Assembly: GCA_001296005.1 (NCBI GenBank)
Contig: LJHR01000037.1
Span: 62,001 to 126,000, forward strand
From: an alpha proteobacterium AAP38
Lineage (GTDB): Bacteria; Pseudomonadota; Alphaproteobacteria; Azospirillales; Azospirillaceae
Direction of reading: 5' to 3'
Length of the DNA stretch: 64,000 nt
Position 1 is the stretch's first letter, and the number at the start of each line of letters is the position of its first letter. The notes under the pieces are model-generated. The model did no database searches. It saw only the letters and a list, made by a program, of their open reading frames with translations, and had not been told where the DNA came from. This document shows, one piece after another, positions 1 to 64,000 of this stretch. A program made the position numbers and the translations under genes.

Positions 1-108
1 TTCCACACCCCTAATATTCACCAAAAGCATAGCCCCCCTTCCCACGCCCAGAAAACCTGCCATACTCAAGAAAAGCCGCGAAAAGCGACACTTGGCGAAC
101 TATTGGGG

Positions 109-915
109 ATGGAAATGACTGTCGACCATGAAGATGATGCCGGCCACGTCCCTGTATTCAGCGGACCAGTGCCCCATATCCGTCACGTTCCCGTGGACCG
201 GCCCTGGCACTGGCTGCAACTGGGCATGGCCGATCTGGGGTCCGCCTGGCGGGTCAGCCTGACCTATGGCGCGATCATCGCGGCGTTCAGCCTGGCGCTG
301 ACCCTGCTGGTGGTGGGGTCCGGGCATGTCATGCTGATGCTGCCCTTGACCTCGGGCTTCACGCTGGTGGCCCCGCTGATCGCGGTCGGGCTTTACGCCA
401 CGTCGCGCGATATCGGCGCCGGTCGCGTGCCCGATCTGGGCCGGGCGCTGCAGGCATGGAAGGTGAACCCCCTGCAGGTCGGGTTCCTGGGCGTGCTGCT
501 CCTACTGCTGCACCTGTTCTGGGTGCGGGTGGCGACCTTGATGTATGCGTTGTTCTTCGCCGACTTGTCGCCGACCCTGGACAGCCTGACCACCACCCTG
601 TTTCAAAGCGGGGCCAGCCTGCCCTTCCTGATCGTCGGCACCATCATCGGCGCCGCCTTCGCCGCTGTGGCTTTCGCGGTTTCCGTTGTGTCGATCCCCA
701 TGCTGCTGGACCGCCGCACCAACGCCTTCACCGCCATGGCCACCAGCATCACGGCGGTGCGCGTCAACCTGCCCGCCATGGCGCTCTGGGCCTTCATCAT
801 TGTCTTCCTGACCGCCGTGGGCATCGCCACCCTGTTCGTGGGCCTGATCGTCACCCTGCCCCTGATCGGCCATGCCAGCTGGCATGCCTACAAGGATCTG
901 GTGACGGAAGGGTGA
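109..915 (+). CDS. DUF2189 family integral membrane protein
   Basis: About 268 residues. A short polar N-terminus (HVPVDRPWHWLQLGMADL) leads into several long hydrophobic segments (roughly residues 50-80, 85-105, 120-150, 175-210 and 225-260). This is the layout of the DUF2189 inner-membrane family common in Alphaproteobacteria, whose function is unknown. Start is uncertain: TTG at 103, ATG at 109 and ATG at 115 are all in frame, and no clear Shine-Dalgarno decides between them. It stands alone and converges on the three-gene operon downstream. The first 108 bases of the window hold nothing I can name. Confidence 0.75.
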   Translation: MEMTVDHEDDAGHVPVFSGPVPHIRHVPVDRPWHWLQLGMADLGSAWRVSLTYGAIIAAFSLALTLLVVGSGHVMLMLPLTSGFTLVAPLIAVGLYATSRDIGAGRVPDLGRALQAWKVNPLQVGFLGVLLLLLHLFWVRVATLMYALFFADLSPTLDSLTTTLFQSGASLPFLIVGTIIGAAFAAVAFAVSVVSIPMLLDRRTNAFTAMATSITAVRVNLPAMALWAFIIVFLTAVGIATLFVGLIVTLPLIGHASWHAYKDLVTEG

Positions 916-931
916 GGGAGGGGGTCAGACG

Positions 932-2404
932 CTATTTGGCGGCGGGTGGCACATTGCACTCTTCTGAGTTTTGGTCAATGCCCGTTCGCTCACAAATTAT
1001 TGGAATGGAATCACGCAGTATAGTCGCGATTCTATTCAGTTCTTTCTTGACATGAATTTGTGCGTTCTTGGAATTATTGTCCAGCGCCGAAATCGTCTCC
1101 CTAATTGAATCCGTTGACTGCTTAACATACCCTCTACTTTCATTTGAAATTCCACCCGCTGGTATATTAGAGGGCGCCAGAGCCGATGTTCCGGTAGCAA
1201 CGGGCGGACGTTGCTCCGGCGCCTCCAGCCTCTTGGTCTCCAATGCATCCAGTCTTTTAACCAGCGCTGCCACCTGTTCCTCTGCTGTAGCGATCTTCTC
1301 TTCGACCGGTGCCACAGACGCTTCTACAACCTTCCCCACATCCGCAGTCTGCCCGCCCCCGTTATGGGGGGCGAGGTAGACCGATGCGCTGACGGATATC
1401 GCAACCACCACCGCTGCTGCGGCAAGCCACCCCAGCAGCCTCGGCCATTGCGGCTCCTGTACGACGCCGGATGATTGTGCGCCGCCCTCTTGGTTATCGT
1501 GCATCAGTCGCCGCTCTAAGGAGCGAATTTGCAGGTTGGCCTGCTCGGCGGCCTCGCCCCGCATCTGCTCCATCAGGTAATCCCTGAGTTGCTGCAGCTT
1601 CTGATCCGACATTTCCTCATCCTCTTCAATGTCACTCGGGGCCGTCTGCTGGGGAGGGGCGATTGCCGCCATCTTTCTGGGCTGCGGGTCCCAGTCGAGT
1701 GAAATGATCTGCGCGTTCGGTATCCGCATGGCGGCGGCGATGACATGCGGCTCCGCACTGATGTAGATTTCGCCGAACTGGTTATATTGCGGTCTGGTCT
1801 GCGCATTATCCAGGAACTTAGCGATAATGCCGGGGCGGCTTTCTGGCGAAAGGCTGCTGATATCAATGATCCCCACCGCGTACGCGCCTGTGGCAAGGGA
1901 AAGTCCAGCGCCTTCCTGGTGCGGAATGGCTTCGGCCCTCACCTTGTCGCCCACCGCTTTGATAATCTGACCCACATCGGCTTTTGCGGTCGCCCGCTGA
2001 ACCACGTCCGCCAGCTTGAAGCCGCGGGGCAGCACTTCGGGTACGTGATGGGTCATGCAATCGAAGACGGCCTTGACCACCGTATAGGCGACTTGGCCGC
2101 TGATTGTCGTTCCAGACAGCAGCAGGCCCGCGCCACGATAGGGGCCAACACGGTCCTGCATGCTATCGCGAATGGACTCACATTTCGCTATCCAGGTAAA
2201 ATCCTGGTCAAGCCCCTGGTAGCCAACCCGGCGGACGAAATACAGATCCTTGAAACTTACCCCCTCCAATCGGGATGAGCGTTGCACCATCTCCAAATCC
2301 GGACGGCAGAATATCTTCCGCTCGCCATTGCTTGCTTCCCGGTTCTCATAAATGTTCCGGGAAGTGTTTCCTGGTAAAAATCCGAACCATGTCAGGGTCA
2401 GCAT
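932..2404 (-). CDS. Single-TM coiled-coil protein of a three-gene GTPase operon, function unknown
   Basis: 490 residues, third gene of the operon, 26 bp after the GTPase gene, with a strong SD (GGGAGGA) before its ATG. Residues 1-245 look like a soluble cytoplasmic domain with no family I recognise. Residues 255-305 are acidic and then helical. One transmembrane segment lies at about 322-344, followed by an Ala/Glu-rich probable coiled coil (365-395), a Pro-rich linker and a C-terminal helical part (425-475) with two Cys. The predicted topology is cytoplasmic N-terminus and exported C-terminus. Its partners suggest a GTPase-associated membrane adaptor. It may be a distant GTPase-associated protein of the kind described in bacterial conflict systems, but that is context only. 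Confidence 0.75.
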   Translation of the reverse strand: MLTLTWFGFLPGNTSRNIYENREASNGERKIFCRPDLEMVQRSSRLEGVSFKDLYFVRRVGYQGLDQDFTWIAKCESIRDSMQDRVGPYRGAGLLLSGTTISGQVAYTVVKAVFDCMTHHVPEVLPRGFKLADVVQRATAKADVGQIIKAVGDKVRAEAIPHQEGAGLSLATGAYAVGIIDISSLSPESRPGIIAKFLDNAQTRPQYNQFGEIYISAEPHVIAAAMRIPNAQIISLDWDPQPRKMAAIAPPQQTAPSDIEEDEEMSDQKLQQLRDYLMEQMRGEAAEQANLQIRSLERRLMHDNQEGGAQSSGVVQEPQWPRLLGWLAAAAVVVAISVSASVYLAPHNGGGQTADVGKVVEASVAPVEEKIATAEEQVAALVKRLDALETKRLEAPEQRPPVATGTSALAPSNIPAGGISNESRGYVKQSTDSIRETISALDNNSKNAQIHVKKELNRIATILRDSIPIICERTGIDQNSEECNVPPAAK

Positions 2405-2430
2405 ACCGGTCGTCCTCCCTCAGGACCCTG

Positions 2431-3483
2431 TCATTTCGTACCCAGAATGAAATCGATGAAACGGTCCAGGGCCGATGGCTTGCCCTTGGTGGGTGGTGCT
2501 GCATCCGGATAGAGGGGGGACGGCCTGTCCGCCGCATTCCCCGTGGCAGGCTGGGTGGCGTTTCCGATGATCCAGTTCAGGAGGAGGCGGTTATAGCGAT
2601 CAAAGACGCGCTTATGTACACCCGGCGGGTTTACGAAATTGCCGGAGATCATGCCCGCTGAATAGGGCAGCAGCGACTTGCTGCCGATGCCGTTTAAAGT
2701 GCTGAAGGCATTCCAGATGAACCGCCAATCCTGCACCTCCTTCAGAAGCAGGTCCGCTGCCGGGTCATTGAACCCATCCGTCCCTGGCGGATGCCGGGCG
2801 TCCCACTTGCTCATCATCAAAAGCAGGTGATCACGGGCCGGATCGTTGCGATGGCGACGATACTGATCGACGCAATTGGCCAGACAGCGATGGCTATATT
2901 CAAGACCGACCCGGCCATCCGGGCTTCTGCAGGGAGAAACGAAGATCACGGAAATGGGATTGGGAAACCGTTTCAGGATCGCGGTGACCTCCGGCTTCAT
3001 CTCCCTGAAATCGACACCGGTGCTGGTATCCATCTCGAACCATTCGCCCTGCCCTTCGAGAAAGGCCAGCTTGCAGGTTCTGCCGGTATTTCCAGGCCCG
3101 CGTATCTCGATATCCAGCGGGATGAAGAATGGGTGTTCGATTGATGTCGCGGGCGGCATGTCTCCATGATTGAAGGCCGGGACCTTCACGTTCAGGAACT
3201 CCTTGGCGGCGAGATAGCGCGACTGGGCATCCTCGACCGTTGCCGGGAACGGGTCTTCCCCGATGCGTACGTTGATGCCGGCATCCGCTGATCCCATGGC
3301 ATAGCCAAGGGCCGACAGCAGCATCGTGCTCTTGCCCGATAAGCGGGTCCCGAAGACCAGTACGGGATGCACATGATTTTCATCCATGAACCGAATGAAA
3401 TCACCGCCAGCCTTATCGTCAAAGTTGAAGTTAGACTTCTTCCTGACCAACGGGCGGTCGGACGTGTCATCGAAATCAGGCAT
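2431..3483 (-). CDS. P-loop GTPase-like protein, middle gene of an unassigned operon
   Basis: About 350 residues. A Walker A motif (GTRLSGKST) lies at residues 45-53 after a hydrophobic strand (HPVLVF). A Walker-B/G3-like LAFLEGQGEW is near 140, and a G4-like LLLMMSKWD near 221-228 replaces the usual NKxD with SKWD. A possible G5 (PYSAG) is near 275. The order of motifs supports a TRAFAC/Ras-like GTPase fold rather than an ATPase. ATG at 3483 is preferred over the in-frame TTG at 3489 because GGTGG lies about 7 bases before it. It starts 23 bp after the membrane gene, so the operon is tightly packed. No effector domain (nuclease, protease, TIR) is fused. Nucleotide specificity is inferred. 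Confidence 0.8.
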   Translation of the reverse strand: MPDFDDTSDRPLVRKKSNFNFDDKAGGDFIRFMDENHVHPVLVFGTRLSGKSTMLLSALGYAMGSADAGINVRIGEDPFPATVEDAQSRYLAAKEFLNVKVPAFNHGDMPPATSIEHPFFIPLDIEIRGPGNTGRTCKLAFLEGQGEWFEMDTSTGVDFREMKPEVTAILKRFPNPISVIFVSPCRSPDGRVGLEYSHRCLANCVDQYRRHRNDPARDHLLLMMSKWDARHPPGTDGFNDPAADLLLKEVQDWRFIWNAFSTLNGIGSKSLLPYSAGMISGNFVNPPGVHKRVFDRYNRLLLNWIIGNATQPATGNAADRPSPLYPDAAPPTKGKPSALDRFIDFILGTK

Positions 3484-3506
3484 GGTCAACCACCATCGTT
3501 TGAAGA

Positions 3507-4688
3507 TTAGGCTTGATTCGGATTGCTGCTAAACGGTCCCCACAGCAGGACCACTTTGGTGCCATCAAGGTCGGCCGCCTGGTTGCGCCGCGTGTTCTCC
3601 ACACGCCGCCGGTGGCTCAGTGTGGCGGCCTGATAGACCAGGGTCAGCATCAGGATATCCATTAGCAGAGGCAGGACGGAGTAGAGATAGGTGCTGGCGT
3701 AATTCAGCCGTGACAGCAGGATGCTGAACACCGACAGGGGGCGCGATACATTCTCCGATGCCTGGCTGCCGATATCCGGCGGCAGGGCCAGTATGGCGGG
3801 GGCGAAGGCGCCAACCTCCTGTCGGAGCCTTTTATACTCGGCGTTGCTCGCCGTCAGGTCCCGCACCGTGTCGATGTAAAGACCAATGCGGGCGATCAGG
3901 CTGGACAGGCCCGCCAGATCGGCCTGCCGCTTCGACAGCGCATTGTCATGATGGGCGACGGCCTTCTCCACCTGCTGGGCCAGCGCATTACGCTCCGCAT
4001 AACGACCCTGGATTGCCATAGGGTGGTTATTCAGGCTGGACAATATCTTTTCCGTATAGGCCTGAATAAGGTCATTCAAGGTCTGCCGGGCAGTACAGCT
4101 TATGGTGATATTGTCGGACGACAGCGGCTTCAGGTCTGGCAGAAGTTCGCGGATTTCCTGGAAGCGCTGGCGGGCCTGCGAGCCCATACCGCAATTGCCG
4201 GGAGCCGTGATCTCATTACGCAAGGCCGTGAGCTTGCTCTCTACCTGCGCGCGAATACCCTCATATTCCGGTAGCCGCAGGGAATCCCTGGACGCTTCCC
4301 GCAATTGGGTCAGACGGTCGCGCGCCCGATCAAGGTCCTCGCGCAGAATGACGGGGCCTTCAAAGACCAGGGTCGCCGCCGTCAACACGCCAACGGCGCT
4401 CAAGGTCAGTATCAGGGCGACAAAAACCCAGGAAAGACGCTTGAACTTTGCCGACAGCTGCTTGCTGCCGGCATGGTCCGCCGCGAGCCGTAACCGACCA
4501 TAGCTACGCAGAAATGCCCCCACAAGAAGGGCGGCGGCCAAGCCTGCGGTAATCGCCAGTGCTGGATGATAGTCCGGGAAGGATGTCAGCACAGAGGCTT
4601 GATAGCCAAAGAAAAGCGTATAGAGAAACAAACCCAACAGGAGAATGAAAAGCGCGTAAAACGCTTTCCACGGGATCACGTTCAACAT
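3507..4688 (-). CDS. Four-TM membrane protein with long helical loop, first gene of the GTPase operon
   Basis: 393 residues, with a strong SD (GGAGGTGG) just before its ATG. Hydrophobic segments lie at about 10-28, 43-61 and 87-108, and again near 335-358. Between the third and fourth is a helical, charged stretch of about 220 residues with coiled-coil character and two Cys, predicted on one side of the membrane. The C-terminal tail is cytoplasmic or periplasmic depending on topology. I recognise no family. As the promoter-proximal gene it probably provides the membrane platform for the GTPase and the single-TM protein encoded directly after it. Confidence 0.75.
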   Translation of the reverse strand: MLNVIPWKAFYALFILLLGLFLYTLFFGYQASVLTSFPDYHPALAITAGLAAALLVGAFLRSYGRLRLAADHAGSKQLSAKFKRLSWVFVALILTLSAVGVLTAATLVFEGPVILREDLDRARDRLTQLREASRDSLRLPEYEGIRAQVESKLTALRNEITAPGNCGMGSQARQRFQEIRELLPDLKPLSSDNITISCTARQTLNDLIQAYTEKILSSLNNHPMAIQGRYAERNALAQQVEKAVAHHDNALSKRQADLAGLSSLIARIGLYIDTVRDLTASNAEYKRLRQEVGAFAPAILALPPDIGSQASENVSRPLSVFSILLSRLNYASTYLYSVLPLLMDILMLTLVYQAATLSHRRRVENTRRNQAADLDGTKVVLLWGPFSSNPNQA

Positions 4689-4900
4689 CCACCACCTCCA
4701 GCTACATCAATAGCCTGAAAGTGGTAGTTCAACGACAACGAGGCGTAAAGAAAATTTGAATTTTTACGCGGTTAGTAATAATATTTCCAGTCCAGAAGCC
4801 AATAATAGGCGTTACGGCAATACAAGTGAAATCCAAAAGGAAAGATATTTACAAGTATATTCAACTTCATCAACCTCAAGCCGAATCGCCCCCCTTCGTC
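4689..4900. other. AT-rich intergenic region upstream of the GTPase operon
   Basis: About 210 bases, notably AT-rich between 4740 and 4870, in contrast to its GC-rich surroundings. It must hold the promoter of the minus-strand operon starting at 4688. It also follows the end of the deacetylase gene, so it may contain that gene's terminator. I see no convincing hairpin and no ORF worth calling. Confidence 0.5.
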
Positions 4901-5644
4901 TCACCCCTCCCACACTACATGCACCAGCCTGTAGCCCTTCTGCTTGATCACGCGCAGCAGGGTGGCAATGGCGTCCGCCGTGGGTTTGTTGGCATCATGC
5001 ATCAGGATGATGCCACCGCCCTTCTCGTCCAGCGCCTTGGACAGGCGCTCGGCCAGCATGGGCGTGGTATCCGCCGGCTGCCAGTCGGTGATGGCCAGAT
5101 CGATGGAGAAGACCGCCACCCCGTCGCGGGCCAGCGCCGACATCAGCACCGGTGTCTCCTCCAGAAACGGAAACCGGTACGCCGCGGCGGTTACCCCGAA
5201 CAGCCGCTGATAGGCGGCCTGGGTGCGCGCCAGATCATCCAGCTGCGCCACCTCGCCCAGCGTGCCCAGATGCGGGTGGCTATAGCTATGGATGCCCGCC
5301 GAATGCCCCTCCGCCACGACGCGTTTGGCAAGGTCGCCATGGGCGTCCAGATTGCCGCCCGTCATGAAGAACGTGGCCTTGGCGCATTCCGCCTTCAACG
5401 CGTCCAGAACCTGCGGCGTCAGCACCGGCACTGGCCCATCATCAAAGGTCAGTACCACCTCGCCCCGTTCCAGCCCCGGCAGTGCCGCATGCTGCACCGT
5501 ACCGAACGCCCCGCCTGCCCCCCGCTTCAAGGTGATGGTCCGGCTGGTGCCCAGCGCGTCCGACCCACAGGCCGCCGCCACTGCCGTCCCGGCGCCCATC
5601 CCCGCCAGCACCAAGGCCAGCACCAGCCCCCTGATCACCCGCAT
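4901..5644 (-). CDS. Secreted polysaccharide deacetylase (NodB/CE4 family)
   Basis: 247 residues with a typical signal peptide (cleavage near residue 24, AVAAA). It carries the NodB motifs in order: TFDDGP (catalytic base Asp and metal Asp) near residue 66, HSYSHPH (two metal His) near 119, YRFPF near 157 and LMHDAN near 215. CE4 enzymes remove acetyl groups from N-acetylglucosamine-containing glycans or acetylated xylan in the periplasm or outside the cell; the substrate here cannot be read from sequence. It is divergent from the LacI-family gene and shares a 200-bp control region with it, so LacI control is plausible. Confidence 0.9.
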   Translation of the reverse strand: MRVIRGLVLALVLAGMGAGTAVAAACGSDALGTSRTITLKRGAGGAFGTVQHAALPGLERGEVVLTFDDGPVPVLTPQVLDALKAECAKATFFMTGGNLDAHGDLAKRVVAEGHSAGIHSYSHPHLGTLGEVAQLDDLARTQAAYQRLFGVTAAAYRFPFLEETPVLMSALARDGVAVFSIDLAITDWQPADTTPMLAERLSKALDEKGGGIILMHDANKPTADAIATLLRVIKQKGYRLVHVVWEG

Positions 5645-5672
5645 CCCATCCTCCCTGGTTCATTAGAAGTTG

Positions 5673-5682
5673 TTAGCGTTAA
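5673..5682. promoter_or_regulatory. Imperfect LacI-type half palindrome before the deacetylase
   Basis: TTAGCGTTAA has a central CG and four of five matching pairs. It lies 29 bp upstream of the deacetylase start in the divergent region. LacI-family operators usually have a central CG, so this is a weak operator candidate only. Confidence 0.3.
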
Positions 5683-5752
5683 CCTAAACCAATCCGAACA
5701 ACCGATCCAGCCTGCCAGCACCCGCGATGCTCACTGCCCTTTCACTTTATTA

Positions 5753-5764
5753 GACAACGTTGTC
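5753..5764. promoter_or_regulatory. Palindromic operator GACAACGTTGTC, copy 1
   Basis: A perfect 12-bp palindrome with the central CG characteristic of LacI-family operators. It sits 80 bp upstream of the preferred start of the LacI-family gene and 109 bp from the deacetylase start. The identical 12-mer recurs at 50715-50726. This supports autoregulation and a small regulon. The protein-DNA assignment is inference. Confidence 0.7.
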
Positions 5765-5843
5765 AGATGTCCCCGAACATGCTATCCACACTATTGACGG
5801 CACAAGGGGGCAACGTACCCCTGCGGCGCGGAGGAAATGTTCT

Positions 5844-6887
5844 TTGACCGATATTCAGCAGAATGGCGCGGCCCGCCCCCTTCCGCGTGTGGCGACGATC
5901 TTTGATGTGGCCCGCGTGGCCGGCGTCTCGACCAAGACCGTATCGCGCGTGCTGAATAATGAGGCGCGGGTGGCCGACGACACGCTGGCCCGCGTTCGCG
6001 CCGCCGTGGCCGATCTGGATTACCGGCCCAATCCCAATGCCCGCTCGCTGGCGGGCCGCCGCTCCTATCTGATCGGCCTGTTCTATGACAACCCGTCGCG
6101 CAACTACATGGCCGACATCATGGGTGGCGCCATCAGGCGGTGTCAGGAGAAGGGCTATCACCTGCTCACCGAACCGTGCGAGGCGGATGATCCCAACCTG
6201 CCGCGCATGATGGTGTCGGTGGCCGCGCGCTTCCGCCTGGATGGCCTGATCCTCACCCCGCCCATCGTGGACCGCCCCGATGTGCTGGACGCCATCGCCC
6301 AGGCCAATGTCCCCCTTGTCCGCATCGCGCCCCGCACCGATCCCGCCCGCACACCGCATGTCCATATGGATGATGAGGCGGCGGCAAGGCTGGCGGCATA
6401 TCATCTGGCCGATCTGGGCCATACGCGGCTGGGCATGATCCTGGGCCATCCCGACCATGGCGCGGCGGAACTGCGCCGGCGCGGCTTCATGAATGCCGCC
6501 GCCGAACGCGGCCTGACCCTGTCGCCTGACCATGTCCTGCCCGGCGATTTCAGCTTTGCACGCGGTTTCGCCGCTGCCGAGCAGTTGCTGGCCCTGCCCA
6601 ACCGCCCCACCGCCATCTTCGCCGGCAATGACGACATGGCCGCCGCCACGGTCGCCGCCGCCAACAAGCACGGCCTGCAGGTCCCCCGCGACCTATCCGT
6701 CATCGGCTTCGATGACAGCCCCATCGCCCAGGTCATCTGGCCCCCGCTCACCACCATCCGCCAGCCCACCATGGCCATGGCCGCCGCCGCCGTCGACCTC
6801 CTGATCGGCGACACCGACCCAGAACCCGTGCGCCAACTGGGCTTTGAGTTGATGGTCCGGCAATCGACGGGGCCGGTGGGGGGGTAG
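5844..6887 (+). CDS. LacI-family transcriptional regulator
   Basis: About 347 residues. The N-terminal LacI helix-turn-helix is clear (ATIFDVARVAGVSTKTVSRV), followed by the hinge helix (ARSLAGRRS) and a periplasmic-binding-protein-like effector domain with the usual family signatures (HRR-like AELRRRGF, FAGNDDMAA, VIGFDDSPIA). TTG at 5844 is chosen because GGAGG sits 9 bases upstream and the protein then has normal family length. The frame also opens at a TTG at 5760, but that would overlap the operator. The effector is unknown; sugars are usual for the family. Confidence 0.92.
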   Translation: MTDIQQNGAARPLPRVATIFDVARVAGVSTKTVSRVLNNEARVADDTLARVRAAVADLDYRPNPNARSLAGRRSYLIGLFYDNPSRNYMADIMGGAIRRCQEKGYHLLTEPCEADDPNLPRMMVSVAARFRLDGLILTPPIVDRPDVLDAIAQANVPLVRIAPRTDPARTPHVHMDDEAAARLAAYHLADLGHTRLGMILGHPDHGAAELRRRGFMNAAAERGLTLSPDHVLPGDFSFARGFAAAEQLLALPNRPTAIFAGNDDMAAATVAAANKHGLQVPRDLSVIGFDDSPIAQVIWPPLTTIRQPTMAMAAAAVDLLIGDTDPEPVRQLGFELMVRQSTGPVGG

Positions 6888-6966
6888 GGCGGCACCTCTT
6901 AAACCCTCCCCATCGCCGTACCTCCAACCGTCATCCCCGCCCCCCTTTGTCGTCCTGGCCCCCTTT

Positions 6967-7001
6967 CGTCATCCCGGCGAAAGCCGGGACCCAGGGGCCA
7001 C
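6967..7001 (+). repeat. REP-like element CGTCATCCCGGCGAAAGCCGGGACCC
   Basis: A dyad-symmetric REP unit whose core forms a CCCGGC/GCCGGG hairpin, followed by CAGGGGCCAC. The same unit occurs at 7514-7540, at 18436-18470, and inverted at 7601-7634 and 18529-18557. The flank at 7024-7060 (GATCAAAGCCGCCAAATAGG) resembles 18493-18515 next to another copy, so a longer composite unit has spread. Confidence 0.85.
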
Positions 7002-7072
7002 GGGGATCAGACGTCAACGCCAATTGATCAAAGCCGCCAAATAGGTCGGGCACCTGCGCCCAGCCCCAGACC

Positions 7073-7356
7073 TCACGCCAGCGTCGCGTACAAATCCGTC
7101 CACAGCGGATTATGCGTCTCGATCAGGTCGATCTTCCATGCTCGCCGCCATTCCTTCAGCTGCTTCTCACGGCGAATGGCCCCACCAATCTCCCCATGCT
7201 GTTCGTAATAAACCAGCATCCTCACGCTATATTGCCGCGTGAAACCCGGGACCAACGCTTCCCGATGCTCCCAGACCCGCCCGTTACACCGATATATAGG
7301 GTGCCATTTCGCCGGCTGGCCAGGATGTAAACATATCCCCCACGCTCATACCCCAT
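7073..7356 (-). pseudogene. GIY-YIG endonuclease gene broken by a one-base deletion
   Basis: Read on the minus strand from ATG at 7356, the first frame gives MGYERGGYVYILASRRNG then TLYIGVTG, the classic GIY-YIG start (URI/COG2827 type). The frame then changes and continues as EHREALVPGFTRQYSV to REKQLKEWRRAWKIDLIE and NPLWTDLY, the normal C-terminal half. Restoring one C in the run near 7276-7280 (GGCGGG to GGCCGGG on the coding strand) gives TGRVWEHRE, as expected in this family. The reconstructed product is about 94 residues, full family length. It is either a recent pseudogene or a sequencing error. It is bracketed by REP-like elements. Confidence 0.82.
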
Positions 7357-7513
7357 GGAACGCCCTGGATAGAGATTGTTATTCTTGTATGGTTTTCTCC
7401 ATTTGCATTGCAGTCAAGAAGACTCTGACCGCCGTCGCACTTCCCCCCACGCCGTCGCCCCCTCTCCCTCGTCATCCACCTCTTCGCTCGCCCTCCCTCG
7501 TCACCCGCTCCCT

Positions 7514-7634
7514 CGTCATCCCGGCGAAAGCCGGGACCCAGAGCCACAGGCCCAAACCTCAACGCCACCCCGGCCAACCCCGCCGAACCGTCGGGCGCTT
7601 GGCCCCTGGGTCCCGGCTTACGCCGGGATGACGA
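7514..7634. repeat. Inverted pair of REP-like elements
   Basis: Two REP units in opposite orientation: CGTCATCCCGGCGAAAGCCGGGACC at 7514-7540, and its near reverse complement (CCTGGGTCCCGGCTTACGCCGGGATGACG) ending at 7634. About 60 bp of GC-rich spacer separates them. This is a BIME-like arrangement between the broken GIY-YIG gene and the putAbiC-like gene. Confidence 0.85.
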
Positions 7635-7730
7635 AAATGGGGATAAGCAAGGTACGACACCCCCTTCCTCCCCCCACCCCTTCCCGCTATGGTGGCAACA
7701 CCCCACCATCCAAAGCACGGAAGGGCGAAG

Positions 7731-8447
7731 ATGAGTGAGCCGGCGGCGCGTGAGAAACCCGACTTCATCGAAAAGATCGCCGACTATGCAGGCTGGATTC
7801 TGGCCATATCGGTGGCGGTGATCATTGCCGCCTGGTCGCTCTATTTCTTCCAGTTCCGGGGCAGCCTGTCCGATGACACGGCCATCTGGGGCCAGTTCGG
7901 CGACTTCGTCGGCGGCACCCTGAACTCGGTCTTTGCCTTCTTCAGCTTTATGATCCTGCTCAGTTCGTTGCGGCTGCAGCTGAAGGAGTTGCGATTGACG
8001 CGGGAGGAGTTGGAGGCGACGAGAAAGGAGTTGGCTGCGTCAAGTATCGCACAAAAGATGCAAGCAGATCATTTTGAACGGGAGGCGAAGAAGAGGGATC
8101 ACACAGATGCAATACAACTTCTACTATCGCTCATTCCGATAAACTTTAAGGACTCATTTGTTGCAGATGAATATGATAATTTTCATTATATTGAGTCAAA
8201 TTTTATTAATAAAAATGAAGAGACACTATCAAAAGATATCTATTTTTCTGACATGGAAGTTAACTGCGAGCGGATTATTTTATTAGATAAGCACTGCGGA
8301 TATTTAAATAGAACATTTCCTGATTCGCCATTACTACACACCGTTACAATCAAATATAAGAATTTGGCTAAAATTCTATCTAACCATGGTTGGATAGATG
8401 CTCATAAAATTCCATTTTTTTATACTGCTGCTGAACAGCATCCTTAA
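7731..8447 (+). CDS. Membrane protein resembling putative phage abortive-infection proteins (putAbiC)
   Basis: About 238 residues from the ATG at 7731 (SD-like GGAAGGG upstream); an upstream in-frame ATG at 7689 is less likely. There are two transmembrane segments (about 22-44 and 64-84). Between them is a WGQFGDFVGGTLN loop, then LRLQLKELRLTREELEATRKEL, the coiled-coil layout typical of proteins annotated putAbiC. The C-terminal 140 residues are encoded by strikingly AT-rich DNA (about 8040-8447), unlike the GC-rich first half. This suggests a mosaic or recently acquired module. The antiphage role is inferred from family naming and has not been shown here. Confidence 0.6.
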   Translation: MSEPAAREKPDFIEKIADYAGWILAISVAVIIAAWSLYFFQFRGSLSDDTAIWGQFGDFVGGTLNSVFAFFSFMILLSSLRLQLKELRLTREELEATRKELAASSIAQKMQADHFEREAKKRDHTDAIQLLLSLIPINFKDSFVADEYDNFHYIESNFINKNEETLSKDIYFSDMEVNCERIILLDKHCGYLNRTFPDSPLLHTVTIKYKNLAKILSNHGWIDAHKIPFFYTAAEQHP

Positions 8448-8449
8448 CC

Positions 8450-9487
8450 CTACCCCACCTCCACCAACTTCGCCGCAATCGCCGCCGGGGCCAGCACATG
8501 CACTGCGCCCCCGCGTTCAATGGCGACGCCGGGCATGCCATGCACCACAGAGCTGGCGGCGTCCTGGGCGATAGTGACGGCGCCCAGCGTGCGCAGCACA
8601 CAGAGATCGTCGGCCCCGTCGGCGCCCATGCCGGTCAGCAGCACGCCGATGGACCGCCCACCATATTGGGCCGCCACCGACCGGAACAGGTGCCCCACGG
8701 CGGGGCGCAGGCCAGCCTCGGGCGGGCTGTCGATCAACTGGATGCGGCCATAGGCGTCCACGCCCATATGCCGGTCATCGGGCGCCACATAGACATGGCC
8801 ACCCATTACCTCTTCCCCATCGCGCGCGACCGTGACCGGTAATGCACAACCGGCATCCAGCCAGTCTGCAAACCCCGTTACGAACCCGCGCGCAATATGT
8901 TGCACCACCAGGATGGGCAGGGGAAATTCCGCCGGCAGGGCGCTGAGGATGGTCTGTAGGGCAACCGGCCCGCCCGTGCTGGCACCGATGGCCACCACCC
9001 GTGCCTTCTCCCGCGGGCCGGTGCTGGCCGCTGTCGCGACGGCGGCCACGCGTTCAGCCAGGGCCGGCGCGCGTTTCCAGCGGCGCACCACCTTCACTTC
9101 CGACATCAGGCGGACGGCGGTGACAAGGGCCTCGGCCTCCCGCTCATGATCATCATGGCCCAGGCCCGCCGGGCGGCGGATAAAGGCGAGCGCGCCCGCC
9201 TCCACGGCCTTGAAGGTGGCCGCCACCTCGTCCTGCACGGCACCGCTGACGATGACGATGGGGACCGGCACCGTCTCCATGATCTCCCGCGTGGCGGAAA
9301 ACCCGTCCAGGCCCGGCATATGGATATCCATGGTCACCACGTCCGGCTTCAGCCGGCGCACCGCCTCCAAGGCGGCGGCACCATCCGAAACGGCGGCCAC
9401 AACCTTGATATCGGACTCGCTTTCCAGAATGGCGGTCAGGAATACCCGGATAGTGGGCGAATCCTCGGCGACGAGAACCTTGATCAC
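8450..9487 (-). CDS. cheB: CheB-type receptor methylesterase response regulator
   Basis: 345 residues. The N-terminal receiver domain (about 1-120) has acidic residues EDS and phospho-acceptor Asp in TMDIHMPGLDG. The C-terminal methylesterase domain (about 155-340) has catalytic motifs AIGASTGGP (Ser), VVQHIARGF (His) and GMGADGADD (Asp). It removes methyl groups, or deamidates Gln, from the chemoreceptor. It is the last gene of the chemosensory operon, 11 bp after cheA, in the position of wspF. Confidence 0.96.
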   Translation of the reverse strand: MIKVLVAEDSPTIRVFLTAILESESDIKVVAAVSDGAAALEAVRRLKPDVVTMDIHMPGLDGFSATREIMETVPVPIVIVSGAVQDEVAATFKAVEAGALAFIRRPAGLGHDDHEREAEALVTAVRLMSEVKVVRRWKRAPALAERVAAVATAASTGPREKARVVAIGASTGGPVALQTILSALPAEFPLPILVVQHIARGFVTGFADWLDAGCALPVTVARDGEEVMGGHVYVAPDDRHMGVDAYGRIQLIDSPPEAGLRPAVGHLFRSVAAQYGGRSIGVLLTGMGADGADDLCVLRTLGAVTIAQDAASSVVHGMPGVAIERGGAVHVLAPAAIAAKLVEVG

Positions 9488-9498
9488 ACAGAATATCC

Positions 9499-11760
9499 TC
9501 AGATCAGGCGACCGATGATCTCCAGCAAGTCGCTCTGGTCGAAACTCTTTTTAACGATATAGGCACTGGCGCCGACATCAACCCCGCGCTCCCTATCCTC
9601 TCGCGTTTCCAGCGAGGTGATGAGGATGGCCGGTATCTCCGACAGGCGGGGATCCTGGCGGATATTGGCGATCAGTTCGAACCCGCTCATGCGCGGCATT
9701 TCCACGTCCGACACGACAAGATCGAACATCTCGCCCGCCAGAACGTTCCACGCCTCCATCCCGTCCACACAGGTCCGCACCCGGAACCCGGCGGCTTCCA
9801 GCACATGCTTGAACAGGGTGCGGGCCGTGATGCTGTCCTCGGCGATCAGGATGGATTTGCGCGCCTGCGTCGCATTGGCCGTGACCGGTCGCGCCGCCCT
9901 CGCCTGGAAATCGGGCCGCAATGCTGCACGCAGCAGGTCATGCACATTCAGCACGAAACCCAGCCGCCCCGATGGCAGGGCCACGGCCCCCGCCACGCCC
10001 GGGACCCGCGTCAGGGGCCAGGCCAGCGGCTTCATCAGTATCTCCGCTTCGCCCAGGACGGTTTCGACCTCCACGGCCAGCCGCTGCCCAGCGGCGGCCA
10101 GCACGACATAGGCGCGGAAATCCCCCGACGGTCCCGTGCCGGGCAGGTGCAGCAGGTCCGACAGCCGGACCAGCGCCAGGGGCCGCCCGTCGATGCGCAG
10201 CATCTCCCGGCCTTCCACCATCTGCACATCTTGGCTGGCGACGCGGCCCACGCGTTCGATGCGGTTGGTGGGCATGGCATAGACATTGCCGCCGACCGCC
10301 GTCATCACCACCCGGAATGCCGCCATGGTGACGGGCAGCAGCAGGCGGAACACCGTGCCCCGCCCCGGCTGGCTTTCCACTGTCACAGTGCCGCCCAGCC
10401 GCTCCACCTTTTCCTGCACGATGGCCAGACCCAGGCCGCGCCCGGAAATATCCGTGATCCCCTCACTGGTCGACAGGCCCGATTGAAAGGCCAGCGCCAT
10501 GATCTGATCGGGCGCCAGACCCGCCGCCTGCTCGGCCTCCAGAAGGCCCGTCTGCACCGCTTCCTGGCTCAGGCGGCCCAGATCCATGCCACGGCCATCA
10601 TCGCTGATGGCGATCTCCGCCCGGCCGCCATCGCGCTGGCTGACGGTCAGCGATATGGTGGCCCGCGCCGGCTTGCCCGCGGCTACCCGTTCCTCGGGCC
10701 GCTCGATCCCGTGGTCGATGGCGTTGCGCGCCAGATGCAGCAGCGCCTCGCGCAGTTCCTCCTGCACGCGGCGATCCAGCTCCAACTCCTGGCCGCCCAG
10801 CTCCAGCTGCACATCCTTGCCCTGCCGGCGTGACAGGTCACGCAAATCCTGCGCAACAGGTTCCAGAAGCGTACTGGCGGGCAGCATCAAGACCTGTTTC
10901 GTGCCCGACAGCAGACTGTCGACCCCCTTGGACAGGCCCCGCACATCATGATCGGCTTCCAGCGCCAGCCGGCTCAGCTTCGTGGCGACCCAGGCCAGGG
11001 TTTGGGCGTCATGCTCTGCCTGCTGCGCGCTGTCCAGCCGCTGTCGCGTGCGCATCCGGTCGGTCAGACCGGTGCCCAGCGCCTTGATCTCGGCCACCCG
11101 CTCCCCGCCCGACAGCTTGGCGTTGATCAGTTCCTCTGCCTGATGCAGCAGGAAATCCAGCCGCTCGATGGGCACGCGCAGGGTCTGGCGCGGCCCCGCC
11201 ACAAACGGTTCCTCGGTCTGCACCCGCTTGGCCGGGGCCGTCGGCGGCGGGGGTTTGGGGACCTCCACCACCGGGGCGGCCACGGGCGGGGGCGGTGGGG
11301 CTGGCGCGGCAACCACCGGGGCGGCAGGGGCCTGGGCTGCCGCCTCCCCCTTGGCTGCCCCTTCCAGGCGCGCGATCAGGTTGTCCAACCCCTCCACGGG
11401 CGGCGGGCTATTGCCATTCACCTCGTTCGGGACCATGCGGCGCAGGGCCGCGAACCCGTCGGCCAGCACGGCCACCACGCCCGGCCCCAGCCGCAATTCC
11501 CCGCGCTTCAGTAGGGCCAGCAGCGATTCCATGGCATGGCACAGCGCCACCAGATGCGACAGGTTGACGGTGCGCGCCGCCCCTTTCAGCGTATGGACCT
11601 CACGAAAGGTCTTTTCGATCAGCTCCCGCGCCCGCTGCTCGCTGACGCCTGCCTCCAACTCGCGCAACGACACGGCCAGCGAACCGACATGTTCCTCCGC
11701 CTCGACCATGAACATGGCGAGCAGGCGTTGGAAAAGCTGTTCGTTGCGGCTGTTCATCAC
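9499..11760 (-). CDS. cheA: Hybrid CheA histidine kinase with C-terminal receiver
   Basis: 753 residues. The Hpt domain has HTLKGAA (phospho-His near residue 56), followed by a long Pro/Ala linker (135-190) and a dimerisation helix. The HATPase has an N box ARNAIDHGIE, a G1 box DDGRGMD and a G2 box GRGLGLAIV. A CheW-like domain (about 480-615) follows, then a receiver domain (about 630-753) with SDVEMPRM and the conserved Lys in IVKKSFD. CheA with a fused receiver is characteristic of WspE and FrzE rather than flagellar CheA. It phosphorylates CheB and its own receiver. No P2-like CheY-docking domain is obvious. Confidence 0.95.
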   Translation of the reverse strand: MMNSRNEQLFQRLLAMFMVEAEEHVGSLAVSLRELEAGVSEQRARELIEKTFREVHTLKGAARTVNLSHLVALCHAMESLLALLKRGELRLGPGVVAVLADGFAALRRMVPNEVNGNSPPPVEGLDNLIARLEGAAKGEAAAQAPAAPVVAAPAPPPPPVAAPVVEVPKPPPPTAPAKRVQTEEPFVAGPRQTLRVPIERLDFLLHQAEELINAKLSGGERVAEIKALGTGLTDRMRTRQRLDSAQQAEHDAQTLAWVATKLSRLALEADHDVRGLSKGVDSLLSGTKQVLMLPASTLLEPVAQDLRDLSRRQGKDVQLELGGQELELDRRVQEELREALLHLARNAIDHGIERPEERVAAGKPARATISLTVSQRDGGRAEIAISDDGRGMDLGRLSQEAVQTGLLEAEQAAGLAPDQIMALAFQSGLSTSEGITDISGRGLGLAIVQEKVERLGGTVTVESQPGRGTVFRLLLPVTMAAFRVVMTAVGGNVYAMPTNRIERVGRVASQDVQMVEGREMLRIDGRPLALVRLSDLLHLPGTGPSGDFRAYVVLAAAGQRLAVEVETVLGEAEILMKPLAWPLTRVPGVAGAVALPSGRLGFVLNVHDLLRAALRPDFQARAARPVTANATQARKSILIAEDSITARTLFKHVLEAAGFRVRTCVDGMEAWNVLAGEMFDLVVSDVEMPRMSGFELIANIRQDPRLSEIPAILITSLETREDRERGVDVGASAYIVKKSFDQSDLLEIIGRLI

Positions 11761-11776
11761 GCTGGCTCCGAACCGG

Positions 11777-13387
11777 TCACGCCTTGTACTGGCCGACCAG
11801 GGATTTCAGCTTGTGCCCCAGGGCGTTCAGGTTATGGGCCGCCGTTTCCGCCTGCTTGGTGGCGATGGTGTTCTGGCTGCTGGCCTGCCGGATGCTGTCC
11901 ATGGCCAGGGCCACCTGATCGATGCCCACCTGCTGCTGCTGGTTCGAGGCGACGATCTGGGTGCTGGCCTGGGTGGCCAACGCGATATTCTGGGCCAGCC
12001 GCTCGATGGATTGGCCCGCCTCTTGCGCCTGTTTCACGCCGGCATCCACGGCCTTGCTGCCCTGTTCGGCGGCCAGAACGGCGGTGGCCGTGGCCTTCTG
12101 GATATCGCCCAGGATGGCGCGCACCTGGGCCGTCGCCTGCTTGGACTGTTCGGCCAGGCTTTTCACTTCCGCCGCCACGACGACAAAGCCCTTGCCCTGT
12201 TCGCCGGCCCGCGCCGCCTCGATGGCGGCATTGACGGCCAGAAGGTTGGATTGTTCGGCCAGATCATTGACCGAGGCCACGATGGTGCCGATGGCCTGAC
12301 TCTGCTCAGACAGTTTGATCACGGCCTCGGCAATGGCGCCAATCTGTTCGCGCACCAGGGTGATGCCAGCCACCGATTGTTCGACCGACCGTTTGCCCGT
12401 CGCGGAGATCTGGGCCGTGGCCTGGGCCGTTTCGGCCACATGCCGCGCCTTCTCCGTCGACAATTGCGAGGTCTTGCGCACCTCTTCCATGGTGGAGCTG
12501 GTTTCGGCCAACGCCGTGGCCGTTTCGGCGGCGGATGCTGATACCTGGGCCGTGGTCGACACGATCTGGCTGCCCGCCGTGCCCAGCACGTTCACCCCCT
12601 CGACCAGTTCCTGGATCAACTGGCGCAGGCCGCGGGTCATGTCGCGGAAGGTATTGTTCAGGATACCAACCTCGTCACCACGGCTGGATGGCGGGATATC
12701 GTTGGTCAGGTCGCCCTTGCCGATCCGTTCCGCCGTGGCCGTGATCTCGCGCAATGGCGCGACGATATTGGCCGACAGGAATGCGCCCGACAGCAGCACG
12801 ATAACAGCGGCCAGCAACGCGCCGCCGATCACGGCCAGATTGGCCAGCCGCGTGCTCTCATCCTTGGCCGCATTGCGTTGTTCCAGAAGCTGGTTTTCCA
12901 GGTCCTGCATCACCTTGATGGCAGCGCGGAATTCCAACATGGCCTGCCGGCCGGTATCGCTGACGATCAGCTTCTGCGCCGCTTCGAACCCGTCGCGGCG
13001 GCGGGCGTCAATGCGCAGCAGCGCCTCGTTCAAGCGGTTGCGCGCGGCGGCCTCCACACGATCCAGGTTGCGCAGCTGTTCGGGATTGTCGACCATCATG
13101 CGGCGAAGCTGGGGGACAAGTTCCTCCAGTTGCCGGCGGCCATTTTCGAAGGGCTGCAGGAACGTGTCCTGGCCGGTGATGACAAAGCCGCGTTGGCCGG
13201 TTTCGATGTCCTGTACCGCAGACAGGATCTCGCCCAGTTCGGTCTTCACCTCCTGCGTATGGACGCTCCACCGCGCCGCCTCAGTCAGACGGGCCGTGGT
13301 ATCCAGCGACACCCAGCCCACGCCCAGCACGACCAGCAGCAGCAGCCCCAGGCAGCCCCAGATCTTCTTGCCCACCGTGATCTTCAT
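11777..13387 (-). CDS. Methyl-accepting chemoreceptor with CHASE3-like sensor
   Basis: 536 residues. TM1 is at 8-30 and an extracytoplasmic helical domain at about 35-175. That domain has the CHASE3-like signature [20 protein letters not shown]2 follows at about 184-206, then a HAMP ([20 protein letters not shown]) and an MCP signalling domain. The hairpin tip region is near 390 ([20 protein letters not shown]-like). The start codon directly abuts the stop of the upstream cheW, so the two are translationally coupled. It is the only receptor in the operon and so the likely dedicated input. The CHASE3 ligand is unknown. Confidence 0.94.
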
Positions 13388-14020
13388 CTAAACGCTCCCC
13401 CGCGTGCCAACCGAACCGTCCGCCATCATGCCCGTCAGGGCACCATCCTCGAAAAACTGTCCGGCATCCAGTACCAGCGTATCCTGTTCGGATACACCAA
13501 GATAGAAGCGGCGATTGCCATGCACCGTCGCCGGCACCGGGTCCAGCCGTCCGCGCGACACCGCACGCAGGCCCCTGATGGCATCGGTGATCAGGCCGAC
13601 GCTGCGGCCCCGGTGCTGCAACACCACCAGATGCCCATCGCCATCGCTTTTGCCGGTGCCGATCAGGGCCTGAAAATCCAGAACGGTCAGCATCTCCCCC
13701 CGCAGATGCACCACGCCCAGCGCCCAGGCGGGCGCATGCGGCACCGGTGTGGGGGCCAGGTCGGCGGTCACCTCGCGCACATGCCGGCTGTCCACCGCCA
13801 TGGGCTGGCCCGCGATCTCAAATTCCAGGATGCGGATCTCGTCCGATGCGGCAGGGGTTGCGGTGGCGGCACGGGCCAGCCGCTCAGCGCGTTCGCGCAG
13901 ACGGCGGTCCACCTCGGCCGCGTCGGGTTCAAACCCGCGTTCCAACCCTTCCATGGCCGCCTGGATGCGCTGATGCATGGCGGCCCAGTCAATGGCACTT
14001 GTCGCGGCCTGATCGCTCAT
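13388..14020 (-). CDS. cheW: CheW-like scaffold protein with N-terminal extension
   Basis: 210 residues. A charged helical N-terminal extension of about 60 residues precedes a CheW domain (from ILEFEIAGQPMAVDSRHV to the end, with GVVHLRGEMLTVLDF). CheW links receptor and CheA. This extended form resembles WspD. It overlaps cheR upstream by four bases (ATGA) and abuts the receptor gene downstream. Confidence 0.93.
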   Translation of the reverse strand: MSDQAATSAIDWAAMHQRIQAAMEGLERGFEPDAAEVDRRLRERAERLARAATATPAASDEIRILEFEIAGQPMAVDSRHVREVTADLAPTPVPHAPAWALGVVHLRGEMLTVLDFQALIGTGKSDGDGHLVVLQHRGRSVGLITDAIRGLRAVSRGRLDPVPATVHGNRRFYLGVSEQDTLVLDAGQFFEDGALTGMMADGSVGTRGSV

Positions 14021-15483
14021 GCCCCTACCTCCGCACTGGCCACCCGCACGATCTCTGTCAGACGGCCAACCGTCAAGCCATCACCGTCGGGAAGTGTTTC
14101 CTCCTGCGCCCGTACGGAAAGCAGGTTCAGGGCATTGCGGTAGCATCGCCGCGCCTCCGACTTCTTGCCATCGGCCACGGCCAGCCCGGCCAGCGCCACA
14201 TGCGCCAGGATATGATCGGGGTCCAAAAACAAGGCACGCTTCAGCGACTCCGCCGCCCCGCGCGGGTCCCCCACCTCCTGCCGGATCATGGCCAGCAGGT
14301 AATGCCGCTCCGGCGTCAGCCGGTCCACGGCCAGCGCGCGGCGGCAGCATTCCTCGGCCAGATCCAGCCGTCCCTCATTCGCGTAAAGCCGCGCCAGCAG
14401 GGTCAGGGCCTTGCCATCCCCCGCCAGACCGGGATCACCCAGCAGCAGCGCGATGGCCGCCGCATTCTCGCCCCGCTGATACAGCGCCAGCGCCTCATCC
14501 AGCGGCCCCGGTGCATCTTCCACGAGCACCGCCGGCGGCGGTTCCGGCAAGGGCGGCACCGTTAGCAGCGCCAGCGGCGCTTCCAGGGGCATGTCGGGCA
14601 GCGGCGGCAGGGTGAAGGGCACCAGCGGCGGCGACTGCGTCTTGCGATAGATGGTGGCGTCCAGCAGCCCGATATTGGCCAGTGGCTGGAACAGGTCCGA
14701 CGATCCCTCCACCGACGCCGCTACCAGCCAGCCGCCATCGACCAGCGAATGCTGCAGGTTCGACACCACCCGCCGCGCCGTGCCCGTGCTGAAATACATC
14801 AGCACATTGCGGCAGAAGATGATGTCCATGGCATTGGTATTGTTCTGCACCGACGGGTACAGATCCTCGGCCAGATTGTGATAGGCGAAGCTGACCATGC
14901 GCCGGATGCGGGGGATGATCTCCCACCGCGTGCCGCGCGGGGTGAAATAGGTACGGCGGATTTCCGGGTCGATGCCCCGGAACGACCAGTCGCCATAAAC
15001 CCCCTCGATAGCCTTGCGCAGGGATCGCGGGTTGATATCGGTGGCCAGGATGGTGATGTTCCATCCCGCGATATCGGGGATCAGCCGGTCCAGAAGGATG
15101 GCCATCGTATAGGCCTCCTCCCCCGTCGAACAGGCCGCACTCCAGATGCGCAGATACTTGCCGTGCATGGCCCGGCGCTGTTCGATCAGGCCCGGCAGGA
15201 TGCGTTTGGCCAGGGCGTCGAAACTGGCCGGCTCGCGGAAAAAATAGGTCTCGCCAATGGTCAGATAGCTGGCCAGCGTCTCGATGCCGGCCCGGTCCAC
15301 CGCGCCTGACAGGAAATGCCGCATGCAGGCATCACCATCGGCAAAGCCCAGCTCGGTTGCCATCTGTGCGACAGCCCGTTCCAGGTCGCCCCAGCGTTCG
15401 GGCGCGTAATGCAGGCCCATGCGTGCCGCCAGAAAGGCACTGAACTCCTCCAGCAGGACAGAACCGGACCCGGCCTGGATCAA
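14017..15483 (-). CDS. cheR: CheR-type receptor methyltransferase with C-terminal TPR region
   Basis: 488 residues. A CheR N-terminal helical domain precedes the SAM-binding fold (WSAACSTGEEAYTMAI, ILATDINPRSL, IIFCRNVLMYF). A Pro-rich linker (about 285-325) leads to tetratricopeptide-like helices (about 325-460: ALYQRGENAAAIALLLG, LYANEGRLDLAEECCRRAL, ALFLDPDHILAHVALAGL). CheR-TPR fusions occur in WspC and FrzF. The enzyme methylates receptor glutamates. It overlaps both neighbours by four bases (ATGA). Confidence 0.95.
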   Translation of the reverse strand: MIQAGSGSVLLEEFSAFLAARMGLHYAPERWGDLERAVAQMATELGFADGDACMRHFLSGAVDRAGIETLASYLTIGETYFFREPASFDALAKRILPGLIEQRRAMHGKYLRIWSAACSTGEEAYTMAILLDRLIPDIAGWNITILATDINPRSLRKAIEGVYGDWSFRGIDPEIRRTYFTPRGTRWEIIPRIRRMVSFAYHNLAEDLYPSVQNNTNAMDIIFCRNVLMYFSTGTARRVVSNLQHSLVDGGWLVAASVEGSSDLFQPLANIGLLDATIYRKTQSPPLVPFTLPPLPDMPLEAPLALLTVPPLPEPPPAVLVEDAPGPLDEALALYQRGENAAAIALLLGDPGLAGDGKALTLLARLYANEGRLDLAEECCRRALAVDRLTPERHYLLAMIRQEVGDPRGAAESLKRALFLDPDHILAHVALAGLAVADGKKSEARRCYRNALNLLSVRAQEETLPDGDGLTVGRLTEIVRVASAEVGA

Positions 15484-15980
15484 GATGCGCTCTCCCGCGC
15501 CATTGCCGCATCCAGGGCGCCCTGTTCCTCCATGGACAGGAACCGGTCCAGGTCATGGATAAAGACCGGCCCGCCGGGCAGCGCCGTCACCGCCTCGAAA
15601 TACCCGCCCGCCGGCACCACATTGTCGGCGGGGATCAGGCTGTCTGCCGGCTGCCGCAGGGTGCCGTCGACATGGTCGATCCAGAGTGCCACCGATTGCC
15701 GCGCCAGCCGCACGACCACCAGGCCATCCTCCAGGCGTGGGGGCCGCATCGCCATGCCCAGGCGGGCGCGCACGTCCAGCACGGGCAGGAACCGGCCGCC
15801 GACATTGATGATGCCCGCCACCACCGCCGGCGCGCCTGGCAGGGGCCGGAAGGCCGCCATGGCCGTCACCCGCTCCACCTGTCCCAGGCGCACGGCAAAG
15901 GGCCGTCCATCCAGCGTGAACAGCAGCAGATCGACCATGGCATCCGCGTCCACCGCTTCTGCGGCCCGCACGGCACCCAT
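15480..15980 (-). CDS. cheW: CheW-like scaffold protein, first gene of the chemosensory operon
   Basis: 166 residues, a single CheW domain (LLLFTLDGRPFAVRLGQVERV, AGIINVGGRFLPVLDVRARLG, ALWIDHVDGTLRQ). Two CheW proteins around a CheR-TPR is the WspB/WspD arrangement. The promoter must lie in the 168-bp divergent gap shared with the S9 peptidase gene. It overlaps cheR by four bases. Confidence 0.93.
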   Translation of the reverse strand: MGAVRAAEAVDADAMVDLLLFTLDGRPFAVRLGQVERVTAMAAFRPLPGAPAVVAGIINVGGRFLPVLDVRARLGMAMRPPRLEDGLVVVRLARQSVALWIDHVDGTLRQPADSLIPADNVVPAGGYFEAVTALPGGPVFIHDLDRFLSMEEQGALDAAMARESAS

Positions 15981-16148
15981 TGCACCCTCCCCGGCGGCGT
16001 TGGTTCAATCCTCCCTTATAGGCTGAAAACCGGGGCCATGTGCCAGCCCCTTTCGCTGTCCATGCGCATAGTTTCCCCTATCTCATTGCCTTTCGCATTG
16101 ACCGGCGCGACAAGGAAAACATCAACGCTCCGGCCAAGAAAGAAATCC

Positions 16149-18374
16149 ATGCGCCACCGCCTCGCCTCCCTGTTGCTGGCTTGCCTGTCCGCCCTGCCCG
16201 CCACCGCCGAACAGCTGACCATTGACCGGGTGGTGGCCAGCCCCGCCTTGTCGGGGGCCGCCCCGCGCGGCGTGGAATTTTCCCCCGACGGCACCCGCGT
16301 CACCTATCTGGAGCGGGCAGCCAGCGACGCCAGCCGCCGTGACCTCTGGGCCTATGATCTGACGCAGCGCAAGCCCGTGCTGCTGCTGGACAGTGCCGAG
16401 TTCGCCGCCGTGCCGGAAAGCGAGGAGGAGCGCGCAAGGCGCGAGCGGCAGCGCATCCCCGAAACGGGCGTGACCGAGTATGTCTGGGACAGCCAGGGCA
16501 AGGCGGTCTTGGTGCCCAAATCGGGCGATATCTGGCTAAAGCCGCTGGACGGTCCCGTCCGCCGCCTGACCCGCACCGAAGGCGCCGAAACCGATCCGAA
16601 ATTCAGCCCCGATGGCACCCACATCGCCTATGTCCGCGACGGCAATCTTTATGTGCAGACCCTGGCCACGGGCGTGGAACGGGCCATCACGACCGATGGC
16701 GGCAAGAACGCCATCCTGAACGGCATGGCGGAGTTTGTGGCGCAGGAGGAGATGGACCGCGACACCGGCTATTGGTGGTCGCCCGACGGCAAATCCATCG
16801 CCTATGCCCGTGTGGATGAAAGCAGGGTGCCGCTGGTCAACCGCTATGACTATGGTGCCGACGGGGTGAAGGTGATCCCGCAGCGCTACCCGTTCGCGGG
16901 CGGCCCCAACGTCGCCATTCAGCTGCTGGTGGCCCCCATTGACGGCTCCACCTCGCCTGTCGCCATCGATCTCGGCCCCGACGCCGATATCTATCTGGCG
17001 CGCGTGAACTGGAAGCCCGATGGCGGGCTGGCGGTGCAACGCATGTCGCGCGATCAAAAGCGTCTGGACCTGCTGTTCGCCGACGTAAAGACGGGCCGCA
17101 CCCGTGTCGCCCTGACCGATACCAAATCCACCTGGGTCGATCTGCACAAGGACCTGTATTTCCTGGCCGATGGCCGCTTCATCTGGTCGTCCGAACAGTC
17201 TGGCTGGCGCCATCTCTACCTGCATGACCGTTTCGGCAAGCGTCTGCACGCCATCACGCGCGGCAAATGGCCGGTCACGGCGCTGGCCGGGGTCGATGCC
17301 AAGGCCGGGACCGTGATGTTCACGGGCCAGAAGGACAGCCCGCTGGAACGCCATGTCTATACCGCCCGCCTGGATGGCCGCGACGCCGGCAGCCCGCGGC
17401 GCGTCAGCCAGGGGGAGGGCTGGCACGGGGCCGTCCTGGCCGATGCCGGCGGCGCCTGGCTGGACAGTTTTTCCAGCCCCACACAGCCGCCACAGCTCTC
17501 CTTGCGCGACCGCGACGGCAAGGTGCTGACCTGGCTGCAGGAAAACAAGGTGGAGGGGTCCCACCCCTACGCCCCCTATCTCGCCAACCATATCCAGCCG
17601 GTCTATGGCACGCTGAAGGCCCCCGACGGGGAGACCCTGCACTGGTCGATGCTGAAGCCACCGGGCGTGGATGCGGCCAATCCCGCCCCTGCCATCATCT
17701 ACACCTATGGCGGCCCCACCTCCCGCGTTGTCACCAAGGCCTGGGGCAGCCGCACGACCTTGTTCCTGCAGGCGCTGGCCCAGTCTGGCTATGTCGTCTT
17801 TATGCTGGATAACCGGGGCACGCCGGGCCAGGGCAAGGCATTCCTCGACCAAATCTACAACGCCTTTGGCACCATCGAAAGCGATGATCAGGCGCTGGGG
17901 GCCAAATATCTGAAGACCCTGCCCTTCGTGAAGGGCGACCGCATCGGCATCTATGGCCATTCCTATGGCGGCTACAACACGCTCATGAGCCTGCTGCGCC
18001 ATGGCGATCTCTATGCCGCCGGCGTGGCCGCCGCTCCCGTCAGCGACTGGAAGCTCTACGACACTTTCTACACTGAACGCTTCATCGGCATGCCCGACGC
18101 CAAGGGCGGCGTCTATGACAAGGGCGACGCTACGAAGCTGGCTGACAAGCTGTCAAAGCCGCTGCTGCTGATCCATGGCATGGCCGACGACAATGTCTTC
18201 CTCGACAATTCCGTCCGCATGGCCGCCGCTCTGCAGCAGGCACGCAAACCCTTCGACATGATGTTCTATCCCGGCGAACGCCACGGCTTCTATGACACCA
18301 ACCTCGCCGCCCACTACTACCTGTCCGCCAAGGCCTTCTTTGACCGGGAACTGAAGGCCCGTAGCGCGGATTAG
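16149..18374 (+). CDS. Secreted S9-family prolyl peptidase (dipeptidyl peptidase IV-like)
   Basis: 741 residues from ATG 16149, which begins a good signal peptide (MRHRLASLLLACLSALPATAE). The frame is open further upstream, but that part lies opposite cheW and lacks a signal. An N-terminal beta-propeller with WD40-like repeats (GVEFSPDGTRVTYL, KFSPDGTHIAYV, WWSPDGKSIAYA) is followed by an alpha/beta-hydrolase domain. The nucleophile is Ser605 in GHSYGGY, the Asp lies in ADDNVF near 680, and the His is 712 in ERHGFYD. The glutamate pair (EFVAQEEMDRDTGYWW) marks DPP4-type exopeptidases that bind the peptide N-terminus. It is predicted periplasmic and likely feeds peptide catabolism. Confidence 0.93.
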   Translation: MRHRLASLLLACLSALPATAEQLTIDRVVASPALSGAAPRGVEFSPDGTRVTYLERAASDASRRDLWAYDLTQRKPVLLLDSAEFAAVPESEEERARRERQRIPETGVTEYVWDSQGKAVLVPKSGDIWLKPLDGPVRRLTRTEGAETDPKFSPDGTHIAYVRDGNLYVQTLATGVERAITTDGGKNAILNGMAEFVAQEEMDRDTGYWWSPDGKSIAYARVDESRVPLVNRYDYGADGVKVIPQRYPFAGGPNVAIQLLVAPIDGSTSPVAIDLGPDADIYLARVNWKPDGGLAVQRMSRDQKRLDLLFADVKTGRTRVALTDTKSTWVDLHKDLYFLADGRFIWSSEQSGWRHLYLHDRFGKRLHAITRGKWPVTALAGVDAKAGTVMFTGQKDSPLERHVYTARLDGRDAGSPRRVSQGEGWHGAVLADAGGAWLDSFSSPTQPPQLSLRDRDGKVLTWLQENKVEGSHPYAPYLANHIQPVYGTLKAPDGETLHWSMLKPPGVDAANPAPAIIYTYGGPTSRVVTKAWGSRTTLFLQALAQSGYVVFMLDNRGTPGQGKAFLDQIYNAFGTIESDDQALGAKYLKTLPFVKGDRIGIYGHSYGGYNTLMSLLRHGDLYAAGVAAAPVSDWKLYDTFYTERFIGMPDAKGGVYDKGDATKLADKLSKPLLLIHGMADDNVFLDNSVRMAAALQQARKPFDMMFYPGERHGFYDTNLAAHYYLSAKAFFDRELKARSAD

Positions 18375-18414
18375 GCGCAGCCGTCATCCACGGAGCGACC
18401 ATTGACGTGGTTCC

Positions 18415-18423
18415 CGTGGATAA
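18415..18423 (-). other. DnaA-box-like 9-mer TTATCCACG
   Basis: On the minus strand TTATCCACG matches the DnaA consensus TTATNCACA at eight of nine positions. It lies about 330 bp before the first iteron, at the edge of the presumed origin, with a moderately AT-rich stretch (18590-18720) between. One 9-mer alone is weak evidence. Confidence 0.35.
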
Positions 18424-18435
18424 CGCCCTCTCCCT

Positions 18436-18557
18436 CGTCATCCCGGCGGAAGCCGGGACCGAGGGGCCACAAGCACTGAGCTTTGCGCCCCTTTGATCGA
18501 AGCTGCCGACAGGTGGGGAGCTTGCCCTCCTGGGTCCCGACTTTCGTCGGGATGACG
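18436..18557. repeat. Inverted pair of REP-like elements next to the origin
   Basis: CGTCATCCCGGCGGAAGCCGGGACC at 18436-18460 and its inverted partner (CTGGGTCCCGACTTTCGTCGGGATGACG) ending at 18557, with a 70-bp spacer. The spacing matches the pair at 7514-7634, and the sequence between resembles the flank of the copy at 6967. It may also act as a terminator for the peptidase gene. Confidence 0.8.
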
Positions 18558-18740
18558 AAATGGGGCGCCTCGACCTCATTCAGAACACAGCTCCCCCTTT
18601 TTCCCTTCCCCTTGCCTCAAATTACCCTCAACCCCCTGTTCTGTTGATTCCATCCTTTCAGGATTCATTGTTCAGGGGTCGATTTTCCCAATTATCCCAA
18701 CCTCTTAATCCATCTTCCTGTGCCACGGCATACGGCTCTG

Positions 18741-19205
18741 TGTGCCATACCTTCTGAGTCCCTGTGCCAGATCACCCGGCTTCCTGTGCCATTCTGTCCG
18801 GATTGCTGCGCCATATCTCACGGCTCCACCCTCAATCCTGTGCCAGATTGCACGGCCACCCTCTCAAGCCTTTTTGAGAGTCTAGGGTTTCTGCGGTTTT
18901 CCGCCGGTTCTCTGTGACATATCTCACGGTTTTTCTGGGCTGTAACGCTCGTTCCTAGGACCGCACCCCCTGCCTGTGCCGGATTTCACGTGGGACGGAA
19001 TCCTTTCTGTGCCAGATCTCACGCTTCCGATTCTCCCGCGATTCTCCCGATTCCGCCATCTTGTGCCAAAGCTCACGCCCACCCTGCTCGGCATGCCCCG
19101 TTACTGTGCCGGAACGCACGGGCGAGAATCGGGGATTTTGGTCCTCTCTGTGCCATCTCGCACGGGTCCAATGATTCGCGCTTGATCCTGTGCCCCGGCA
19201 ATGTT
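18741..19205 (+). repeat. Iteron array (about 12 copies of a 17-mer), presumed replication origin
   Basis: Direct repeats with consensus TGTGCCANATCTCACGG start at 18741, 18763, 18785, 18807, 18839, 18913, 18975, 19008, 19062, 19105, 19149 and 19189. The first four are exactly 22 bp apart (two helical turns); later spacings are 32-74 bp. The best copies are 18807-18823, 18913-18929 and 19008-19024; the first and last are degenerate. All copies have the same orientation and lie directly upstream of a Rep_3-type initiator gene, the standard layout of an iteron-controlled plasmid origin. Confidence 0.92.
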
Positions 19206-19208
19206 GCT

Positions 19209-19223
19209 CTGTCACAGTGACAG
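19209..19223. promoter_or_regulatory. Inverted repeat CTGTCAC-A-GTGACAG before the initiator gene
   Basis: Seven-base arms around one base, 50 bp before the rep start, at the end of the iteron array. The half-site resembles the TCAC end of the iteron in opposite orientation. Rep_3 initiators often repress their own gene through such an inverted repeat; that role is inferred. Confidence 0.6.
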
Positions 19224-19272
19224 GGGTCACGGGTTCTTTGGCACTGAAACGGGTGCCCGGTGGGGGGGACGT

Positions 19273-20613
19273 ATGGCGGTGCAGGCGAATGCGGTGAAGG
19301 CGGAAATGGCCCGCCCGCGCGTGACGGGTAATGTGCTGGACCTGTCCACCGACCCCACCCTGCCCAAGCCGCGCACCCAGATTGAGGTGATGGAGACGGG
19401 CAACGGCCTGACCCTGGCAGATCGCAAGCTTTTCAATGTCTTGCTGGCCTATAGCTGGGACAAACTGTCCGATCCCGAGGCCCCCCTGCCCCCGTTCCGC
19501 GCGTCGACTGCCGACCTGCGCCGTGCCATCGGTGATGATACCGAAAGCAACAATGTCCGTCTGCGCCAATCCTTCGACCGGCTGATGCAGACCCTGGTCC
19601 GCTTCCCGTACTGGAGCGAGGCTGACCAGCAATTGAAGGAGGGTGGCTCCCCCTTGTTGGCCTTCCGCGCCCTGCCGCGCGGGTCGGGTTTCGCCGAATG
19701 GGAATTTCCGCCGAAGCTGCGCCCCCTGCTGGCCAAGCCCGGGGCTTGGGCGCGCATCCATCTGGCCATTTGCGCGCAGTTCTCCTCCAAATACTCCCTG
19801 GCACTGTATGAGCTGTTGAGCCTACGGGCAAACCTCCGAGAGCCGCGCTGGGAAGTGGCGCTGGATGATCTGCGCGAAAGCCTGGGCTGTGCCGACAAGA
19901 TGCCAAATTACGCGCATTTTCAGCGCCGCGTTCTGGACCCGGCGGTCAGCGAGATCAACGAACTGTCGGGTCTGGTCATCGATTATCAGGAACTGCGCTC
20001 CCACGGTCGCGGCCGCAAGGTCGAAAAGCTGATGTTCGATGTAAAGAAGAAATCGAACAGCGAACTGGTTGCCACCGCCCGCATCACTGAATTCGCTAAG
20101 GCCCCCGTGGGCCGCGCCACGCCCGCCAATGGCACGCGTGATCAGGATACGCCCGACCTGGAGGATGGCCGCACCGACCGCGAGCGTGGCCCGGCCGGCA
20201 CGCTCGGCCTTATTCAGCGCGTGTCGCTGGCCGTGATTGAGGAACTGGTGGCGCAATATCCCGACGTCGATATGCAGACCGCCATTTTCAGTTGGGCCGA
20301 ATGGGCCATGCGACAGAAGGAACCCTGCCGCAACCCGTCCGCCGCCTTCCGCGCCTGGCTGGAGAAACTGCACCCTGCCGTTTCCGCTCCCGTCCGCCTG
20401 ACGCCGGAAGGCTCTGAACCCCCTGCCCTCTCCCCCGCCGCCCAACGCGCCCTGCAATGGTTGACCGGCGAACCCTACGCCGTCCGCGCCAAATGGTTCC
20501 GCAAGGCCCAGACCCTGGGCGCTCCCGACATGCGTGCCGCCACCGCCCCGGAAAACATTGGCCGCTGGGTGGGGCTGGTGGCGGATGAGGTGGTGAAGGG
20601 CCTGCGGGTGTAA
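19273..20613 (+). CDS. repA: Rep_3-type iteron-binding replication initiator
   Basis: About 446 residues from ATG 19273. Two winged-helix-like domains are visible. The first runs from LADRKLFNVLLAYSWDKL to about residue 150. The second has SSKYSLALYELLSLRANLR, a W-V-LDDLRESLGC segment, a YAHFQRRVLDPAVSEINELS helix and GRKVEKLMFDVKKK, all hallmarks of the Rep_3 initiator family. The C-terminal 150 residues are an extra, less conserved part with an IEELVAQYP helix. It should bind the iterons upstream and melt the origin. The gene marks the window as part of an autonomously replicating secondary replicon. Confidence 0.88.
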   Translation: MAVQANAVKAEMARPRVTGNVLDLSTDPTLPKPRTQIEVMETGNGLTLADRKLFNVLLAYSWDKLSDPEAPLPPFRASTADLRRAIGDDTESNNVRLRQSFDRLMQTLVRFPYWSEADQQLKEGGSPLLAFRALPRGSGFAEWEFPPKLRPLLAKPGAWARIHLAICAQFSSKYSLALYELLSLRANLREPRWEVALDDLRESLGCADKMPNYAHFQRRVLDPAVSEINELSGLVIDYQELRSHGRGRKVEKLMFDVKKKSNSELVATARITEFAKAPVGRATPANGTRDQDTPDLEDGRTDRERGPAGTLGLIQRVSLAVIEELVAQYPDVDMQTAIFSWAEWAMRQKEPCRNPSAAFRAWLEKLHPAVSAPVRLTPEGSEPPALSPAAQRALQWLTGEPYAVRAKWFRKAQTLGAPDMRAATAPENIGRWVGLVADEVVKGLRV

Positions 20614-20631
20614 GGTCGGCCCCGACGCGCC

Positions 20632-20658
20632 CCTCTCTCTCTCTATATATATATATAT
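20632..20658. repeat. Simple-sequence tract (CT)n(TA)n
   Basis: About seven CT units directly followed by about seven TA units, between the convergent rep and parB genes. It is prone to slippage and easily melted. No other such tract was noticed in the window. Confidence 0.85.
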
Positions 20659-20684
20659 GTCATCCCGGCAGAAGCCGGGATGAC
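20659..20684. terminator. REP-like hairpin between rep and parB
   Basis: GTCATCCCGGC and GCCGGGATGAC form an 11-bp stem with an AGAA loop, in the gap between the convergent rep and parB genes. Its sequence is that of the REP family elsewhere in the window. It could stop transcription from both sides, though it lacks a clean T tract. Confidence 0.55.
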
Positions 20685-20729
20685 GATGAAGAGGCAGATA
20701 AGGGGTGGATTGCGCCCCTCTACACACCC

Positions 20730-21668
20730 TCACCCTGCCAGCAGCGTCTCCAACTGCTGCGCATAGCCCGCCAGCCGCGCCTTCAGCGCCTCCAGCTTGG
20801 CCCGCTCATCGGCGCGCAGCTTGGCGACACCCTTGTCCGCCACCGCCTCGATCCCTGCCGACAGGCTCTCTTCCAACTTGGGCAAGCCGGCGATGAACTT
20901 CTTTGCTGTAACATTTCTCACGGGTGCCTTGGCCGTGGCGGGATCACCGGCCCGTTGCAGCTTGGCGCGGTATTCCCGCGCCTCCCGTGCCGTCAACTCG
21001 CCCTTCTTGACCTTGAGCCATAGGCTCAATTGGTCAACCTCCTCCATGCGCGCCAGTTCCAGCAGAACCGCCTTGGGCACGTCATTGTGTGATGTCACAC
21101 AGTCGGTGCGGATGGTCGCATGCAGGCGCAGCAGGGTCAGGGTGGTATTCACCTCTGTCCGCGACCGGCCCAGCAGGTCGCCCACCGCCTCCTGATTATA
21201 TTCATGCGTCTCAATCAGGCGGCGGATGCCCTCTGCCTCTTCAACGGGCGACAGATCCACGCGCTGCAAATTCTCGATCAGGGCGATCTGATCGGTATTG
21301 GCATCGGTGGGCAGGATGTGGGCCATGATCTTGGTCAGGCCCGCCATCCCCGCCGCCCGCCAGCGCCGCTCGCCCGCCACCAGCATAAAGCGCTTCGGCT
21401 CCGTTGGGTGGGCCTGCACCAGGATCGGGGATAATTGTCCCACCTCGCGCAGGGAGAAGCTTAGTGCCTGCAGCTCCTCCTCATCGAAATGCCGACGGGG
21501 CTGGTTGGGATTTGGCTCAATGTCGTTCAGACGCAGCAGCACCGTATCGCGCAGACCATCCGCTGTCCCGAAAATCAGGTCGGCGCCGGGCCGGTCCAGA
21601 CTGTCCCCGATGGATTTCGCCACTGCTGCCGGCTGCGGGCTTGCGGGCTTGCGCCAGTTCTTAACCAT
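20730..21668 (-). CDS. parB: ParB partition protein
   Basis: 312 residues. The N-terminal ParB/Spo0J domain has IEPNPNQPRRHFDEEELQ, the CTPase-type motif GERRWRA near 106-112 and the arginine-rich ENLQRVDLSPVEEA. A helix-turn-helix follows (EAVGDLLGRSRTEVNTTLTLL). The C-terminal part (about 225-312) is helical and Ala/Lys-rich. It is co-transcribed with parA, overlapping it by eight bases. It should bind parS-like sites; palindromes at 22731, 22799 and 21086 are candidates, the last inside this gene. Confidence 0.92.
   Translation of the reverse strand: MVKNWRKPASPQPAAVAKSIGDSLDRPGADLIFGTADGLRDTVLLRLNDIEPNPNQPRRHFDEEELQALSFSLREVGQLSPILVQAHPTEPKRFMLVAGERRWRAAGMAGLTKIMAHILPTDANTDQIALIENLQRVDLSPVEEAEGIRRLIETHEYNQEAVGDLLGRSRTEVNTTLTLLRLHATIRTDCVTSHNDVPKAVLLELARMEEVDQLSLWLKVKKGELTAREAREYRAKLQRAGDPATAKAPVRNVTAKKFIAGLPKLEESLSAGIEAVADKGVAKLRADERAKLEALKARLAGYAQQLETLLAG
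20907..20923 (+). repeat. Iteron-like 17-mer inside parB
   Basis: TGTAACATTTCTCACGG matches the strong iteron TGTGCCATATCTCACGG at 14 of 17 positions, with the whole 3' block TCTCACGG intact. It lies within the parB coding region, outside the main array. Confidence 0.5.
21086..21101. promoter_or_regulatory. Near-palindrome TGTGTGATGTCACACA inside parB
   Basis: One centre mismatch from the perfect palindrome TGTGTGACGTCACACA found twice before parA. Its 16-bp length matches classic parS sites. It is a candidate centromere-like ParB site or a secondary operator. Confidence 0.6.
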
Positions 21669-22611
21669 TGACGATCTCCTGCGCCAGGGTGCGGTAAACC
21701 CCGATCGGGTGGCTCTTGGGCAGCATTTTCAGCGGGACGGCCCCGGCATAGGTGGCCTGGTCGATCTCGGTCGATCGCGGCACCGGCTGGAAGATGCGGG
21801 CCTTGTCGCCCAGGCTTTCCTGCAGGTCCGACAGCACCTGCTGCTCCACTGCGAAATTGCGATTGAACATGGTGGGCAGTACGCCCAGCACCTTCAGGCT
21901 GGGATTCTGCCGCCGCTGGATCTTCGACACTGTGTCAAAAATCAAGGGGATGCCGCGCACATCATAGCGGCTGGCCTTGGTCGGGATCAGCAGATAATCG
22001 GCGGCAATCAGGGCGGTGACCGTGATCAGGGCCAGTTCGGGCGGGCAGTCGATGACGATGTAATCATAATCGCGCAGCACCTCCGACAGCTTCTCGCGTA
22101 GCACATAGCGCCCGTCATCGGGGTCGAGCAGGATCTTGATCTGCGCCTCTGCCAGGGCAATAGTACAGGGCAGCATGTCATAGCCGTCGCACTTCACGAT
22201 GGCCTGATGGATGCCCGTCTGCCCGAACAGCACATCCTCCAGCCCGCCCTTGCGGTCCTGCACCTCTAGCGGGTCAAGGCCCGATCCCTCGGTGGCCGTG
22301 GCCTGCTGGTCGGCATCCACGATCAGCACCTTCTTGCCTAGTTCTCCCAGCGCGTAGCCCAGGTTCAGGGTTGTGGTGGTCTTGCCCACGCCGCCTTTCT
22401 GGTTGGCGACGGCGATGATGCAGGCCGTACGCTGGCTGGCGGCGGCCAGGAACTCCGCTACCCGCACCGGCAGCCGTTCGGCGCCCGATTCCCAGCGGCT
22501 GATGGTGGCGTTATCGTACTTTCGGCCCAGCTTGGCATTCACCCAGGCGGCAAAGGCGGCCTGGCTTTCACCACGGCTTTCACGAAATTGGCGCAGTTCA
22601 TCGGGGGTCAT
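21661..22611 (-). CDS. parA: ParA partition ATPase with N-terminal helix-turn-helix
   Basis: 316 residues. An XRE-like helix-turn-helix spans about 1-60 (RGESQAAFAAWVNAKLG, NATISRWESGAERLP). The ParA ATPase follows, with a deviant Walker A KGGVGKTTT near 73-82, DADQQAT, and a Walker B-like IVIDCPPELAL near 150. ParA proteins with a DNA-binding N-terminus (P1/P7 type Ia, or RepA-like) repress their own operon, consistent with the palindromes just upstream. It works with ParB to segregate the replicon. Confidence 0.92.
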   Translation of the reverse strand: MTPDELRQFRESRGESQAAFAAWVNAKLGRKYDNATISRWESGAERLPVRVAEFLAAASQRTACIIAVANQKGGVGKTTTTLNLGYALGELGKKVLIVDADQQATATEGSGLDPLEVQDRKGGLEDVLFGQTGIHQAIVKCDGYDMLPCTIALAEAQIKILLDPDDGRYVLREKLSEVLRDYDYIVIDCPPELALITVTALIAADYLLIPTKASRYDVRGIPLIFDTVSKIQRRQNPSLKVLGVLPTMFNRNFAVEQQVLSDLQESLGDKARIFQPVPRSTEIDQATYAGAVPLKMLPKSHPIGVYRTLAQEIVNG

Positions 22612-22939
22612 GGCACCGGTCCGGGGAGGGGCATTTGAGACTTTGAGAATTGTCTCAAATCTCGTCCCGCGTCAATCACCGAACGCAGCCACGACAGGAA
22701 TTCCGTCATGACGCCGGCCTGCACGGGTCCCTGTGTGACGTCACACAGGCCCCTTACTGTGCCAAACTGCACGGGTACATCATGCCAATCCCTGCCCTTG
22801 TGTGACGTCACACAGGTTCGGCTGTGCCACCCCCGTTGCCCGGCCCGATCCTGTCGTTTGGCCCCGAAACTTCAACCGTTTCGGCTGTCCCCGCCTGCCA
22901 TCCTGAACCTAACGAACAGCACCCGCCGGGGAGAGCATC
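22612..22939. promoter_or_regulatory. parA control region with two 16-18-bp palindromes and one iteron
   Basis: This 328-bp divergent gap between parA and the ornithine aminotransferase gene holds two palindromes: CTGTGTGACGTCACACAG (22731-22748, 18 bp perfect) and TGTGTGACGTCACACA (22799-22814, 16 bp perfect). Between them is an iteron copy, TGTGCCAAACTGCACGG (22758-22774). A GCACGGG fragment also occurs at 22721. These are candidate ParA operators or ParB centromere sites. The iteron suggests that replication and partition are physically coupled. Confidence 0.8.
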
Positions 22940-24163
22940 ATGGACATGCGGACCAGCATCAATTCCGACACCATCGCCGTTGAAAAGCGTTGGTGTGCGC
23001 AGAATTACAAGCCGCTGCCGGTGGTGATCAACCGGGCCGAGGGCGTGTGGATGTGGGATGCCGACGGCAAGCGCTATCTGGACATGATGGCCGCCTATTC
23101 CGCCGTCAATACCGGCCACAGCCATCCCCGCATTCTGTCGGCCTTGACCGAACAGGTGGGCAAGGTCGCCGTCATCTCCCGCGCCTTTTATTCTGACAAG
23201 CTGGGTTCGTTCCTGGAGCGGCTGTGCCGCCTGACGGGCCTGGATGGCGCCTGCCCCATGAATACAGGGGCGGAGGCCGTGGAGACCGCCATCAAGGCCG
23301 CCCGCCGCTGGGCCTACCGCGTCAAGGGCGTGGCAGCTGATCAGGCCGAAATCCTGGTGGCCGATGGCAATTTCCATGGCCGCACCACCACCATCGTCGG
23401 CTTCTCCTCCGAACCCGCCTATCGCGACGGTTTCGGCCCCTTCGCCCCCGGCTTCCGCATCGTACCCTTCGGTGATGCCGACGCCATGGAGGCAGCGATC
23501 ACCCCCAACACCGCCGCCATCCTGCTGGAACCGATCCAGGGGGAGGCGGGGATCATCGTGCCGCCCGATGGCTATCTGCGTCGCCTGCGCGAGATTTGCG
23601 ACCGCCACAATGTCCTGCTGATCCTGGATGAGATCCAGTCCGGCCTGGGCCGTACCGGCCATTGGTTCGCGCATCAGCATGAAGGCATCCGCCCCGACGG
23701 CTTGTGCCTGGGCAAGGCACTGGGGGGCGGCGTCATGCCGGTTTCGGCCTTTGTCGCGCGCCGCGATGTCATCGACATGTTCGGCCCCGGCAGCCACGGC
23801 TCCACCTTCGGCGGCAGCCCGCTGGCCGCTGCGGTCGGCCTGGCGGCGCTGGACACCATCGCCGATGAGGGACTGGTAGAACGTTCCGCCGAGCTGGGTG
23901 CCCATATGATCGCCCGCCTGCGTGGCATCGACAGTAAGGCCATCACCGCCGTGCGCGGTCGCGGCCTGTGGGTGGGGGTGGAGATCGACCCCGCCATCGC
24001 CACCGCCCGCCATGTCTGTGAATTGCTGATGGAACAGGGGGTGCTGTCGAAGGAAACGCACGACACCACCATCCGCTTCGCCCCGCCGCTGGTCATCTCC
24101 CGGCCGGAGCTGGATTGGGCCATCGACCGCTTCGCCGCCGTGCTGTCGCGCCTGACGGCCTGA
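22940..24163 (+). CDS. rocD: Ornithine--oxo-acid aminotransferase
   Basis: 407 residues, class III PLP aminotransferase. It starts DTIAVEKRWCAQNYKPLPVV and has GVWMWDADGKRYLDMMAAYS, PMNTGAEAVETAIKAAR, LILDEIQSGLGRTG and the PLP lysine in CLGKALGGG, all typical of ornithine delta-aminotransferase. It converts ornithine plus 2-oxoglutarate to glutamate semialdehyde and glutamate. It is followed by arginase and an Lrp regulator, so arginine goes to ornithine and then glutamate. GGGGAGA precedes the ATG. Confidence 0.95.
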   Translation: MDMRTSINSDTIAVEKRWCAQNYKPLPVVINRAEGVWMWDADGKRYLDMMAAYSAVNTGHSHPRILSALTEQVGKVAVISRAFYSDKLGSFLERLCRLTGLDGACPMNTGAEAVETAIKAARRWAYRVKGVAADQAEILVADGNFHGRTTTIVGFSSEPAYRDGFGPFAPGFRIVPFGDADAMEAAITPNTAAILLEPIQGEAGIIVPPDGYLRRLREICDRHNVLLILDEIQSGLGRTGHWFAHQHEGIRPDGLCLGKALGGGVMPVSAFVARRDVIDMFGPGSHGSTFGGSPLAAAVGLAALDTIADEGLVERSAELGAHMIARLRGIDSKAITAVRGRGLWVGVEIDPAIATARHVCELLMEQGVLSKETHDTTIRFAPPLVISRPELDWAIDRFAAVLSRLTA

Positions 24164-24203
24164 CCCTTATCCAATAAGAACAACAAACCTACGGAGTGAC
24201 CAT

Positions 24204-25118
24204 ATGAGCGGCTGGTACGGTTTCATCGGGGTGCCCACGGATGTCGGCAACAAGGCCTGTGGCGCGGCAGAGGGGCCGGCGGCCCTGCGCGCCATTGGCC
24301 TGCCGCGTCGTATGGGCATGGTGGACCGGGGCGATGTCCAGGGTCCCGCCTATGATGGCACCCGCGATGAAACGGGCAGCCGGTCGGTGCGTGAGACCGC
24401 TGCCTGGTGCACCGCCGTGCGCAACGCCGTGTCGGGTGTCTTCGCCGATGGCGGCCTGCCCGTCATGATGGGCGGCGACCATGCCATGGCGCTAGGCTCC
24501 GTGGCGGCGGCGGCGGAACATGCGCGCCGTCAGGGCAAGAATTTCTTCGTCCTGTGGTTCGATGCACATCCCGATTTCAACACGCCCGAAACCTCCCCGT
24601 CCGGCAATACCCATGGCTATCCGGCGGCGCTGGCCTGTGGCATCGGCCATCCCGCCCTGCTGCGCGTCGGCGCCTTCACGCCGCTGCTGCGCCCCGACCG
24701 TCTGGTGCAGTTCGGCATCCGCGACATTGACGAAGGGGAGCGGGCGAACCTGCGCCGGTCGGGGATCGAGTTTCACGAGATGCCGGCGGTGCGCGAACGC
24801 GGCCTCGCCACCCTGGTCGCCCACACGATCAGCCGGATACAGGCGGCGGGCGGCGGGCATGTCCATGTCAGCTTCGATATCGACGCGCTGGACCCCAGCG
24901 TCGCGCCCGGCGTCGGCACGCCCGTGCCCGACGGCCTGACCCTGGATGAAGCGGTGGATGCCCTGCGCCTGCTGGGGGCCTCTGGTCTGGTGCAGTCGCT
25001 GGACATCGTCGAATATGCCGCCACCCAGGATCAGGGCAACCGCACGGCCCATGTCGTGGAACATCTCCTGGCGGGCCTGATGGCGGGCCGGGAAGGGCAG
25101 ACGGCCCTGGTGGCGTGA
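24204..25118 (+). CDS. rocF: Arginase
   Basis: 304 residues. The Mn-binding motifs of the ureohydrolase family are present: GGDHAMALGS, WFDAHPDFNTPETSPSGNTHG and SFDIDALDPSVAPGVGTP. The SGNxHG loop (SPSGNTHG) indicates arginase rather than agmatinase. It hydrolyses arginine to ornithine and urea and supplies the aminotransferase encoded 40 bp upstream. GGAGTGAC precedes the ATG. No urease genes are in the window. Confidence 0.95.
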   Translation: MSGWYGFIGVPTDVGNKACGAAEGPAALRAIGLPRRMGMVDRGDVQGPAYDGTRDETGSRSVRETAAWCTAVRNAVSGVFADGGLPVMMGGDHAMALGSVAAAAEHARRQGKNFFVLWFDAHPDFNTPETSPSGNTHGYPAALACGIGHPALLRVGAFTPLLRPDRLVQFGIRDIDEGERANLRRSGIEFHEMPAVRERGLATLVAHTISRIQAAGGGHVHVSFDIDALDPSVAPGVGTPVPDGLTLDEAVDALRLLGASGLVQSLDIVEYAATQDQGNRTAHVVEHLLAGLMAGREGQTALVA

Positions 25119-25283
25119 TACACGTTCCCTCAAGCGCCGGGCGCCGCCATCCAGCGGCTTGGCTTACTCGGCACGGGCCGCGCGGCGGCAGTCGCCGCCG
25201 CACCGCCGGCCAAGTATCTTGACCGGTGGTATGTGCCCTTCCATTGGGCTACCCTGGCTACCCCGCCACCACCCGGACCCGCC

Positions 25284-25772
25284 ATGCGCCGCCGCCTTGA
25301 TCAGATCGACCTGCGCATCCTGACAGAGCTGCAGGCCGATGGCCGCATCACCAACCAGGCACTGTCTGAACGGGTGGGCCTGTCGGCGCGGCCCTGCCTG
25401 GAACGTGTGCGCCGGCTGGAACGCGAGGGGCTGATCACCGGCTACCGCGCCGTGCTGGATGTCCGCCGGCTGCAAAGCTGCATCACGGTCCTGGCCCAGA
25501 TCGCGCTGGAACATCATGGCCGCCACGGGCGACAGCTGTTCGAACGCCGCCTCGCCAACACGCCGGAAGTGGTGGAATGTTTCGAGGTCAGTGGCGAGTT
25601 CGATTACATCGCCAAGCTGATCTGCCCCGATATCGACGCCTATCAGGAACTGACCCAGGGCTGGATCGACGATACGGAGCTGGGCGTCAGCCGCGTGACC
25701 TCCAACATCGTCCTGCGCCCCGTGCGTGACCAGGCCCCAACACCGCTATTCGGTGCCGATCAGGAAGGCTGA
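25284..25772 (+). CDS. Lrp/AsnC-family regulator of the arginine genes
   Basis: 162 residues from ATG 25284; the frame is open further upstream but this start gives normal family length. The N-terminal helix-turn-helix is RRLDQIDLRILTELQADG, then ITNQALSERVGLSARPCLERV. A RAM effector domain (VVECFEVSGEFDYIAKLICPD) follows. The arginine catabolic operon is the obvious target, with arginine or ornithine as likely effector; this is inferred from position. Confidence 0.92.
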   Translation: MRRRLDQIDLRILTELQADGRITNQALSERVGLSARPCLERVRRLEREGLITGYRAVLDVRRLQSCITVLAQIALEHHGRHGRQLFERRLANTPEVVECFEVSGEFDYIAKLICPDIDAYQELTQGWIDDTELGVSRVTSNIVLRPVRDQAPTPLFGADQEG

Positions 25773-25779
25773 AGTATTA

Positions 25780-25802
25780 CTATTGAAAATCAAAATCAAT
25801 AG
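25780..25802. promoter_or_regulatory. AT-rich dyad before the TorF-type porin gene
   Basis: CTATTGA and TCAATAG flank AAATCAAAA in the gap between the Lrp gene and the porin gene. Its AT-richness stands out locally. It could be an iron- or redox-type operator or a weak hairpin; nothing decides between these. Confidence 0.3.
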
Positions 25803-25928
25803 CAGCCTCTCTGCCGATATATCCCAATGAACAGCATGAAATTCTCACGCCACCTCGTATCTTCGGTCCGGGTCATGCCTACTCATGGCTATGTTATCTG
25901 GTGTCCATAAAGAAAAAAGGTCGGCAGG

Positions 25929-26612
25929 ATGGTTGCGCGGTTGGCGGCTTTGGCGTTGGTGGCGGGTCTGTCTGCGGCCCCGGCCTGGGCAGATGTCGAA
26001 GGCTCGGTCAGCCTGACCAGCGACTATATCGACAAGGGCCTCTCCCAGTCCGATGGCCATGCCGCTTTCCAGGGCGGACTGACCTGGACCCATGAGACGG
26101 GCCTGTTCCTGGCCGTTGACGGCTCCACCGTCGATTTCAACGATGGCACCGATGCCGAACTGAACCTTATCGGCGGCTATCAATGGGAATGGGAGCGATG
26201 GGCCGTCGTGGCGGGCATCAGCCGCACCCATTATGCCGGCGCGCCCAACGGTGCGGGCCTGGACCTCTGGGAATTCGCCCTGGCTGGCTCGCTGGACCTT
26301 GAGACCCATCAATGGGAAGCGGAAATGGTCTACAGCCCCGATGATGGCGGGGCCGGCGACGCGTTCTATCACCGCATCGCCGTCACCATCCCCTTTGCCG
26401 AGCGCTTCGCCCTCTCCCCGCATCTCGGCCACCAATGGTATGATCGCAAGGACTTGGGCGGACCCAACTTCTGGGAGTGGGGTGCGGAACTCTCCTACGC
26501 CCTGGCCCCCGCCACCATCGGCATCGCCTATACCGACACCAGCCTGAAGAATGAGGATGGCTGCAAATGCGGTGGCCGGGTGGCGGCGTTTGTGACGGTG
26601 AGTTTCCCGTAA
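25929..26612 (+). CDS. TorF-family putative outer-membrane porin
   Basis: 227 residues with a signal peptide (to AWA, about residue 22). The mature start DVEGSVSLTSDYIDKGLSQS closely fits the TorF/Gcw_chp family (TIGR02001), where the N-terminus reads as a first beta strand with SDY-RG-SQ. Alternating strands follow to a C-terminal aromatic-type end (VSFP). Outer-membrane location and pore function are predicted from the family; substrate unknown. Confidence 0.88.
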   Translation: MVARLAALALVAGLSAAPAWADVEGSVSLTSDYIDKGLSQSDGHAAFQGGLTWTHETGLFLAVDGSTVDFNDGTDAELNLIGGYQWEWERWAVVAGISRTHYAGAPNGAGLDLWEFALAGSLDLETHQWEAEMVYSPDDGGAGDAFYHRIAVTIPFAERFALSPHLGHQWYDRKDLGGPNFWEWGAELSYALAPATIGIAYTDTSLKNEDGCKCGGRVAAFVTVSFP

Positions 26613-26702
26613 GGGGGGGAGGGCAGGGGGCGTAACCCCACGCGCCAACGCCATTGCCGCACCTCACCCGGTTGTGAAAAGATAGCCATCTTCCACACCG
26701 GG

Positions 26703-28424
26703 ATGCTACCCATGCCCAAGATGCCCGACGACCTGCCCGAGAACGATCGTGGGGCAAGGCAATTTTCCTGGCCGGCGTACTGGCCACTCCAGCCATGGAT
26801 AGGGATACGTGATCTCACCTCTGGTCGCGGCTACAGCCTCTGGCGCAAGGTCGCGACCGTGCTGCTCCTGGCCTTGCTGGCCGCTCCGGCGGCCCGTGCC
26901 TGCTCCACCTACTACGAACCGGGGGAGACGCCGGCGACCGCTTATGCGGATGTGGCCAGGGCACCGCTGATTGTGGAGGCGCGGGTGATCCGGCCACTGG
27001 CCGATGGCTACGTCGAATTCACCGTGAAGCGTGCGTTGCGTGGGACGGCGGAAGGGCGCATCCGGGTTTCCGGACGCTATTTCGCCGATCTGCGGACCTA
27101 TCGCGGCTGGCTGGGCGAATGTTTTAATGACGTCTATCAGGCGGGTGCCACCTACCTGTTGCTGCTGTCACCTGACGGCAAGGGGGGCTACCACCCCTAC
27201 GCCTCGCCCTTGCAGTTTGAACCGGGTCGGACGTCTCTGCGCCGCGCCTGGGTGGAGGTGGCGGCGGAAATTGTGCGGATCGAGGATACGCTGCCCCCAG
27301 ACCAGCGGATGGCGGCCATCCGCGCTGCTCTGGCGCAGGTTCAGCACCCAAAGGCCAGCGACGCGGAGAAGTTCAAGGCGCGCCGCCTCTCCGAACAGCT
27401 TGACACGATACAGACGACACAGCCGACAAGCTATCTGATCTGGCTGCATGGGGAGTTGGAGGCGGGCCACATCCCCGCCGGCCTACGCTGGAACCCCTGG
27501 GTGGAGGATTGGACCGTCACCAGCGATGATGGCACGGTCAGTCGTCCTCATGTCTATACGGCACCGGAATATCGCATCGCCGTGCTGTGGGCCTTGTCAC
27601 GACCGGGCCACGCGGATGCCGCGGAATTCTTCGCGGGCCTGGCCGCGCGAAATGATGATCCGGCGGGCCTGTTCTTCGCCATAACCCATATGGCTTGGCA
27701 TGATCGGCGGGGCGATGCGGCCCGTCTCCTGGCCACACGGATCATGACAGTCTCCCTGGCCGAGGCGAGCAACCATATGTCCATGGTTGGAAGCGCCATG
27801 TCCGGTCGCACCCGCGTGGACGAGGAGCCGGCCTGGCGCCGCGACCCGGTCCTGCGTGACACCTGGCCCGATCTGGCCTGGCGTTTACAGGCTTACCTTG
27901 GATCTTATGGAGGCCCGACATTCTTCGCGGATATCGCTCCTTACCTGCAGGTCACCGACCCCGTGGCCGAGCCGGGTAAGGCCCTCTGGCTGGTGAGTGA
28001 GGTCACCGATCATCCCCTGCTCGCCTGGGCGGAACAGCGATTGCGTGATCCTGTCAACCGGGCGGAATGGGATCGTCGCTATAAGGGGTGGGAAGAGAAC
28101 GAGGTGCAGTTGCCCTTGCGGCTGCTGACAGAGCGGAGCCAGGGTGACATCCTGCTGACGGAGCTGTTTTGCCGGGATGAAAAGTCCCGCGCGGGCGTGA
28201 TCGAGGCCTTTCGGAGAGAATTGACGTTTCTAAAGGGTAGCCTCTATCTCCGTATGCTGGCCACGCCCGGCCTGTCTGAAGAGGAGCGCCAGGGCCTGCT
28301 GCTGGCCGGTGCCGCCGCCGCCACCCGCAACGGCTTTAAAAATGATGAAGTGTATATTGCTCTCGTGAAAGGCACCGCGCCAAAGGCAGAACCGCTTGCC
28401 TGTCCAACACGGAAAGAGGGTTGA
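26703..28424 (+). CDS. Secreted protein with Cys-rich TIMP-like N-terminus and helical repeats, function unknown
   Basis: 573 residues as read; the true start may be later. A signal-like hydrophobic segment (KVATVLLLALLAAPAARA) ends just before CSTYYEP. That N-terminal Cys leads into a small beta domain (APLIVEARVIRPLADGYVEFTVKRALRGTAEGRIRV), like bacterial secreted proteins with a netrin/TIMP-like OB domain. The remaining 400 residues are helical, resembling HEAT- or TPR-like repeats. The next gene starts 10 bp downstream and has the same plan, so the two are tandem paralogues or partners. I do not know the function. Confidence 0.7.
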   Translation: MLPMPKMPDDLPENDRGARQFSWPAYWPLQPWIGIRDLTSGRGYSLWRKVATVLLLALLAAPAARACSTYYEPGETPATAYADVARAPLIVEARVIRPLADGYVEFTVKRALRGTAEGRIRVSGRYFADLRTYRGWLGECFNDVYQAGATYLLLLSPDGKGGYHPYASPLQFEPGRTSLRRAWVEVAAEIVRIEDTLPPDQRMAAIRAALAQVQHPKASDAEKFKARRLSEQLDTIQTTQPTSYLIWLHGELEAGHIPAGLRWNPWVEDWTVTSDDGTVSRPHVYTAPEYRIAVLWALSRPGHADAAEFFAGLAARNDDPAGLFFAITHMAWHDRRGDAARLLATRIMTVSLAEASNHMSMVGSAMSGRTRVDEEPAWRRDPVLRDTWPDLAWRLQAYLGSYGGPTFFADIAPYLQVTDPVAEPGKALWLVSEVTDHPLLAWAEQRLRDPVNRAEWDRRYKGWEENEVQLPLRLLTERSQGDILLTELFCRDEKSRAGVIEAFRRELTFLKGSLYLRMLATPGLSEEERQGLLLAGAAAATRNGFKNDEVYIALVKGTAPKAEPLACPTRKEG

Positions 28425-28434
28425 GGACACAGCC

Positions 28435-30258
28435 ATGGCCGATGCTCTCGCCCTGAACCTGCCGACAAGGAATCCTGCGCTGATCCGGGCCTGCCGGTGG
28501 CGCGTTCTGTCGCGTTTGCTGCCGCTGCTGCTGACCCTGGCCCTCCTGGCCGCATCCCCGGCTTGGGCTTTGTCCCTGCCGCCCCCTCCGCCCGGTGGCT
28601 GCGGTGGATATAAGGATATGGCGCGCAGTGCAGCATTTGATATGGTGGCCCGGGCCGACGCCATCATTGTGGCGGAGGCGGCTTCTCTTGCCCCACGGCG
28701 GGGGCCGGAGCCTTACCAGTATCCACCCTTCGCCACCTTTCGCCGGCTTTCGGCGCTGAAGGGGGCAGGGCCGGAACAGGTTGATCTTGCGCTGGGCTTT
28801 TTCAGCGGCGGGCCGTTGGGGGCCGATCACGTCAACCCCTGCCAATTTTTCATGCCCCGGCAGGGACAACGCTATGTGCTGTTCCTGGCGCGCCGGGCGG
28901 ATGGTAGCTGGACAATCCTGGCGGTGGCGGGAGGGGACGTGGCTGCCCCTTATGGCGGTGCCAAGTCACGCTGGGTCCGCATGATCCGCGATTATGTGGA
29001 GATGCAGAAGGCAGGGCCGGAGACCGCCTTACGCGCATTGGAAGCAGACTTGCTGTCCCGGCTCCGTCCTGATGCCGACCTAGATACGCAATGGCGCGCC
29101 CGTCATGCGCTGGACTATCTGACGGGTGCCTGGCCCTCCATGCCGACGGCGCATCTGACCAACATGATCACCCGGGCGGAACGGGGAGAACCGCCGGCCT
29201 GGGGCGGGCGTATTGACGATGGCATGGGGCGTTACTTGCCCTGGTCGAGAGCCGACAAACGTCCCTGGCCGCAACTGCTCGCCGGCGTGATCGACGGGGC
29301 CGGGGAGCCGCTGGAAGGCAAGGATAGCCGCCGCGCCGACTATGCCCTGCTGGCACTGATTACCGGGGATCATCCCGATGCTGTACCTTTTTTCCGGGCA
29401 CGGCTGGACCATAACCATGACGTGCGAAGTCTGATCTGGGCCATACGCCACCTCGCCTTGCTGGGCCGCCGGGCGGAGGCACTGGACCTGCTGGAACGGG
29501 ATTTCGAACGCCTGATCTTCACGGACAATCCATGGTACTATAGTGACGATCTACGGGGTTTCATTCGGGCCATGCAGGGCCGTGTCGGCCCCGATGAGGA
29601 GAGTGAGGCCTGGCTACAGGACCCCGCCGTTGCCACCCGCTGGCCGAAAGTCGCCCTGGTCCTGGGACGGGAAGTCAGAGGTTACGGTGATTGGCTTTTG
29701 GAAGATGTATTTGGCGGCCATAGCCGATATGTCCCCAATGATGAGGAAGTGGCAGCCGTCCTGGCGACCACCAGCAACCGGGGTGTGCGTGATTGGGCGC
29801 AGGCACAGGCTACTGCCTTGATATCGCAACTACCGGAACCAATTCCGATGGGCTGGCCGCCACCAATGACGGGCGCGCAGCGATTGGCGCCCATCCTGTT
29901 GGCGATGAACGAATGGCCGCGCATGCGGCCCCTGGTTGAACGGATATGGTGCAGCGATCTTGGCGCGCGGAAGATGTTTATCTTTTATGCTGGCAGGGAC
30001 GCCCGCGACCCATTCATCCTGGCCGACCTGTTGGCAAGCACAGACCCTGCTGACGCCATCCAGCGCGCCCAGATGCAGCAGGCTCTGATCCGCTTCTACG
30101 CCCGCGAGGATGGCAGCGCACCAAGGGCCCCGTTCGGTTCTGTTGATCCCTCCCTCCCTGACCTGACCGATGCAAGGCTGGTCCGGGACCTGATGGCTGG
30201 CGGGCAGGGACCGGGCCGCCCCTTTGTCTGTCCCGCGCCGGACACGCGAAATCCATAA
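28435..30258 (+). CDS. Second secreted helical-repeat protein, probable paralogue of the upstream gene
   Basis: 607 residues from ATG 28435 (GAGG about 8 bases upstream). The signal anchor RLLPLLLTLALLAASPAWA is followed by LSLPPPPPGGCGGY, then a beta-rich domain (DMVARADAIIVAEAASLAP through FRRLSALKGAGPEQVDLAL, ending FLARRADGSWTIL). A long helical-repeat region follows (for example ADYALLALITGDHPDAVPFF, AIRHLALLGRRAEALDLL). It shares the order signal, Cys-containing beta domain and helical repeats with the preceding gene, and may be translationally coupled to it. No catalytic motif was seen. Confidence 0.7.
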   Translation: MADALALNLPTRNPALIRACRWRVLSRLLPLLLTLALLAASPAWALSLPPPPPGGCGGYKDMARSAAFDMVARADAIIVAEAASLAPRRGPEPYQYPPFATFRRLSALKGAGPEQVDLALGFFSGGPLGADHVNPCQFFMPRQGQRYVLFLARRADGSWTILAVAGGDVAAPYGGAKSRWVRMIRDYVEMQKAGPETALRALEADLLSRLRPDADLDTQWRARHALDYLTGAWPSMPTAHLTNMITRAERGEPPAWGGRIDDGMGRYLPWSRADKRPWPQLLAGVIDGAGEPLEGKDSRRADYALLALITGDHPDAVPFFRARLDHNHDVRSLIWAIRHLALLGRRAEALDLLERDFERLIFTDNPWYYSDDLRGFIRAMQGRVGPDEESEAWLQDPAVATRWPKVALVLGREVRGYGDWLLEDVFGGHSRYVPNDEEVAAVLATTSNRGVRDWAQAQATALISQLPEPIPMGWPPPMTGAQRLAPILLAMNEWPRMRPLVERIWCSDLGARKMFIFYAGRDARDPFILADLLASTDPADAIQRAQMQQALIRFYAREDGSAPRAPFGSVDPSLPDLTDARLVRDLMAGGQGPGRPFVCPAPDTRNP

Positions 30259-30265
30259 AGGCACC

Positions 30266-31684
30266 CTACGGCCCGCCCACCCGCCGCAGCTTGACTTCCG
30301 CATCGTCCAGGCCCGACAGCACCAGCAGGCCGCCCTCGTCCAGCGTGTGGCGCTGGATGGAGCGCAAGGCCGAGAGGAAGGCCTGTTCGCGCTGCATGAT
30401 GTCGCGCGGGCAGGCCATCATGGTGCTGGCGGCGGAACGGCTGGCGATGGTGATGCCGTTGGCGTCGGCGCGGAAGCGGGCCACGAAGCGGTTGCATCCC
30501 GCCTGTCCCGTCACGTCGCCCGCCGCCGTGAAGCGCATGGCGGGCGCATTGTCGGCTGGCAGGTCCTTGCCGTTCAGGGACACGGCCTGCCATTCGCCCT
30601 GCGCCAGGAACGTGGCCGCCGACCCGCCGCAGCCTTGCAGGGTCTGGCCCTCCACCTCCACCCGCACCCGGTCGGGCAGGGGGGTGGCGGTGCGCTCATC
30701 CAGGCAGGTACCGGGATTGATGGTCACCCTCAAATCACCATCGCCCAGCCTTCCCTCATAGCGATAGCCATCGGCCAGCAACTGTCGCTCGGGCAAGGAA
30801 ATCCGCGCGATCTGCGACGTTCCTGTGCCAAATCTCACGAGGTCGAGGCGGTCCGTGCCGATGCGCAGGGTCCAGCCGGGGCTGTATCCGCGCGCCTCAT
30901 ACTGGCCCGGCGGGCTGGTTTCGGTGAAATCGGCCTGGGCACAGGCGACCTCTGTCTCGGGGCCCAGCGACAGGCGGGCATTGCGCCCCTTGCTCCAGAA
31001 CTCGATCTCCCGCCCGTCCGCCGTCTCCCCGGTATAGCGGGCACCCGATGCCGACAGCGCCCGTTCCAGCCGGTGGGTCTGCCCGTCAACGGTCAGGTCC
31101 AGGCCGCCTTCCTCATACAGCGCCACCACCTCGCGCTCCCCGCACTGAAACGGCACGCCAGGTGGGCGCGGGGCCGCTTCTGCCCCGGATGCGGGGGCGG
31201 GTGGTGCCGGGGGCACGGGCGGCGGTGCGGCGGCGCGGGTCAGCCAGAGCGTGCCCAGATCATGCAGGCCCGTGCCGGGATCGATGACATGCGCGCTCTG
31301 GATGGACCAGAGGGGCCGTCCGCCCGCGTCCTGGATGATGGCGCGCACGGCATAACGTTCGCCGGCCTTCAGCTTGGCCGCCACCGCCGTCAGGCGGAAG
31401 CGCAGCGGCACCTGCTGTCCCGCCAGATCGATGCTCTGCCGGGCCAGCACGGGGGCAGCGGGATCGGCGGCCATGCCCGGTTCGGCCAGGGTGACCAGCA
31501 GCGTGGCACCGGCCGGCAGGGCGATGCGCTCGCGATAGGACAACTCACCGATGATGGTGACAAGCGGTCGGGCGGTGGATGAACTGGCCGGAACCGGCGC
31601 TGCCAGGGCAGGGGGCAGGGCGGCGGGCAGGATCAGGCAGGCCCCCGCTGTCAACAATGCCATCCCATAGCAGCTGCGCCGCAT
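30266..31684 (-). CDS. Multidomain envelope protein: YbaY-like, MliC and META (HslJ-like) domains
   Basis: 472 residues with a signal peptide (to about residue 28). Residues about 40-150 resemble YbaY/YscW-type lipoprotein domains (ALPAGATLLVTLAEPGM, VPLRFRLTA). After a Pro-rich linker, 175-235 resembles MliC, the C-type lysozyme inhibitor (PFQCGEREVVALYEEGG, then EIEFWSKGRNARLSL). A middle region at 240-345 follows (ARGYSPGWTLRIGTDRL). The C-terminal META domain (about 355-472) has WQAVSLNGKDLP, GQAGCNRFVARF and MMACPRDIMQREQAFLSAL. It is predicted periplasmic, in cell-envelope stress or lysozyme resistance. It converges on the secreted-protein pair. Confidence 0.85.
   Translation of the reverse strand: MRRSCYGMALLTAGACLILPAALPPALAAPVPASSSTARPLVTIIGELSYRERIALPAGATLLVTLAEPGMAADPAAPVLARQSIDLAGQQVPLRFRLTAVAAKLKAGERYAVRAIIQDAGGRPLWSIQSAHVIDPGTGLHDLGTLWLTRAAAPPPVPPAPPAPASGAEAAPRPPGVPFQCGEREVVALYEEGGLDLTVDGQTHRLERALSASGARYTGETADGREIEFWSKGRNARLSLGPETEVACAQADFTETSPPGQYEARGYSPGWTLRIGTDRLDLVRFGTGTSQIARISLPERQLLADGYRYEGRLGDGDLRVTINPGTCLDERTATPLPDRVRVEVEGQTLQGCGGSAATFLAQGEWQAVSLNGKDLPADNAPAMRFTAAGDVTGQAGCNRFVARFRADANGITIASRSAASTMMACPRDIMQREQAFLSALRSIQRHTLDEGGLLVLSGLDDAEVKLRRVGGP
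30824..30840 (+). repeat. Isolated iteron copy inside the META-domain gene
   Basis: TGTGCCAAATCTCACGA matches the origin iteron consensus at every fixed position except the last base. It lies about 11.6 kb from the array, in the same orientation, within coding sequence. See the related finding. Confidence 0.75.
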
Positions 31685-31899
31685 GCTCTGTCCTGTTCCT
31701 GTCTGATCCGGGCGCCGATGATGCCGCCATGGCCGCGCGCATGCCAGTTTGAAATGCGGGCGGACCCCTGAATTCCGCCCCGGCTGCCCCCATCGCGGGC
31801 GATTTCGCTTTCCTCAGTCGCCGGCGGCGCTATTTCCGGTCAGCCGAAAACAGCCCCCACAGTGCGCCCCATCACCCGCTAATGACAATGGAGCAGGTG
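31685..31899. other. Intergenic region, nothing recognised
   Basis: Upstream of the minus-strand META gene. It must hold that gene's promoter. An ORF reading rightward from 31749 has no signal of being real (see rejected items). Confidence 0.5.
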
Positions 31900-31942
31900 A
31901 ATACGTATGCGTCGCAACGCAGCAAGCTTATGCATACGTATT
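31900..31942. promoter_or_regulatory. Paired inverted operators AATACGTATGC / GCATACGTATT
   Basis: Two 11-bp elements at 31900-31910 and 31932-31942 are exact reverse complements. Each is centred on the self-complementary ATACGTAT, and the centres are 33 bp apart (about three helical turns). They lie about 400 bp upstream of the TonB receptor start. The central CG palindrome fits a LacI-family dimer; the pair suits a looping tetramer or two dimers. The cognate regulator is not identified. Confidence 0.7.
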
Positions 31943-32344
31943 TTCGCGCTCACCGTTTTCGGGGTTTATAACTAAATTCGAAATGCGACATGGCCGGAAC
32001 AATTGGGACCTTACGGGCCCCTTTGTCGGTGCCGACGGGAGGAAAAGGTGCCTGCATAAGAAAAAGGCACCCGAATTCTTTGCCAGCCGAATAATCAAGG
32101 GCGGCCCTGCGGCATCCAATAAAGATCAAGGCCTGTTGCGGGTGAGGTTAGTCGTCGCGTCCGCTTGTCAGGGTTGTTGCGTGTTCGGACAGGGTCCCGG
32201 CATTCCCGCTGCGTAAAGTGGCGGGTCATGGGAGCCGTATGCCCGGTTCGGACGAAAGTCGCTCGCGGTCAGGAACTGCGCCCCGAACGGGGTCAACAAA
32301 GAACAATGGCGTCGGTGACGCTTAGTCGATGGGGAGTGAGAGGA
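31943..32344. promoter_or_regulatory. Long leader of the maltodextrin-type TonB receptor gene
   Basis: About 400 bases between the paired operators and the receptor start, with an AT-rich patch near 31950-32060. It should contain the promoter and a long 5' leader. No riboswitch fold or ORF is convincing by eye. Confidence 0.45.
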
Positions 32345-35194
32345 ATGTCCAAGGTTCATCCAATGCGTTTCGCGTTGCTGGCGACGGTTGCCGGCACTGC
32401 CATGCTGACGGCCGGCGCCGCGTTCGCCGCCGATGACAGCATCGTGACCCAGCGCAGCGAGACCCAGGTGGCCCAGGCCGCCCCGGCCGCCGCCGCTCCC
32501 GCTGCTGGCGACGGCATGCTGGAAGAGATCATCGTCTCCGGCTTCCGCCAGTCGATCCAGGCCTCGATCGAGCAGAAGCGCAACGCCACGCAGATCGTGG
32601 AAGTGATTACCGCCGAAGATATCGGCAAGCTGCCCGACAACTCCATCGCGGAATCGATCGCCCGCCTGCCCGGTCTGGCGGCCCAGCGTATCGATGGCCG
32701 CGCGCAGTCGATCAGCCTGCGCGGTCTGGGCCCGGACTTCACCACCACGCTGCTGAATGGCCGCGAACAGGTGACGACCGGCAATAACCGCTCCGTGGAA
32801 TTCGACCAGTATCCGGCCGAAATCTCCTCGGGCGTCGCCGTCTACAAGACCTCGCAGTCCAACGTCATCGGCCAGGGTCTGGCCGGTACGGTCGACCTGA
32901 AGACGATCCGTCCGCTCGATTACAAGGAGCGGGTGCTGTCCGTCTCGGCCCGTACCGAGTATGTGACCAATGGCAAGCTGAACAGCGACAGCGACGAATA
33001 CGGCTATCGCTTCTCCGGTACCTATATCGACCGCTTCGCCAATGACACGATGGGCATCTCGCTTGGCGTGTCGCACCTGATGCAGCCGACGCAGATCAAG
33101 TCGGCCCGTTTCTGGGGCGATGGCAATTATCCGGGCAGCGGCACCCAGGCTGAACCCTGGATCATCGGCGGCGGTGAATTCCGCTCCAATTCCCAGACGC
33201 TGAAGCGTACCGGTGTTGTCGCCACCTGGCAGTGGGAAGCGTCGGACAATTTCACCAGCACGACCGACTTCTACTATTCGAAGTTCGACGATGTGCAGTA
33301 TCAGCGCGGTGTGGAACTGCCGCTGTTCTGGTCCGGTGCGACGCTGGCCACTGCCGGTCGCACCCTGGAGAACGGCCTGATCACCGCCGGTTCCTTCTCG
33401 GGCGTCAAGGGCGTGGGCCGGTCGGACATCCGCACCACCAAGGCGGACCTCTACTCCGCCGGCTGGAACGGCGAGTATAACAAGGACGCCTGGACGGTCA
33501 CCGGCGATATCGGCTACAGCTCGGCCGACCGCAAGTCCTCGCGCTTTGAAGCCTATTACGGTACGGGCCGTGGCCGCGACAATGCCGGCGCAACGGATAC
33601 CGTCGGCTTCACCTCTACTCCGAATGATTTCGGATGGCAGCTGACCAAGCGTCTGAACTATGCCGATCCGAACCTGATGCTGCTGACCGATCCGGGCGGG
33701 TGGTCGGGCAACTCCTTGCGCCGAACCATCAATGGCACGGATTATTATCTGGACCAGAACGGCTACCTGAACACGCCGACCATTGACGACGAGCTGTGGT
33801 CGGCGCGTATGGATGTGAAGCGCGAGATCGAAAGCAACGCATTCAGCGCCATTTCGGTTGGTGCTAACTACACCGACCGTCAGAAGAACTACACGCAGCC
33901 GGAATGGTACGTGGTCACCACGGCCAACGTGCAGAACCCGACGGCGCAGCGTTCCGTGGCAGTACCGGCCTCTTCCGTGTTGAAGCCGACGGACCTGTCC
34001 TGGATCGGTCTGGGCGATACGCTGGCCTTCGATCCGCGTGATCTGCTGGCCAACGGTACCTACTCGCTGATCAAGTGCCCACGCAATAATTGCGTGAACG
34101 ACTTGGCCTACCAGATCAATGAAAAGGTCTGGACCGGCTATGCCAAGGTTGATCTGGATGCCATGCTGGGCCAGGTCAAGCTGACTGGTAATATCGGCGC
34201 CCAGTATGTGCACACCGACCAGTCCTCGACCGGGCCGGCCATCTCCAGCACCGGCACGTTCAGCATACGTACGGATGGGGCGAAGTATTACAACTTCCTG
34301 CCCAGCGCCAATTTGATCTTCACGATGCCGAACGAGGATCACAAGATCCGCATGGCGGCGTCGCGTCAGATGGCCCGTGCCCGTCCTGATCAGCTGTCGG
34401 CCCTGTCGACCTTCAGCTTCAATGCAGCCTTCGCCAACAACACCTCCATCGATTTCTCGCCGTGGAGCGCCGGCGGCGATGGCAATGGTAACCCGAAGCT
34501 GAAGCCCTGGGTGGCTGACGCCATCGACGCGACGTACGAATACTACTTCGCCGATGCCGGTTACTTTGCCCTGAACACCTATTACAAGTGGCTGAAGACC
34601 TACATCTACAACGAGCGCCAAGTCCTGGACTTCACGGGCTTTGATAGCGGCGGGATCACGCCGCGTATCTTCCAGGGCTATTCCAACCTGCCGGCCAACG
34701 GCAATGGCGGCGACATCTACGGCTTTGAGCTGGCGTTGTCCCTGCCGTTCGATATCATCAACGAGCGTCTGGACGGTTTCGGTCTGACCAGCAGCTTCGG
34801 CTACACCAAGACCTCGATCCAGCCGAATCCGGGCGATCCGGCGCAGCCGATCCCCGGCTTCTCCAAGTACACCTCGCAGGCGACCTTCTACTACGACAAG
34901 GACGGTTTCCAGGCCCGTATCTCGGCCAACCACCGCTCCAAGTTCCTGGCCGAGGTCACCGGCTTCGGTCAGTCCCGCGCCCTGCGTATGGGCAAGGGCG
35001 AGACCATTTACGACGCCCAGGTGTCGTATGAGTTCCAGGAAGGTTCCTCGCTTCAGGGTCTGACCCTGATGCTGCAGGGCTACAACCTGTCCAACGAGCC
35101 CTTCATCGCGTATGGCCGTGGTGACACGCGTCTGGTGGAGCGCTTCGAGGATTACGGTTCGCGCTACCTGCTGGGTGCGTCCTACAAGTTCTGA
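32345..35194 (+). CDS. TonB-dependent receptor, TIGR01782 type (oligosaccharide uptake)
   Basis: 949 residues from ATG 32345 (GAGAGG just upstream); the frame is open further upstream without a signal. The signal peptide ends at AFA-ADD. An Ala-rich linker (AQAAPAAAAPAAGDG) precedes the TonB-box-like EEIIVSGFRQSIQ. The plug has KLPDNSIAESIARLPGLAAQR and SISLRGLGPDFTTTLLNGR, signatures of the Xanthomonas/Caulobacter TIGR01782 group. The beta barrel ends in LLGASYKF with terminal Phe. The alpha-amylase and halogenase downstream point to maltodextrin import; the Caulobacter MalA-type receptor is the nearest known parallel. A strong terminator follows. Confidence 0.93.
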   Translation: MSKVHPMRFALLATVAGTAMLTAGAAFAADDSIVTQRSETQVAQAAPAAAAPAAGDGMLEEIIVSGFRQSIQASIEQKRNATQIVEVITAEDIGKLPDNSIAESIARLPGLAAQRIDGRAQSISLRGLGPDFTTTLLNGREQVTTGNNRSVEFDQYPAEISSGVAVYKTSQSNVIGQGLAGTVDLKTIRPLDYKERVLSVSARTEYVTNGKLNSDSDEYGYRFSGTYIDRFANDTMGISLGVSHLMQPTQIKSARFWGDGNYPGSGTQAEPWIIGGGEFRSNSQTLKRTGVVATWQWEASDNFTSTTDFYYSKFDDVQYQRGVELPLFWSGATLATAGRTLENGLITAGSFSGVKGVGRSDIRTTKADLYSAGWNGEYNKDAWTVTGDIGYSSADRKSSRFEAYYGTGRGRDNAGATDTVGFTSTPNDFGWQLTKRLNYADPNLMLLTDPGGWSGNSLRRTINGTDYYLDQNGYLNTPTIDDELWSARMDVKREIESNAFSAISVGANYTDRQKNYTQPEWYVVTTANVQNPTAQRSVAVPASSVLKPTDLSWIGLGDTLAFDPRDLLANGTYSLIKCPRNNCVNDLAYQINEKVWTGYAKVDLDAMLGQVKLTGNIGAQYVHTDQSSTGPAISSTGTFSIRTDGAKYYNFLPSANLIFTMPNEDHKIRMAASRQMARARPDQLSALSTFSFNAAFANNTSIDFSPWSAGGDGNGNPKLKPWVADAIDATYEYYFADAGYFALNTYYKWLKTYIYNERQVLDFTGFDSGGITPRIFQGYSNLPANGNGGDIYGFELALSLPFDIINERLDGFGLTSSFGYTKTSIQPNPGDPAQPIPGFSKYTSQATFYYDKDGFQARISANHRSKFLAEVTGFGQSRALRMGKGETIYDAQVSYEFQEGSSLQGLTLMLQGYNLSNEPFIAYGRGDTRLVERFEDYGSRYLLGASYKF

Positions 35195-35209
35195 TCCTGT
35201 CTCCCTCTG

Positions 35210-35241
35210 CCCCCGCCGGTTCCTGCCGGCGGGGGTTTTTT
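35210..35241 (+). terminator. Rho-independent terminator after the TonB receptor
   Basis: CCCCCGCCGG and CCGGCGGGGG form a 10-bp GC stem with a short loop, followed by six T (35236-35241). It insulates the abundant receptor transcript from the EAL gene. Confidence 0.9.
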
Positions 35242-35332
35242 CTATCAGGGACAGGATCGACACTTTCCATAAGCGAACCTTGATAATCGCGCAGCCAGAA
35301 CGAGTTTCCTTCCAAATTTCGGAGGAATCCCC

Positions 35333-36376
35333 ATGCACTGTCCTGAATGCGAGAAGATCAAGGCGCTGGTCCATGCCGACAACCGGTTGCTGCTGGCCCC
35401 GCCCACATCCCATACCCGTTCCAAGCTGCTGGACATCGCGACCCGCCGCCGCCTACGGCTGGTGGATACTGAGGACCCGGCTTGCCTGGATATCCGCCTC
35501 ACACGCGGCGATATGGATGCCTTCCTGACGGACGTGAATGGCAGCCTGTCACAGGAGGAGACGGATCATTGCCGTGCCCTGCTGCTGGACGGGGACAAGG
35601 CGCCGGCCTTGTCCGACTATATGTCCACGCGCACGCTGCGCTGGCTCATCGCCGCGGTAAAGGGGCAATGGCTGGTGGGCATGCTGGAACAGGACCGGTT
35701 GTTCTCCATGCTGCAGCCCATCTGCCGTCCCGACGGCACGGCTTTTGGGTATGAGGCTCTGCTGCGGGGGCGGGAGGGGAATGGCGATATCGTCTCGGCG
35801 GGTTCGCTTCTGTCGGTGGCGATGGAGACGCAGTTGCTGTTCACGCTGGACCTCGCGGCCCGGCGTGAAGCGATCAAGGCCTTTGCGACAAAACGTGCGC
35901 CGGGGGCCAAACTGTTCGTGAATTTCAACCCGTCCAGCATCTATGACCCGGCCTATTGCCTGCGCACCACCCACAGTTTCGTGCGTGACATGGGCCTTAC
36001 GCCGTCGGACATCGTGTTCGAGGTGACGGAAACGACCGAGGTGAAGGATCAGGCCCATCTGCGCGGCATCCTGGCTTTCTATCGGCAATCCGGCTTCCGC
36101 GTGGCGCTGGATGATATCGGGGCCGGCTTTTCAGGCCTGAACATGCTGCAGGAGTTGCGCCCGGATTATGTGAAGATCGACATGGCCCTGATCCGGGGCA
36201 TCGACCAGGACCATTACAAGCAGAGCATCGTGCGCCATCTGATCGGCATCGCTGCCGATACCGGGGCGCGCATCGTGGCCGAAGGGATTGAGACGGAGGC
36301 GGAACGCGCCTGGGTGACACAGGCCGGGGTGGATTTCCTGCAGGGCTACCTGCTGGGCCGTCCCGCACCGGTGTAA
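35333..36376 (+). CDS. EAL-domain cyclic-di-GMP phosphodiesterase
   Basis: 347 residues, SD GGAGGAA before the ATG. The N-terminal 125 residues begin MHCPEC (a possible metal-binding pair) and form no domain I recognise. The EAL domain (about 125-347) has YEALLRG, VNFNPSS, FEVTET, LDDIGAGFSG, VKIDMALI, IVAEGIET and QGYLLGRP. The Glu, Asn, two Asp and Lys needed for metal binding and catalysis are all present; DDIG replaces the usual DDFG. It should hydrolyse c-di-GMP to pGpG. It sits inside the oligosaccharide locus, and no GGDEF protein is in the window. Confidence 0.92.
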   Translation: MHCPECEKIKALVHADNRLLLAPPTSHTRSKLLDIATRRRLRLVDTEDPACLDIRLTRGDMDAFLTDVNGSLSQEETDHCRALLLDGDKAPALSDYMSTRTLRWLIAAVKGQWLVGMLEQDRLFSMLQPICRPDGTAFGYEALLRGREGNGDIVSAGSLLSVAMETQLLFTLDLAARREAIKAFATKRAPGAKLFVNFNPSSIYDPAYCLRTTHSFVRDMGLTPSDIVFEVTETTEVKDQAHLRGILAFYRQSGFRVALDDIGAGFSGLNMLQELRPDYVKIDMALIRGIDQDHYKQSIVRHLIGIAADTGARIVAEGIETEAERAWVTQAGVDFLQGYLLGRPAPV

Positions 36377-36454
36377 AGCTAACGCGCGTTTGGTTTGGCC
36401 CGCCCGCTCCTTTCCCCTTAACCTGACATTCCCATCGCATTCGGGCAGACCAAC

Positions 36455-37960
36455 ATGCACAAACCCATTCGCAGCATCGTGATCGTCGGTGGCGGTACGG
36501 CCGGCTGGATGTCGGCGGCGGCCCTGGCCCGTGTGGCTGGCAAGACCCACAGGCTGCATCTGGTTGAGAGTGAGGAGATCGGCACCGTCGGGGTGGGGGA
36601 GGCGACGATCCCGCCCATTGCCACCTTCAACCGCGTGCTGGGCATCGACGAGGATGAGTTCCTGCGTGCCACCAACGGCACCATCAAGCTGGGCATTGAG
36701 TTCAAGGACTGGTACCGCCAGGGCCATCGCTATATGCATGCCTTCGGGGCGCTGGGCCGACCCCTCGGCATGACCCATTTCCACCATGTCTGGCGTCGCG
36801 CCCATGCGCTGGGGCTGGATGGGGACTGGGAACAATATGTCTACAACACGGTTGCCGCCCGCGCCCTGCGCTATGGCCGTCCGGGGCCGCAGCGGCGCAC
36901 GCCGCTGGAACCGCTGACCCATGCCTTCCATTTCGATGCCGGCCTCTATGCCGCCTTCCTGCGCCGCTTCGCCACCGAACGCGGTGTGGTGCGGACAGAG
37001 GGCAAGATCCGCCGCACCATCCTGAACGCCTTCAACGGCCATGTGGAGGCGGTGGAGCTGGAGGATGGCACGAAGATTGAGGGCGACCTGTTCATCGATT
37101 GCTCGGGCTTCCGGGGCCTCTTGATCGAGCAGGCGCTGGGCACCGGGTTTGAGGATTGGTCCCACTGGCTGCCGTGCGACCGCGCTTGGGCCGTGCCCTG
37201 CGCCAATGGCGGGCCATTCACCCCCTATACCCGCTCCACGGCGCATTCGGCCGGCTGGCAATGGCGCATCCCGTTGCAGCACCGTATCGGCAACGGCCAT
37301 GTCTTCGCCAGCCGCTATATGGGCGAAGAACAGGCCCGCGACATCCTGATGGCCAATCTGGATGGTACGCCGCAGGCTGAACCGCGCCTGCTGCGCTTCA
37401 CGGCGGGCCGGCGGAAGAAGATGTGGAACCGCAATGTCGTGGCCGTGGGCCTTTCCAGCGGCTTCCTGGAACCGCTGGAAAGCACGTCGATCCATCTGGT
37501 GCAGTCGGCCATCACCCGCATCCTGATGGCCCTGCCCAATGACGGCATCGACGCGGTGGAGGTGGATGATTTCAACGAGAAGGCGCGCGCCGAGTATGAG
37601 CGCATCCGCGACTTCATCATCCTGCATTACAAGGCCACCGAACGCGATGACAGCCCCTTCTGGCGCGACTGCCGCACGATGGACATCCCCGAGGAGCTGG
37701 AACGCCGCATGCGCGTCTTCGCCTCCCATGGCCGCGTCTCCCGCGTGTTCGATGAACTGTTCCTGGATGTCAGCTGGATTCAGGTCTTCTTAGGCCAGGG
37801 CGTGATCCCGCGCAGCTGGCATCCGCTGGCCGATCAGTTGAGCGAGGCGGAACTGAAGGAATTCCTCGGCGAGATCAAGGCGATGATCGGACATGAGATG
37901 GCGGCCCTGCCGACCCATGCCGACTTCATCGCCCGCCATTGCGCCGCCCGCCCCTCCTGA
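36455..37960 (+). CDS. Flavin-dependent tryptophan-halogenase-like protein
   Basis: 501 residues. The FAD-binding GGGTAGWM lies near the N-terminus, followed by TVGVGEATIPPIATFNRVLGI, the candidate catalytic Lys in NGTIKLGIEF (PrnA Lys79 position) and the WxWxIP signature GWQWRIPLQ near residue 268. These features meet the definition of the tryptophan halogenase family (PF04820). In Alphaproteobacteria and Xanthomonads, such genes sit repeatedly beside sugar TonB receptors and glycosidases, where no halogenated product is known. True halogenation of a free indole is therefore uncertain. Confidence 0.88.
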   Translation: MHKPIRSIVIVGGGTAGWMSAAALARVAGKTHRLHLVESEEIGTVGVGEATIPPIATFNRVLGIDEDEFLRATNGTIKLGIEFKDWYRQGHRYMHAFGALGRPLGMTHFHHVWRRAHALGLDGDWEQYVYNTVAARALRYGRPGPQRRTPLEPLTHAFHFDAGLYAAFLRRFATERGVVRTEGKIRRTILNAFNGHVEAVELEDGTKIEGDLFIDCSGFRGLLIEQALGTGFEDWSHWLPCDRAWAVPCANGGPFTPYTRSTAHSAGWQWRIPLQHRIGNGHVFASRYMGEEQARDILMANLDGTPQAEPRLLRFTAGRRKKMWNRNVVAVGLSSGFLEPLESTSIHLVQSAITRILMALPNDGIDAVEVDDFNEKARAEYERIRDFIILHYKATERDDSPFWRDCRTMDIPEELERRMRVFASHGRVSRVFDELFLDVSWIQVFLGQGVIPRSWHPLADQLSEAELKEFLGEIKAMIGHEMAALPTHADFIARHCAARPS

Positions 37961-38038
37961 CACCAAACCCGGCGGTTCCCATCCGCCGGGCCGTCCCGGT
38001 CACGTTGACCGGGTTCTTGCTCCCTCAAGGGAAACTGC

Positions 38039-38070
38039 GGCCGGCGGGGCGCCCCGCCGGCCGGACTTTT
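38039..38070 (+). terminator. Terminator-like GC palindrome after the halogenase
   Basis: GGCCGGCGGGGC meets its exact reverse complement with no loop spacer, followed by GGACTTTT. It is a strong hairpin with a short T run. Confidence 0.6.
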
Positions 38071-38095
38071 CCGGGGGAGATAGAGTTAGCATCGC

Positions 38096-38210
38096 TCCCT
38101 CACCCTCCCCTTGGCTGATGCCAACGGGCGAGGGGCAAATTTTCTCCCCTCGCCCACGAAAGTGGGAGAGGGAGGGGCCCAAGCCCTCCAGGGCTTGGGA
38201 GGGTGAGGGA
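38096..38210. repeat. Intergenic nested inverted-repeat element
   Basis: The 14-bp outer arms TCCCTCACCCTCCC (38096-38109) and GGGAGGGTGAGGGA (38197-38210) enclose internal hairpins: CTCGCCCAC/GTGGGAGAG around 38150-38170 and AAGCCCT/AGGGCTT at 38181-38196. At about 115 bp it resembles the ERIC- or palindromic-unit class of dispersed repeats in Proteobacteria. Confidence 0.75.
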
Positions 38211-38270
38211 ACCACGTCCCCCAGCCGCCCACGCCCGCCCCACCACCCGCCAAACCGAAAGGCCCCAGCC

Positions 38271-40082
38271 ATGTCCCGCCTGCTGACGACCGCCGCCACC
38301 CTGCTGGCCCTGGCCGCCCCTGCGGCGGCGGGGGACCTCGCCTCCTATCGCGACCGGCCCTTTGCCGATGATGTGGTCTATTTCGTGGTCACCGACCGCA
38401 TGGCCAATGGCGACACGTCCAACGACCGGGGCGGGCTGACCGGCGGGCCGGAGCAGACGGGCTACGACCCCAGCGATATCGGCATGTTCCATGGCGGGGA
38501 TTTTCAGGGTCTGACCCAGAAGCTGGATTACATCAAGGGCCTGGGCGTCACCGCCATCTGGGTCACCCCGCCCGTCGTGAACAAGGTGGTCCACAAATAT
38601 GATGGCGGCCTGTCAGCAGGTTACCACGGCTATTGGGGCCTGGATTTCCTGAATGTCGACCCGCATCTGGGCGGCAATGCCGCCTTCAAGGCCTTTGTCG
38701 ATGCGGCCCACGCCCGCAACATTAAGGTCATCATGGATATCGTGGTGAACCATACGGGCGACGTGATCCAGTTCCGGGAATGCGACCCCACCAGCATGTC
38801 GAAACCCTGCCCCTACCGGTCCAAGGGCGACTATCCCACCACCCGCCGCGCGTCCGATGGCGCCGCCATCAATCCGGGTTTCAAGGGCGACGGCGCGGCG
38901 CATCAAACGGTGCCCAACTACGCTGCCCTGACCGACATCACCTACGCTTACACGCCGTACGTCCCGGCAGGCGAAGCGACCGCGAAGAACCCCGCCTGGA
39001 TGAATGACCCGCATCATTACCATAATCGCGGCGACAGCCATTTCAGTGGGGAGGATAGCATTTTCGGCGACTTCTCCCGCCTGGACGATCTCTACACCGA
39101 ACAGCCCGCCGTCGTGGACGGGATGATTGAGATCTACAAGCACTGGATCAAGGAATACGGCATCGACGGTTACCGCCTCGACACCGCTAAACATGTGAAC
39201 CCGGAATTCTGGCACCGTTTCGTGCCGGAGATCACGGCCTTCGCCAAGGCCCAGGGCATTCCCAACTTCATCATTTTCGGTGAAGTGGCCAATGAAAAGC
39301 CGGCGGACCTCGCCGCCTATACCGATATTCTGGGCCTGCCCTCGGTCCTGGATTTCGGCCTGTCGGCGGCGGCACGGGACACGCTGGGCATGGGCGCCGA
39401 TCTCGACCTCTGGGACGGGCTGTTCCGCGCCGACCGGCTCTATCCCGCCGGCGACGACACGGCCCATCAACTGGCGACCTTCATCTCCAACCATGATCAG
39501 GGTCGCCTGGCCTTCAAGATCCGCAAGGCCAATCCGAAGATGAAGGCCGAGGAGCTGCAGGCCCGTGTGGCTCTAGGCCACGCCCTGATGTTCTTCTCAC
39601 GCGGTGTGCCGACCCTCTATTACGGCGATGAACAGGGCTTTGTGGGTCTGGCCGATGACAAGGCCTCGCGCCAGCCGATGTTCGCCAGCGCCTCGAAGCA
39701 GTTCAACACCGAAGAACGCCTGGGCACCATCGGCCCCCGCACGGGCGACGCCTTCCAGCCCGGCCACAGCCTCTACCGCGCCTTCGCCAGCATGGCCGCC
39801 ATCCGCCAGGCCCATCCCGGCCTGCGTCAGGGCCGTACGGTCATGCGCTATTTCGAACGCAAGGGTCCGGGCCTGCTGGCCTTCTCCCGCATCGACGACG
39901 CACGCGGCGAACAATTCCTCATCGTCGCCAACACCGACACCAAACCCCGCTCCCTGAACCTCGACACTGAAGGGCCGGGCACTACCTGGACCGCCCTGCA
40001 TGGCACCTGCGCGACCGGGCAGGGGACGGCCTACAGCGTCACCGTCCCGGCGCTGGATTACATTGTCTGCCGGAAGGGGTGA
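38271..40082 (+). CDS. Secreted GH13 alpha-amylase
   Basis: 603 residues from ATG 38271, which begins the signal peptide (MSRLLTTAATLLALAAPAAA). GH13 conserved regions are visible in order: DIVVNHTGD (region I), GIDGYRLDTAKH with the Asp nucleophile (II), FIIFGEVAN with the Glu acid/base (III) and FISNHDQGR (IV). It is predicted periplasmic or secreted, cutting alpha-1,4-glucans to maltodextrins that the TonB receptor could import. The upstream extension of the frame overlaps the repeat element and is not used. Confidence 0.95.
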   Translation: MSRLLTTAATLLALAAPAAAGDLASYRDRPFADDVVYFVVTDRMANGDTSNDRGGLTGGPEQTGYDPSDIGMFHGGDFQGLTQKLDYIKGLGVTAIWVTPPVVNKVVHKYDGGLSAGYHGYWGLDFLNVDPHLGGNAAFKAFVDAAHARNIKVIMDIVVNHTGDVIQFRECDPTSMSKPCPYRSKGDYPTTRRASDGAAINPGFKGDGAAHQTVPNYAALTDITYAYTPYVPAGEATAKNPAWMNDPHHYHNRGDSHFSGEDSIFGDFSRLDDLYTEQPAVVDGMIEIYKHWIKEYGIDGYRLDTAKHVNPEFWHRFVPEITAFAKAQGIPNFIIFGEVANEKPADLAAYTDILGLPSVLDFGLSAAARDTLGMGADLDLWDGLFRADRLYPAGDDTAHQLATFISNHDQGRLAFKIRKANPKMKAEELQARVALGHALMFFSRGVPTLYYGDEQGFVGLADDKASRQPMFASASKQFNTEERLGTIGPRTGDAFQPGHSLYRAFASMAAIRQAHPGLRQGRTVMRYFERKGPGLLAFSRIDDARGEQFLIVANTDTKPRSLNLDTEGPGTTWTALHGTCATGQGTAYSVTVPALDYIVCRKG

Positions 40083-40091
40083 GGGGATAGA

Positions 40092-40132
40092 GTACATTTT
40101 GTGTTTACAAAATGTACGTACGCTGCTAACCT
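40092..40132. promoter_or_regulatory. brnTA promoter with an 11-bp inverted repeat operator
   Basis: GTACATTTTGT (40092-40102) and ACAAAATGTAC (40107-40117) are exact inverted arms around GTTT. TTTACA (40104-40109) and TAACCT (40127-40132), spaced 17 bp, give a plausible sigma-70 promoter overlapping the right arm. Binding by the BrnA or BrnTA complex would block it, as expected for an autoregulated toxin-antitoxin operon. Confidence 0.75.
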
Positions 40133-40192
40133 CGATATCAACTGTAGATAAAAATCGATGTTTGGGAGGGTAACGCCAGAGGAGCGAACGCG

Positions 40193-40486
40193 ATGCAGTT
40201 CGAGTGGGACCCTTCTAAGGCTCTGATAAATATGGAGAAACACGGGATCGACTTCGAAGATGCCATTTATGTCTTCGCGGCTCCGACCCTGGAATTTCCA
40301 GACACCCGCAAGGACTACGGAGAGACCCGTATCATCGCGCTCGGTATCCTGGATGGCCGCGTCCTCGTGGTCGTCTACACGGACCGGGCCGATGTAAGGC
40401 GCATCATTTCGGCAAGAAAGGCCAATGACCATGAGCAGCGAACGTACCACGCGGCGCTCGCTCGGCGATCGCCGCCCGACTGTTGA
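40193..40486 (+). CDS. brnT: BrnT-family ribonuclease toxin
   Basis: 97 residues. It begins FEWDPSKALINMEKHGIDFEDA and ends RRIISARKANDHEQRTYHAA, the defining start and end of the BrnT/RelE-like toxin family. Known BrnT cleaves RNA and halts growth. It overlaps the antitoxin gene by about 60 bases in another frame, a typical arrangement with the toxin first. Confidence 0.93.
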   Translation: MQFEWDPSKALINMEKHGIDFEDAIYVFAAPTLEFPDTRKDYGETRIIALGILDGRVLVVVYTDRADVRRIISARKANDHEQRTYHAALARRSPPDC

Positions 40487-40751
40487 CTGGTCGCGCGTCG
40501 ATGCGCTGACCGATGCTGATATCCAGGCCGGGATCGATGCCGATCCCGATGCCGCCCCCATGCTTGACAATGCCTGGCTGGCTCATGCGCAACTGGTGGG
40601 CCCGGATACCAAGGTTCCCGTCACCATCCGGCTTGACCGCGATATTGTCAGCTTCTTCAAGGATCATGGGAAGGGCTACCAGACGCGGATCAATCAGGTC
40701 CTGCGCGCCTTTGTTGATCACGAACGTGCCAACCGCCGCACGGGCAGTTAG
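40425..40751 (+). CDS. brnA: BrnA-family antitoxin
   Basis: 108 residues from ATG 40425, or 106 from ATG 40431. The C-terminal ribbon-helix-helix region KVPVTIRLDRDIVSFFKDHGKGYQTRINQVLRA is classic BrnA (shown in pieces: KVPVTIRLD, FFKDHGKGYQTRIN). It neutralises BrnT and binds the shared promoter; the inverted repeat at 40092 is the likely site. Confidence 0.93.
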   Translation: MTMSSERTTRRSLGDRRPTVDWSRVDALTDADIQAGIDADPDAAPMLDNAWLAHAQLVGPDTKVPVTIRLDRDIVSFFKDHGKGYQTRINQVLRAFVDHERANRRTGS

Positions 40752-40754
40752 CCG

Positions 40755-42134
40755 CTAAACCACCTCTTCCTCCGCCACCGGCCCATTGCGCATCAGCGCC
40801 GCCAGCCGCCGCAGCGCCACCGTCAGCGCCTGCTGGTCCGGTGCCGCACCCAGCCCCACCCGCACAAACCGGGCCGGCGGGTCGGGTGCCATGGCAAAGG
40901 CGGCACCGGGAATGACCGCCGCTCCCATCTTCCTTGCCGTCGCGGCAAAGGCGCGGTCGGTCCAGAACGGGGGCAGGGTGATCCAGCCATGATGCCCCTG
41001 GGGGTGCGCTGACAGGGAGCCTAAGGGCAGTTCGCGCCGCGCGATGGCCTGGCGCTCCTCGGCCTCCTGCCGGATGGCGCCCAATATCTCCTGGGCCGTG
41101 CCATCCTCAATCCACGCCGTCGCCACCGCCACCGACAAGGGCGGGGCCATCTGCGCCGTACCGCGCAGATGCAGGCGCACCGCCGTCACATCGGCACCGG
41201 GCGGCATCACCAGATAGGCCACGCGCAGCCCCGGTGTCAGGCATTTGGACAGGCTGGCAATATGCCAGACCCGTTCCGGCGCCAAGGCGGCCAGCGGCGG
41301 CAAGTCCGGGTCGGCCAGCATGCCATAGGCATCATCCTCGATGAGGATCAGGTTATGCTCCCGCGCCACCTTCACAATGGCGTGCCGCCGCTCCAGCGGC
41401 ATGGTGGTGCCCGTCGGGTTCTGGGCCGTGGGGATCAGGTACACGGCCACCGGCCCGCCGCTGTCGCGCACCACACTGGCCAGCGCCTCGGGCACCATGC
41501 CCATCGCATCATTCTTGACCGGCGTCACATACAGGCCGCGCAACTGCGCCGCCATGCGAAAGCCGGGATAGGTGAACGGGTCCGACAGAATATTCCCGCC
41601 CCATTCGCACAGCACGGCCAGCAGCGCCGTCAGGCAGGCCTGCGCCCCGCCCGTCACCAGCACCCGGCCGGAATCCAGATCGGGAATGCGCGATGACAGC
41701 CACCTGGCCCCCGCCCGCCGGTCGCCATCGCCGCCGCCGCTGGGCTGGTAATTCAGCAGGCTGGACAGGTCGGGCCGCCGCGTCAGCCCCGCCATGGCCC
41801 GGCCCAGCCGCAGCGCCAGATTGGCGCTGGTCGGCTGCGGCGGCAGGTTCATGGACAGGTCCAACTCCACCTTGGTGCGCTGCGGGTTCACGGCATCGGC
41901 AACATATGTCCCGCGCCCCACCACCGCTTCCACCAGCCCCCGCGCCCGCGCGTCGGCATAGGCGCGCGTCACGGTGGTCAGGTCCACGCCCAGGGCATCG
42001 GCCAGCTTGCGGTGCGGCGGCAGGCGCATGCCCGGTGTCAGGGCGCCAGACGCGATATCCATGGCGATGGCATCGGCAATGGCACGGTACAGCGCCCCGC
42101 CCGGCGGCAGCGTCGGCGGAACCCAGTCAGCCAT
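40755..42134 (-). CDS. MocR-family regulator (GntR helix-turn-helix fused to aminotransferase-like domain)
   Basis: 459 residues. The N-terminal GntR winged helix is ALYRAIADAIAMDIASGALT, PGMRLPPHRKLADALGVD, TTVTRAYADARARGLVEAVV and GRGTYV. A type I PLP-fold domain follows, with TAQNPTG, IEDDAYG and the PLP lysine in SLSKCLTPGLRVAY. Such proteins regulate vitamin B6, GABA, taurine or amino-acid genes. Its ATG overlaps the stop of the DUF983 gene (TGATG), so the two are coupled and probably autoregulated from the palindromic promoter at 42547. Confidence 0.93.
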   Translation of the reverse strand: MADWVPPTLPPGGALYRAIADAIAMDIASGALTPGMRLPPHRKLADALGVDLTTVTRAYADARARGLVEAVVGRGTYVADAVNPQRTKVELDLSMNLPPQPTSANLALRLGRAMAGLTRRPDLSSLLNYQPSGGGDGDRRAGARWLSSRIPDLDSGRVLVTGGAQACLTALLAVLCEWGGNILSDPFTYPGFRMAAQLRGLYVTPVKNDAMGMVPEALASVVRDSGGPVAVYLIPTAQNPTGTTMPLERRHAIVKVAREHNLILIEDDAYGMLADPDLPPLAALAPERVWHIASLSKCLTPGLRVAYLVMPPGADVTAVRLHLRGTAQMAPPLSVAVATAWIEDGTAQEILGAIRQEAEERQAIARRELPLGSLSAHPQGHHGWITLPPFWTDRAFAATARKMGAAVIPGAAFAMAPDPPARFVRVGLGAAPDQQALTVALRRLAALMRNGPVAEEEVV

Positions 42135-42532
42135 CAGCCCTGCCCATCCCCATCTTCATCCAGCCGCCCCTGTTCCGCCTTGTTCATATACTGGGCACAG
42201 ACCAGCCAGCCCTTCAATGGCCGCAGCAAGGCCATCACCGACAGCATCGATACGGGGAGGGTGGTGAACAGATGCACCCAATAGGGCGCCTGGAATGCCA
42301 GTTCCTGCCACACCGCAAATCCCGTCAGCGGGAAACTGACAATCGACATGGTGAAGAACGCCGGCCCGTCCGCCGGATCGGCAAAGGACAGGTCCAACCC
42401 GCATTGCGAACAATTCTTGGCCAGCGCCAGATAGCCCGCGAAGATTCTTCCCTGCCGGCAATGCGGGCACAACCCCCGGATGCCCAGCCCGAATGGTGTG
42501 GTGGAAAAGTCGATTTTCTTATGGGTGGCCAT
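42134..42532 (-). CDS. DUF983 zinc-ribbon membrane protein
   Basis: About 132 residues from ATG 42532 (MATHKKIDFST); a further 21 in-frame codons upstream run through the palindromic operator and are unlikely to be translated. CPHCRQGRIF and NCSQCGLDL form a four-Cys zinc ribbon, followed by two transmembrane segments. This is the DUF983 family, widespread and uncharacterised. It is the first gene of a two-gene operon with the MocR regulator. Confidence 0.88.
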   Translation of the reverse strand: MATHKKIDFSTTPFGLGIRGLCPHCRQGRIFAGYLALAKNCSQCGLDLSFADPADGPAFFTMSIVSFPLTGFAVWQELAFQAPYWVHLFTTLPVSMLSVMALLRPLKGWLVCAQYMNKAEQGRLDEDGDGQG

Positions 42533-42546
42533 GATCCGGCACCTCC

Positions 42547-42579
42547 ACATTGTATGGCCATACAATGTGAATTGTATGG
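42547..42579. promoter_or_regulatory. Palindrome and extra half-site in the DUF983-mocR promoter
   Basis: A 22-bp perfect palindrome (42547-42568, half ACATTGTATGG) is followed by a direct third half-site ATTGTATGG (42571-42579). Another CCATAC lies at 42592. Direct plus inverted repeats of one 9-mer are typical of MocR binding sites. It lies 15 bp upstream of the DUF983 start and very probably mediates autoregulation. Confidence 0.8.
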
Positions 42580-42639
42580 TGTCTTCACTATCCATACGCC
42601 TGCGATGCCCATGAGTCCCATGTCAGCTTGTCGCAGGCC

Positions 42640-42672
42640 AAAGAAAAACCCCGGCTCCTCGCGGAACCGGGG
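42640..42672 (-). terminator. Rho-independent terminator of the rfb operon
   Basis: On the minus strand ACCCCGGTTCC and GGAGCCGGGGT pair (one mismatch) around GCGA, followed by TTTTCTTT. It lies 60 bp after rfbD and just before the DUF983 promoter. Confidence 0.85.
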
Positions 42673-42731
42673 TCCAAACACGCACCGTAGGTCAGGTTGG
42701 GGGGCAAAGCCCCAAGCCCTGACACGCAACC

Positions 42732-43610
42732 TCAGCCAGCGGCCACCAACGCATCCACCGCCTTATCCAGGCCGATATGCCAGTCCGGTAGGACCGCACC
42801 CGGCAGCGCCAGATAGCGGCTGCAATCCAGCACGGAATTGGCCGGACGCTTGGCTGGTGTGGGATATTCCTTTGTCGAAATGGGTTTCACCACCGGCACG
42901 GGTCGGCCATGGCGGGCCGCACTGGCGAACACCGCTTCGGCAAATGCGTGCCAGCTCGTGGGCTCCGTACCCCCGAAATGATAGATGCCATGGGCGCTGC
43001 CATCGGCCACGAATGGTGCCATCAACAGGATGGCATCGGCGATATCATGGGCTGCCGTGGGTCGCCCCCGCTGGTCCGCCACCACCCGCAATTCCGGACG
43101 GTCGGCACCCAGGCGCAGCATGGTCCGCACGAAATTGGCGCCATAGGGGCTGAAAACCCAACTGGTCCGCAATGTGGCATTGCGCGCCATGCCCAGTTCT
43201 GCAATTGCAAGTTCGCCCGCCAGCTTCGAGGCTCCATACACTCCCAACGGTCCGGTGGCGTCATCCTCGCGCCAGGGTCGGTGGCCACCGCCTTCGAACA
43301 CATAGTCGGTGGAGACATGGATGAAGGGAATGTCGGCCTGTTTGGCTGCCGCCGCGATATGACGGGTGCCGTCGCGATTGACTGCAAAGGCTTGATCCGG
43401 CTCACTTTCTGCCTTGTCTACGGCGGTATAGGCCGCGGCATTGACGATCAGGTCCGGCTTGTGCGCCGCAATGGCACCGGCCACCGCCACCTCATCGGCA
43501 ATGGACAGGCTTTCACGGCCCAGGCAGGTCACCCGATGACCCGCCTTCGTGCCCTGATCCTGCATGGCAAGCGCCAGCTGCCCACCCCGGCCAAACACCA
43601 GAATATGCAT
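42732..43610 (-). CDS. rfbD: dTDP-4-dehydrorhamnose reductase
   Basis: 292 residues from ATG 43610. Rossmann start HILVFGRGGQLALA, AAYTAVDKAESEPDQAFAVN, the catalytic YGASKLAGE (Tyr-x3-Lys) and STDYVFEG are diagnostic. It catalyses the last step to dTDP-L-rhamnose using NADPH. The start follows the rfbA stop by five bases; an in-frame TTG at 43619 overlaps that stop and is less likely. Confidence 0.96.
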   Translation of the reverse strand: MHILVFGRGGQLALAMQDQGTKAGHRVTCLGRESLSIADEVAVAGAIAAHKPDLIVNAAAYTAVDKAESEPDQAFAVNRDGTRHIAAAAKQADIPFIHVSTDYVFEGGGHRPWREDDATGPLGVYGASKLAGELAIAELGMARNATLRTSWVFSPYGANFVRTMLRLGADRPELRVVADQRGRPTAAHDIADAILLMAPFVADGSAHGIYHFGGTEPTSWHAFAEAVFASAARHGRPVPVVKPISTKEYPTPAKRPANSVLDCSRYLALPGAVLPDWHIGLDKAVDALVAAG

Positions 43611-43615
43611 GAAAA

Positions 43616-44500
43616 TCAAGCCCCTGCCTCGCGCAGGATCTTTATCAGATACTGCCCGTACTCATTCTTCATCATGGGCTTGGCCAGCTTTTCCACCTGC
43701 TCCGCCCCGATCCATCCGCGCCGATATGCGATCTCTTCCGGACAGCAGATTTTCAGGCCCTGGCGCTTTTCCACCGTCTGCACAAAGTGCGTGGCCTCGA
43801 CCAGGCTGTCATGGGTCCCGGTATCCAGCCAGGCATAGCCACGGCCCATCCGTTCCACCATCAGCTTGCCCTGCTGCAGGTAGACATTGTTGACGTCGGT
43901 GATTTCCAGCTCACCGCGCGGCGACGGCTTGATGGTCGCAGCGATGTCCACGACCGAATTATCGTAGAAATACAAGCCTGTAACGGCATAGTTCGACTTG
44001 GGCGCCTTGGGCTTTTCCTCGATGGTCAGGGCATTGCCCGTGGCATCGAAGCTCACCACCCCATATCGTTCCGGGTCGTTAACATGATAGGCGAAGACTG
44101 TGGCGCCGCTATCCCGGCTATCGGCATTGGCCAGCAAGGCCTCAAACCCGTCGCCGTAGAAAATGTTATCGCCCAGCACTAGTGCTGCCGGATCATTGCC
44201 GACAAAGCCCCGCCCGATGATGAAAGCCTGGGCCAGCCCATCGGGGCTGGGCTGCACCGCATAGGACAGGTTCAGGCCCCACTGGCTGCCATCGCCCAGC
44301 AGATGGCTGAACTGCGGCAGGTCATGTGGGGTGCTGATCACCAGAATGTCGGTAATGCCTGCCAGCATCAGGGCCGACAGGGGGTAATAAATCATGGGCT
44401 TGTCATAGACGGGAAGCAGCTGCTTCGACACGCCCATTGTGATGGGGTACAGTCTTGTCCCGGACCCGCCCGCCAGAATGATGCCTTTACGCTTGGCCAT
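43616..44500 (-). CDS. rfbA: Glucose-1-phosphate thymidylyltransferase
   Basis: 294 residues from ATG 44500, which overlaps the rfbB stop (TAATG). Nucleotidyltransferase signature [41 protein letters not shown] and [14 protein letters not shown]. It makes dTDP-glucose from glucose-1-phosphate and dTTP. The frame extends upstream inside rfbB, but SD and length favour this start. Confidence 0.96.
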
Positions 44501-45564
44501 TATTTTTTCCCCTCGCCCCGGCGCTTGTGGGCCTCTTCCCGCAACGGGCCCCACCACCATTCATTATCCAGATACCAGCGCACCGTCTTTTCCAGACCCG
44601 TCTCGAAGCTTTCCTTCGGCTCCCAGCCAAGGTCCGTGCGGATCTTGGTGGCATCGATGGCATAGCGGTGGTCGTGGCCGGGACGGTCCTTCACGAACGT
44701 GATCAGGTCACGGCGCGGGGTCCCATCGGGGCGCAGACTGTCCAGGATGTCGCAGATACGCTCCACGACCTCCAGGTTGGTCTTCTCGTTATTGCCGCCG
44801 ATATTGAACCGCTCACCCACAGGACCGCGCGTCAGCACCTCCCACAGGGCGCTGGCATGGTCTTCCACGAACAGCCAGTCGCGGACATTGTCGCCCTTGC
44901 CATAGACGGGCAGGGGACGGCGCTCCAGCGCGTTCAGGATGACCAGCGGGATCAGCTTTTCCGGGAAGTGGAAAGGCCCGTAATTGTTGGAACAATTGGT
45001 CAGAACGACGGGCAGCCCATAAGTATGGTGCCAGGCATCGACCAGATGGTCGCTGGATGCCTTGGACGCCGAATAGGGCGAGCGGGGGGCATAGGGCGTG
45101 GTCTCGGTGAAGAAACCTTCATCGCCCAGCGACCCGAACACCTCGTCCGTGGAGACATGGTGGAAGCGGAAATCCGCCTTCTTCTGCCCGTTCAGACACT
45201 GCCAGTAATCGCGCGCTGCCGACAGCAGCACGCCCGTACCCACGACATTGGTCTGGATGAAGGCGTCGGGACCGTCGATGGAACGGTCGACATGGCTTTC
45301 GGCGGCCAGATGCACGATGGCGTCGGGCTGATACTTCGCGAAAATCGCATCGATCGCGGAACGATCGCAGATATCCGCCTTTTCGAAATGGTAAAGCGGG
45401 CTGTCCTTGGCCGACTTCACATTCTCAAGGTTCGCGGCATAGGTCAGCTTGTCGATATTGACGACGGCGCAACCCTTCTCGCCCACCACATAGCGGATGA
45501 AGGCGGAACCGATGAAGCCGGCGCCCCCGGTAACGAGGATCAGTTTGGGGGAAAGCATGGTCAT
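44500..45564 (-). CDS. rfbB: dTDP-glucose 4,6-dehydratase
   Basis: 354 residues. NAD-binding [29 protein letters not shown], the STDEVFG motif and catalytic YSASKAS. It converts dTDP-glucose to dTDP-4-keto-6-deoxyglucose. It is the second gene of rfbCBAD; this order and the base-overlapping junctions indicate one transcript. Confidence 0.97.
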
Positions 45565-45587
45565 TCCAGGGCTCTCGGATCGTCGGT

Positions 45588-46142
45588 TCAGAAAATCGGC
45601 GGCAGATCGGCCAGACGCGGCAGCTTCATGTCCTTATCGGACAAGATCAGCTTTTCCGCCGGAAACGGCCATTCGATGCCCAGATCGGGATCGTTCCAGA
45701 TGATGCCGCCATCATCGGTCGGGCTGTAATAGTCGGTCACCTTGTACACGAACTCCGTATCCGGCCGCAGCGTGCAGAAGGCATGCGCGAAGCCGGCGGG
45801 TATCCAGAACTGCTCCCCACCCTCGGCGGTCAACTCCACAGCCACATGCCGTCCGAAGGTGGCGGAACCATGGCGCATATCGACGGCCACATCCAGAACC
45901 GCACCCGCAACCACCCGTACCAGCTTGCCCTGCGCCGTCGGCGGGCGCTGAAAATGCAGGCCGCGCAGGGTACCGACATCGCGCGACAGGGAATGATTGT
46001 CCTGCACAAACTCCACATCCGCACCCACCAGCTCCTTGAAGCGGCGGCGGCTGTAGGTTTCGGCGAAATAGCCGCGATGGTCGCCGAAGCGCGCCGGCTT
46101 CAGCAATGCGAGGCCGTCAATATCGAAGCGGGTGACTTGCAT
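45588..46142 (-). CDS. rfbC: dTDP-4-dehydrorhamnose 3,5-epimerase
   Basis: 184 residues, cupin fold. [33 protein letters not shown], the catalytic His region [13 protein letters not shown] and IPAGFAHAF are diagnostic. It is the first gene of the operon, so the promoter lies in 46143-46348, shared divergently with the binding-protein gene. The product sugar is typically used in lipopolysaccharide or exopolysaccharide. Confidence 0.97.
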
Positions 46143-46348
46143 GGGATCGGATCCGGCGAAGGGAAAGACAAGGGGTTCAGAATAACAGAGCCATCACGAC
46201 CGCCCCTTCGCCCCAGGGCACGGTTCGGGACGGGTTCCTTATGCACGTTTCACCGTTATCAGGCAATGGTAACGGGGGCGGGGCCGCCAAGCGGCTTGCG
46301 CCCAAGCCCCCTCCATGATCCCCTGAGGGCCAGTTTTTGACGGGGGCA

Positions 46349-47944
46349 ATGATGCGGGTTCTGTCTTGGCTGCTGTTGGGTGGGGTACTGACGCTGGCGG
46401 GGGTGCCAGGACAGGCCCAGACCCTGGTTCATTGCGCCGAAGCCGCCCCTGACAGCCTGAACCCGCAATATTCCACCTCGGGCAATTCCTACGACATCGC
46501 GCAGCAACTCTATGAAAAGCTGGTGAATGTGCAGCGCGGTTCCCTGGACCTGGAGCCGCAGCTGGCCACGGGCTGGGAACTGGCGGATGAGGGGCGGACG
46601 GTGATCTTCACCCTGCGTCAGGGCGTGAAATGGCACCGATCCAAGCTGTTCACCCCGACCCGTGATTTCAACGCCGACGATGTCGTCTTCACCTTTGCCC
46701 GGCAGATGGACAAGAACCATCCCTATAATGCTGTTTCGGGCGGTAAGGTCTACGCGCCCTTCCATAATCTGGGCCTGTCCACCAACCTTGTGGCGGTGGA
46801 GAAGCTGGAACCCTACAAGGTGCGTTTCCGCCTGAAGGAGCCTGATGCCGGCCTGCTTCGCGCCCTGACCAGTCAGGCCATGTCGATCCAGTCGGCCGAA
46901 TATGCCGATGCCATGCTGAAATCCGGAATGCCAGAGAAGGTCGATCTGGAGCCGATCGGTACGGGACCGTTCCAATTGGTCCGGCACCTGCTGGATACTG
47001 AGGTGCGGATGCGCGCCAACAAGGACTATTGGCGCGGCTCCCCGCCGCTCGCCCAACTGGTCTTCGTCATCGCGCCTGACGCCACCGTCCGCTATGCCAA
47101 GCTGAAGGCTGGCGAGTGCCATACCATGACCTACCCCAACCCCGCCGACCTGGATCGCATGCGCCAGGACAAGGATGTCCGGATTGTGGGGGTGGATGCC
47201 ATGTCGGTCGGCTATGTCGCCATGAACATGGCGAAGAAGCCGTTCGACGATCTGCGTGTGCGCATGGCCATCAATCTGGCCATCGATAAGAAGGCCATCC
47301 TGGATCAGGCCTATATGGGCACGGCCAGGGCCGCCACCACGCCCATCCCCATTGGCCATTGGGCCCATGATGACAGCGTTCAGGACCTGCCCCATGACCC
47401 GGCCAAGGCTAAGACGTTGCTGGCCGAGGCCGGCTTAAAGGACGGGTTTGAGACGGAGCTGTGGACCATGCCCGTGGTCCGCCCCTACAACCCCGCACCC
47501 CGCCGCATTGCGGAGATGATCCAGGCCGATTTGGCCAAGGTGGGGATCAAGGCGAAGATCGTCACCTATGAATGGGGCGAGTATGTCCGCCGGGTTCGTT
47601 TCGGTGAGGCACCGATGGCTCAATATGGATGGTCTAATGACGAGGTGGACCGGTTCATGTCCGACCTTCTGTCCTGCGAGGCGGCAAAGCCAGGCAATGG
47701 CAACTTAGCCCGCTGGTGCGATCCGGAAATGGATCGGCTAATCAACGCGGCCCGCCGCACCAGCGATCAGGCGGTGCGGCGCGGCTACTATATCCAGGCG
47801 CAGGCCGTCTTCCGCAAGGTGATGCCCTGGCTGCCCATGGCCAACCCGCATGTCTATGTCGCCATACGCCCGGAAGTCGTGGATTTCCGCGCCTCACCAT
47901 CCACCCGGCTGGATTTCTATGGGGTAGGGCTGAAGCAGCCCTGA
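46349..47944 (+). CDS. Family 5 extracellular solute-binding protein (peptide type), no transporter nearby
   Basis: About 531 residues with a signal peptide (MMRVLSWLLLGGVLTLAGVPGQAQ). The SBP_bac_5 pattern is clear: HCAEAAPDSLNPQYSTSGNS, YEKLVNVQRGSLDLEPQLAT, FTLRQGVKWH and ADDVVFTFARQMD, like DppA/SapA. It would bind di- or oligopeptides, or heme, in the periplasm. No permease or ATPase gene is adjacent, so it must work with components encoded elsewhere. ATG 46349 or 46352 are both possible starts. Confidence 0.92.
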   Translation: MMRVLSWLLLGGVLTLAGVPGQAQTLVHCAEAAPDSLNPQYSTSGNSYDIAQQLYEKLVNVQRGSLDLEPQLATGWELADEGRTVIFTLRQGVKWHRSKLFTPTRDFNADDVVFTFARQMDKNHPYNAVSGGKVYAPFHNLGLSTNLVAVEKLEPYKVRFRLKEPDAGLLRALTSQAMSIQSAEYADAMLKSGMPEKVDLEPIGTGPFQLVRHLLDTEVRMRANKDYWRGSPPLAQLVFVIAPDATVRYAKLKAGECHTMTYPNPADLDRMRQDKDVRIVGVDAMSVGYVAMNMAKKPFDDLRVRMAINLAIDKKAILDQAYMGTARAATTPIPIGHWAHDDSVQDLPHDPAKAKTLLAEAGLKDGFETELWTMPVVRPYNPAPRRIAEMIQADLAKVGIKAKIVTYEWGEYVRRVRFGEAPMAQYGWSNDEVDRFMSDLLSCEAAKPGNGNLARWCDPEMDRLINAARRTSDQAVRRGYYIQAQAVFRKVMPWLPMANPHVYVAIRPEVVDFRASPSTRLDFYGVGLKQP

Positions 47945-47949
47945 ATGAG

Positions 47950-47983
47950 AAAAGGCCGCGCCGGTTGCCCGGCGCGGCCTTTT
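47950..47983. terminator. Bidirectional terminator between the binding protein and TonB receptor
   Basis: AAAAGGCCGCGCCGG and CCGGCGCGGCCTTTT form a 15-bp stem around TTGC, giving A and T tracts on both sides. It serves the two convergent genes. Confidence 0.95.
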
Positions 47984-48002
47984 CGTCGGAGCCCCTCCGG
48001 GA

Positions 48003-50252
48003 TCAGAACTTGGACGTGATTTCAACGCCGTAGAAGGGCGCCTCGTTCACGATGCCCGTCAGATTGTTGAAGTCGATGGCACCTTCCAGCGACTTCTCGT
48101 TCGTGATGTTGCGACCGAACACGGCCACCCCGAACTTCTCATCATCCGACACGTAACCGACCTTCAGGCCACCTTCCAGCTTGCTGTCGGAATAAAATTC
48201 CTTCGACGTGTACAGGAAGAAATTGACCTTGGAGCGGTAGTTCCAGTCGGTGAAGACATAGACCTCGCCGGTCGACACCGGGATGCCGTAACGGGCCGTG
48301 GCAGAGAAGATCCACTTGGGCGCGTTGGGGAAGGAATTGCCATCCAACACTGCCAATGTGCCCAGTACCGGGTTTACCACAGTGGGATCGGTGACGGTGC
48401 AGCCGCCGCCGCAGACGGGAATGCGCAGGGTCTTGTCCTGGATTTCCGTGTGGTTATAGGACAGGCCACCCGTCAGCAACAGGTTCTCGGTCGGCAGCAG
48501 TTCCAGTTCCGCCTCGAAACCATAGCCTTCGCCGCCATCGGCATTGATTAGCGTGTTGTTGTTCGACGTACCGCCAACAGCCGTGAACTGCTGATTGTTG
48601 ATGTCCGTATAGAAGGCGGTGACGTTCAGACGAGCCTTGCGTTCCCACAGGTTCGACTTGATGCCAGCCTCATAGGACATCAGCGTCTCAGCCTTGGCGA
48701 TGGACAGTCCGCCGTTATTGATATTGGCTCCGCCCGTGAAGAACAGCGGACGGCTCTGGATCGACGGCGCGCGATAACCGTTGGCGATGCGGGTGAACAG
48801 GTTAATGTCGTCTGTTGCCTTATAGGTCAGGCTGGCATCCCACGTTACCTGACCGTCGGACAGGCTGGCGGCGCCGGTGCCGTTGGTGCCGATAGGGAAC
48901 GCCCCCGGTTTCAGCGTACGGACGACAGAGAAATCCTTCTCTTCGTCATTGTACCGAATGCCACCGGTGAAGGTCAGTTGTTCCGTCAGATCATAGGAGG
49001 CCTGGCCGAATACGGCCCAAGTCTTGGTTTCCTGGCGGCTGTCGGTGAAGATGGCGATGTTACGGGGATCAGCGGCATTGCCATAGGAATACCCATAGGC
49101 CGTCACGTCCTCGTTGAAATAGAACAGGCCACCCTGCCAGCGGAAGCGCTCGCCATCAGCGTTCGACAGGCGCAGTTCCTGCGTCCACTGCGCATGGTCG
49201 GGCAGGGCGTCCGCCGTTTCGCTGTCGAACGGGATAAAGCCGGGGCCGCGACCCGCGACACCGCCATCGATATCGCCGCGCGTATAGACGTCCGCCGTCT
49301 CATAACCGGTGATGGAGGTCAGCAGCAAGCCATCGAAATCATACTCCAGCTTCAGGCTGCCGCCCTGGCTGGACACGTCCAGATCGTTCTGGCCGTTCTG
49401 GTAGACGCTGTTGCGCGAGAAGGTGGAGGACAGGTTGTTGTTGCCCTTGGTGATGGCATTGGCCACAAACACGCGGGCCGAGCCGTCCAGGTCACGCGCA
49501 TGGGCGTTGAACAAAGCCGTCAGCGGGCCCTTTTCATACATCAGCTGCAGGCGGGCTGCCGTCTCGGAGAAGCCGCCGATGGCGTCCTTTTCACCCGTGA
49601 AGGTATTGTCGATGAAATTGTCCTTGCGGTCATACTTCATAGACAGGCGGGCCGACAGCACGCCGTCGATCAGTGCGCCACCGATGGCGCCCTCGGCCCC
49701 GATGGTGTTCTTGCGGCCATAGGAGGCGGACAGATAGCCCTCGGTCTCCTGGGTCGGCTTCTTGGAGACAAAGCTGATGGTACCCGCCGGCGTGTTACGG
49801 CCGAACAGCGTGCCCTGCGGCCCGCGCAGCACTTCCACCCGCTCGGTATCGAAGATGGGGAAGCCGCGCAGCAGCGGGTTTTCCTGCACCACCTCGTCGA
49901 TCACCAGACCGACGGGCTGGGTCGAGTTCAGGTCGAAATCGCTGTTGCCCAGGCCGCGGATGTAAAAGCGCGGGAAGGTGCGGGCAAAGGTCGATTCGGC
50001 ATACAGGCTGGGAACCTGGGCCGACAGGGCCAGCAGGTCGACGCCGCCGGACATGACGGAATTCAGCTTGTCGTCGCTGATGGTGCCGACCGACACGGGA
50101 ACCTGCTGCTGGTTCTCGGCGCGCTTGGTGGCGGTGACGATGATCTCGTCCAGCACGGCCTGGGCGCTGGCGGCGGGCGCCACGGCGGACAGGGCCAGCA
50201 GGCTGGCGGCACCGGCCAGCAGACGAAGATGAGACGGATTGCCTTTACGCAT
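48003..50252 (-). CDS. TonB-dependent receptor
   Basis: 749 residues. The signal peptide ends at ASA-QAV, then the TonB-box-like LDEIIVTATKRAENQQQVPVS. The plug has FYIRGLGNSDFDLNSTQPVG and VEVLRGPQGTLFGRNTPAG. The barrel ends in FYGVEITSKF with C-terminal Phe. It is the FecA/PupB-like generic type (siderophore, vitamin or small aromatic), not the TIGR01782 type at 32345. The plug motif VLRGPQGTLFGRNT is common in Sphingomonad/Caulobacter receptors. Substrate unknown; no TonB/ExbB genes are nearby. Confidence 0.94.
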   Translation of the reverse strand: MRKGNPSHLRLLAGAASLLALSAVAPAASAQAVLDEIIVTATKRAENQQQVPVSVGTISDDKLNSVMSGGVDLLALSAQVPSLYAESTFARTFPRFYIRGLGNSDFDLNSTQPVGLVIDEVVQENPLLRGFPIFDTERVEVLRGPQGTLFGRNTPAGTISFVSKKPTQETEGYLSASYGRKNTIGAEGAIGGALIDGVLSARLSMKYDRKDNFIDNTFTGEKDAIGGFSETAARLQLMYEKGPLTALFNAHARDLDGSARVFVANAITKGNNNLSSTFSRNSVYQNGQNDLDVSSQGGSLKLEYDFDGLLLTSITGYETADVYTRGDIDGGVAGRGPGFIPFDSETADALPDHAQWTQELRLSNADGERFRWQGGLFYFNEDVTAYGYSYGNAADPRNIAIFTDSRQETKTWAVFGQASYDLTEQLTFTGGIRYNDEEKDFSVVRTLKPGAFPIGTNGTGAASLSDGQVTWDASLTYKATDDINLFTRIANGYRAPSIQSRPLFFTGGANINNGGLSIAKAETLMSYEAGIKSNLWERKARLNVTAFYTDINNQQFTAVGGTSNNNTLINADGGEGYGFEAELELLPTENLLLTGGLSYNHTEIQDKTLRIPVCGGGCTVTDPTVVNPVLGTLAVLDGNSFPNAPKWIFSATARYGIPVSTGEVYVFTDWNYRSKVNFFLYTSKEFYSDSKLEGGLKVGYVSDDEKFGVAVFGRNITNEKSLEGAIDFNNLTGIVNEAPFYGVEITSKF

Positions 50253-50714
50253 TATGGAATGCCCCCTTCAGAGCCTGATTGCGGCGGTCATGGCGCCGGC
50301 GTCGATTCCTGGTCCGAAACGCCGCCCCTTCGTTCATGCAAGAGGGGCGATCATCGTATTTGCGCACATAAATACCCGCCCGGGTCACCCCGGCCGGGTT
50401 TATCAATCGTTTGCTGCGTTACAACATGAAGTGCTGGTGGGCGCTGATCAAGATCGTGCGCTGCGTAACTGTGACGTTACCATGACGGTGATGCAGTTAT
50501 GGCACAGGCTGGTAAGTAACGAATGAAATATGACAGTTCCATGACATGTTATTTCCGCATATCGCGGCGCAGCAAACTTCCCGCGGCAATAGGTGCGGGG
50601 CGGGTCGGAATCCAGCATCCGTGCCTTTATGGAAACCCCGCCTCAAATCAGTTTCTTTCGAATGACAGCGCTGATATAGGCTGAATGTTCCAAGACGCGG
50701 ATCAACGCGCCTCC
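50253..50714. promoter_or_regulatory. Divergent control region between TonB receptor and antiporter
   Basis: About 460 bases with no credible ORF, AT-richer near 50500-50570. It must hold the receptor promoter on the minus strand. Apart from the LacI-type palindrome at its right end I see no clear operator. Confidence 0.5.
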
Positions 50715-50726
50715 GACAACGTTGTC
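50715..50726. promoter_or_regulatory. Palindromic operator GACAACGTTGTC, copy 2
   Basis: Identical to the palindrome at 5753-5764 before the LacI-family gene. It ends 17 bp before the preferred antiporter ATG (50744), a position from which a repressor would block transcription or RNA polymerase clearance. Confidence 0.7.
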
Positions 50727-50743
50727 CGATGGGGGGACGGGGC

Positions 50744-52042
50744 ATGACACCAGCCCAGCTCAGTGTGGTCTTCTTTCTGCAGCTCGCGGTGATTATCGTT
50801 GCCTGCCGGGGGGTGGGTTGGCTTGCCAAACGCTATCTGGGCCAGCCGCAGGTGGTGGGGGAGATGATTGCCGGTGTGATCCTGGGGCCGTCGCTGCTGG
50901 GATTGCTGGCGCCGGATATCCAGGGGCTGCTGTTCCCCAAGGAATCGAAAAGCGTGCTGTTCGTGGGCGCGCAGTTCGGTGTCGGCCTCTACATGTTCCT
51001 GGTGGGGCTTGGCTTCCGGGGTGATCATTTCAAGTCCAACGCGGTCAGCGCCGCTGCCGTTTCGTTGTCGGGCATGGCGGCACCTTTCCTGCTGGCCATT
51101 CTGATCACGCCCTGGTTGATGAGCCATGGTCTGTTCAACGAGGCACTGACCCTGCCGCAGACGACCCTGTTCATGGGCGCCTGCATCGCCATCACGGCCT
51201 TCCCCATGCTGGCCCGGATCATCCATGAACGTGGCCTGTCGCATACGCCGCTGGGTACCCTGTCGCTGTCGGCGGGTGCCATTGATGATGCCGGCGCCTG
51301 GACGGTGCTGGCCATCGTGCTGGCCACCTTCGGTGACGGACCCATGGTGGCGGTGAAGGCCATTGGCGGCGGGCTTGCCTTTGCGGTCTTCATGCTGACC
51401 CTCGGTCCCCGTCTGCTGGCCCCCCTGGGCCGCAAGGCCGAGCGTGAAGGCAAGGTCAGCCACACGACCCTGGGCATCGTGCTGATCCTGTTCCTGCTGT
51501 CGGCATGGGCCATGGATGCTGCCGGTATTCATGCGGTGTTTGGTGGCTTCCTGCTGGGATGTGTGATCCCGCGCGGCGTTCTGGCCACTGAACTGCGCAA
51601 GCAGTTGGAGCCGTTTGCCGTCGTCGTGTTGCTGCCAATGTTCTTTACCTATTCGGGCCTGCACACCCAACTGACACTGGTTGATAATGTCGAACTGGCG
51701 CTGGTGACGCTGGGCATTCTGGTGGCCTCTATCCTGGCCAAGGGTGGGGCCTGCTGGGCCGCCGCCCGCCTGACGGGACAGGACAATGCCACCGCCATGG
51801 GCATTGGCGCCCTGATGAATGCCCGTGGGCTGATGGAACTGATCATCATCAATATCGGATTGCAGAAGGGCATTATTGGCCCGGCCCTGTTCTCCATGCT
51901 GGTCGTGATGGCGATCGTCACTACCCTCATGGCCTCACCCCTGTTTGAACTGGTCTATGGTCGCAAGGCCCGGGCGCGGGGCGAGTTGGGGGCGTTGAAC
52001 GAGCAGGACAGTGATTTCGCGGAGGTTCGCGAGGCCCGCTGA
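50744..52042 (+). CDS. Cation/proton antiporter (CPA2, Kef/NapA type)
   Basis: About 432 residues from ATG 50744 with GGGGACGGGG upstream; an ATG at 50729 is only three bases after the palindrome. About 12 hydrophobic segments. CPA2 hallmarks are QPQVVGEMIAGVILGPSLLG, then the transport aspartates in LSAGAIDDAGAW. There is no C-terminal TrkA-N or RCK domain, so it is the short NapA-like form. The ion is unknown (Na+ or K+). Inner membrane. Terminated by the hairpin at 52066. Confidence 0.93.
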   Translation: MTPAQLSVVFFLQLAVIIVACRGVGWLAKRYLGQPQVVGEMIAGVILGPSLLGLLAPDIQGLLFPKESKSVLFVGAQFGVGLYMFLVGLGFRGDHFKSNAVSAAAVSLSGMAAPFLLAILITPWLMSHGLFNEALTLPQTTLFMGACIAITAFPMLARIIHERGLSHTPLGTLSLSAGAIDDAGAWTVLAIVLATFGDGPMVAVKAIGGGLAFAVFMLTLGPRLLAPLGRKAEREGKVSHTTLGIVLILFLLSAWAMDAAGIHAVFGGFLLGCVIPRGVLATELRKQLEPFAVVVLLPMFFTYSGLHTQLTLVDNVELALVTLGILVASILAKGGACWAAARLTGQDNATAMGIGALMNARGLMELIIINIGLQKGIIGPALFSMLVVMAIVTTLMASPLFELVYGRKARARGELGALNEQDSDFAEVREAR

Positions 52043-52065
52043 TCAACAGATATTGCTGCCTCATG

Positions 52066-52103
52066 AAGCCCGGCGTCTGGAAGGACGCCGGGCTTTTTGT
52101 TTT
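52066..52103 (+). terminator. Rho-independent terminator after the antiporter
   Basis: AAGCCCGGCGTC and GACGCCGGGCTT form a 12-bp stem with a TGGAAG loop, followed by TTTGTTTT. Confidence 0.95.
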
Positions 52104-52143
52104 CTGAGCGGCCAAACGCCGCTCCCCGCTATTCGATCATAAC

Positions 52144-52213
52144 TCGATATATCTGATATGCATCGATCCCATCTGGACAAATCTCTATCAGAAGATCAAA
52201 TCAGATATATCGA
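52144..52213. promoter_or_regulatory. PadR-type inverted repeat operators before the yqjI-like gene
   Basis: TCGATATATCTGAT (52144-52157) and ATCAGATATATCGA (52200-52213) are exact reverse complements, with centres 56 bp apart. Each contains the ATAT core typical of PadR-family sites. The right copy ends 26 bp before the PadR ATG. It is probably an autoregulatory operator pair. Confidence 0.75.
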
Positions 52214-52239
52214 AACACAGTCCGATAGAGGAGGGGCCC

Positions 52240-52821
52240 ATGAGGGGGTTCTTTTTTGGCCGGGGCGGCCATGGTGGCGGCTTTGGCCGCGATGGGGATG
52301 ATGATGATTTCCGCGGCTTCGGTCGCGGTGGCGGGCGTCATGGTGGGCGTGGCGGGCCGGGTGGCCGGGGTTTCGGGCATGGCGGCCTGCGCCTGGTGTT
52401 GCTGCGCCTGATCGCGGACAAGCCCAGCCACGGTTACGAACTGATCAAGGAGATTGAGGAGCGGTCGCAGGGCCATTACACGCCATCGCCCGGCGTCATC
52501 TATCCTGCCCTGTCCTGGCTGGAGGATGGCGGCTTCATCACCATTGAGGCGGGGGAGGATGCGCGCAAGCAGGCCCGCATCACACCGGCGGGTGAAACCT
52601 ACCTGCGCGAGCAGGCGGATGAAGTGCAGCGGCTGTTCGCCCTGATGCAGGCGGGTGCCGAAGAACGCGGCGGCGGGCCGGAATATGCGCCCCTGTTCCG
52701 CGCCATGCATAACCTGAAGGCCGCCCTGCGCACCCGCGCCCTGCGGCCCTTGTCCAAGACTGAGATCGAAACCATCGTCGACTGGATCGACGAACTGGCC
52801 CGCAAGATTGAAAGGCTGTGA
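52240..52821 (+). CDS. yqjI: PadR-family regulator, YqjI-like
   Basis: 193 residues. A Gly/His/Arg/Asp-rich N-terminal tail (about 1-48) has four His and a run of Asp, like the metal-binding His-rich tail of E. coli YqjI. The PadR winged helix follows: LRLVLLRLIADKPSHGYELI, HYTPSPGVIYPALSWLEDGG, RKQARITPAGETYL. E. coli YqjI represses itself and yqjH in response to nickel and iron. The ferric reductase gene follows directly (stop overlapping the next SD region), matching the yqjI-yqjH pair. Confidence 0.88.
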   Translation: MRGFFFGRGGHGGGFGRDGDDDDFRGFGRGGGRHGGRGGPGGRGFGHGGLRLVLLRLIADKPSHGYELIKEIEERSQGHYTPSPGVIYPALSWLEDGGFITIEAGEDARKQARITPAGETYLREQADEVQRLFALMQAGAEERGGGPEYAPLFRAMHNLKAALRTRALRPLSKTEIETIVDWIDELARKIERL

Positions 52822-52823
52822 CC

Positions 52824-53621
52824 ATGGCACCCGATATCCACAGCCCCGCCCGCAGTGTGCAGCGCCATCGGTTTGAGACGCGCCGCCGCGACCTGACCGT
52901 GACCGGGCGCGAGCAATTGACCCCCCACATGTTGCGCCTGACCGTGACGGGCGATCTGTCGGGGTTTCAGTCGCTGGGCTTTGACGATCATGTGAAGCTG
53001 TTTTTCCCCGATCCCGTCACAGGTTCCTATGAGGTGGCGGAAGGGGCCAAGCCGCTGGCCCGTGATTATACCCCCCGCCGCTTCGATGTGGCGGCAGGTA
53101 CGCTGGTGCTTGATTTCGCCCTGCATGGCGTGGCGGAGGGGCAGGCGGGGCCGGCCACCCTGTGGGCACACAGGGCGCAGATCGGTGACCGGCTGGCGAT
53201 CGGTGGGCCGCGCGGTTCCAGCGTGTGGCCTGTCGATTTCGACCTGCACCTGCTGATCGGCGATGATACGGCTCTGCCCGCCATCGGGCGGCGTCTGGAG
53301 GAACTGCCCGACGGCGTTCGCGCCCTGGTCTTGGTGGAGGTGGATAGTCCCGAGGATTGCCTGCCCCTGACCAGCCGGGCCGAATTCACCATCCATTGGC
53401 TGTTCCGCGACCCGTCCCATGGCGCACGGGATCTTCTGTCGGCGGTGGCCGGCCTGCGCCTGCCGCATCAGGATGTTTTCGCCTGGGTGGCGGGGGAGGC
53501 ACGGCAGACGCGGCTGATCCGTGACGCGCTGCTGAACCGCCATGGCCTGGACCCGCAATGGGTCAAGGCGTCAGGCTATTGGCAGCAGGGAGAGGCGGGC
53601 GCCCATATGCGGATCGAGTGA
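52824..53621 (+). CDS. yqjH: NADPH-dependent ferric-chelate reductase (siderophore-interacting protein)
   Basis: About 265 residues from ATG 52824 with AAAGG upstream, two bases after the PadR stop. The ViuB/YqjH family pattern is clear: LTPHMLRLTVTGDLSGF, DDHVKLFFPD, the flavin-binding RDYTPRRFD, LIGDDTALPAIGRRLEEL and AWVAGEARQTRLIRDAL. It reduces ferric siderophore complexes to release Fe(II) in the cytoplasm. Co-transcription with the PadR regulator suggests metal-responsive control. Confidence 0.93.
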   Translation: MAPDIHSPARSVQRHRFETRRRDLTVTGREQLTPHMLRLTVTGDLSGFQSLGFDDHVKLFFPDPVTGSYEVAEGAKPLARDYTPRRFDVAAGTLVLDFALHGVAEGQAGPATLWAHRAQIGDRLAIGGPRGSSVWPVDFDLHLLIGDDTALPAIGRRLEELPDGVRALVLVEVDSPEDCLPLTSRAEFTIHWLFRDPSHGARDLLSAVAGLRLPHQDVFAWVAGEARQTRLIRDALLNRHGLDPQWVKASGYWQQGEAGAHMRIE

Positions 53622-53633
53622 GGGCAACCGCCC

Positions 53634-54149
53634 TCATTCCCCGCGCCGGCGGGCCACGGTTGCGATGGCCAGCGCCACGCCGACATGGGCGGCGATATCC
53701 GTGGCGGAGAACAGCCCGTCCCAGCGCGGGAAGATGCCGGGCCAGCGTAGGGGCAGGACCACCAGATACATGGCCCCATAAAGCCCAAGCCCATAGGCCA
53801 CTGCCGCCGGCCAGCGCCAGCTACGCAGCAATGCGACACGGCGCAGAGCCAGCAGATAGACGGTGGCCATGACCAGGGCGATGCCGATATGGGTGGCAAA
53901 GCCCAGCGCCGCTGTGGTCAGCCCGCCATCGCGGGCCGCCCCACCGATCCAGCCGCCTGCCACGCCTTGCCAGACGCGCATTACGCCGATGCCGCGCACC
54001 ATGCCCATGATGGAGGCATAGATACCGTCGATGCTGGCCCCCGCCAGCCCGGCCATCACAATGGTTACCGGCAGCCCCGCCCGATCCCGCATGTCCCATT
54101 CCCCATCCGTATTTTGGGGCAATTCTAGATCCCGGTCGGTTTTGGCCAT
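53634..54149 (-). CDS. Integral membrane protein, function unknown
   Basis: 171 residues. After about 25 polar residues come four hydrophobic segments (about 27-45, 82-103, 113-135 and 145-165), with small-residue-rich helices. I cannot assign a family. It converges on the ferric reductase gene, overlapping neither neighbour. Confidence 0.7.
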   Translation of the reverse strand: MAKTDRDLELPQNTDGEWDMRDRAGLPVTIVMAGLAGASIDGIYASIMGMVRGIGVMRVWQGVAGGWIGGAARDGGLTTAALGFATHIGIALVMATVYLLALRRVALLRSWRWPAAVAYGLGLYGAMYLVVLPLRWPGIFPRWDGLFSATDIAAHVGVALAIATVARRRGE

Positions 54150-54174
54150 GGACCCAATTCGGGCAGAATGAAAA

Positions 54175-54204
54175 GGGCCGCGCAGGTTCCCCTGCGCGGC
54201 CCTG
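54175..54204. terminator. Hairpin between bacterioferritin and membrane protein genes
   Basis: AGGGCCGCGCAGG and CCTGCGCGGCCCT form a 13-bp stem with a TTCC loop. On the minus strand the stem is followed by a short T run (the AAAA at 54172), so it terminates bacterioferritin transcription. Confidence 0.8.
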
Positions 54205-54229
54205 GCCGTTTCCGGTCACGCGGATTGGC

Positions 54230-54706
54230 TTATTCGTCGCGGCCCATCTGTTCTTGCAGGTAGTTCTGCAGGCCCACGCTCTTGATCAGGCCCAGCTGCG
54301 TTTCCAGCCAGTCGATATGCTCCTCGGTATCTTCTAGGATGCGGCGGAAAATCTCCTTCGACTGGTAATCGCGCACGCCCTCGCAATACTGCATGGCCTC
54401 GATCAGCTCGCTGCGGTTCCGGCTTTCAATAGCCAGATCGCCCTCCAGGCACTCCGGCACATCCTCGCCGATATGCAGCTTGTGAAGGTTCTGCAGGTTC
54501 GGCAGCCCTTCTAGAAACAGCACGCGCTCGATCAGGTAATCGGCGTGCTTCATCTCGCCGATGCTTTCTTCGTACACCTTCTTGCCCAGACGCAGGAAAC
54601 CCCAGTTCTTGAGCATGCGGGCGTGCAGGAAATACTGATTGATCGCCGTCAGCTCGTTGGTCAGGATGGTGTTGAGATGCTGGATGACGGTGGCGTCGCC
54701 TTTCAT
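54230..54706 (-). CDS. bfr: Bacterioferritin
   Basis: 158 residues from ATG 54706 ([12 protein letters not shown]), normal family length; an upstream extension of the frame is not needed. The ferroxidase ligands are present: Glu in [30 protein letters not shown] (Glu, the heme Met and His), Glu in [10 protein letters not shown] and [11 protein letters not shown] (Glu and His). It oxidises and stores iron in a 24-mer. The nearby ferric reductase and metal-type PadR form an iron-handling neighbourhood. Confidence 0.96.
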
Positions 54707-54871
54707 GGGAACCTTCGCAATCTTGTCGGTAAAAAGGGTTGGAAGGCATAGCGCCCACGGGACCGATACTGGCACAGCCAACCCGCTTTGTCTTCTGATA
54801 ACGTATTGCAATTAAAGGAAAAAGCGACTGATAGGCAGTCGCACTCCACCCCTAGGGAGTAACCCGCAAAG

Positions 54872-55345
54872 ATGCCAGCCCCCGTTCGTTACCTTGAAGA
54901 TTTCGCCCCCGGTATGGAGTTCGAATTCGGAGACCGTCTGGTCACCGCCGAAGAGGTGGTACAGTTCGCGCAGGAGTATGACCCCCAGCCCTTCCATCTG
55001 GATGAAGAGGCGGGCAAGGCCACGCATTTCGGCGGATTGGTCGCCAGCGGCTGGCAGACGGCGGGCTTCATGATGCGAATGCTGGTGGACAATATGCTGT
55101 CGCCGCAAACCTCGCTGGGATCGCCCGGCCTGGATGAGCTGCGCTGGCTGAAGCCTGTGCGTCCCGGTGACCGGTTACGGGTGCGTATCCGCGTTCTGGA
55201 GGTCAAGCGCTCCCGTTCCCGCCCGGAAATGGGCACCATCCGTCAGTCCACGGAAGTGCTGAACCACAAGGATGAAGTCGTCATGTCGATGTTTTCCATC
55301 GGCATGGTGCGGGCCCGCGCGATACCGGAAGATTCTGCCGGTTAA
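54872..55345 (+). CDS. MaoC-like hot-dog fold dehydratase
   Basis: 157 residues. It begins YLEDFAPGMEFEFGDRLVTAEEVVQFAQEYDPQPFHLDEE, with the MaoC hydratase motif: Asp-Pro-Gln-Pro-His (YDPQPFHLDE) and the GGLVASGWQTAGFMMRML helix. Proteins of this family hydrate enoyl-CoA or act on related thioesters. The exact substrate is open. GGAG-like SD upstream (CTAGGGAG). Confidence 0.93.
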   Translation: MPAPVRYLEDFAPGMEFEFGDRLVTAEEVVQFAQEYDPQPFHLDEEAGKATHFGGLVASGWQTAGFMMRMLVDNMLSPQTSLGSPGLDELRWLKPVRPGDRLRVRIRVLEVKRSRSRPEMGTIRQSTEVLNHKDEVVMSMFSIGMVRARAIPEDSAG

Positions 55346-55490
55346 CTTGTTAAACTGGCTTCCTTACCTTCTACAACATGCGCATGGAGGCAGGGTTATT
55401 CCAAATGGACTAACCCATGTCTCCGTCGCACTTCCCAAAAGGTTGGATAATCGCTTATGATGTCCCCCTGTCGGTGCAATGGGAGCCATC

Positions 55491-55700
55491 ATGGCGCGGG
55501 AAGTGATTGATTTCTCTCCGGGTGAGTGGGTAGAGGAACTGACGCCGCCGAAGCGTCGCTTTCAGATCATGGCCGTTCATTCCAAGCCGGGCACCCCGGC
55601 ACCCAACGTGGAACTGGCCGTGGATGGCAATCCCGTCCATCGGCTCAGCCTGTCGATCTTTGCGCTGGCCGACATGCATCGGTTCCGCCGCGTCCGCTGA
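55491..55700 (+). CDS. Small conserved-looking protein, paralogue A (flanks dedA)
   Basis: 69 residues from ATG 55491 (GGGAG five bases upstream); ATG 55479 is also in frame. It shares the frame PGEWVEELTPPKRRFQIMAV, then a VELAVDG segment and RLSLSIFALADMHRFRRV with a second small protein encoded at 56667. The paired conservation argues that both are real. Predicted strand-turn-helix, no membrane segment. No known family recognised. Confidence 0.7.
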   Translation: MAREVIDFSPGEWVEELTPPKRRFQIMAVHSKPGTPAPNVELAVDGNPVHRLSLSIFALADMHRFRRVR

Positions 55701-55739
55701 TGGTTGGAGGGGCGTTGTGCCCCTCTGCCCCTGCCCTGT

Positions 55740-56348
55740 TTACTTACGGGTCCCGCGCACCAGGCGCCAGCCCATGCGGCCCAGATAGATGGCGATGCAG
55801 CCATAGACCACGATCTTGGACACAGGATCGACCCAGGTCTCCACCTTCTCATACTGGCTTTCCAGCAGATATCCCGCCGCCGTCAGGACCGATGTCCAGA
55901 CCAGGGAGCCGATGGTGGTGAGCAGCAGGAAGGTCGGCATCCCCATCCGCGCCATACCGGCAGGAACGGAGATCAAGGTGCGGATGGCCGGGATCAGGCG
56001 GCCCAGCAGCACAGCCTTGCGCCCGTGCCGTGCGAACCAACCAAAGGCCATTTCGACGTCGGGCGGGTCCATGGTCATGATAAATCCAAACCGCTCCGAC
56101 AGGGCGATCACCCGGTCATGGCCCAGCATGCGGCCGATATAGTACCAGGGCAGCCCGCCCAGCACCGATCCCGTCGTGCCGACCAGAACGACCAGCACCG
56201 GGTCCATCTTCCCCTGCGCCGCCAGGAACCCGCCCAGCGGCATGATCAGTTCCGACGGAATGGGCGGGAAGACATTTTCCAGGAACATCAGGATCAGCAG
56301 GCCCCAATAGCCCATCTGATCGACCAGATTGAGAAGATTGTCGAACAT
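55740..56348 (-). CDS. DedA-family membrane protein
   Basis: 202 residues. DedA/SNARE-associated Golgi family features are MFLENVFPPIPSELIMPLGG near the N-terminus, PWYYIGRMLGHDRV, and GRLIPAIRTLISVPAGMARM with the conserved Arg pair. About five hydrophobic segments. DedA proteins have been linked to undecaprenyl-phosphate recycling and membrane homeostasis. It sits between two paralogous small genes on the opposite strand. Confidence 0.93.
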   Translation of the reverse strand: MFDNLLNLVDQMGYWGLLILMFLENVFPPIPSELIMPLGGFLAAQGKMDPVLVVLVGTTGSVLGGLPWYYIGRMLGHDRVIALSERFGFIMTMDPPDVEMAFGWFARHGRKAVLLGRLIPAIRTLISVPAGMARMGMPTFLLLTTIGSLVWTSVLTAAGYLLESQYEKVETWVDPVSKIVVYGCIAIYLGRMGWRLVRGTRK

Positions 56349-56666
56349 GTTTCTTTCCGTTCACGGGCCCGCCGCCACGAGGCACGGACCCTGTACCCTA
56401 TCCCTCTAACCGCCGCCAATGGCAAAACGGGGGCGTGTTCTGTCCATTGGACTCATTTTTCAACATGCTTTGCCCCAAGACCTAAGCCGGATGGTCTATT
56501 CCTTTGGGAGAAAAATCCGCTATCATAGGGACGTGGATAAGGTTATCCACCCATGAACCCGGTTCAGCCGGCCTCGCCTCTGGCTCGGGCGGTGGACGGC
56601 ATCGGGTAACCGGTTTCGGCCTGTTTCCATCGGGAAGCATTGGCCCGCAGTTTCAGGAGAGTGGCG
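56349..56666. other. Intergenic region with inverted DnaA-box-like sequences
   Basis: 318 bases between dedA and the second small gene. Apart from the GTGGATAA-GG-TTATCCAC palindrome at 56533-56550, I see no gene or terminator. dedA must be transcribed from within it. Confidence 0.5.
56533..56550. promoter_or_regulatory. Inverted pair of DnaA-box-like 9-mers
   Basis: GTGGATAA (56533-56540) and TTATCCAC (56543-56550) are inverted, separated by GG. With flanks, each reads TTATCCAC plus G or C, eight of nine to the DnaA box TTATNCACA. It could be a DnaA-binding regulatory site or a dyad operator for another factor. Confidence 0.5.
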
Positions 56667-56900
56667 ATGGTATTGTCCAGGCGGACGGCGGAACCCCCGA
56701 AGGTGGGGGAATGGCTGGAGGAACTGAAGATGCCCCGGCGGCGCCTGTTGGTGCATGCCGTGCACCAGCATGCCACCCGTCCGACGCATATCGAATTCCT
56801 GGTGGAAGGCCGCAACAGCGACCGGCTGTCGCTGGCACTGGAAGTGGTGCTGGACACCACCCGCTTCCGCCGTTTGGGACCCAGCCAGCACGCGGCCTGA
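56667..56900 (+). CDS. Small conserved-looking protein, paralogue B (flanks dedA)
   Basis: 77 residues from ATG 56667, with AGGAG seven bases upstream; GTG 56661 and TTG 56640 are also in frame. Shared with the protein at 55491: KVGEWLEELKMPRRRLLVHA, then IEFLVEGRNSDRLSLALEVV and DTTRFRRLGP. Identical positions include GEW, EEL, P, RR, AVH, G, RLSL, D and RFRR. Function unknown. Confidence 0.7.
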   Translation: MVLSRRTAEPPKVGEWLEELKMPRRRLLVHAVHQHATRPTHIEFLVEGRNSDRLSLALEVVLDTTRFRRLGPSQHAA

Positions 56901-56988
56901 TCTGCCCTTCACATTTGCAATGGATGAACGCCGCCGCGGCAGCGCGCCCGGTGGCGTTTTGATTCTCCGGGGTGAGTTCCTGCGTGTG

Positions 56989-57624
56989 TCAGGGTGACGT
57001 TGCGCCCGTAACGGCCCTATACCGGTCCCACCACAGCGCCCGCGCCTCTGCCTCTCCCACCACCATGATCGGTTGGGTCCAGAGTTTGCCCCGGTAATTG
57101 CCGCCAATGTCTCGGCGGGCCAGTTTTTCCGGCCAGCCCATCAGCTGGATTGCCTCCGAGATGGCCGTGACCTTGTCGGCCTTCTTGATCAGGTCGGTCT
57201 GCGTGGTCGGCAGGGGCCAGGGAAGGCCGACGGACAGGAACAGCGCGCGGTCCAGCCGGGCCTTGACCTCTTTCAGGCCCGCCGTCGCAAACAGCTTGCC
57301 ATAGGGGGTGACGACGTCACCCAACCCACCCCCTTCATGCAGATCATGCATCAGGGCCGCCAGTCGCAGGGCGGGGCTGGCATCGGGTGCCAGCAGGGTG
57401 ACCAGAACCTGTTCCAGCAGTACCGAATGCTGCAGGACATTATAGGCGATGTCGCCTCGCGTCTGGCCGCCCCAGCGCGCCACGCGCGACGCACCCGTCA
57501 CCCAATCCTCCAGCATGATGTCGGCGGGCGACGGATCGTACAGGTTCACCCAGCGGCCCGACCGCATCAGCAGGTTGGTGCGCGGCGCGTCCAGATGGGT
57601 GGGGACGGGGGGAGGCTTGCTCAT
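56989..57624 (-). CDS. HD-domain hydrolase-like protein (YfbR-like)
   Basis: 211 residues from ATG 57624 (MSKPPPVPTHLD). The HD-domain pattern is NVLQHSVLLEQVLVTLLAPD, then LAALMHDLHEGGGLGDVVTP (His-Asp), with a later DLIKKADKVTAISEA helix. This order resembles YfbR-type 5'-nucleotidases and other small HD phosphohydrolases. The metal site appears intact, though the substrate is unknown. The gene follows the TPR protein by four bases, so they share a transcript. Confidence 0.8.
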   Translation of the reverse strand: MSKPPPVPTHLDAPRTNLLMRSGRWVNLYDPSPADIMLEDWVTGASRVARWGGQTRGDIAYNVLQHSVLLEQVLVTLLAPDASPALRLAALMHDLHEGGGLGDVVTPYGKLFATAGLKEVKARLDRALFLSVGLPWPLPTTQTDLIKKADKVTAISEAIQLMGWPEKLARRDIGGNYRGKLWTQPIMVVGEAEARALWWDRYRAVTGATSP

Positions 57625-57628
57625 GGCG

Positions 57629-58870
57629 TCAGTTCGCAGCCGGGTACAGCAAGGCTCCGACCTCGGCCAGCCGCGCCTCATCGCTGCCCTGTGGCAGGGC
57701 CGCCATGGTCTGCGCCGCCGCCTTGGTCTGGCCCACCCGGTACTGCACCATGCCCAGCCGCAGGCGGACGACATTGGGGGACAGCAGCTTGCCTTTCAGT
57801 GCCTGCTGCATCATCGCGATCCCCTGATCCGTCTGCCCCAGGGATACCAGGATCATGCCCAGCTTGGCCATGGAATTGGCATCCTTGCTCGCCGCCACCT
57901 CCTGCTGCCGCGCGGTCAGCCCGTCCTTCTGTGCGGCCAACTGTCTGGTGGCATAGTCGCGCAGGCGTTCATGCCGGTCCTGCTTGGGACCCTTGCCCAG
58001 TATGCCCAGTGACCAGCCGCGTTCCAGAACGGCGGCGGCCTCTGCGGGCAGTTCCTCCACCATGGCGCGCTGGGCCATTTCGGTGAAGGAGTCCGGGTTC
58101 TCATAGGCATTGGCCGCCAGCCGCAGACGCGCCCAATCCAGGTCCAGCTTTTCGGGGACGGGCTTGGCCTGTTGCATGGCGTTGAACAGGCGCAGCCAGT
58201 TCTCCTTGCTGCGGTCGGTGCGCAACTGCTGCTTCAGGGTCTTGATATAGCCCTCGATATTGCCGGACCCGAATTCCGACGCGGCCTGAAGTTGCAGCAC
58301 TTCCGCCGAGGGCGCACGACCGGCCTTGCGCTGATCCTCAATCAGGGCCTGGGCCAGCTTGCCGGCCTTGGCGGGTTCCTTGGCCCGGAAATAGGCCTCT
58401 GCAACCATCTGGCGGAAGGCATCGCTGAGCCTGCCGGCGGCCATGGCCTTTTCCCCGAACTCCGCCGACTTGGCATAGTTGCCGGCCCGGTACCAGAGTT
58501 GGGACAGGGTTTCGAGCGCACCTGCCTGATCGGCGGCGGACAGCGGCACCAGACTGGTCGCCGCCTCGAACGCGATGGCCGCCTTGTCGAAACGTCCCTG
58601 CGCCTTGAAAATGGCGGCGCGCGTCTGCTCCACCGCCCATTTTTCCTCCGCCGTGATGGTGGGCACGGCGGCGGCCTTGTCGATGGCGGCCAGGGCCGCG
58701 TCAAACCGGTTTGCGGCCAGCGCCTCCTTCGCCGCCTGCAGCGGCAGGCCGACCTCCCTGCTGACGGTAAGGGTGGGTGCCGCCGCCACGGGCAGCGACA
58801 GAAGCAGGCTCAACGCGGCAGCGGACAGCAGCGAACAGGTCGGTCGGGTCAGGCGGGCGGGGCGCATCAT
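57629..58870 (-). CDS. Secreted tetratricopeptide-repeat protein
   Basis: 413 residues from the double ATG at 58870/58867 (GGAG upstream). The signal peptide ends near PVAAA. Repeats of the TPR type follow: AAKEALAANRFDAALAAIDK, AIFKAQGRFDKAAIAFEA, LWYRAGNYAKSAEFGEKAM, ILVSLGQTDQGIAMMQQAL and RYRVGQ-like elements to the end. Predicted periplasmic interaction scaffold with no enzymatic motif. Coupled to the HD-domain gene. Confidence 0.85.
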   Translation of the reverse strand: MMRPARLTRPTCSLLSAAALSLLLSLPVAAAPTLTVSREVGLPLQAAKEALAANRFDAALAAIDKAAAVPTITAEEKWAVEQTRAAIFKAQGRFDKAAIAFEAATSLVPLSAADQAGALETLSQLWYRAGNYAKSAEFGEKAMAAGRLSDAFRQMVAEAYFRAKEPAKAGKLAQALIEDQRKAGRAPSAEVLQLQAASEFGSGNIEGYIKTLKQQLRTDRSKENWLRLFNAMQQAKPVPEKLDLDWARLRLAANAYENPDSFTEMAQRAMVEELPAEAAAVLERGWSLGILGKGPKQDRHERLRDYATRQLAAQKDGLTARQQEVAASKDANSMAKLGMILVSLGQTDQGIAMMQQALKGKLLSPNVVRLRLGMVQYRVGQTKAAAQTMAALPQGSDEARLAEVGALLYPAAN

Positions 58871-58977
58871 CACTCCGGCAGAAAGGCAGGCGGGCCGTCC
58901 GCAGGTTTTGCGTCGGATTGGGGCGGGGTTCAAGTCTCGGCTGAACTGATCTGTGTGTTTGCCTGATGGGATGGATG

Positions 58978-59232
58978 TTAGGCTGCGGTGGAGCGGGCGC
59001 TGGTCAGGTCGCCCCGACCCTCCAGCAGGCCGGGAACTGAGATATCCTCATCCAGAACGTCCCAATGCAGGCCACGTCCGCTGGGGCTGATCATGACAGC
59101 GGCCCGTTGTTCAGGCGTGGCGTGCAGCAATCGGGGAAACCAGGCGAGGGGTACACCGATGGTGCGGCCATCACGCAGATCGACCCACATCGTATGGTCA
59201 TCAAACCGAACTGTTTCAGCGGAAATGCCCAT
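58978..59232 (-). CDS. DUF2442 family small protein
   Basis: 84 residues. VRFDDHTMWVDLRDGRTIGVPLAWFPRLLHATPEQR is the DUF2442 signature (shown in part: LRDGRTIGVPLAWFPRLL). It overlaps the DUF4160 gene by 17 bases. DUF4160-DUF2442 pairs are widespread and occur in toxin-antitoxin-like settings, but activity is not established. Confidence 0.9.
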   Translation of the reverse strand: MGISAETVRFDDHTMWVDLRDGRTIGVPLAWFPRLLHATPEQRAAVMISPSGRGLHWDVLDEDISVPGLLEGRGDLTSARSTAA

Positions 59233-59458
59233 GCCATGCCTCTTCGATCAGTGCCTTGTTCTGCTCCACGACCCGCAGCAACTGGGAGAGTTCGCGACGG
59301 GTAAAGCCTTCACTGTCAGCGATAGCAGCCTCAGGATAGAGCCAGATTTTCGCTTCTGCATCAGCTCTCTGTGCGTGAACGTGAATGGGCTCACGCGGAT
59401 TGCCCTCGTTTGAGAAGAAATGAAACCGGATTTCTTCCCATCGGAAGATGACAGGCAT
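59216..59458 (-). CDS. DUF4160 family small protein
   Basis: 80 residues from ATG 59458 with AGGAGACGAC upstream; the frame opens earlier without reason. RFHFFSNEGNPREPIHVHAQ and KIWLYPEAAIADSEGFTRRE are diagnostic of DUF4160. It is paired with DUF2442 downstream in a tiny two-gene operon. Confidence 0.92.
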   Translation of the reverse strand: MPVIFRWEEIRFHFFSNEGNPREPIHVHAQRADAEAKIWLYPEAAIADSEGFTRRELSQLLRVVEQNKALIEEAWHGHFR

Positions 59459-59661
59459 GTCGTCTCCTGACACGAGGTGTCGGATGAAGTCACCTCTCCA
59501 TGAGAGTTCTGTATATGCGTGTTTATGTAAATCCATAAATGCACCCTATCCCCCCACCCCCTGTCCACAAGGAAGCCATGCCGCCCGCCCCCCTGGGCAA
59601 AATGCCGGATCGCGGGCATAGTGTGCGCCTGCGAAATCCCTTATTTCGAGTATCGTTCCCC

Positions 59662-61914
59662 ATGGATATGTTGCCCCCGGAGCCGTCAGTGGCGATGGAC
59701 CCGGATATGGTCTTCTCTGTTGCCCGGCATCACCCGGAAATTACCACCGTCGGCCGTCTGGGCCTGGACCGGATAGAGCAGGCGGCTGCCTATGGCATGG
59801 TGCCGCTGGGCCTGCCGCTGCCGCAGGGGCGACGTGATCTGGTGGTGATGGCAGAGCGGCGGGATGCCGTGGCGTTGGAGATCGAGGGGCTGGTGGCGCG
59901 GCTGGTGCGCCGGGCCGAGTTGCTGGAACAGGGGCGTCGCGTGCTGGACGGTACGCATGTCGCCCTGCTGGCGGCAGAAGCGAAAAGCCGGGTGCGGGCG
60001 CGGGCCTATGACGAGCTGTCCTTTGCCGAGATGCCGGGACCCATCCGTCTGGAAGTCAGCCGCAGCTTCGACATTGATGAACTGGCCGGGCTGGACGATG
60101 CCACCCTGCGTCAGCATCTGGTGGAAGACCCGCAGCTGCGTCAGCTGCTGGAAGCGGCGCTGGAGGATGTGGCGGCCCGCCTTTGGCAGCTGCATGACCT
60201 TGTGGGCGAGGCGGATGACAGCTGGACCTTCGAGAATCTGGCTCAGCGTCTCTACCGCGTTGCGCGCACCAACCATCAGCCCAACGATATCCTTCGGCGT
60301 TGGGAAGAGGTGGCGGACACCTGGCTGCGTGAACGCGCCGTGGCGCGTGGCCGCACCTTTGTGAATACCGAATTCGACTTCGCGAAGTTTGAAAAGCTGT
60401 TCCCCACGGCGCGTTCCATGGGGCGCAAGCTGGTGGCGGTCGTCGGCCCCACCAATTCCGGCAAGACCCACCGCGCCATGGCGGCCCTGCATGAGGCCGA
60501 ACAGGGTGTCTATCTGGCTCCCCTGCGCCTTCTGGCACTGGAGGTCATGGACCGGCTGAACCGGGAGGGGACGCCCACCACCTTGCTGACAGGCGAGGAG
60601 GAAATCCGCGTTCCCGGCGCCCGGCATCTGGCCTCCACCATTGAGATGCTGGACCCCGAACAGGTGGTGGATGTCGCCGTCATCGACGAGATCCAGATGC
60701 TGGCCGACAAGGATCGCGGTTGGGCCTGGACGGCGGCGCTGATGGGGGTGGCGGCGCGCACCGTCTATCTGCTGGGCGCGCCGGAGGCGCTGCCGCTGAT
60801 CGAGCGGGTGGCGGGGTATCTGGGGGAACCGCTGGAGATTGTGCGGCTGGAACGCAAGCAGCCGCTGCACATGGTTGAAGAGCGGTTGGAATTTGAAGAT
60901 GTGCGGAAGGGCGATGCCCTGATCGCCTTCTCTCGCCGCAACGTGCATCTGGTCCGCGACATTGTGCAGGCCAAGGGCCTGACGGCGGCGGTGATCTACG
61001 GCGCGCTGGCGCCGGAGGTGCGGCGGCGCGAGGCGGAGCGGTTTACCAATGGCGAGGCCGATGTGGTGGTGGCTACCGATGCCATCGGCATGGGCCTGAA
61101 CCTGCCCATCCGCCGCGTGCTGTTCACCACCCTGGAAAAGTTCGACGGGGTGGAGCAGCGGGAACTGGCGCCTGCCGAGTTGAAACAGATCGCGGGCCGC
61201 GCCGGGCGCTATGGTCATCATGAGGTTGGCGAATTCGGCGTGGTGGCCAAGGGTACGGTGCAGCAGCTGCGCACCATCTGGACCCGCCATGACCCGTCTT
61301 TCGGTTCCCGCCGCGCCCTGACGGTGCGGCCCACCCGCGCCATGGTCGACCGGCTGGCCGGGCGGATCGGTCGGGACAGCATGATGCTGCTGATCGACTG
61401 TTTCGCAGCGGCGCGGACCACGGGCAGCCCTTATCGCGTGGCCGACCTGTCGGCCCTGCGCCGTCTGGCCCAGGCCCTGGACGAGCGTGATATCGGATTT
61501 GAACAGAAGCTGTCCCTGCTGTTCATGCCGTGCGATCCCGAGAAGGAAGTGGATGCCCGCTTCTTCAATCAGATCCTGCGCGCGGTTGAAAAGGATGAGC
61601 CGGTACCGCTGGGCCTGGTCGTGCCGGCCCGCATGGAACGGCTGGATGATTATGGGCTGGAGGAACTGTCACGGTCCTGCGACCTCTATTATTGGGCCAG
61701 CCGCAAGTTTCCCCGTCTGTTTCCCGACCGAAAGGCCGTGGAGGAACGCCGGGCCGAGGTGGCGGGCCGCTTGTCTGAACTGCTGGCCAGCACGGCGCGC
61801 CGCCAACGCATGGGCAAAGGGCCGGGCGGTCGGCCCGGTGGCGGAGGTAAGCCAAAGCCGCCCCAGGGCTTTCGGGGGGCGCCCAAGAAGCGGTATGGGC
61901 CACGCAAAGGGTGA
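59662..61914 (+). CDS. SUV3-like ATP-dependent RNA helicase
   Basis: About 750 residues; the start is uncertain (ATG 59662, or an upstream start up to 59539) because no SD is clear. The N-terminal 240 residues are a helical extension. Walker A GPTNSGKTHRA is near 270, then VIDEIQMLADKDRGWAWT (DEIQ box II), GALAPEVRRREAERF, DAIGMGLNLPI and QIAGRAGRYGHH (box VI). This combination is the SUV3/MgpS clade, processing or unwinding RNA. The C-terminal tail is Gly/Lys/Arg-rich (GPGGRPGGGGKPK), suggesting RNA binding. Confidence 0.93.
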   Translation: MDMLPPEPSVAMDPDMVFSVARHHPEITTVGRLGLDRIEQAAAYGMVPLGLPLPQGRRDLVVMAERRDAVALEIEGLVARLVRRAELLEQGRRVLDGTHVALLAAEAKSRVRARAYDELSFAEMPGPIRLEVSRSFDIDELAGLDDATLRQHLVEDPQLRQLLEAALEDVAARLWQLHDLVGEADDSWTFENLAQRLYRVARTNHQPNDILRRWEEVADTWLRERAVARGRTFVNTEFDFAKFEKLFPTARSMGRKLVAVVGPTNSGKTHRAMAALHEAEQGVYLAPLRLLALEVMDRLNREGTPTTLLTGEEEIRVPGARHLASTIEMLDPEQVVDVAVIDEIQMLADKDRGWAWTAALMGVAARTVYLLGAPEALPLIERVAGYLGEPLEIVRLERKQPLHMVEERLEFEDVRKGDALIAFSRRNVHLVRDIVQAKGLTAAVIYGALAPEVRRREAERFTNGEADVVVATDAIGMGLNLPIRRVLFTTLEKFDGVEQRELAPAELKQIAGRAGRYGHHEVGEFGVVAKGTVQQLRTIWTRHDPSFGSRRALTVRPTRAMVDRLAGRIGRDSMMLLIDCFAAARTTGSPYRVADLSALRRLAQALDERDIGFEQKLSLLFMPCDPEKEVDARFFNQILRAVEKDEPVPLGLVVPARMERLDDYGLEELSRSCDLYYWASRKFPRLFPDRKAVEERRAEVAGRLSELLASTARRQRMGKGPGGRPGGGGKPKPPQGFRGAPKKRYGPRKG

Positions 61915-61927
61915 GATCGAAACCGCC

Positions 61928-61965
61928 GGGAATCCCCAATTGCCTACCGCTATTTGGGGATTCCC
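61928..61965. terminator. Inverted repeat after the helicase gene
   Basis: GGGAATCCCCAA (61928-61939) and TTGGGGATTCCC (61954-61965) form an exact 12-bp stem with a 14-base loop. There is no T tract, so it may terminate poorly or act as a symmetric operator before the methyltransferase gene. Confidence 0.55.
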
Positions 61966-62039
61966 TATGACCTGTTACCACAGGGTAAAGGGTGCTATAT
62001 TAGAAAACTGAAAGGTCCCCCTTTTAAAAGGTGAAGGAT

Positions 62040-62960
62040 ATGTCGTTGTCCGCCAAGGTTGAAGGAAATACCGATCAATCTTCAGGTGCTGGACAATCTT
62101 ATAAAGATACTGATATCTATAAATGCTATAAACGTTCGCCTTACTCATCTATAAAACACTCATCTTATTTTCATGCATATGAAGATTTATTCAGTTCGTA
62201 CCGGGGTCGTGAGATTACCTTTGTCGAGGTTGGCATTCTGAACGGCGGGTCACTGTTCATGTGGCAGGAATTTTTCGGTCCCAAGGCACGTATCATTGGC
62301 CTGGACTTCAATCCCGCTGCCAAAAGGTGGGAACAGGACGGGTTTGAAATCCATATCGGTGATCAGGCCAATCCGGAATTCTGGCAGGAGCTTTTTGCCA
62401 AGATCGGAAAAGTGGACATCCTGCTGGATGATGGCGGCCACACATTCGAACAGCAGATCGTGACCGTCTGCGAGGCGCTGCCCCATGTCCGGGATGGGGG
62501 CCTGATCGCGGTGGAGGATACCCACACCAGCTATTTCAAGGATTTCGGCTATCCCACCCCCTATTCCTTCATCGAATGGACGAAGGTGATCGTCGATAAC
62601 ATCAATTCCCGGTTCCCCGGCATCAATCAGCCCTTTTCCACGCTGCCTTACAAGGACAGTGTCTTCTCGCTACATTTCTATGAATCGATCGTGGGCTTCA
62701 AGATTCGCCGTGACATCTGCGTGCCCAGCCACCCTGTTTCCAATGGCGCCCCCAACCGTCAGCACGAGGATTTCCGGAACAAGGACAGCCTGATCGGCAC
62801 GGTGGAGGAACGGTCAAACGCGCTGTCGCGCCGTCTGGCCTTCCTGCGCAACATGCCGTTCCTGTGGCGCACCTTGTCGGCTGCCAAGCGTGTCACGGTC
62901 ACCGCGGTCGGTCGGTACTATTACAAGGCGCGGCTGCGCCGTCTGCGGCACCTTTTCTGA
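62040..62960 (+). CDS. Class I SAM-dependent methyltransferase
   Basis: 306 residues from ATG 62040 with AAGGTG upstream; GTG 62031 is in frame but less favoured. The Rossmann motif EVGILNGGSLFMWQEFFG, IIGLDFNP and LLDDGGHTFEQQI resembles the CmcI/rhamnosyl O-methyltransferase group. The C-terminus is basic (ARLRRLRHLF). The first 170 bases are AT-rich, then the gene becomes GC-rich like its neighbours. The substrate, perhaps a cell-surface glycan, is unknown. Confidence 0.85.
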   Translation: MSLSAKVEGNTDQSSGAGQSYKDTDIYKCYKRSPYSSIKHSSYFHAYEDLFSSYRGREITFVEVGILNGGSLFMWQEFFGPKARIIGLDFNPAAKRWEQDGFEIHIGDQANPEFWQELFAKIGKVDILLDDGGHTFEQQIVTVCEALPHVRDGGLIAVEDTHTSYFKDFGYPTPYSFIEWTKVIVDNINSRFPGINQPFSTLPYKDSVFSLHFYESIVGFKIRRDICVPSHPVSNGAPNRQHEDFRNKDSLIGTVEERSNALSRRLAFLRNMPFLWRTLSAAKRVTVTAVGRYYYKARLRRLRHLF

Positions 62961-62968
62961 CGCCGGTT

Positions 62969-64000
62969 CTATCTCGCGGCCAGGATCGAATGGGCCAGCT
63001 TCTGCGCCTGCACCCTGATATCGGGCACGGCGGTAATCTCCCATAGGGTGCCGCGCATAATCGGCCCCATGGCGTACAGGCCGGGCACGACCTGCCCCTG
63101 CGCATTCTTCAACCGGGCATCCCGGTCGGTATCCAGACCCAGCCGCAGCGGGTCGGGCCGCACCAGTCCCGCATCCAGCAGGCCGCGCAGCAGCGGGTCG
63201 CGGGTTCCGGCAATGTCGCCACCGGGACCGACACAGTTCACCGCATGCTGCACTGTCAATTCCTCCGCCGCCGTCTGTCCGCGCCGGCGCAGCCGCAGGG
63301 AGAGTTCACCGATTTCCCCGGCGCGCAGCCATTCCAGCTTGCCGGCAATCACCCGCAGACGGCCCTGCGCCATCATGGCGCGCAGCCTTTCATCGACGGG
63401 TGGTGCCAACCGGTGGCGATGCACATCCCACCAGGGCCGCAGATGCCGCAGGAAGCGGGCGCGTGCTTCAACCGGCAGGGCATGCCAATAGGGGCCGGTG
63501 GCGGCACGAAGACTGTCGATCACCCCATGCCATGACCGTCCCTCCGCCATGGCCGCCCGCACCGCCGCGCGCACGGCGTGAAGGGACCCGGCCAGGGACG
63601 GGCTGATGGCCGGGGCCGCCTGTGGCGTGGCGGGGTGGCCCGCCGGGCCATGGCGTCGCGGCAGAAGCCCGCGCCGCGACAGGGCCAGAATCGGCCCGAC
63701 ATGCCCCTGATCGGCCAGAGACAGGGCCACATCCACCATGGTCAGGCTGGTGCCCAGTAGAAGCACCCCATCCTTCTCCCCGATGCGGGAAAGCGCGCCG
63801 GGGGCCCAGGGATCGCTCTGGAATCGGAATGTGTCCAGAAGCGCCTTGTCCACGCCCGGCGGCGGGTCGGGGGGGAAGTTCCCCACGGCCAGCACCGCCC
63901 CATCAACCTCATAGGTCCGACCGACATCGGTGGTCAGCAGAAAGCCACCGCCGGCAGCCGGCATCAGGCCGACCGCGTCGTCGGCGACCAGAACCAGACG
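62969..64000 (-). CDS. FAD/NAD(P)-binding oxidoreductase-like protein, 5' end outside window
   Basis: Partial: 343 residues in frame to the window edge; the N-terminal FAD motif must lie beyond 64000. GAVLAVGNFPPDPPPG, then a second dinucleotide-binding turn (VLLLGTSLTMVDVALSLADQ), HAVNCVGPGG and GLYAMGPIMRGTLWEITAV fit the COG4529 / Pyr_redox_9 FAD/NAD(P)-binding family. The reaction is unknown. It converges with the methyltransferase gene, eight bases apart. Confidence 0.85.
   Translation of the reverse strand, partial: RLVLVADDAVGLMPAAGGGFLLTTDVGRTYEVDGAVLAVGNFPPDPPPGVDKALLDTFRFQSDPWAPGALSRIGEKDGVLLLGTSLTMVDVALSLADQGHVGPILALSRRGLLPRRHGPAGHPATPQAAPAISPSLAGSLHAVRAAVRAAMAEGRSWHGVIDSLRAATGPYWHALPVEARARFLRHLRPWWDVHRHRLAPPVDERLRAMMAQGRLRVIAGKLEWLRAGEIGELSLRLRRRGQTAAEELTVQHAVNCVGPGGDIAGTRDPLLRGLLDAGLVRPDPLRLGLDTDRDARLKNAQGQVVPGLYAMGPIMRGTLWEITAVPDIRVQAQKLAHSILAAR

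Follow-up and report, generated by a model that had tools for sequence, protein, structure and literature searches.

The question raised by this locus is why a copy of a replication origin repeat should lie within the coding region of an envelope gene, 11.7 kb beyond the last origin iteron (19149), and whether it is kept there as DNA or only as a by-product of the protein sequence. The window analysed here (the whole stretch of 64,000 nt) is part of contig C31 in a Niveispirillum-like genome and contains the origin of a Rep_3 iteron replicon. Twelve iterons identified by matrix and consensus (18719–19164, all on the + strand, starting at 18719, 18741, 18763, 18785, 18807, 18839, 18913, 18975, 19008, 19062, 19105 and 19149) lie as direct repeats of the same orientation upstream of rep (19273–20613, + strand), which encodes a Rep_3-family initiator of 446 aa (Rep3_N/WH1, 2.1e-13; Rep3_C/WH2, 8.8e-17), and this layout is the same in eight species. 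The ori-rep segment is bracketed by a near-identical 22-nt repeat, GTCATCCCGGCRGAAGCCGGGA, at 18437–18458 and 20659–20680. A sequence search of the PDB with Rep returned no relative at E 0.001. Rep of the window shares 98% identity with its counterpart on the N. cyanobacteriorum TH16 replicon NZ_CP025613.1 (G006:C3, 1,003,851 bp). The only tRNA found on that 1.0-Mb replicon, a tRNA-Leu(UAA) at G006:C3:528809-528894, is also the only copy detected in the N. cyanobacteriorum genome, so that the Rep_3 iteron replicon is likely to be a chromid.

The first-pass annotation had described the distal site as a near-perfect iteron, and the match proved to be better than it had stated. The core TGTGCCAAATCTCACG (30824–30839, + strand) shows no mismatch to the degenerate consensus TGTGCCANATCTCACG across its 16 positions. 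The sole departure is at position 17 (30840), where the distal iteron has A and 60 of the 77 origin iterons have G, and the TTCC directly 5' of the core also agrees with the iteron flank. Scored with a matrix derived from 65 distinct iterons in the origins of eight Niveispirillum genomes, each a species, the site reaches 28.1 bits, which exceeds most origin iterons.

Chance expectations were derived from a third-order background model, which for 1.0 Mb predicts 14.3 matches of at least 12 bits and 3.2 of at least 15 bits, with 15 and 4 observed, respectively. Under this model, matches as good as the distal iteron are expected 1.7e-5 times per 64 kb, 2.7e-4 times per 1.0-Mb replicon and 1.5e-3 times over the 5.78-Mb genome, in which exact TGTGCCAAATCTCACG occurs once only, at the distal site. 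On the N. cyanobacteriorum replicon (1,003,851 bp), where the matrix was used (the large chromosome was searched for iterons with patterns), the orthologous site at 153,265 also scores 28.1 bits and stands alone outside ori/par, the best other match there being 19.2 bits. The earlier statement that a match this good is unlikely to arise by chance is upheld by the expectation per 64 kb and by nucleotide conservation in five species.

This conservation is seen in a gene that does belong to the cell envelope, as had been proposed: the ORF at 30266–31684 (- strand, 472 aa) encodes a lipoprotein-like protein with YscW/YbaY-like, MliC and META domains, and the iteron with its flank spans codons 283–288 (V R F G T G). 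A full host gene is present in five congeneric species (protein identity to the window copy 93, 68, 68 and 66%), a small sample in which all five keep the site at the DNA level; the gene in G005 is a fragment that stops short of the site and is outside this count. A search of genome contigs for further orthologues of the host gene returned only the four known relatives. The site occurs as TGTGCCAAATCTCACG in two species, as TGTGACAGATCTCACG in two and as TGTAACAGATCTCACG in one, with scores of 28.1, 28.1, 26.2, 26.2 and 19.5 bits. Over it, the codons read CTC GTG AGA TYT GKB ACA GGA ACG (codons 282–289), so that the six codons with an invariant amino acid (CTC, GTG, AGA, ACA, GGA and ACG) are identical in 5/5 species, while the residues between them vary (F/S and G/V). 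Third positions are invariant in 7 of these 8 codons, as against 38% gene-wide, and three of the codons retained are rare, AGA supplying 0.7% of Arg codons, GGA 4.9% of Gly codons and ACA 6.7% of Thr codons.

Two comparisons based on about 60 other shared genes each gave a probability of ~0.004 that the six codons would be retained, and when windows are ranked by synonymous invariance the site is placed 92nd of 21,556 (0.43%). Taken alone, a conservation p-value of this size (~0.004) is modest. The site does not stand out among the longest stretches of unchanged DNA in the host gene, because degenerate positions interrupt the run, and we consider the synonymous-codon test, not block length, to be the right one. 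Species differ at the site only at iteron positions 4, 5 and 8. Two of these, 5 and 8, where the changes alter the amino acid, also vary among origin iterons, position 8 freely and position 5 sometimes (A in 4/77). The copy in G007 has A at position 4, which occurs in 0/77 origin iterons, and may for this reason be weaker as an iteron.

Nucleotide conservation within a coding region can arise from any cis element, and the conserved word might serve the host gene itself, as a regulator site, an RNA element or an antisense promoter, its likeness to an iteron being coincidental. The conserved DNA at the site would fit such an element, but the positions conserved are the iteron's own, including the upstream TTCC, the word recurs in an unrelated gene (parB), and it would be odd for the gene to be regulated from a position ~840 bp inside it. 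We regard this explanation as very improbable. We give still less credence to a neutral relic of a larger ancestral origin or of a transposed iteron: iterons of the par locus do stand between ori and the distal site, but a neutral copy would have lost its synonymous positions over this divergence.

More weight is due to the idea that a chance match has been fixed by protein and codon constraint without any iteron function, as V, R, T, G and T are invariant residues at the site. Genus-wide pattern searches for more isolated iterons, which included the primary chromosome, bear on this point. Two other strong matches outside ori/par were followed up, one in a gene for an ogt-like methyltransferase (MGMT, 25.6 bits) and one in a TonB-receptor gene (25.8 bits). 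Since ~0.01–0.06 such matches would be expected per genome, their occurrence in the genus favours chance, and the null for the whole genome may be a little too optimistic. The MGMT match is common to three close species (G000:C7:88391-88406; G006:C1:2674235-2674250, on a large chromosome-size contig; G005:C859:3183-3198; 24.3–25.6 bits) and is lost in G007 at 84% amino acid identity. The TonB match is found in two close species (G010:C12:95831, on the contig that carries ori and 104 kb away from it; G002:C40:23067).

In orthologues with 63–84% (MGMT) and 62–78% (TonB) protein identity, these matches fall to between -13 and 11 bits. The intragenic control matches thus decay over a divergence at which the lipoprotein site, at lower protein identity, still holds 19.5–26.2 bits. 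Being absent from the orthologues of relatives, both were rejected as further conserved isolated iterons, and they appear to be chance or lineage-specific, the MGMT match perhaps a lineage-specific chromosomal Rep site. On the primary chromosome, the pattern search found no counterpart of the distal site that is conserved throughout the genus. Protein sequence and codon usage alone would produce the score of the distal site with a probability of only 1e-8 to 3e-5, and its rare codons persist even though the residues between them vary. Multiplying the chance of the match by the invariance rank gives ~1e-6 for match and retention together. For these reasons a fixed chance match seems to us rather improbable, and the comparison supports the interpretation of the site as a genuine distant iteron. 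It is an origin-iteron word that lies outside the origin on the same replicon and above background, and judging from its synonymous invariance in five species and the decay of the controls it is apparently maintained by selection.

The distal site is not the only iteron outside the origin, a point that the first-pass annotation had missed. Between it and ori lies a par locus with parB (20730–21668, - strand; ParB_N, HTH_ParB) and parA (21661–22611, - strand; AAA_31, with an N-terminal HTH). An iteron of 22.5 bits upstream of parA (22758–22773, + strand) is placed between two copies of a parS-like palindrome, TGTGTGACGTCACACA (22732–22747 and 22799–22814, putative parS); its counterpart scores 28.1 bits in G006, and there are two copies in G009 and three in G001. 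A weak iteron, TGTAACATTTCTCACG (20907–20922, + strand, 15.3 bits), is located within parB, in the region of the C-terminal linker. It scores 15.3–17.6 bits in four species, within a fast-evolving stretch of parB, and is absent from parB of G001, G002 and G010. The iteron word reads V-R/K-x-V-T in parB and in the lipoprotein gene alike. G007 and G009 have an extra strong iteron past the 3' end of parB. Also within parB are a further palindrome, TGTGTGATGTCACACA (21086–21101, putative parS), and the palindrome TTGAGCC-ATA-GGCTCAA (21022–21040), which lies in one of the replicon windows with the highest synonymous conservation (rank 6).

Together with the iterons in parB and upstream of parA, the distal site in the lipoprotein gene belongs to a par-linked set. 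In G009 (N. lacus) ori is inverted and lies 16 kb from par, but the distance from par to the distal site is 8.2 kb, compared to 8.1 kb in the window. The distal site thus travels with par and not with ori.

Such a linkage could mean that the site serves partition, either because Rep at par-linked iterons marks or shapes the zone covered by ParB or because spreading ParB displaces Rep, so coupling segregation to replication. Every non-origin iteron sits in or beside par, that upstream of parA is flanked by parS-like palindromes, and the spacing from par to the site is unchanged where ori is rearranged. There is also a precedent, as ParB2 of V. cholerae can cover an RctB-binding 39-mer adjoining parS2 and so relieve its inhibition (PMC3688505). 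Yet the nearest parS-like palindrome is 8 kb from the distal site (~4.5 kb in G007) and none adjoins it, and linkage to par may be mere gene neighbourhood. We consider a role in partition unlikely, though less so than a fixed chance match.

What is shown, namely a match in excess of chance expectation that is conserved at the nucleotide level and linked to par, points instead to a functional external iteron that would bind the Rep_3 initiator and be selected as DNA, most likely for negative control in cis, a reading that we hold to be on balance probable. According to this proposal, the Rep_3 initiator of the megareplicon would bind the distal iteron inside the envelope gene, and selection on DNA would keep the site despite its coding location; the copying machinery probably reads an envelope gene as a control site. 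The distal site would act in cis, being one of several par-linked sites at which Rep would restrain firing of the origin. Titration or handcuffing is the class of mechanism that we favour as possible. Rep at the distal and par-linked sites could bridge to Rep at the origin by looping or handcuffing, and these sites, being duplicated early, could provide extra titration sites just after initiation. We prefer bridging in cis to pure titration, a step that we infer because one extra site among ~14 would titrate little Rep. It is also conceivable, if rather doubtful, that the iterons in parB and in the envelope lipoprotein gene form a dispersed replication-segregation module that shapes protein sequence, with the MGMT site as a separately evolved crtS-like counterpart.

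If the site is an external iteron, the host gene in new lineages would be expected to keep GTGAGATNTGNNACA. This type of replicon does not depend on the site, since three congeneric species with the same Rep that are without the host gene show no equivalent site (G001, scanned over 180 kb; G002 and G010, searched by pattern) and the ori contig of the sister genus, whose iteron word differs (TATGYGTTTTCTCGCCA), yielded no isolated copy of that word.

Large replicons of Alphaproteobacteria are usually of the repABC type, and a review describes iteron origins in this class as confined to small plasmids (PMC6090056). In contrast, the 1.0-Mb Niveispirillum replicon runs on a Rep_3 iteron origin together with conserved iterons outside it. 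External initiator sites of iteron chromids have been little studied outside Vibrio, and the distal site offers a precise, recodable 16-bp target for the question of how an origin of plasmid type is tamed to replicate once per cycle.

Several known systems resemble the distal site in part. The datA and DARS loci of E. coli also bind the initiator away from the origin and adjust initiation, but they are specific for DnaA and linked to ATP, and Rep_3 initiators are not known to be switched by ATP. In the Rep_3-type plasmids F and P1, inc or handcuffing iterons outside the core origin exert copy control through a winged-helix Rep. These arrays adjoin the origin or rep, however, and do not lie kilobases away within another coding gene. 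A checkpoint resembling crtS of Vibrio had also been considered. Like the distal site, crtS stands alone at a distance from the origin and is proposed to work through the initiator of the secondary replicon. However, crtS sits on the primary chromosome, differs from normal iterons and promotes initiation, whereas the distal site is an ordinary, near-consensus iteron and shares the 1.0-Mb secondary replicon with Rep and the other iterons. A checkpoint of the crtS kind thus finds no support, as the distal site is on the replicon of ori and, being close to it, is copied almost together with it.

The nearest known parallel is with the external iterons of V. cholerae chromosome II, which are ~40 kb away from its origin, are bound by RctB and reduce the origin copy number (PMC3937223). 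In both cases an ordinary initiator-site word is found outside the origin, on the same secondary replicon, at an early duplicated position. The Niveispirillum case differs in that it involves a Rep_3 initiator in an alphaproteobacterium and a single strong site in an envelope gene together with par-linked sites, to which binding is predicted.
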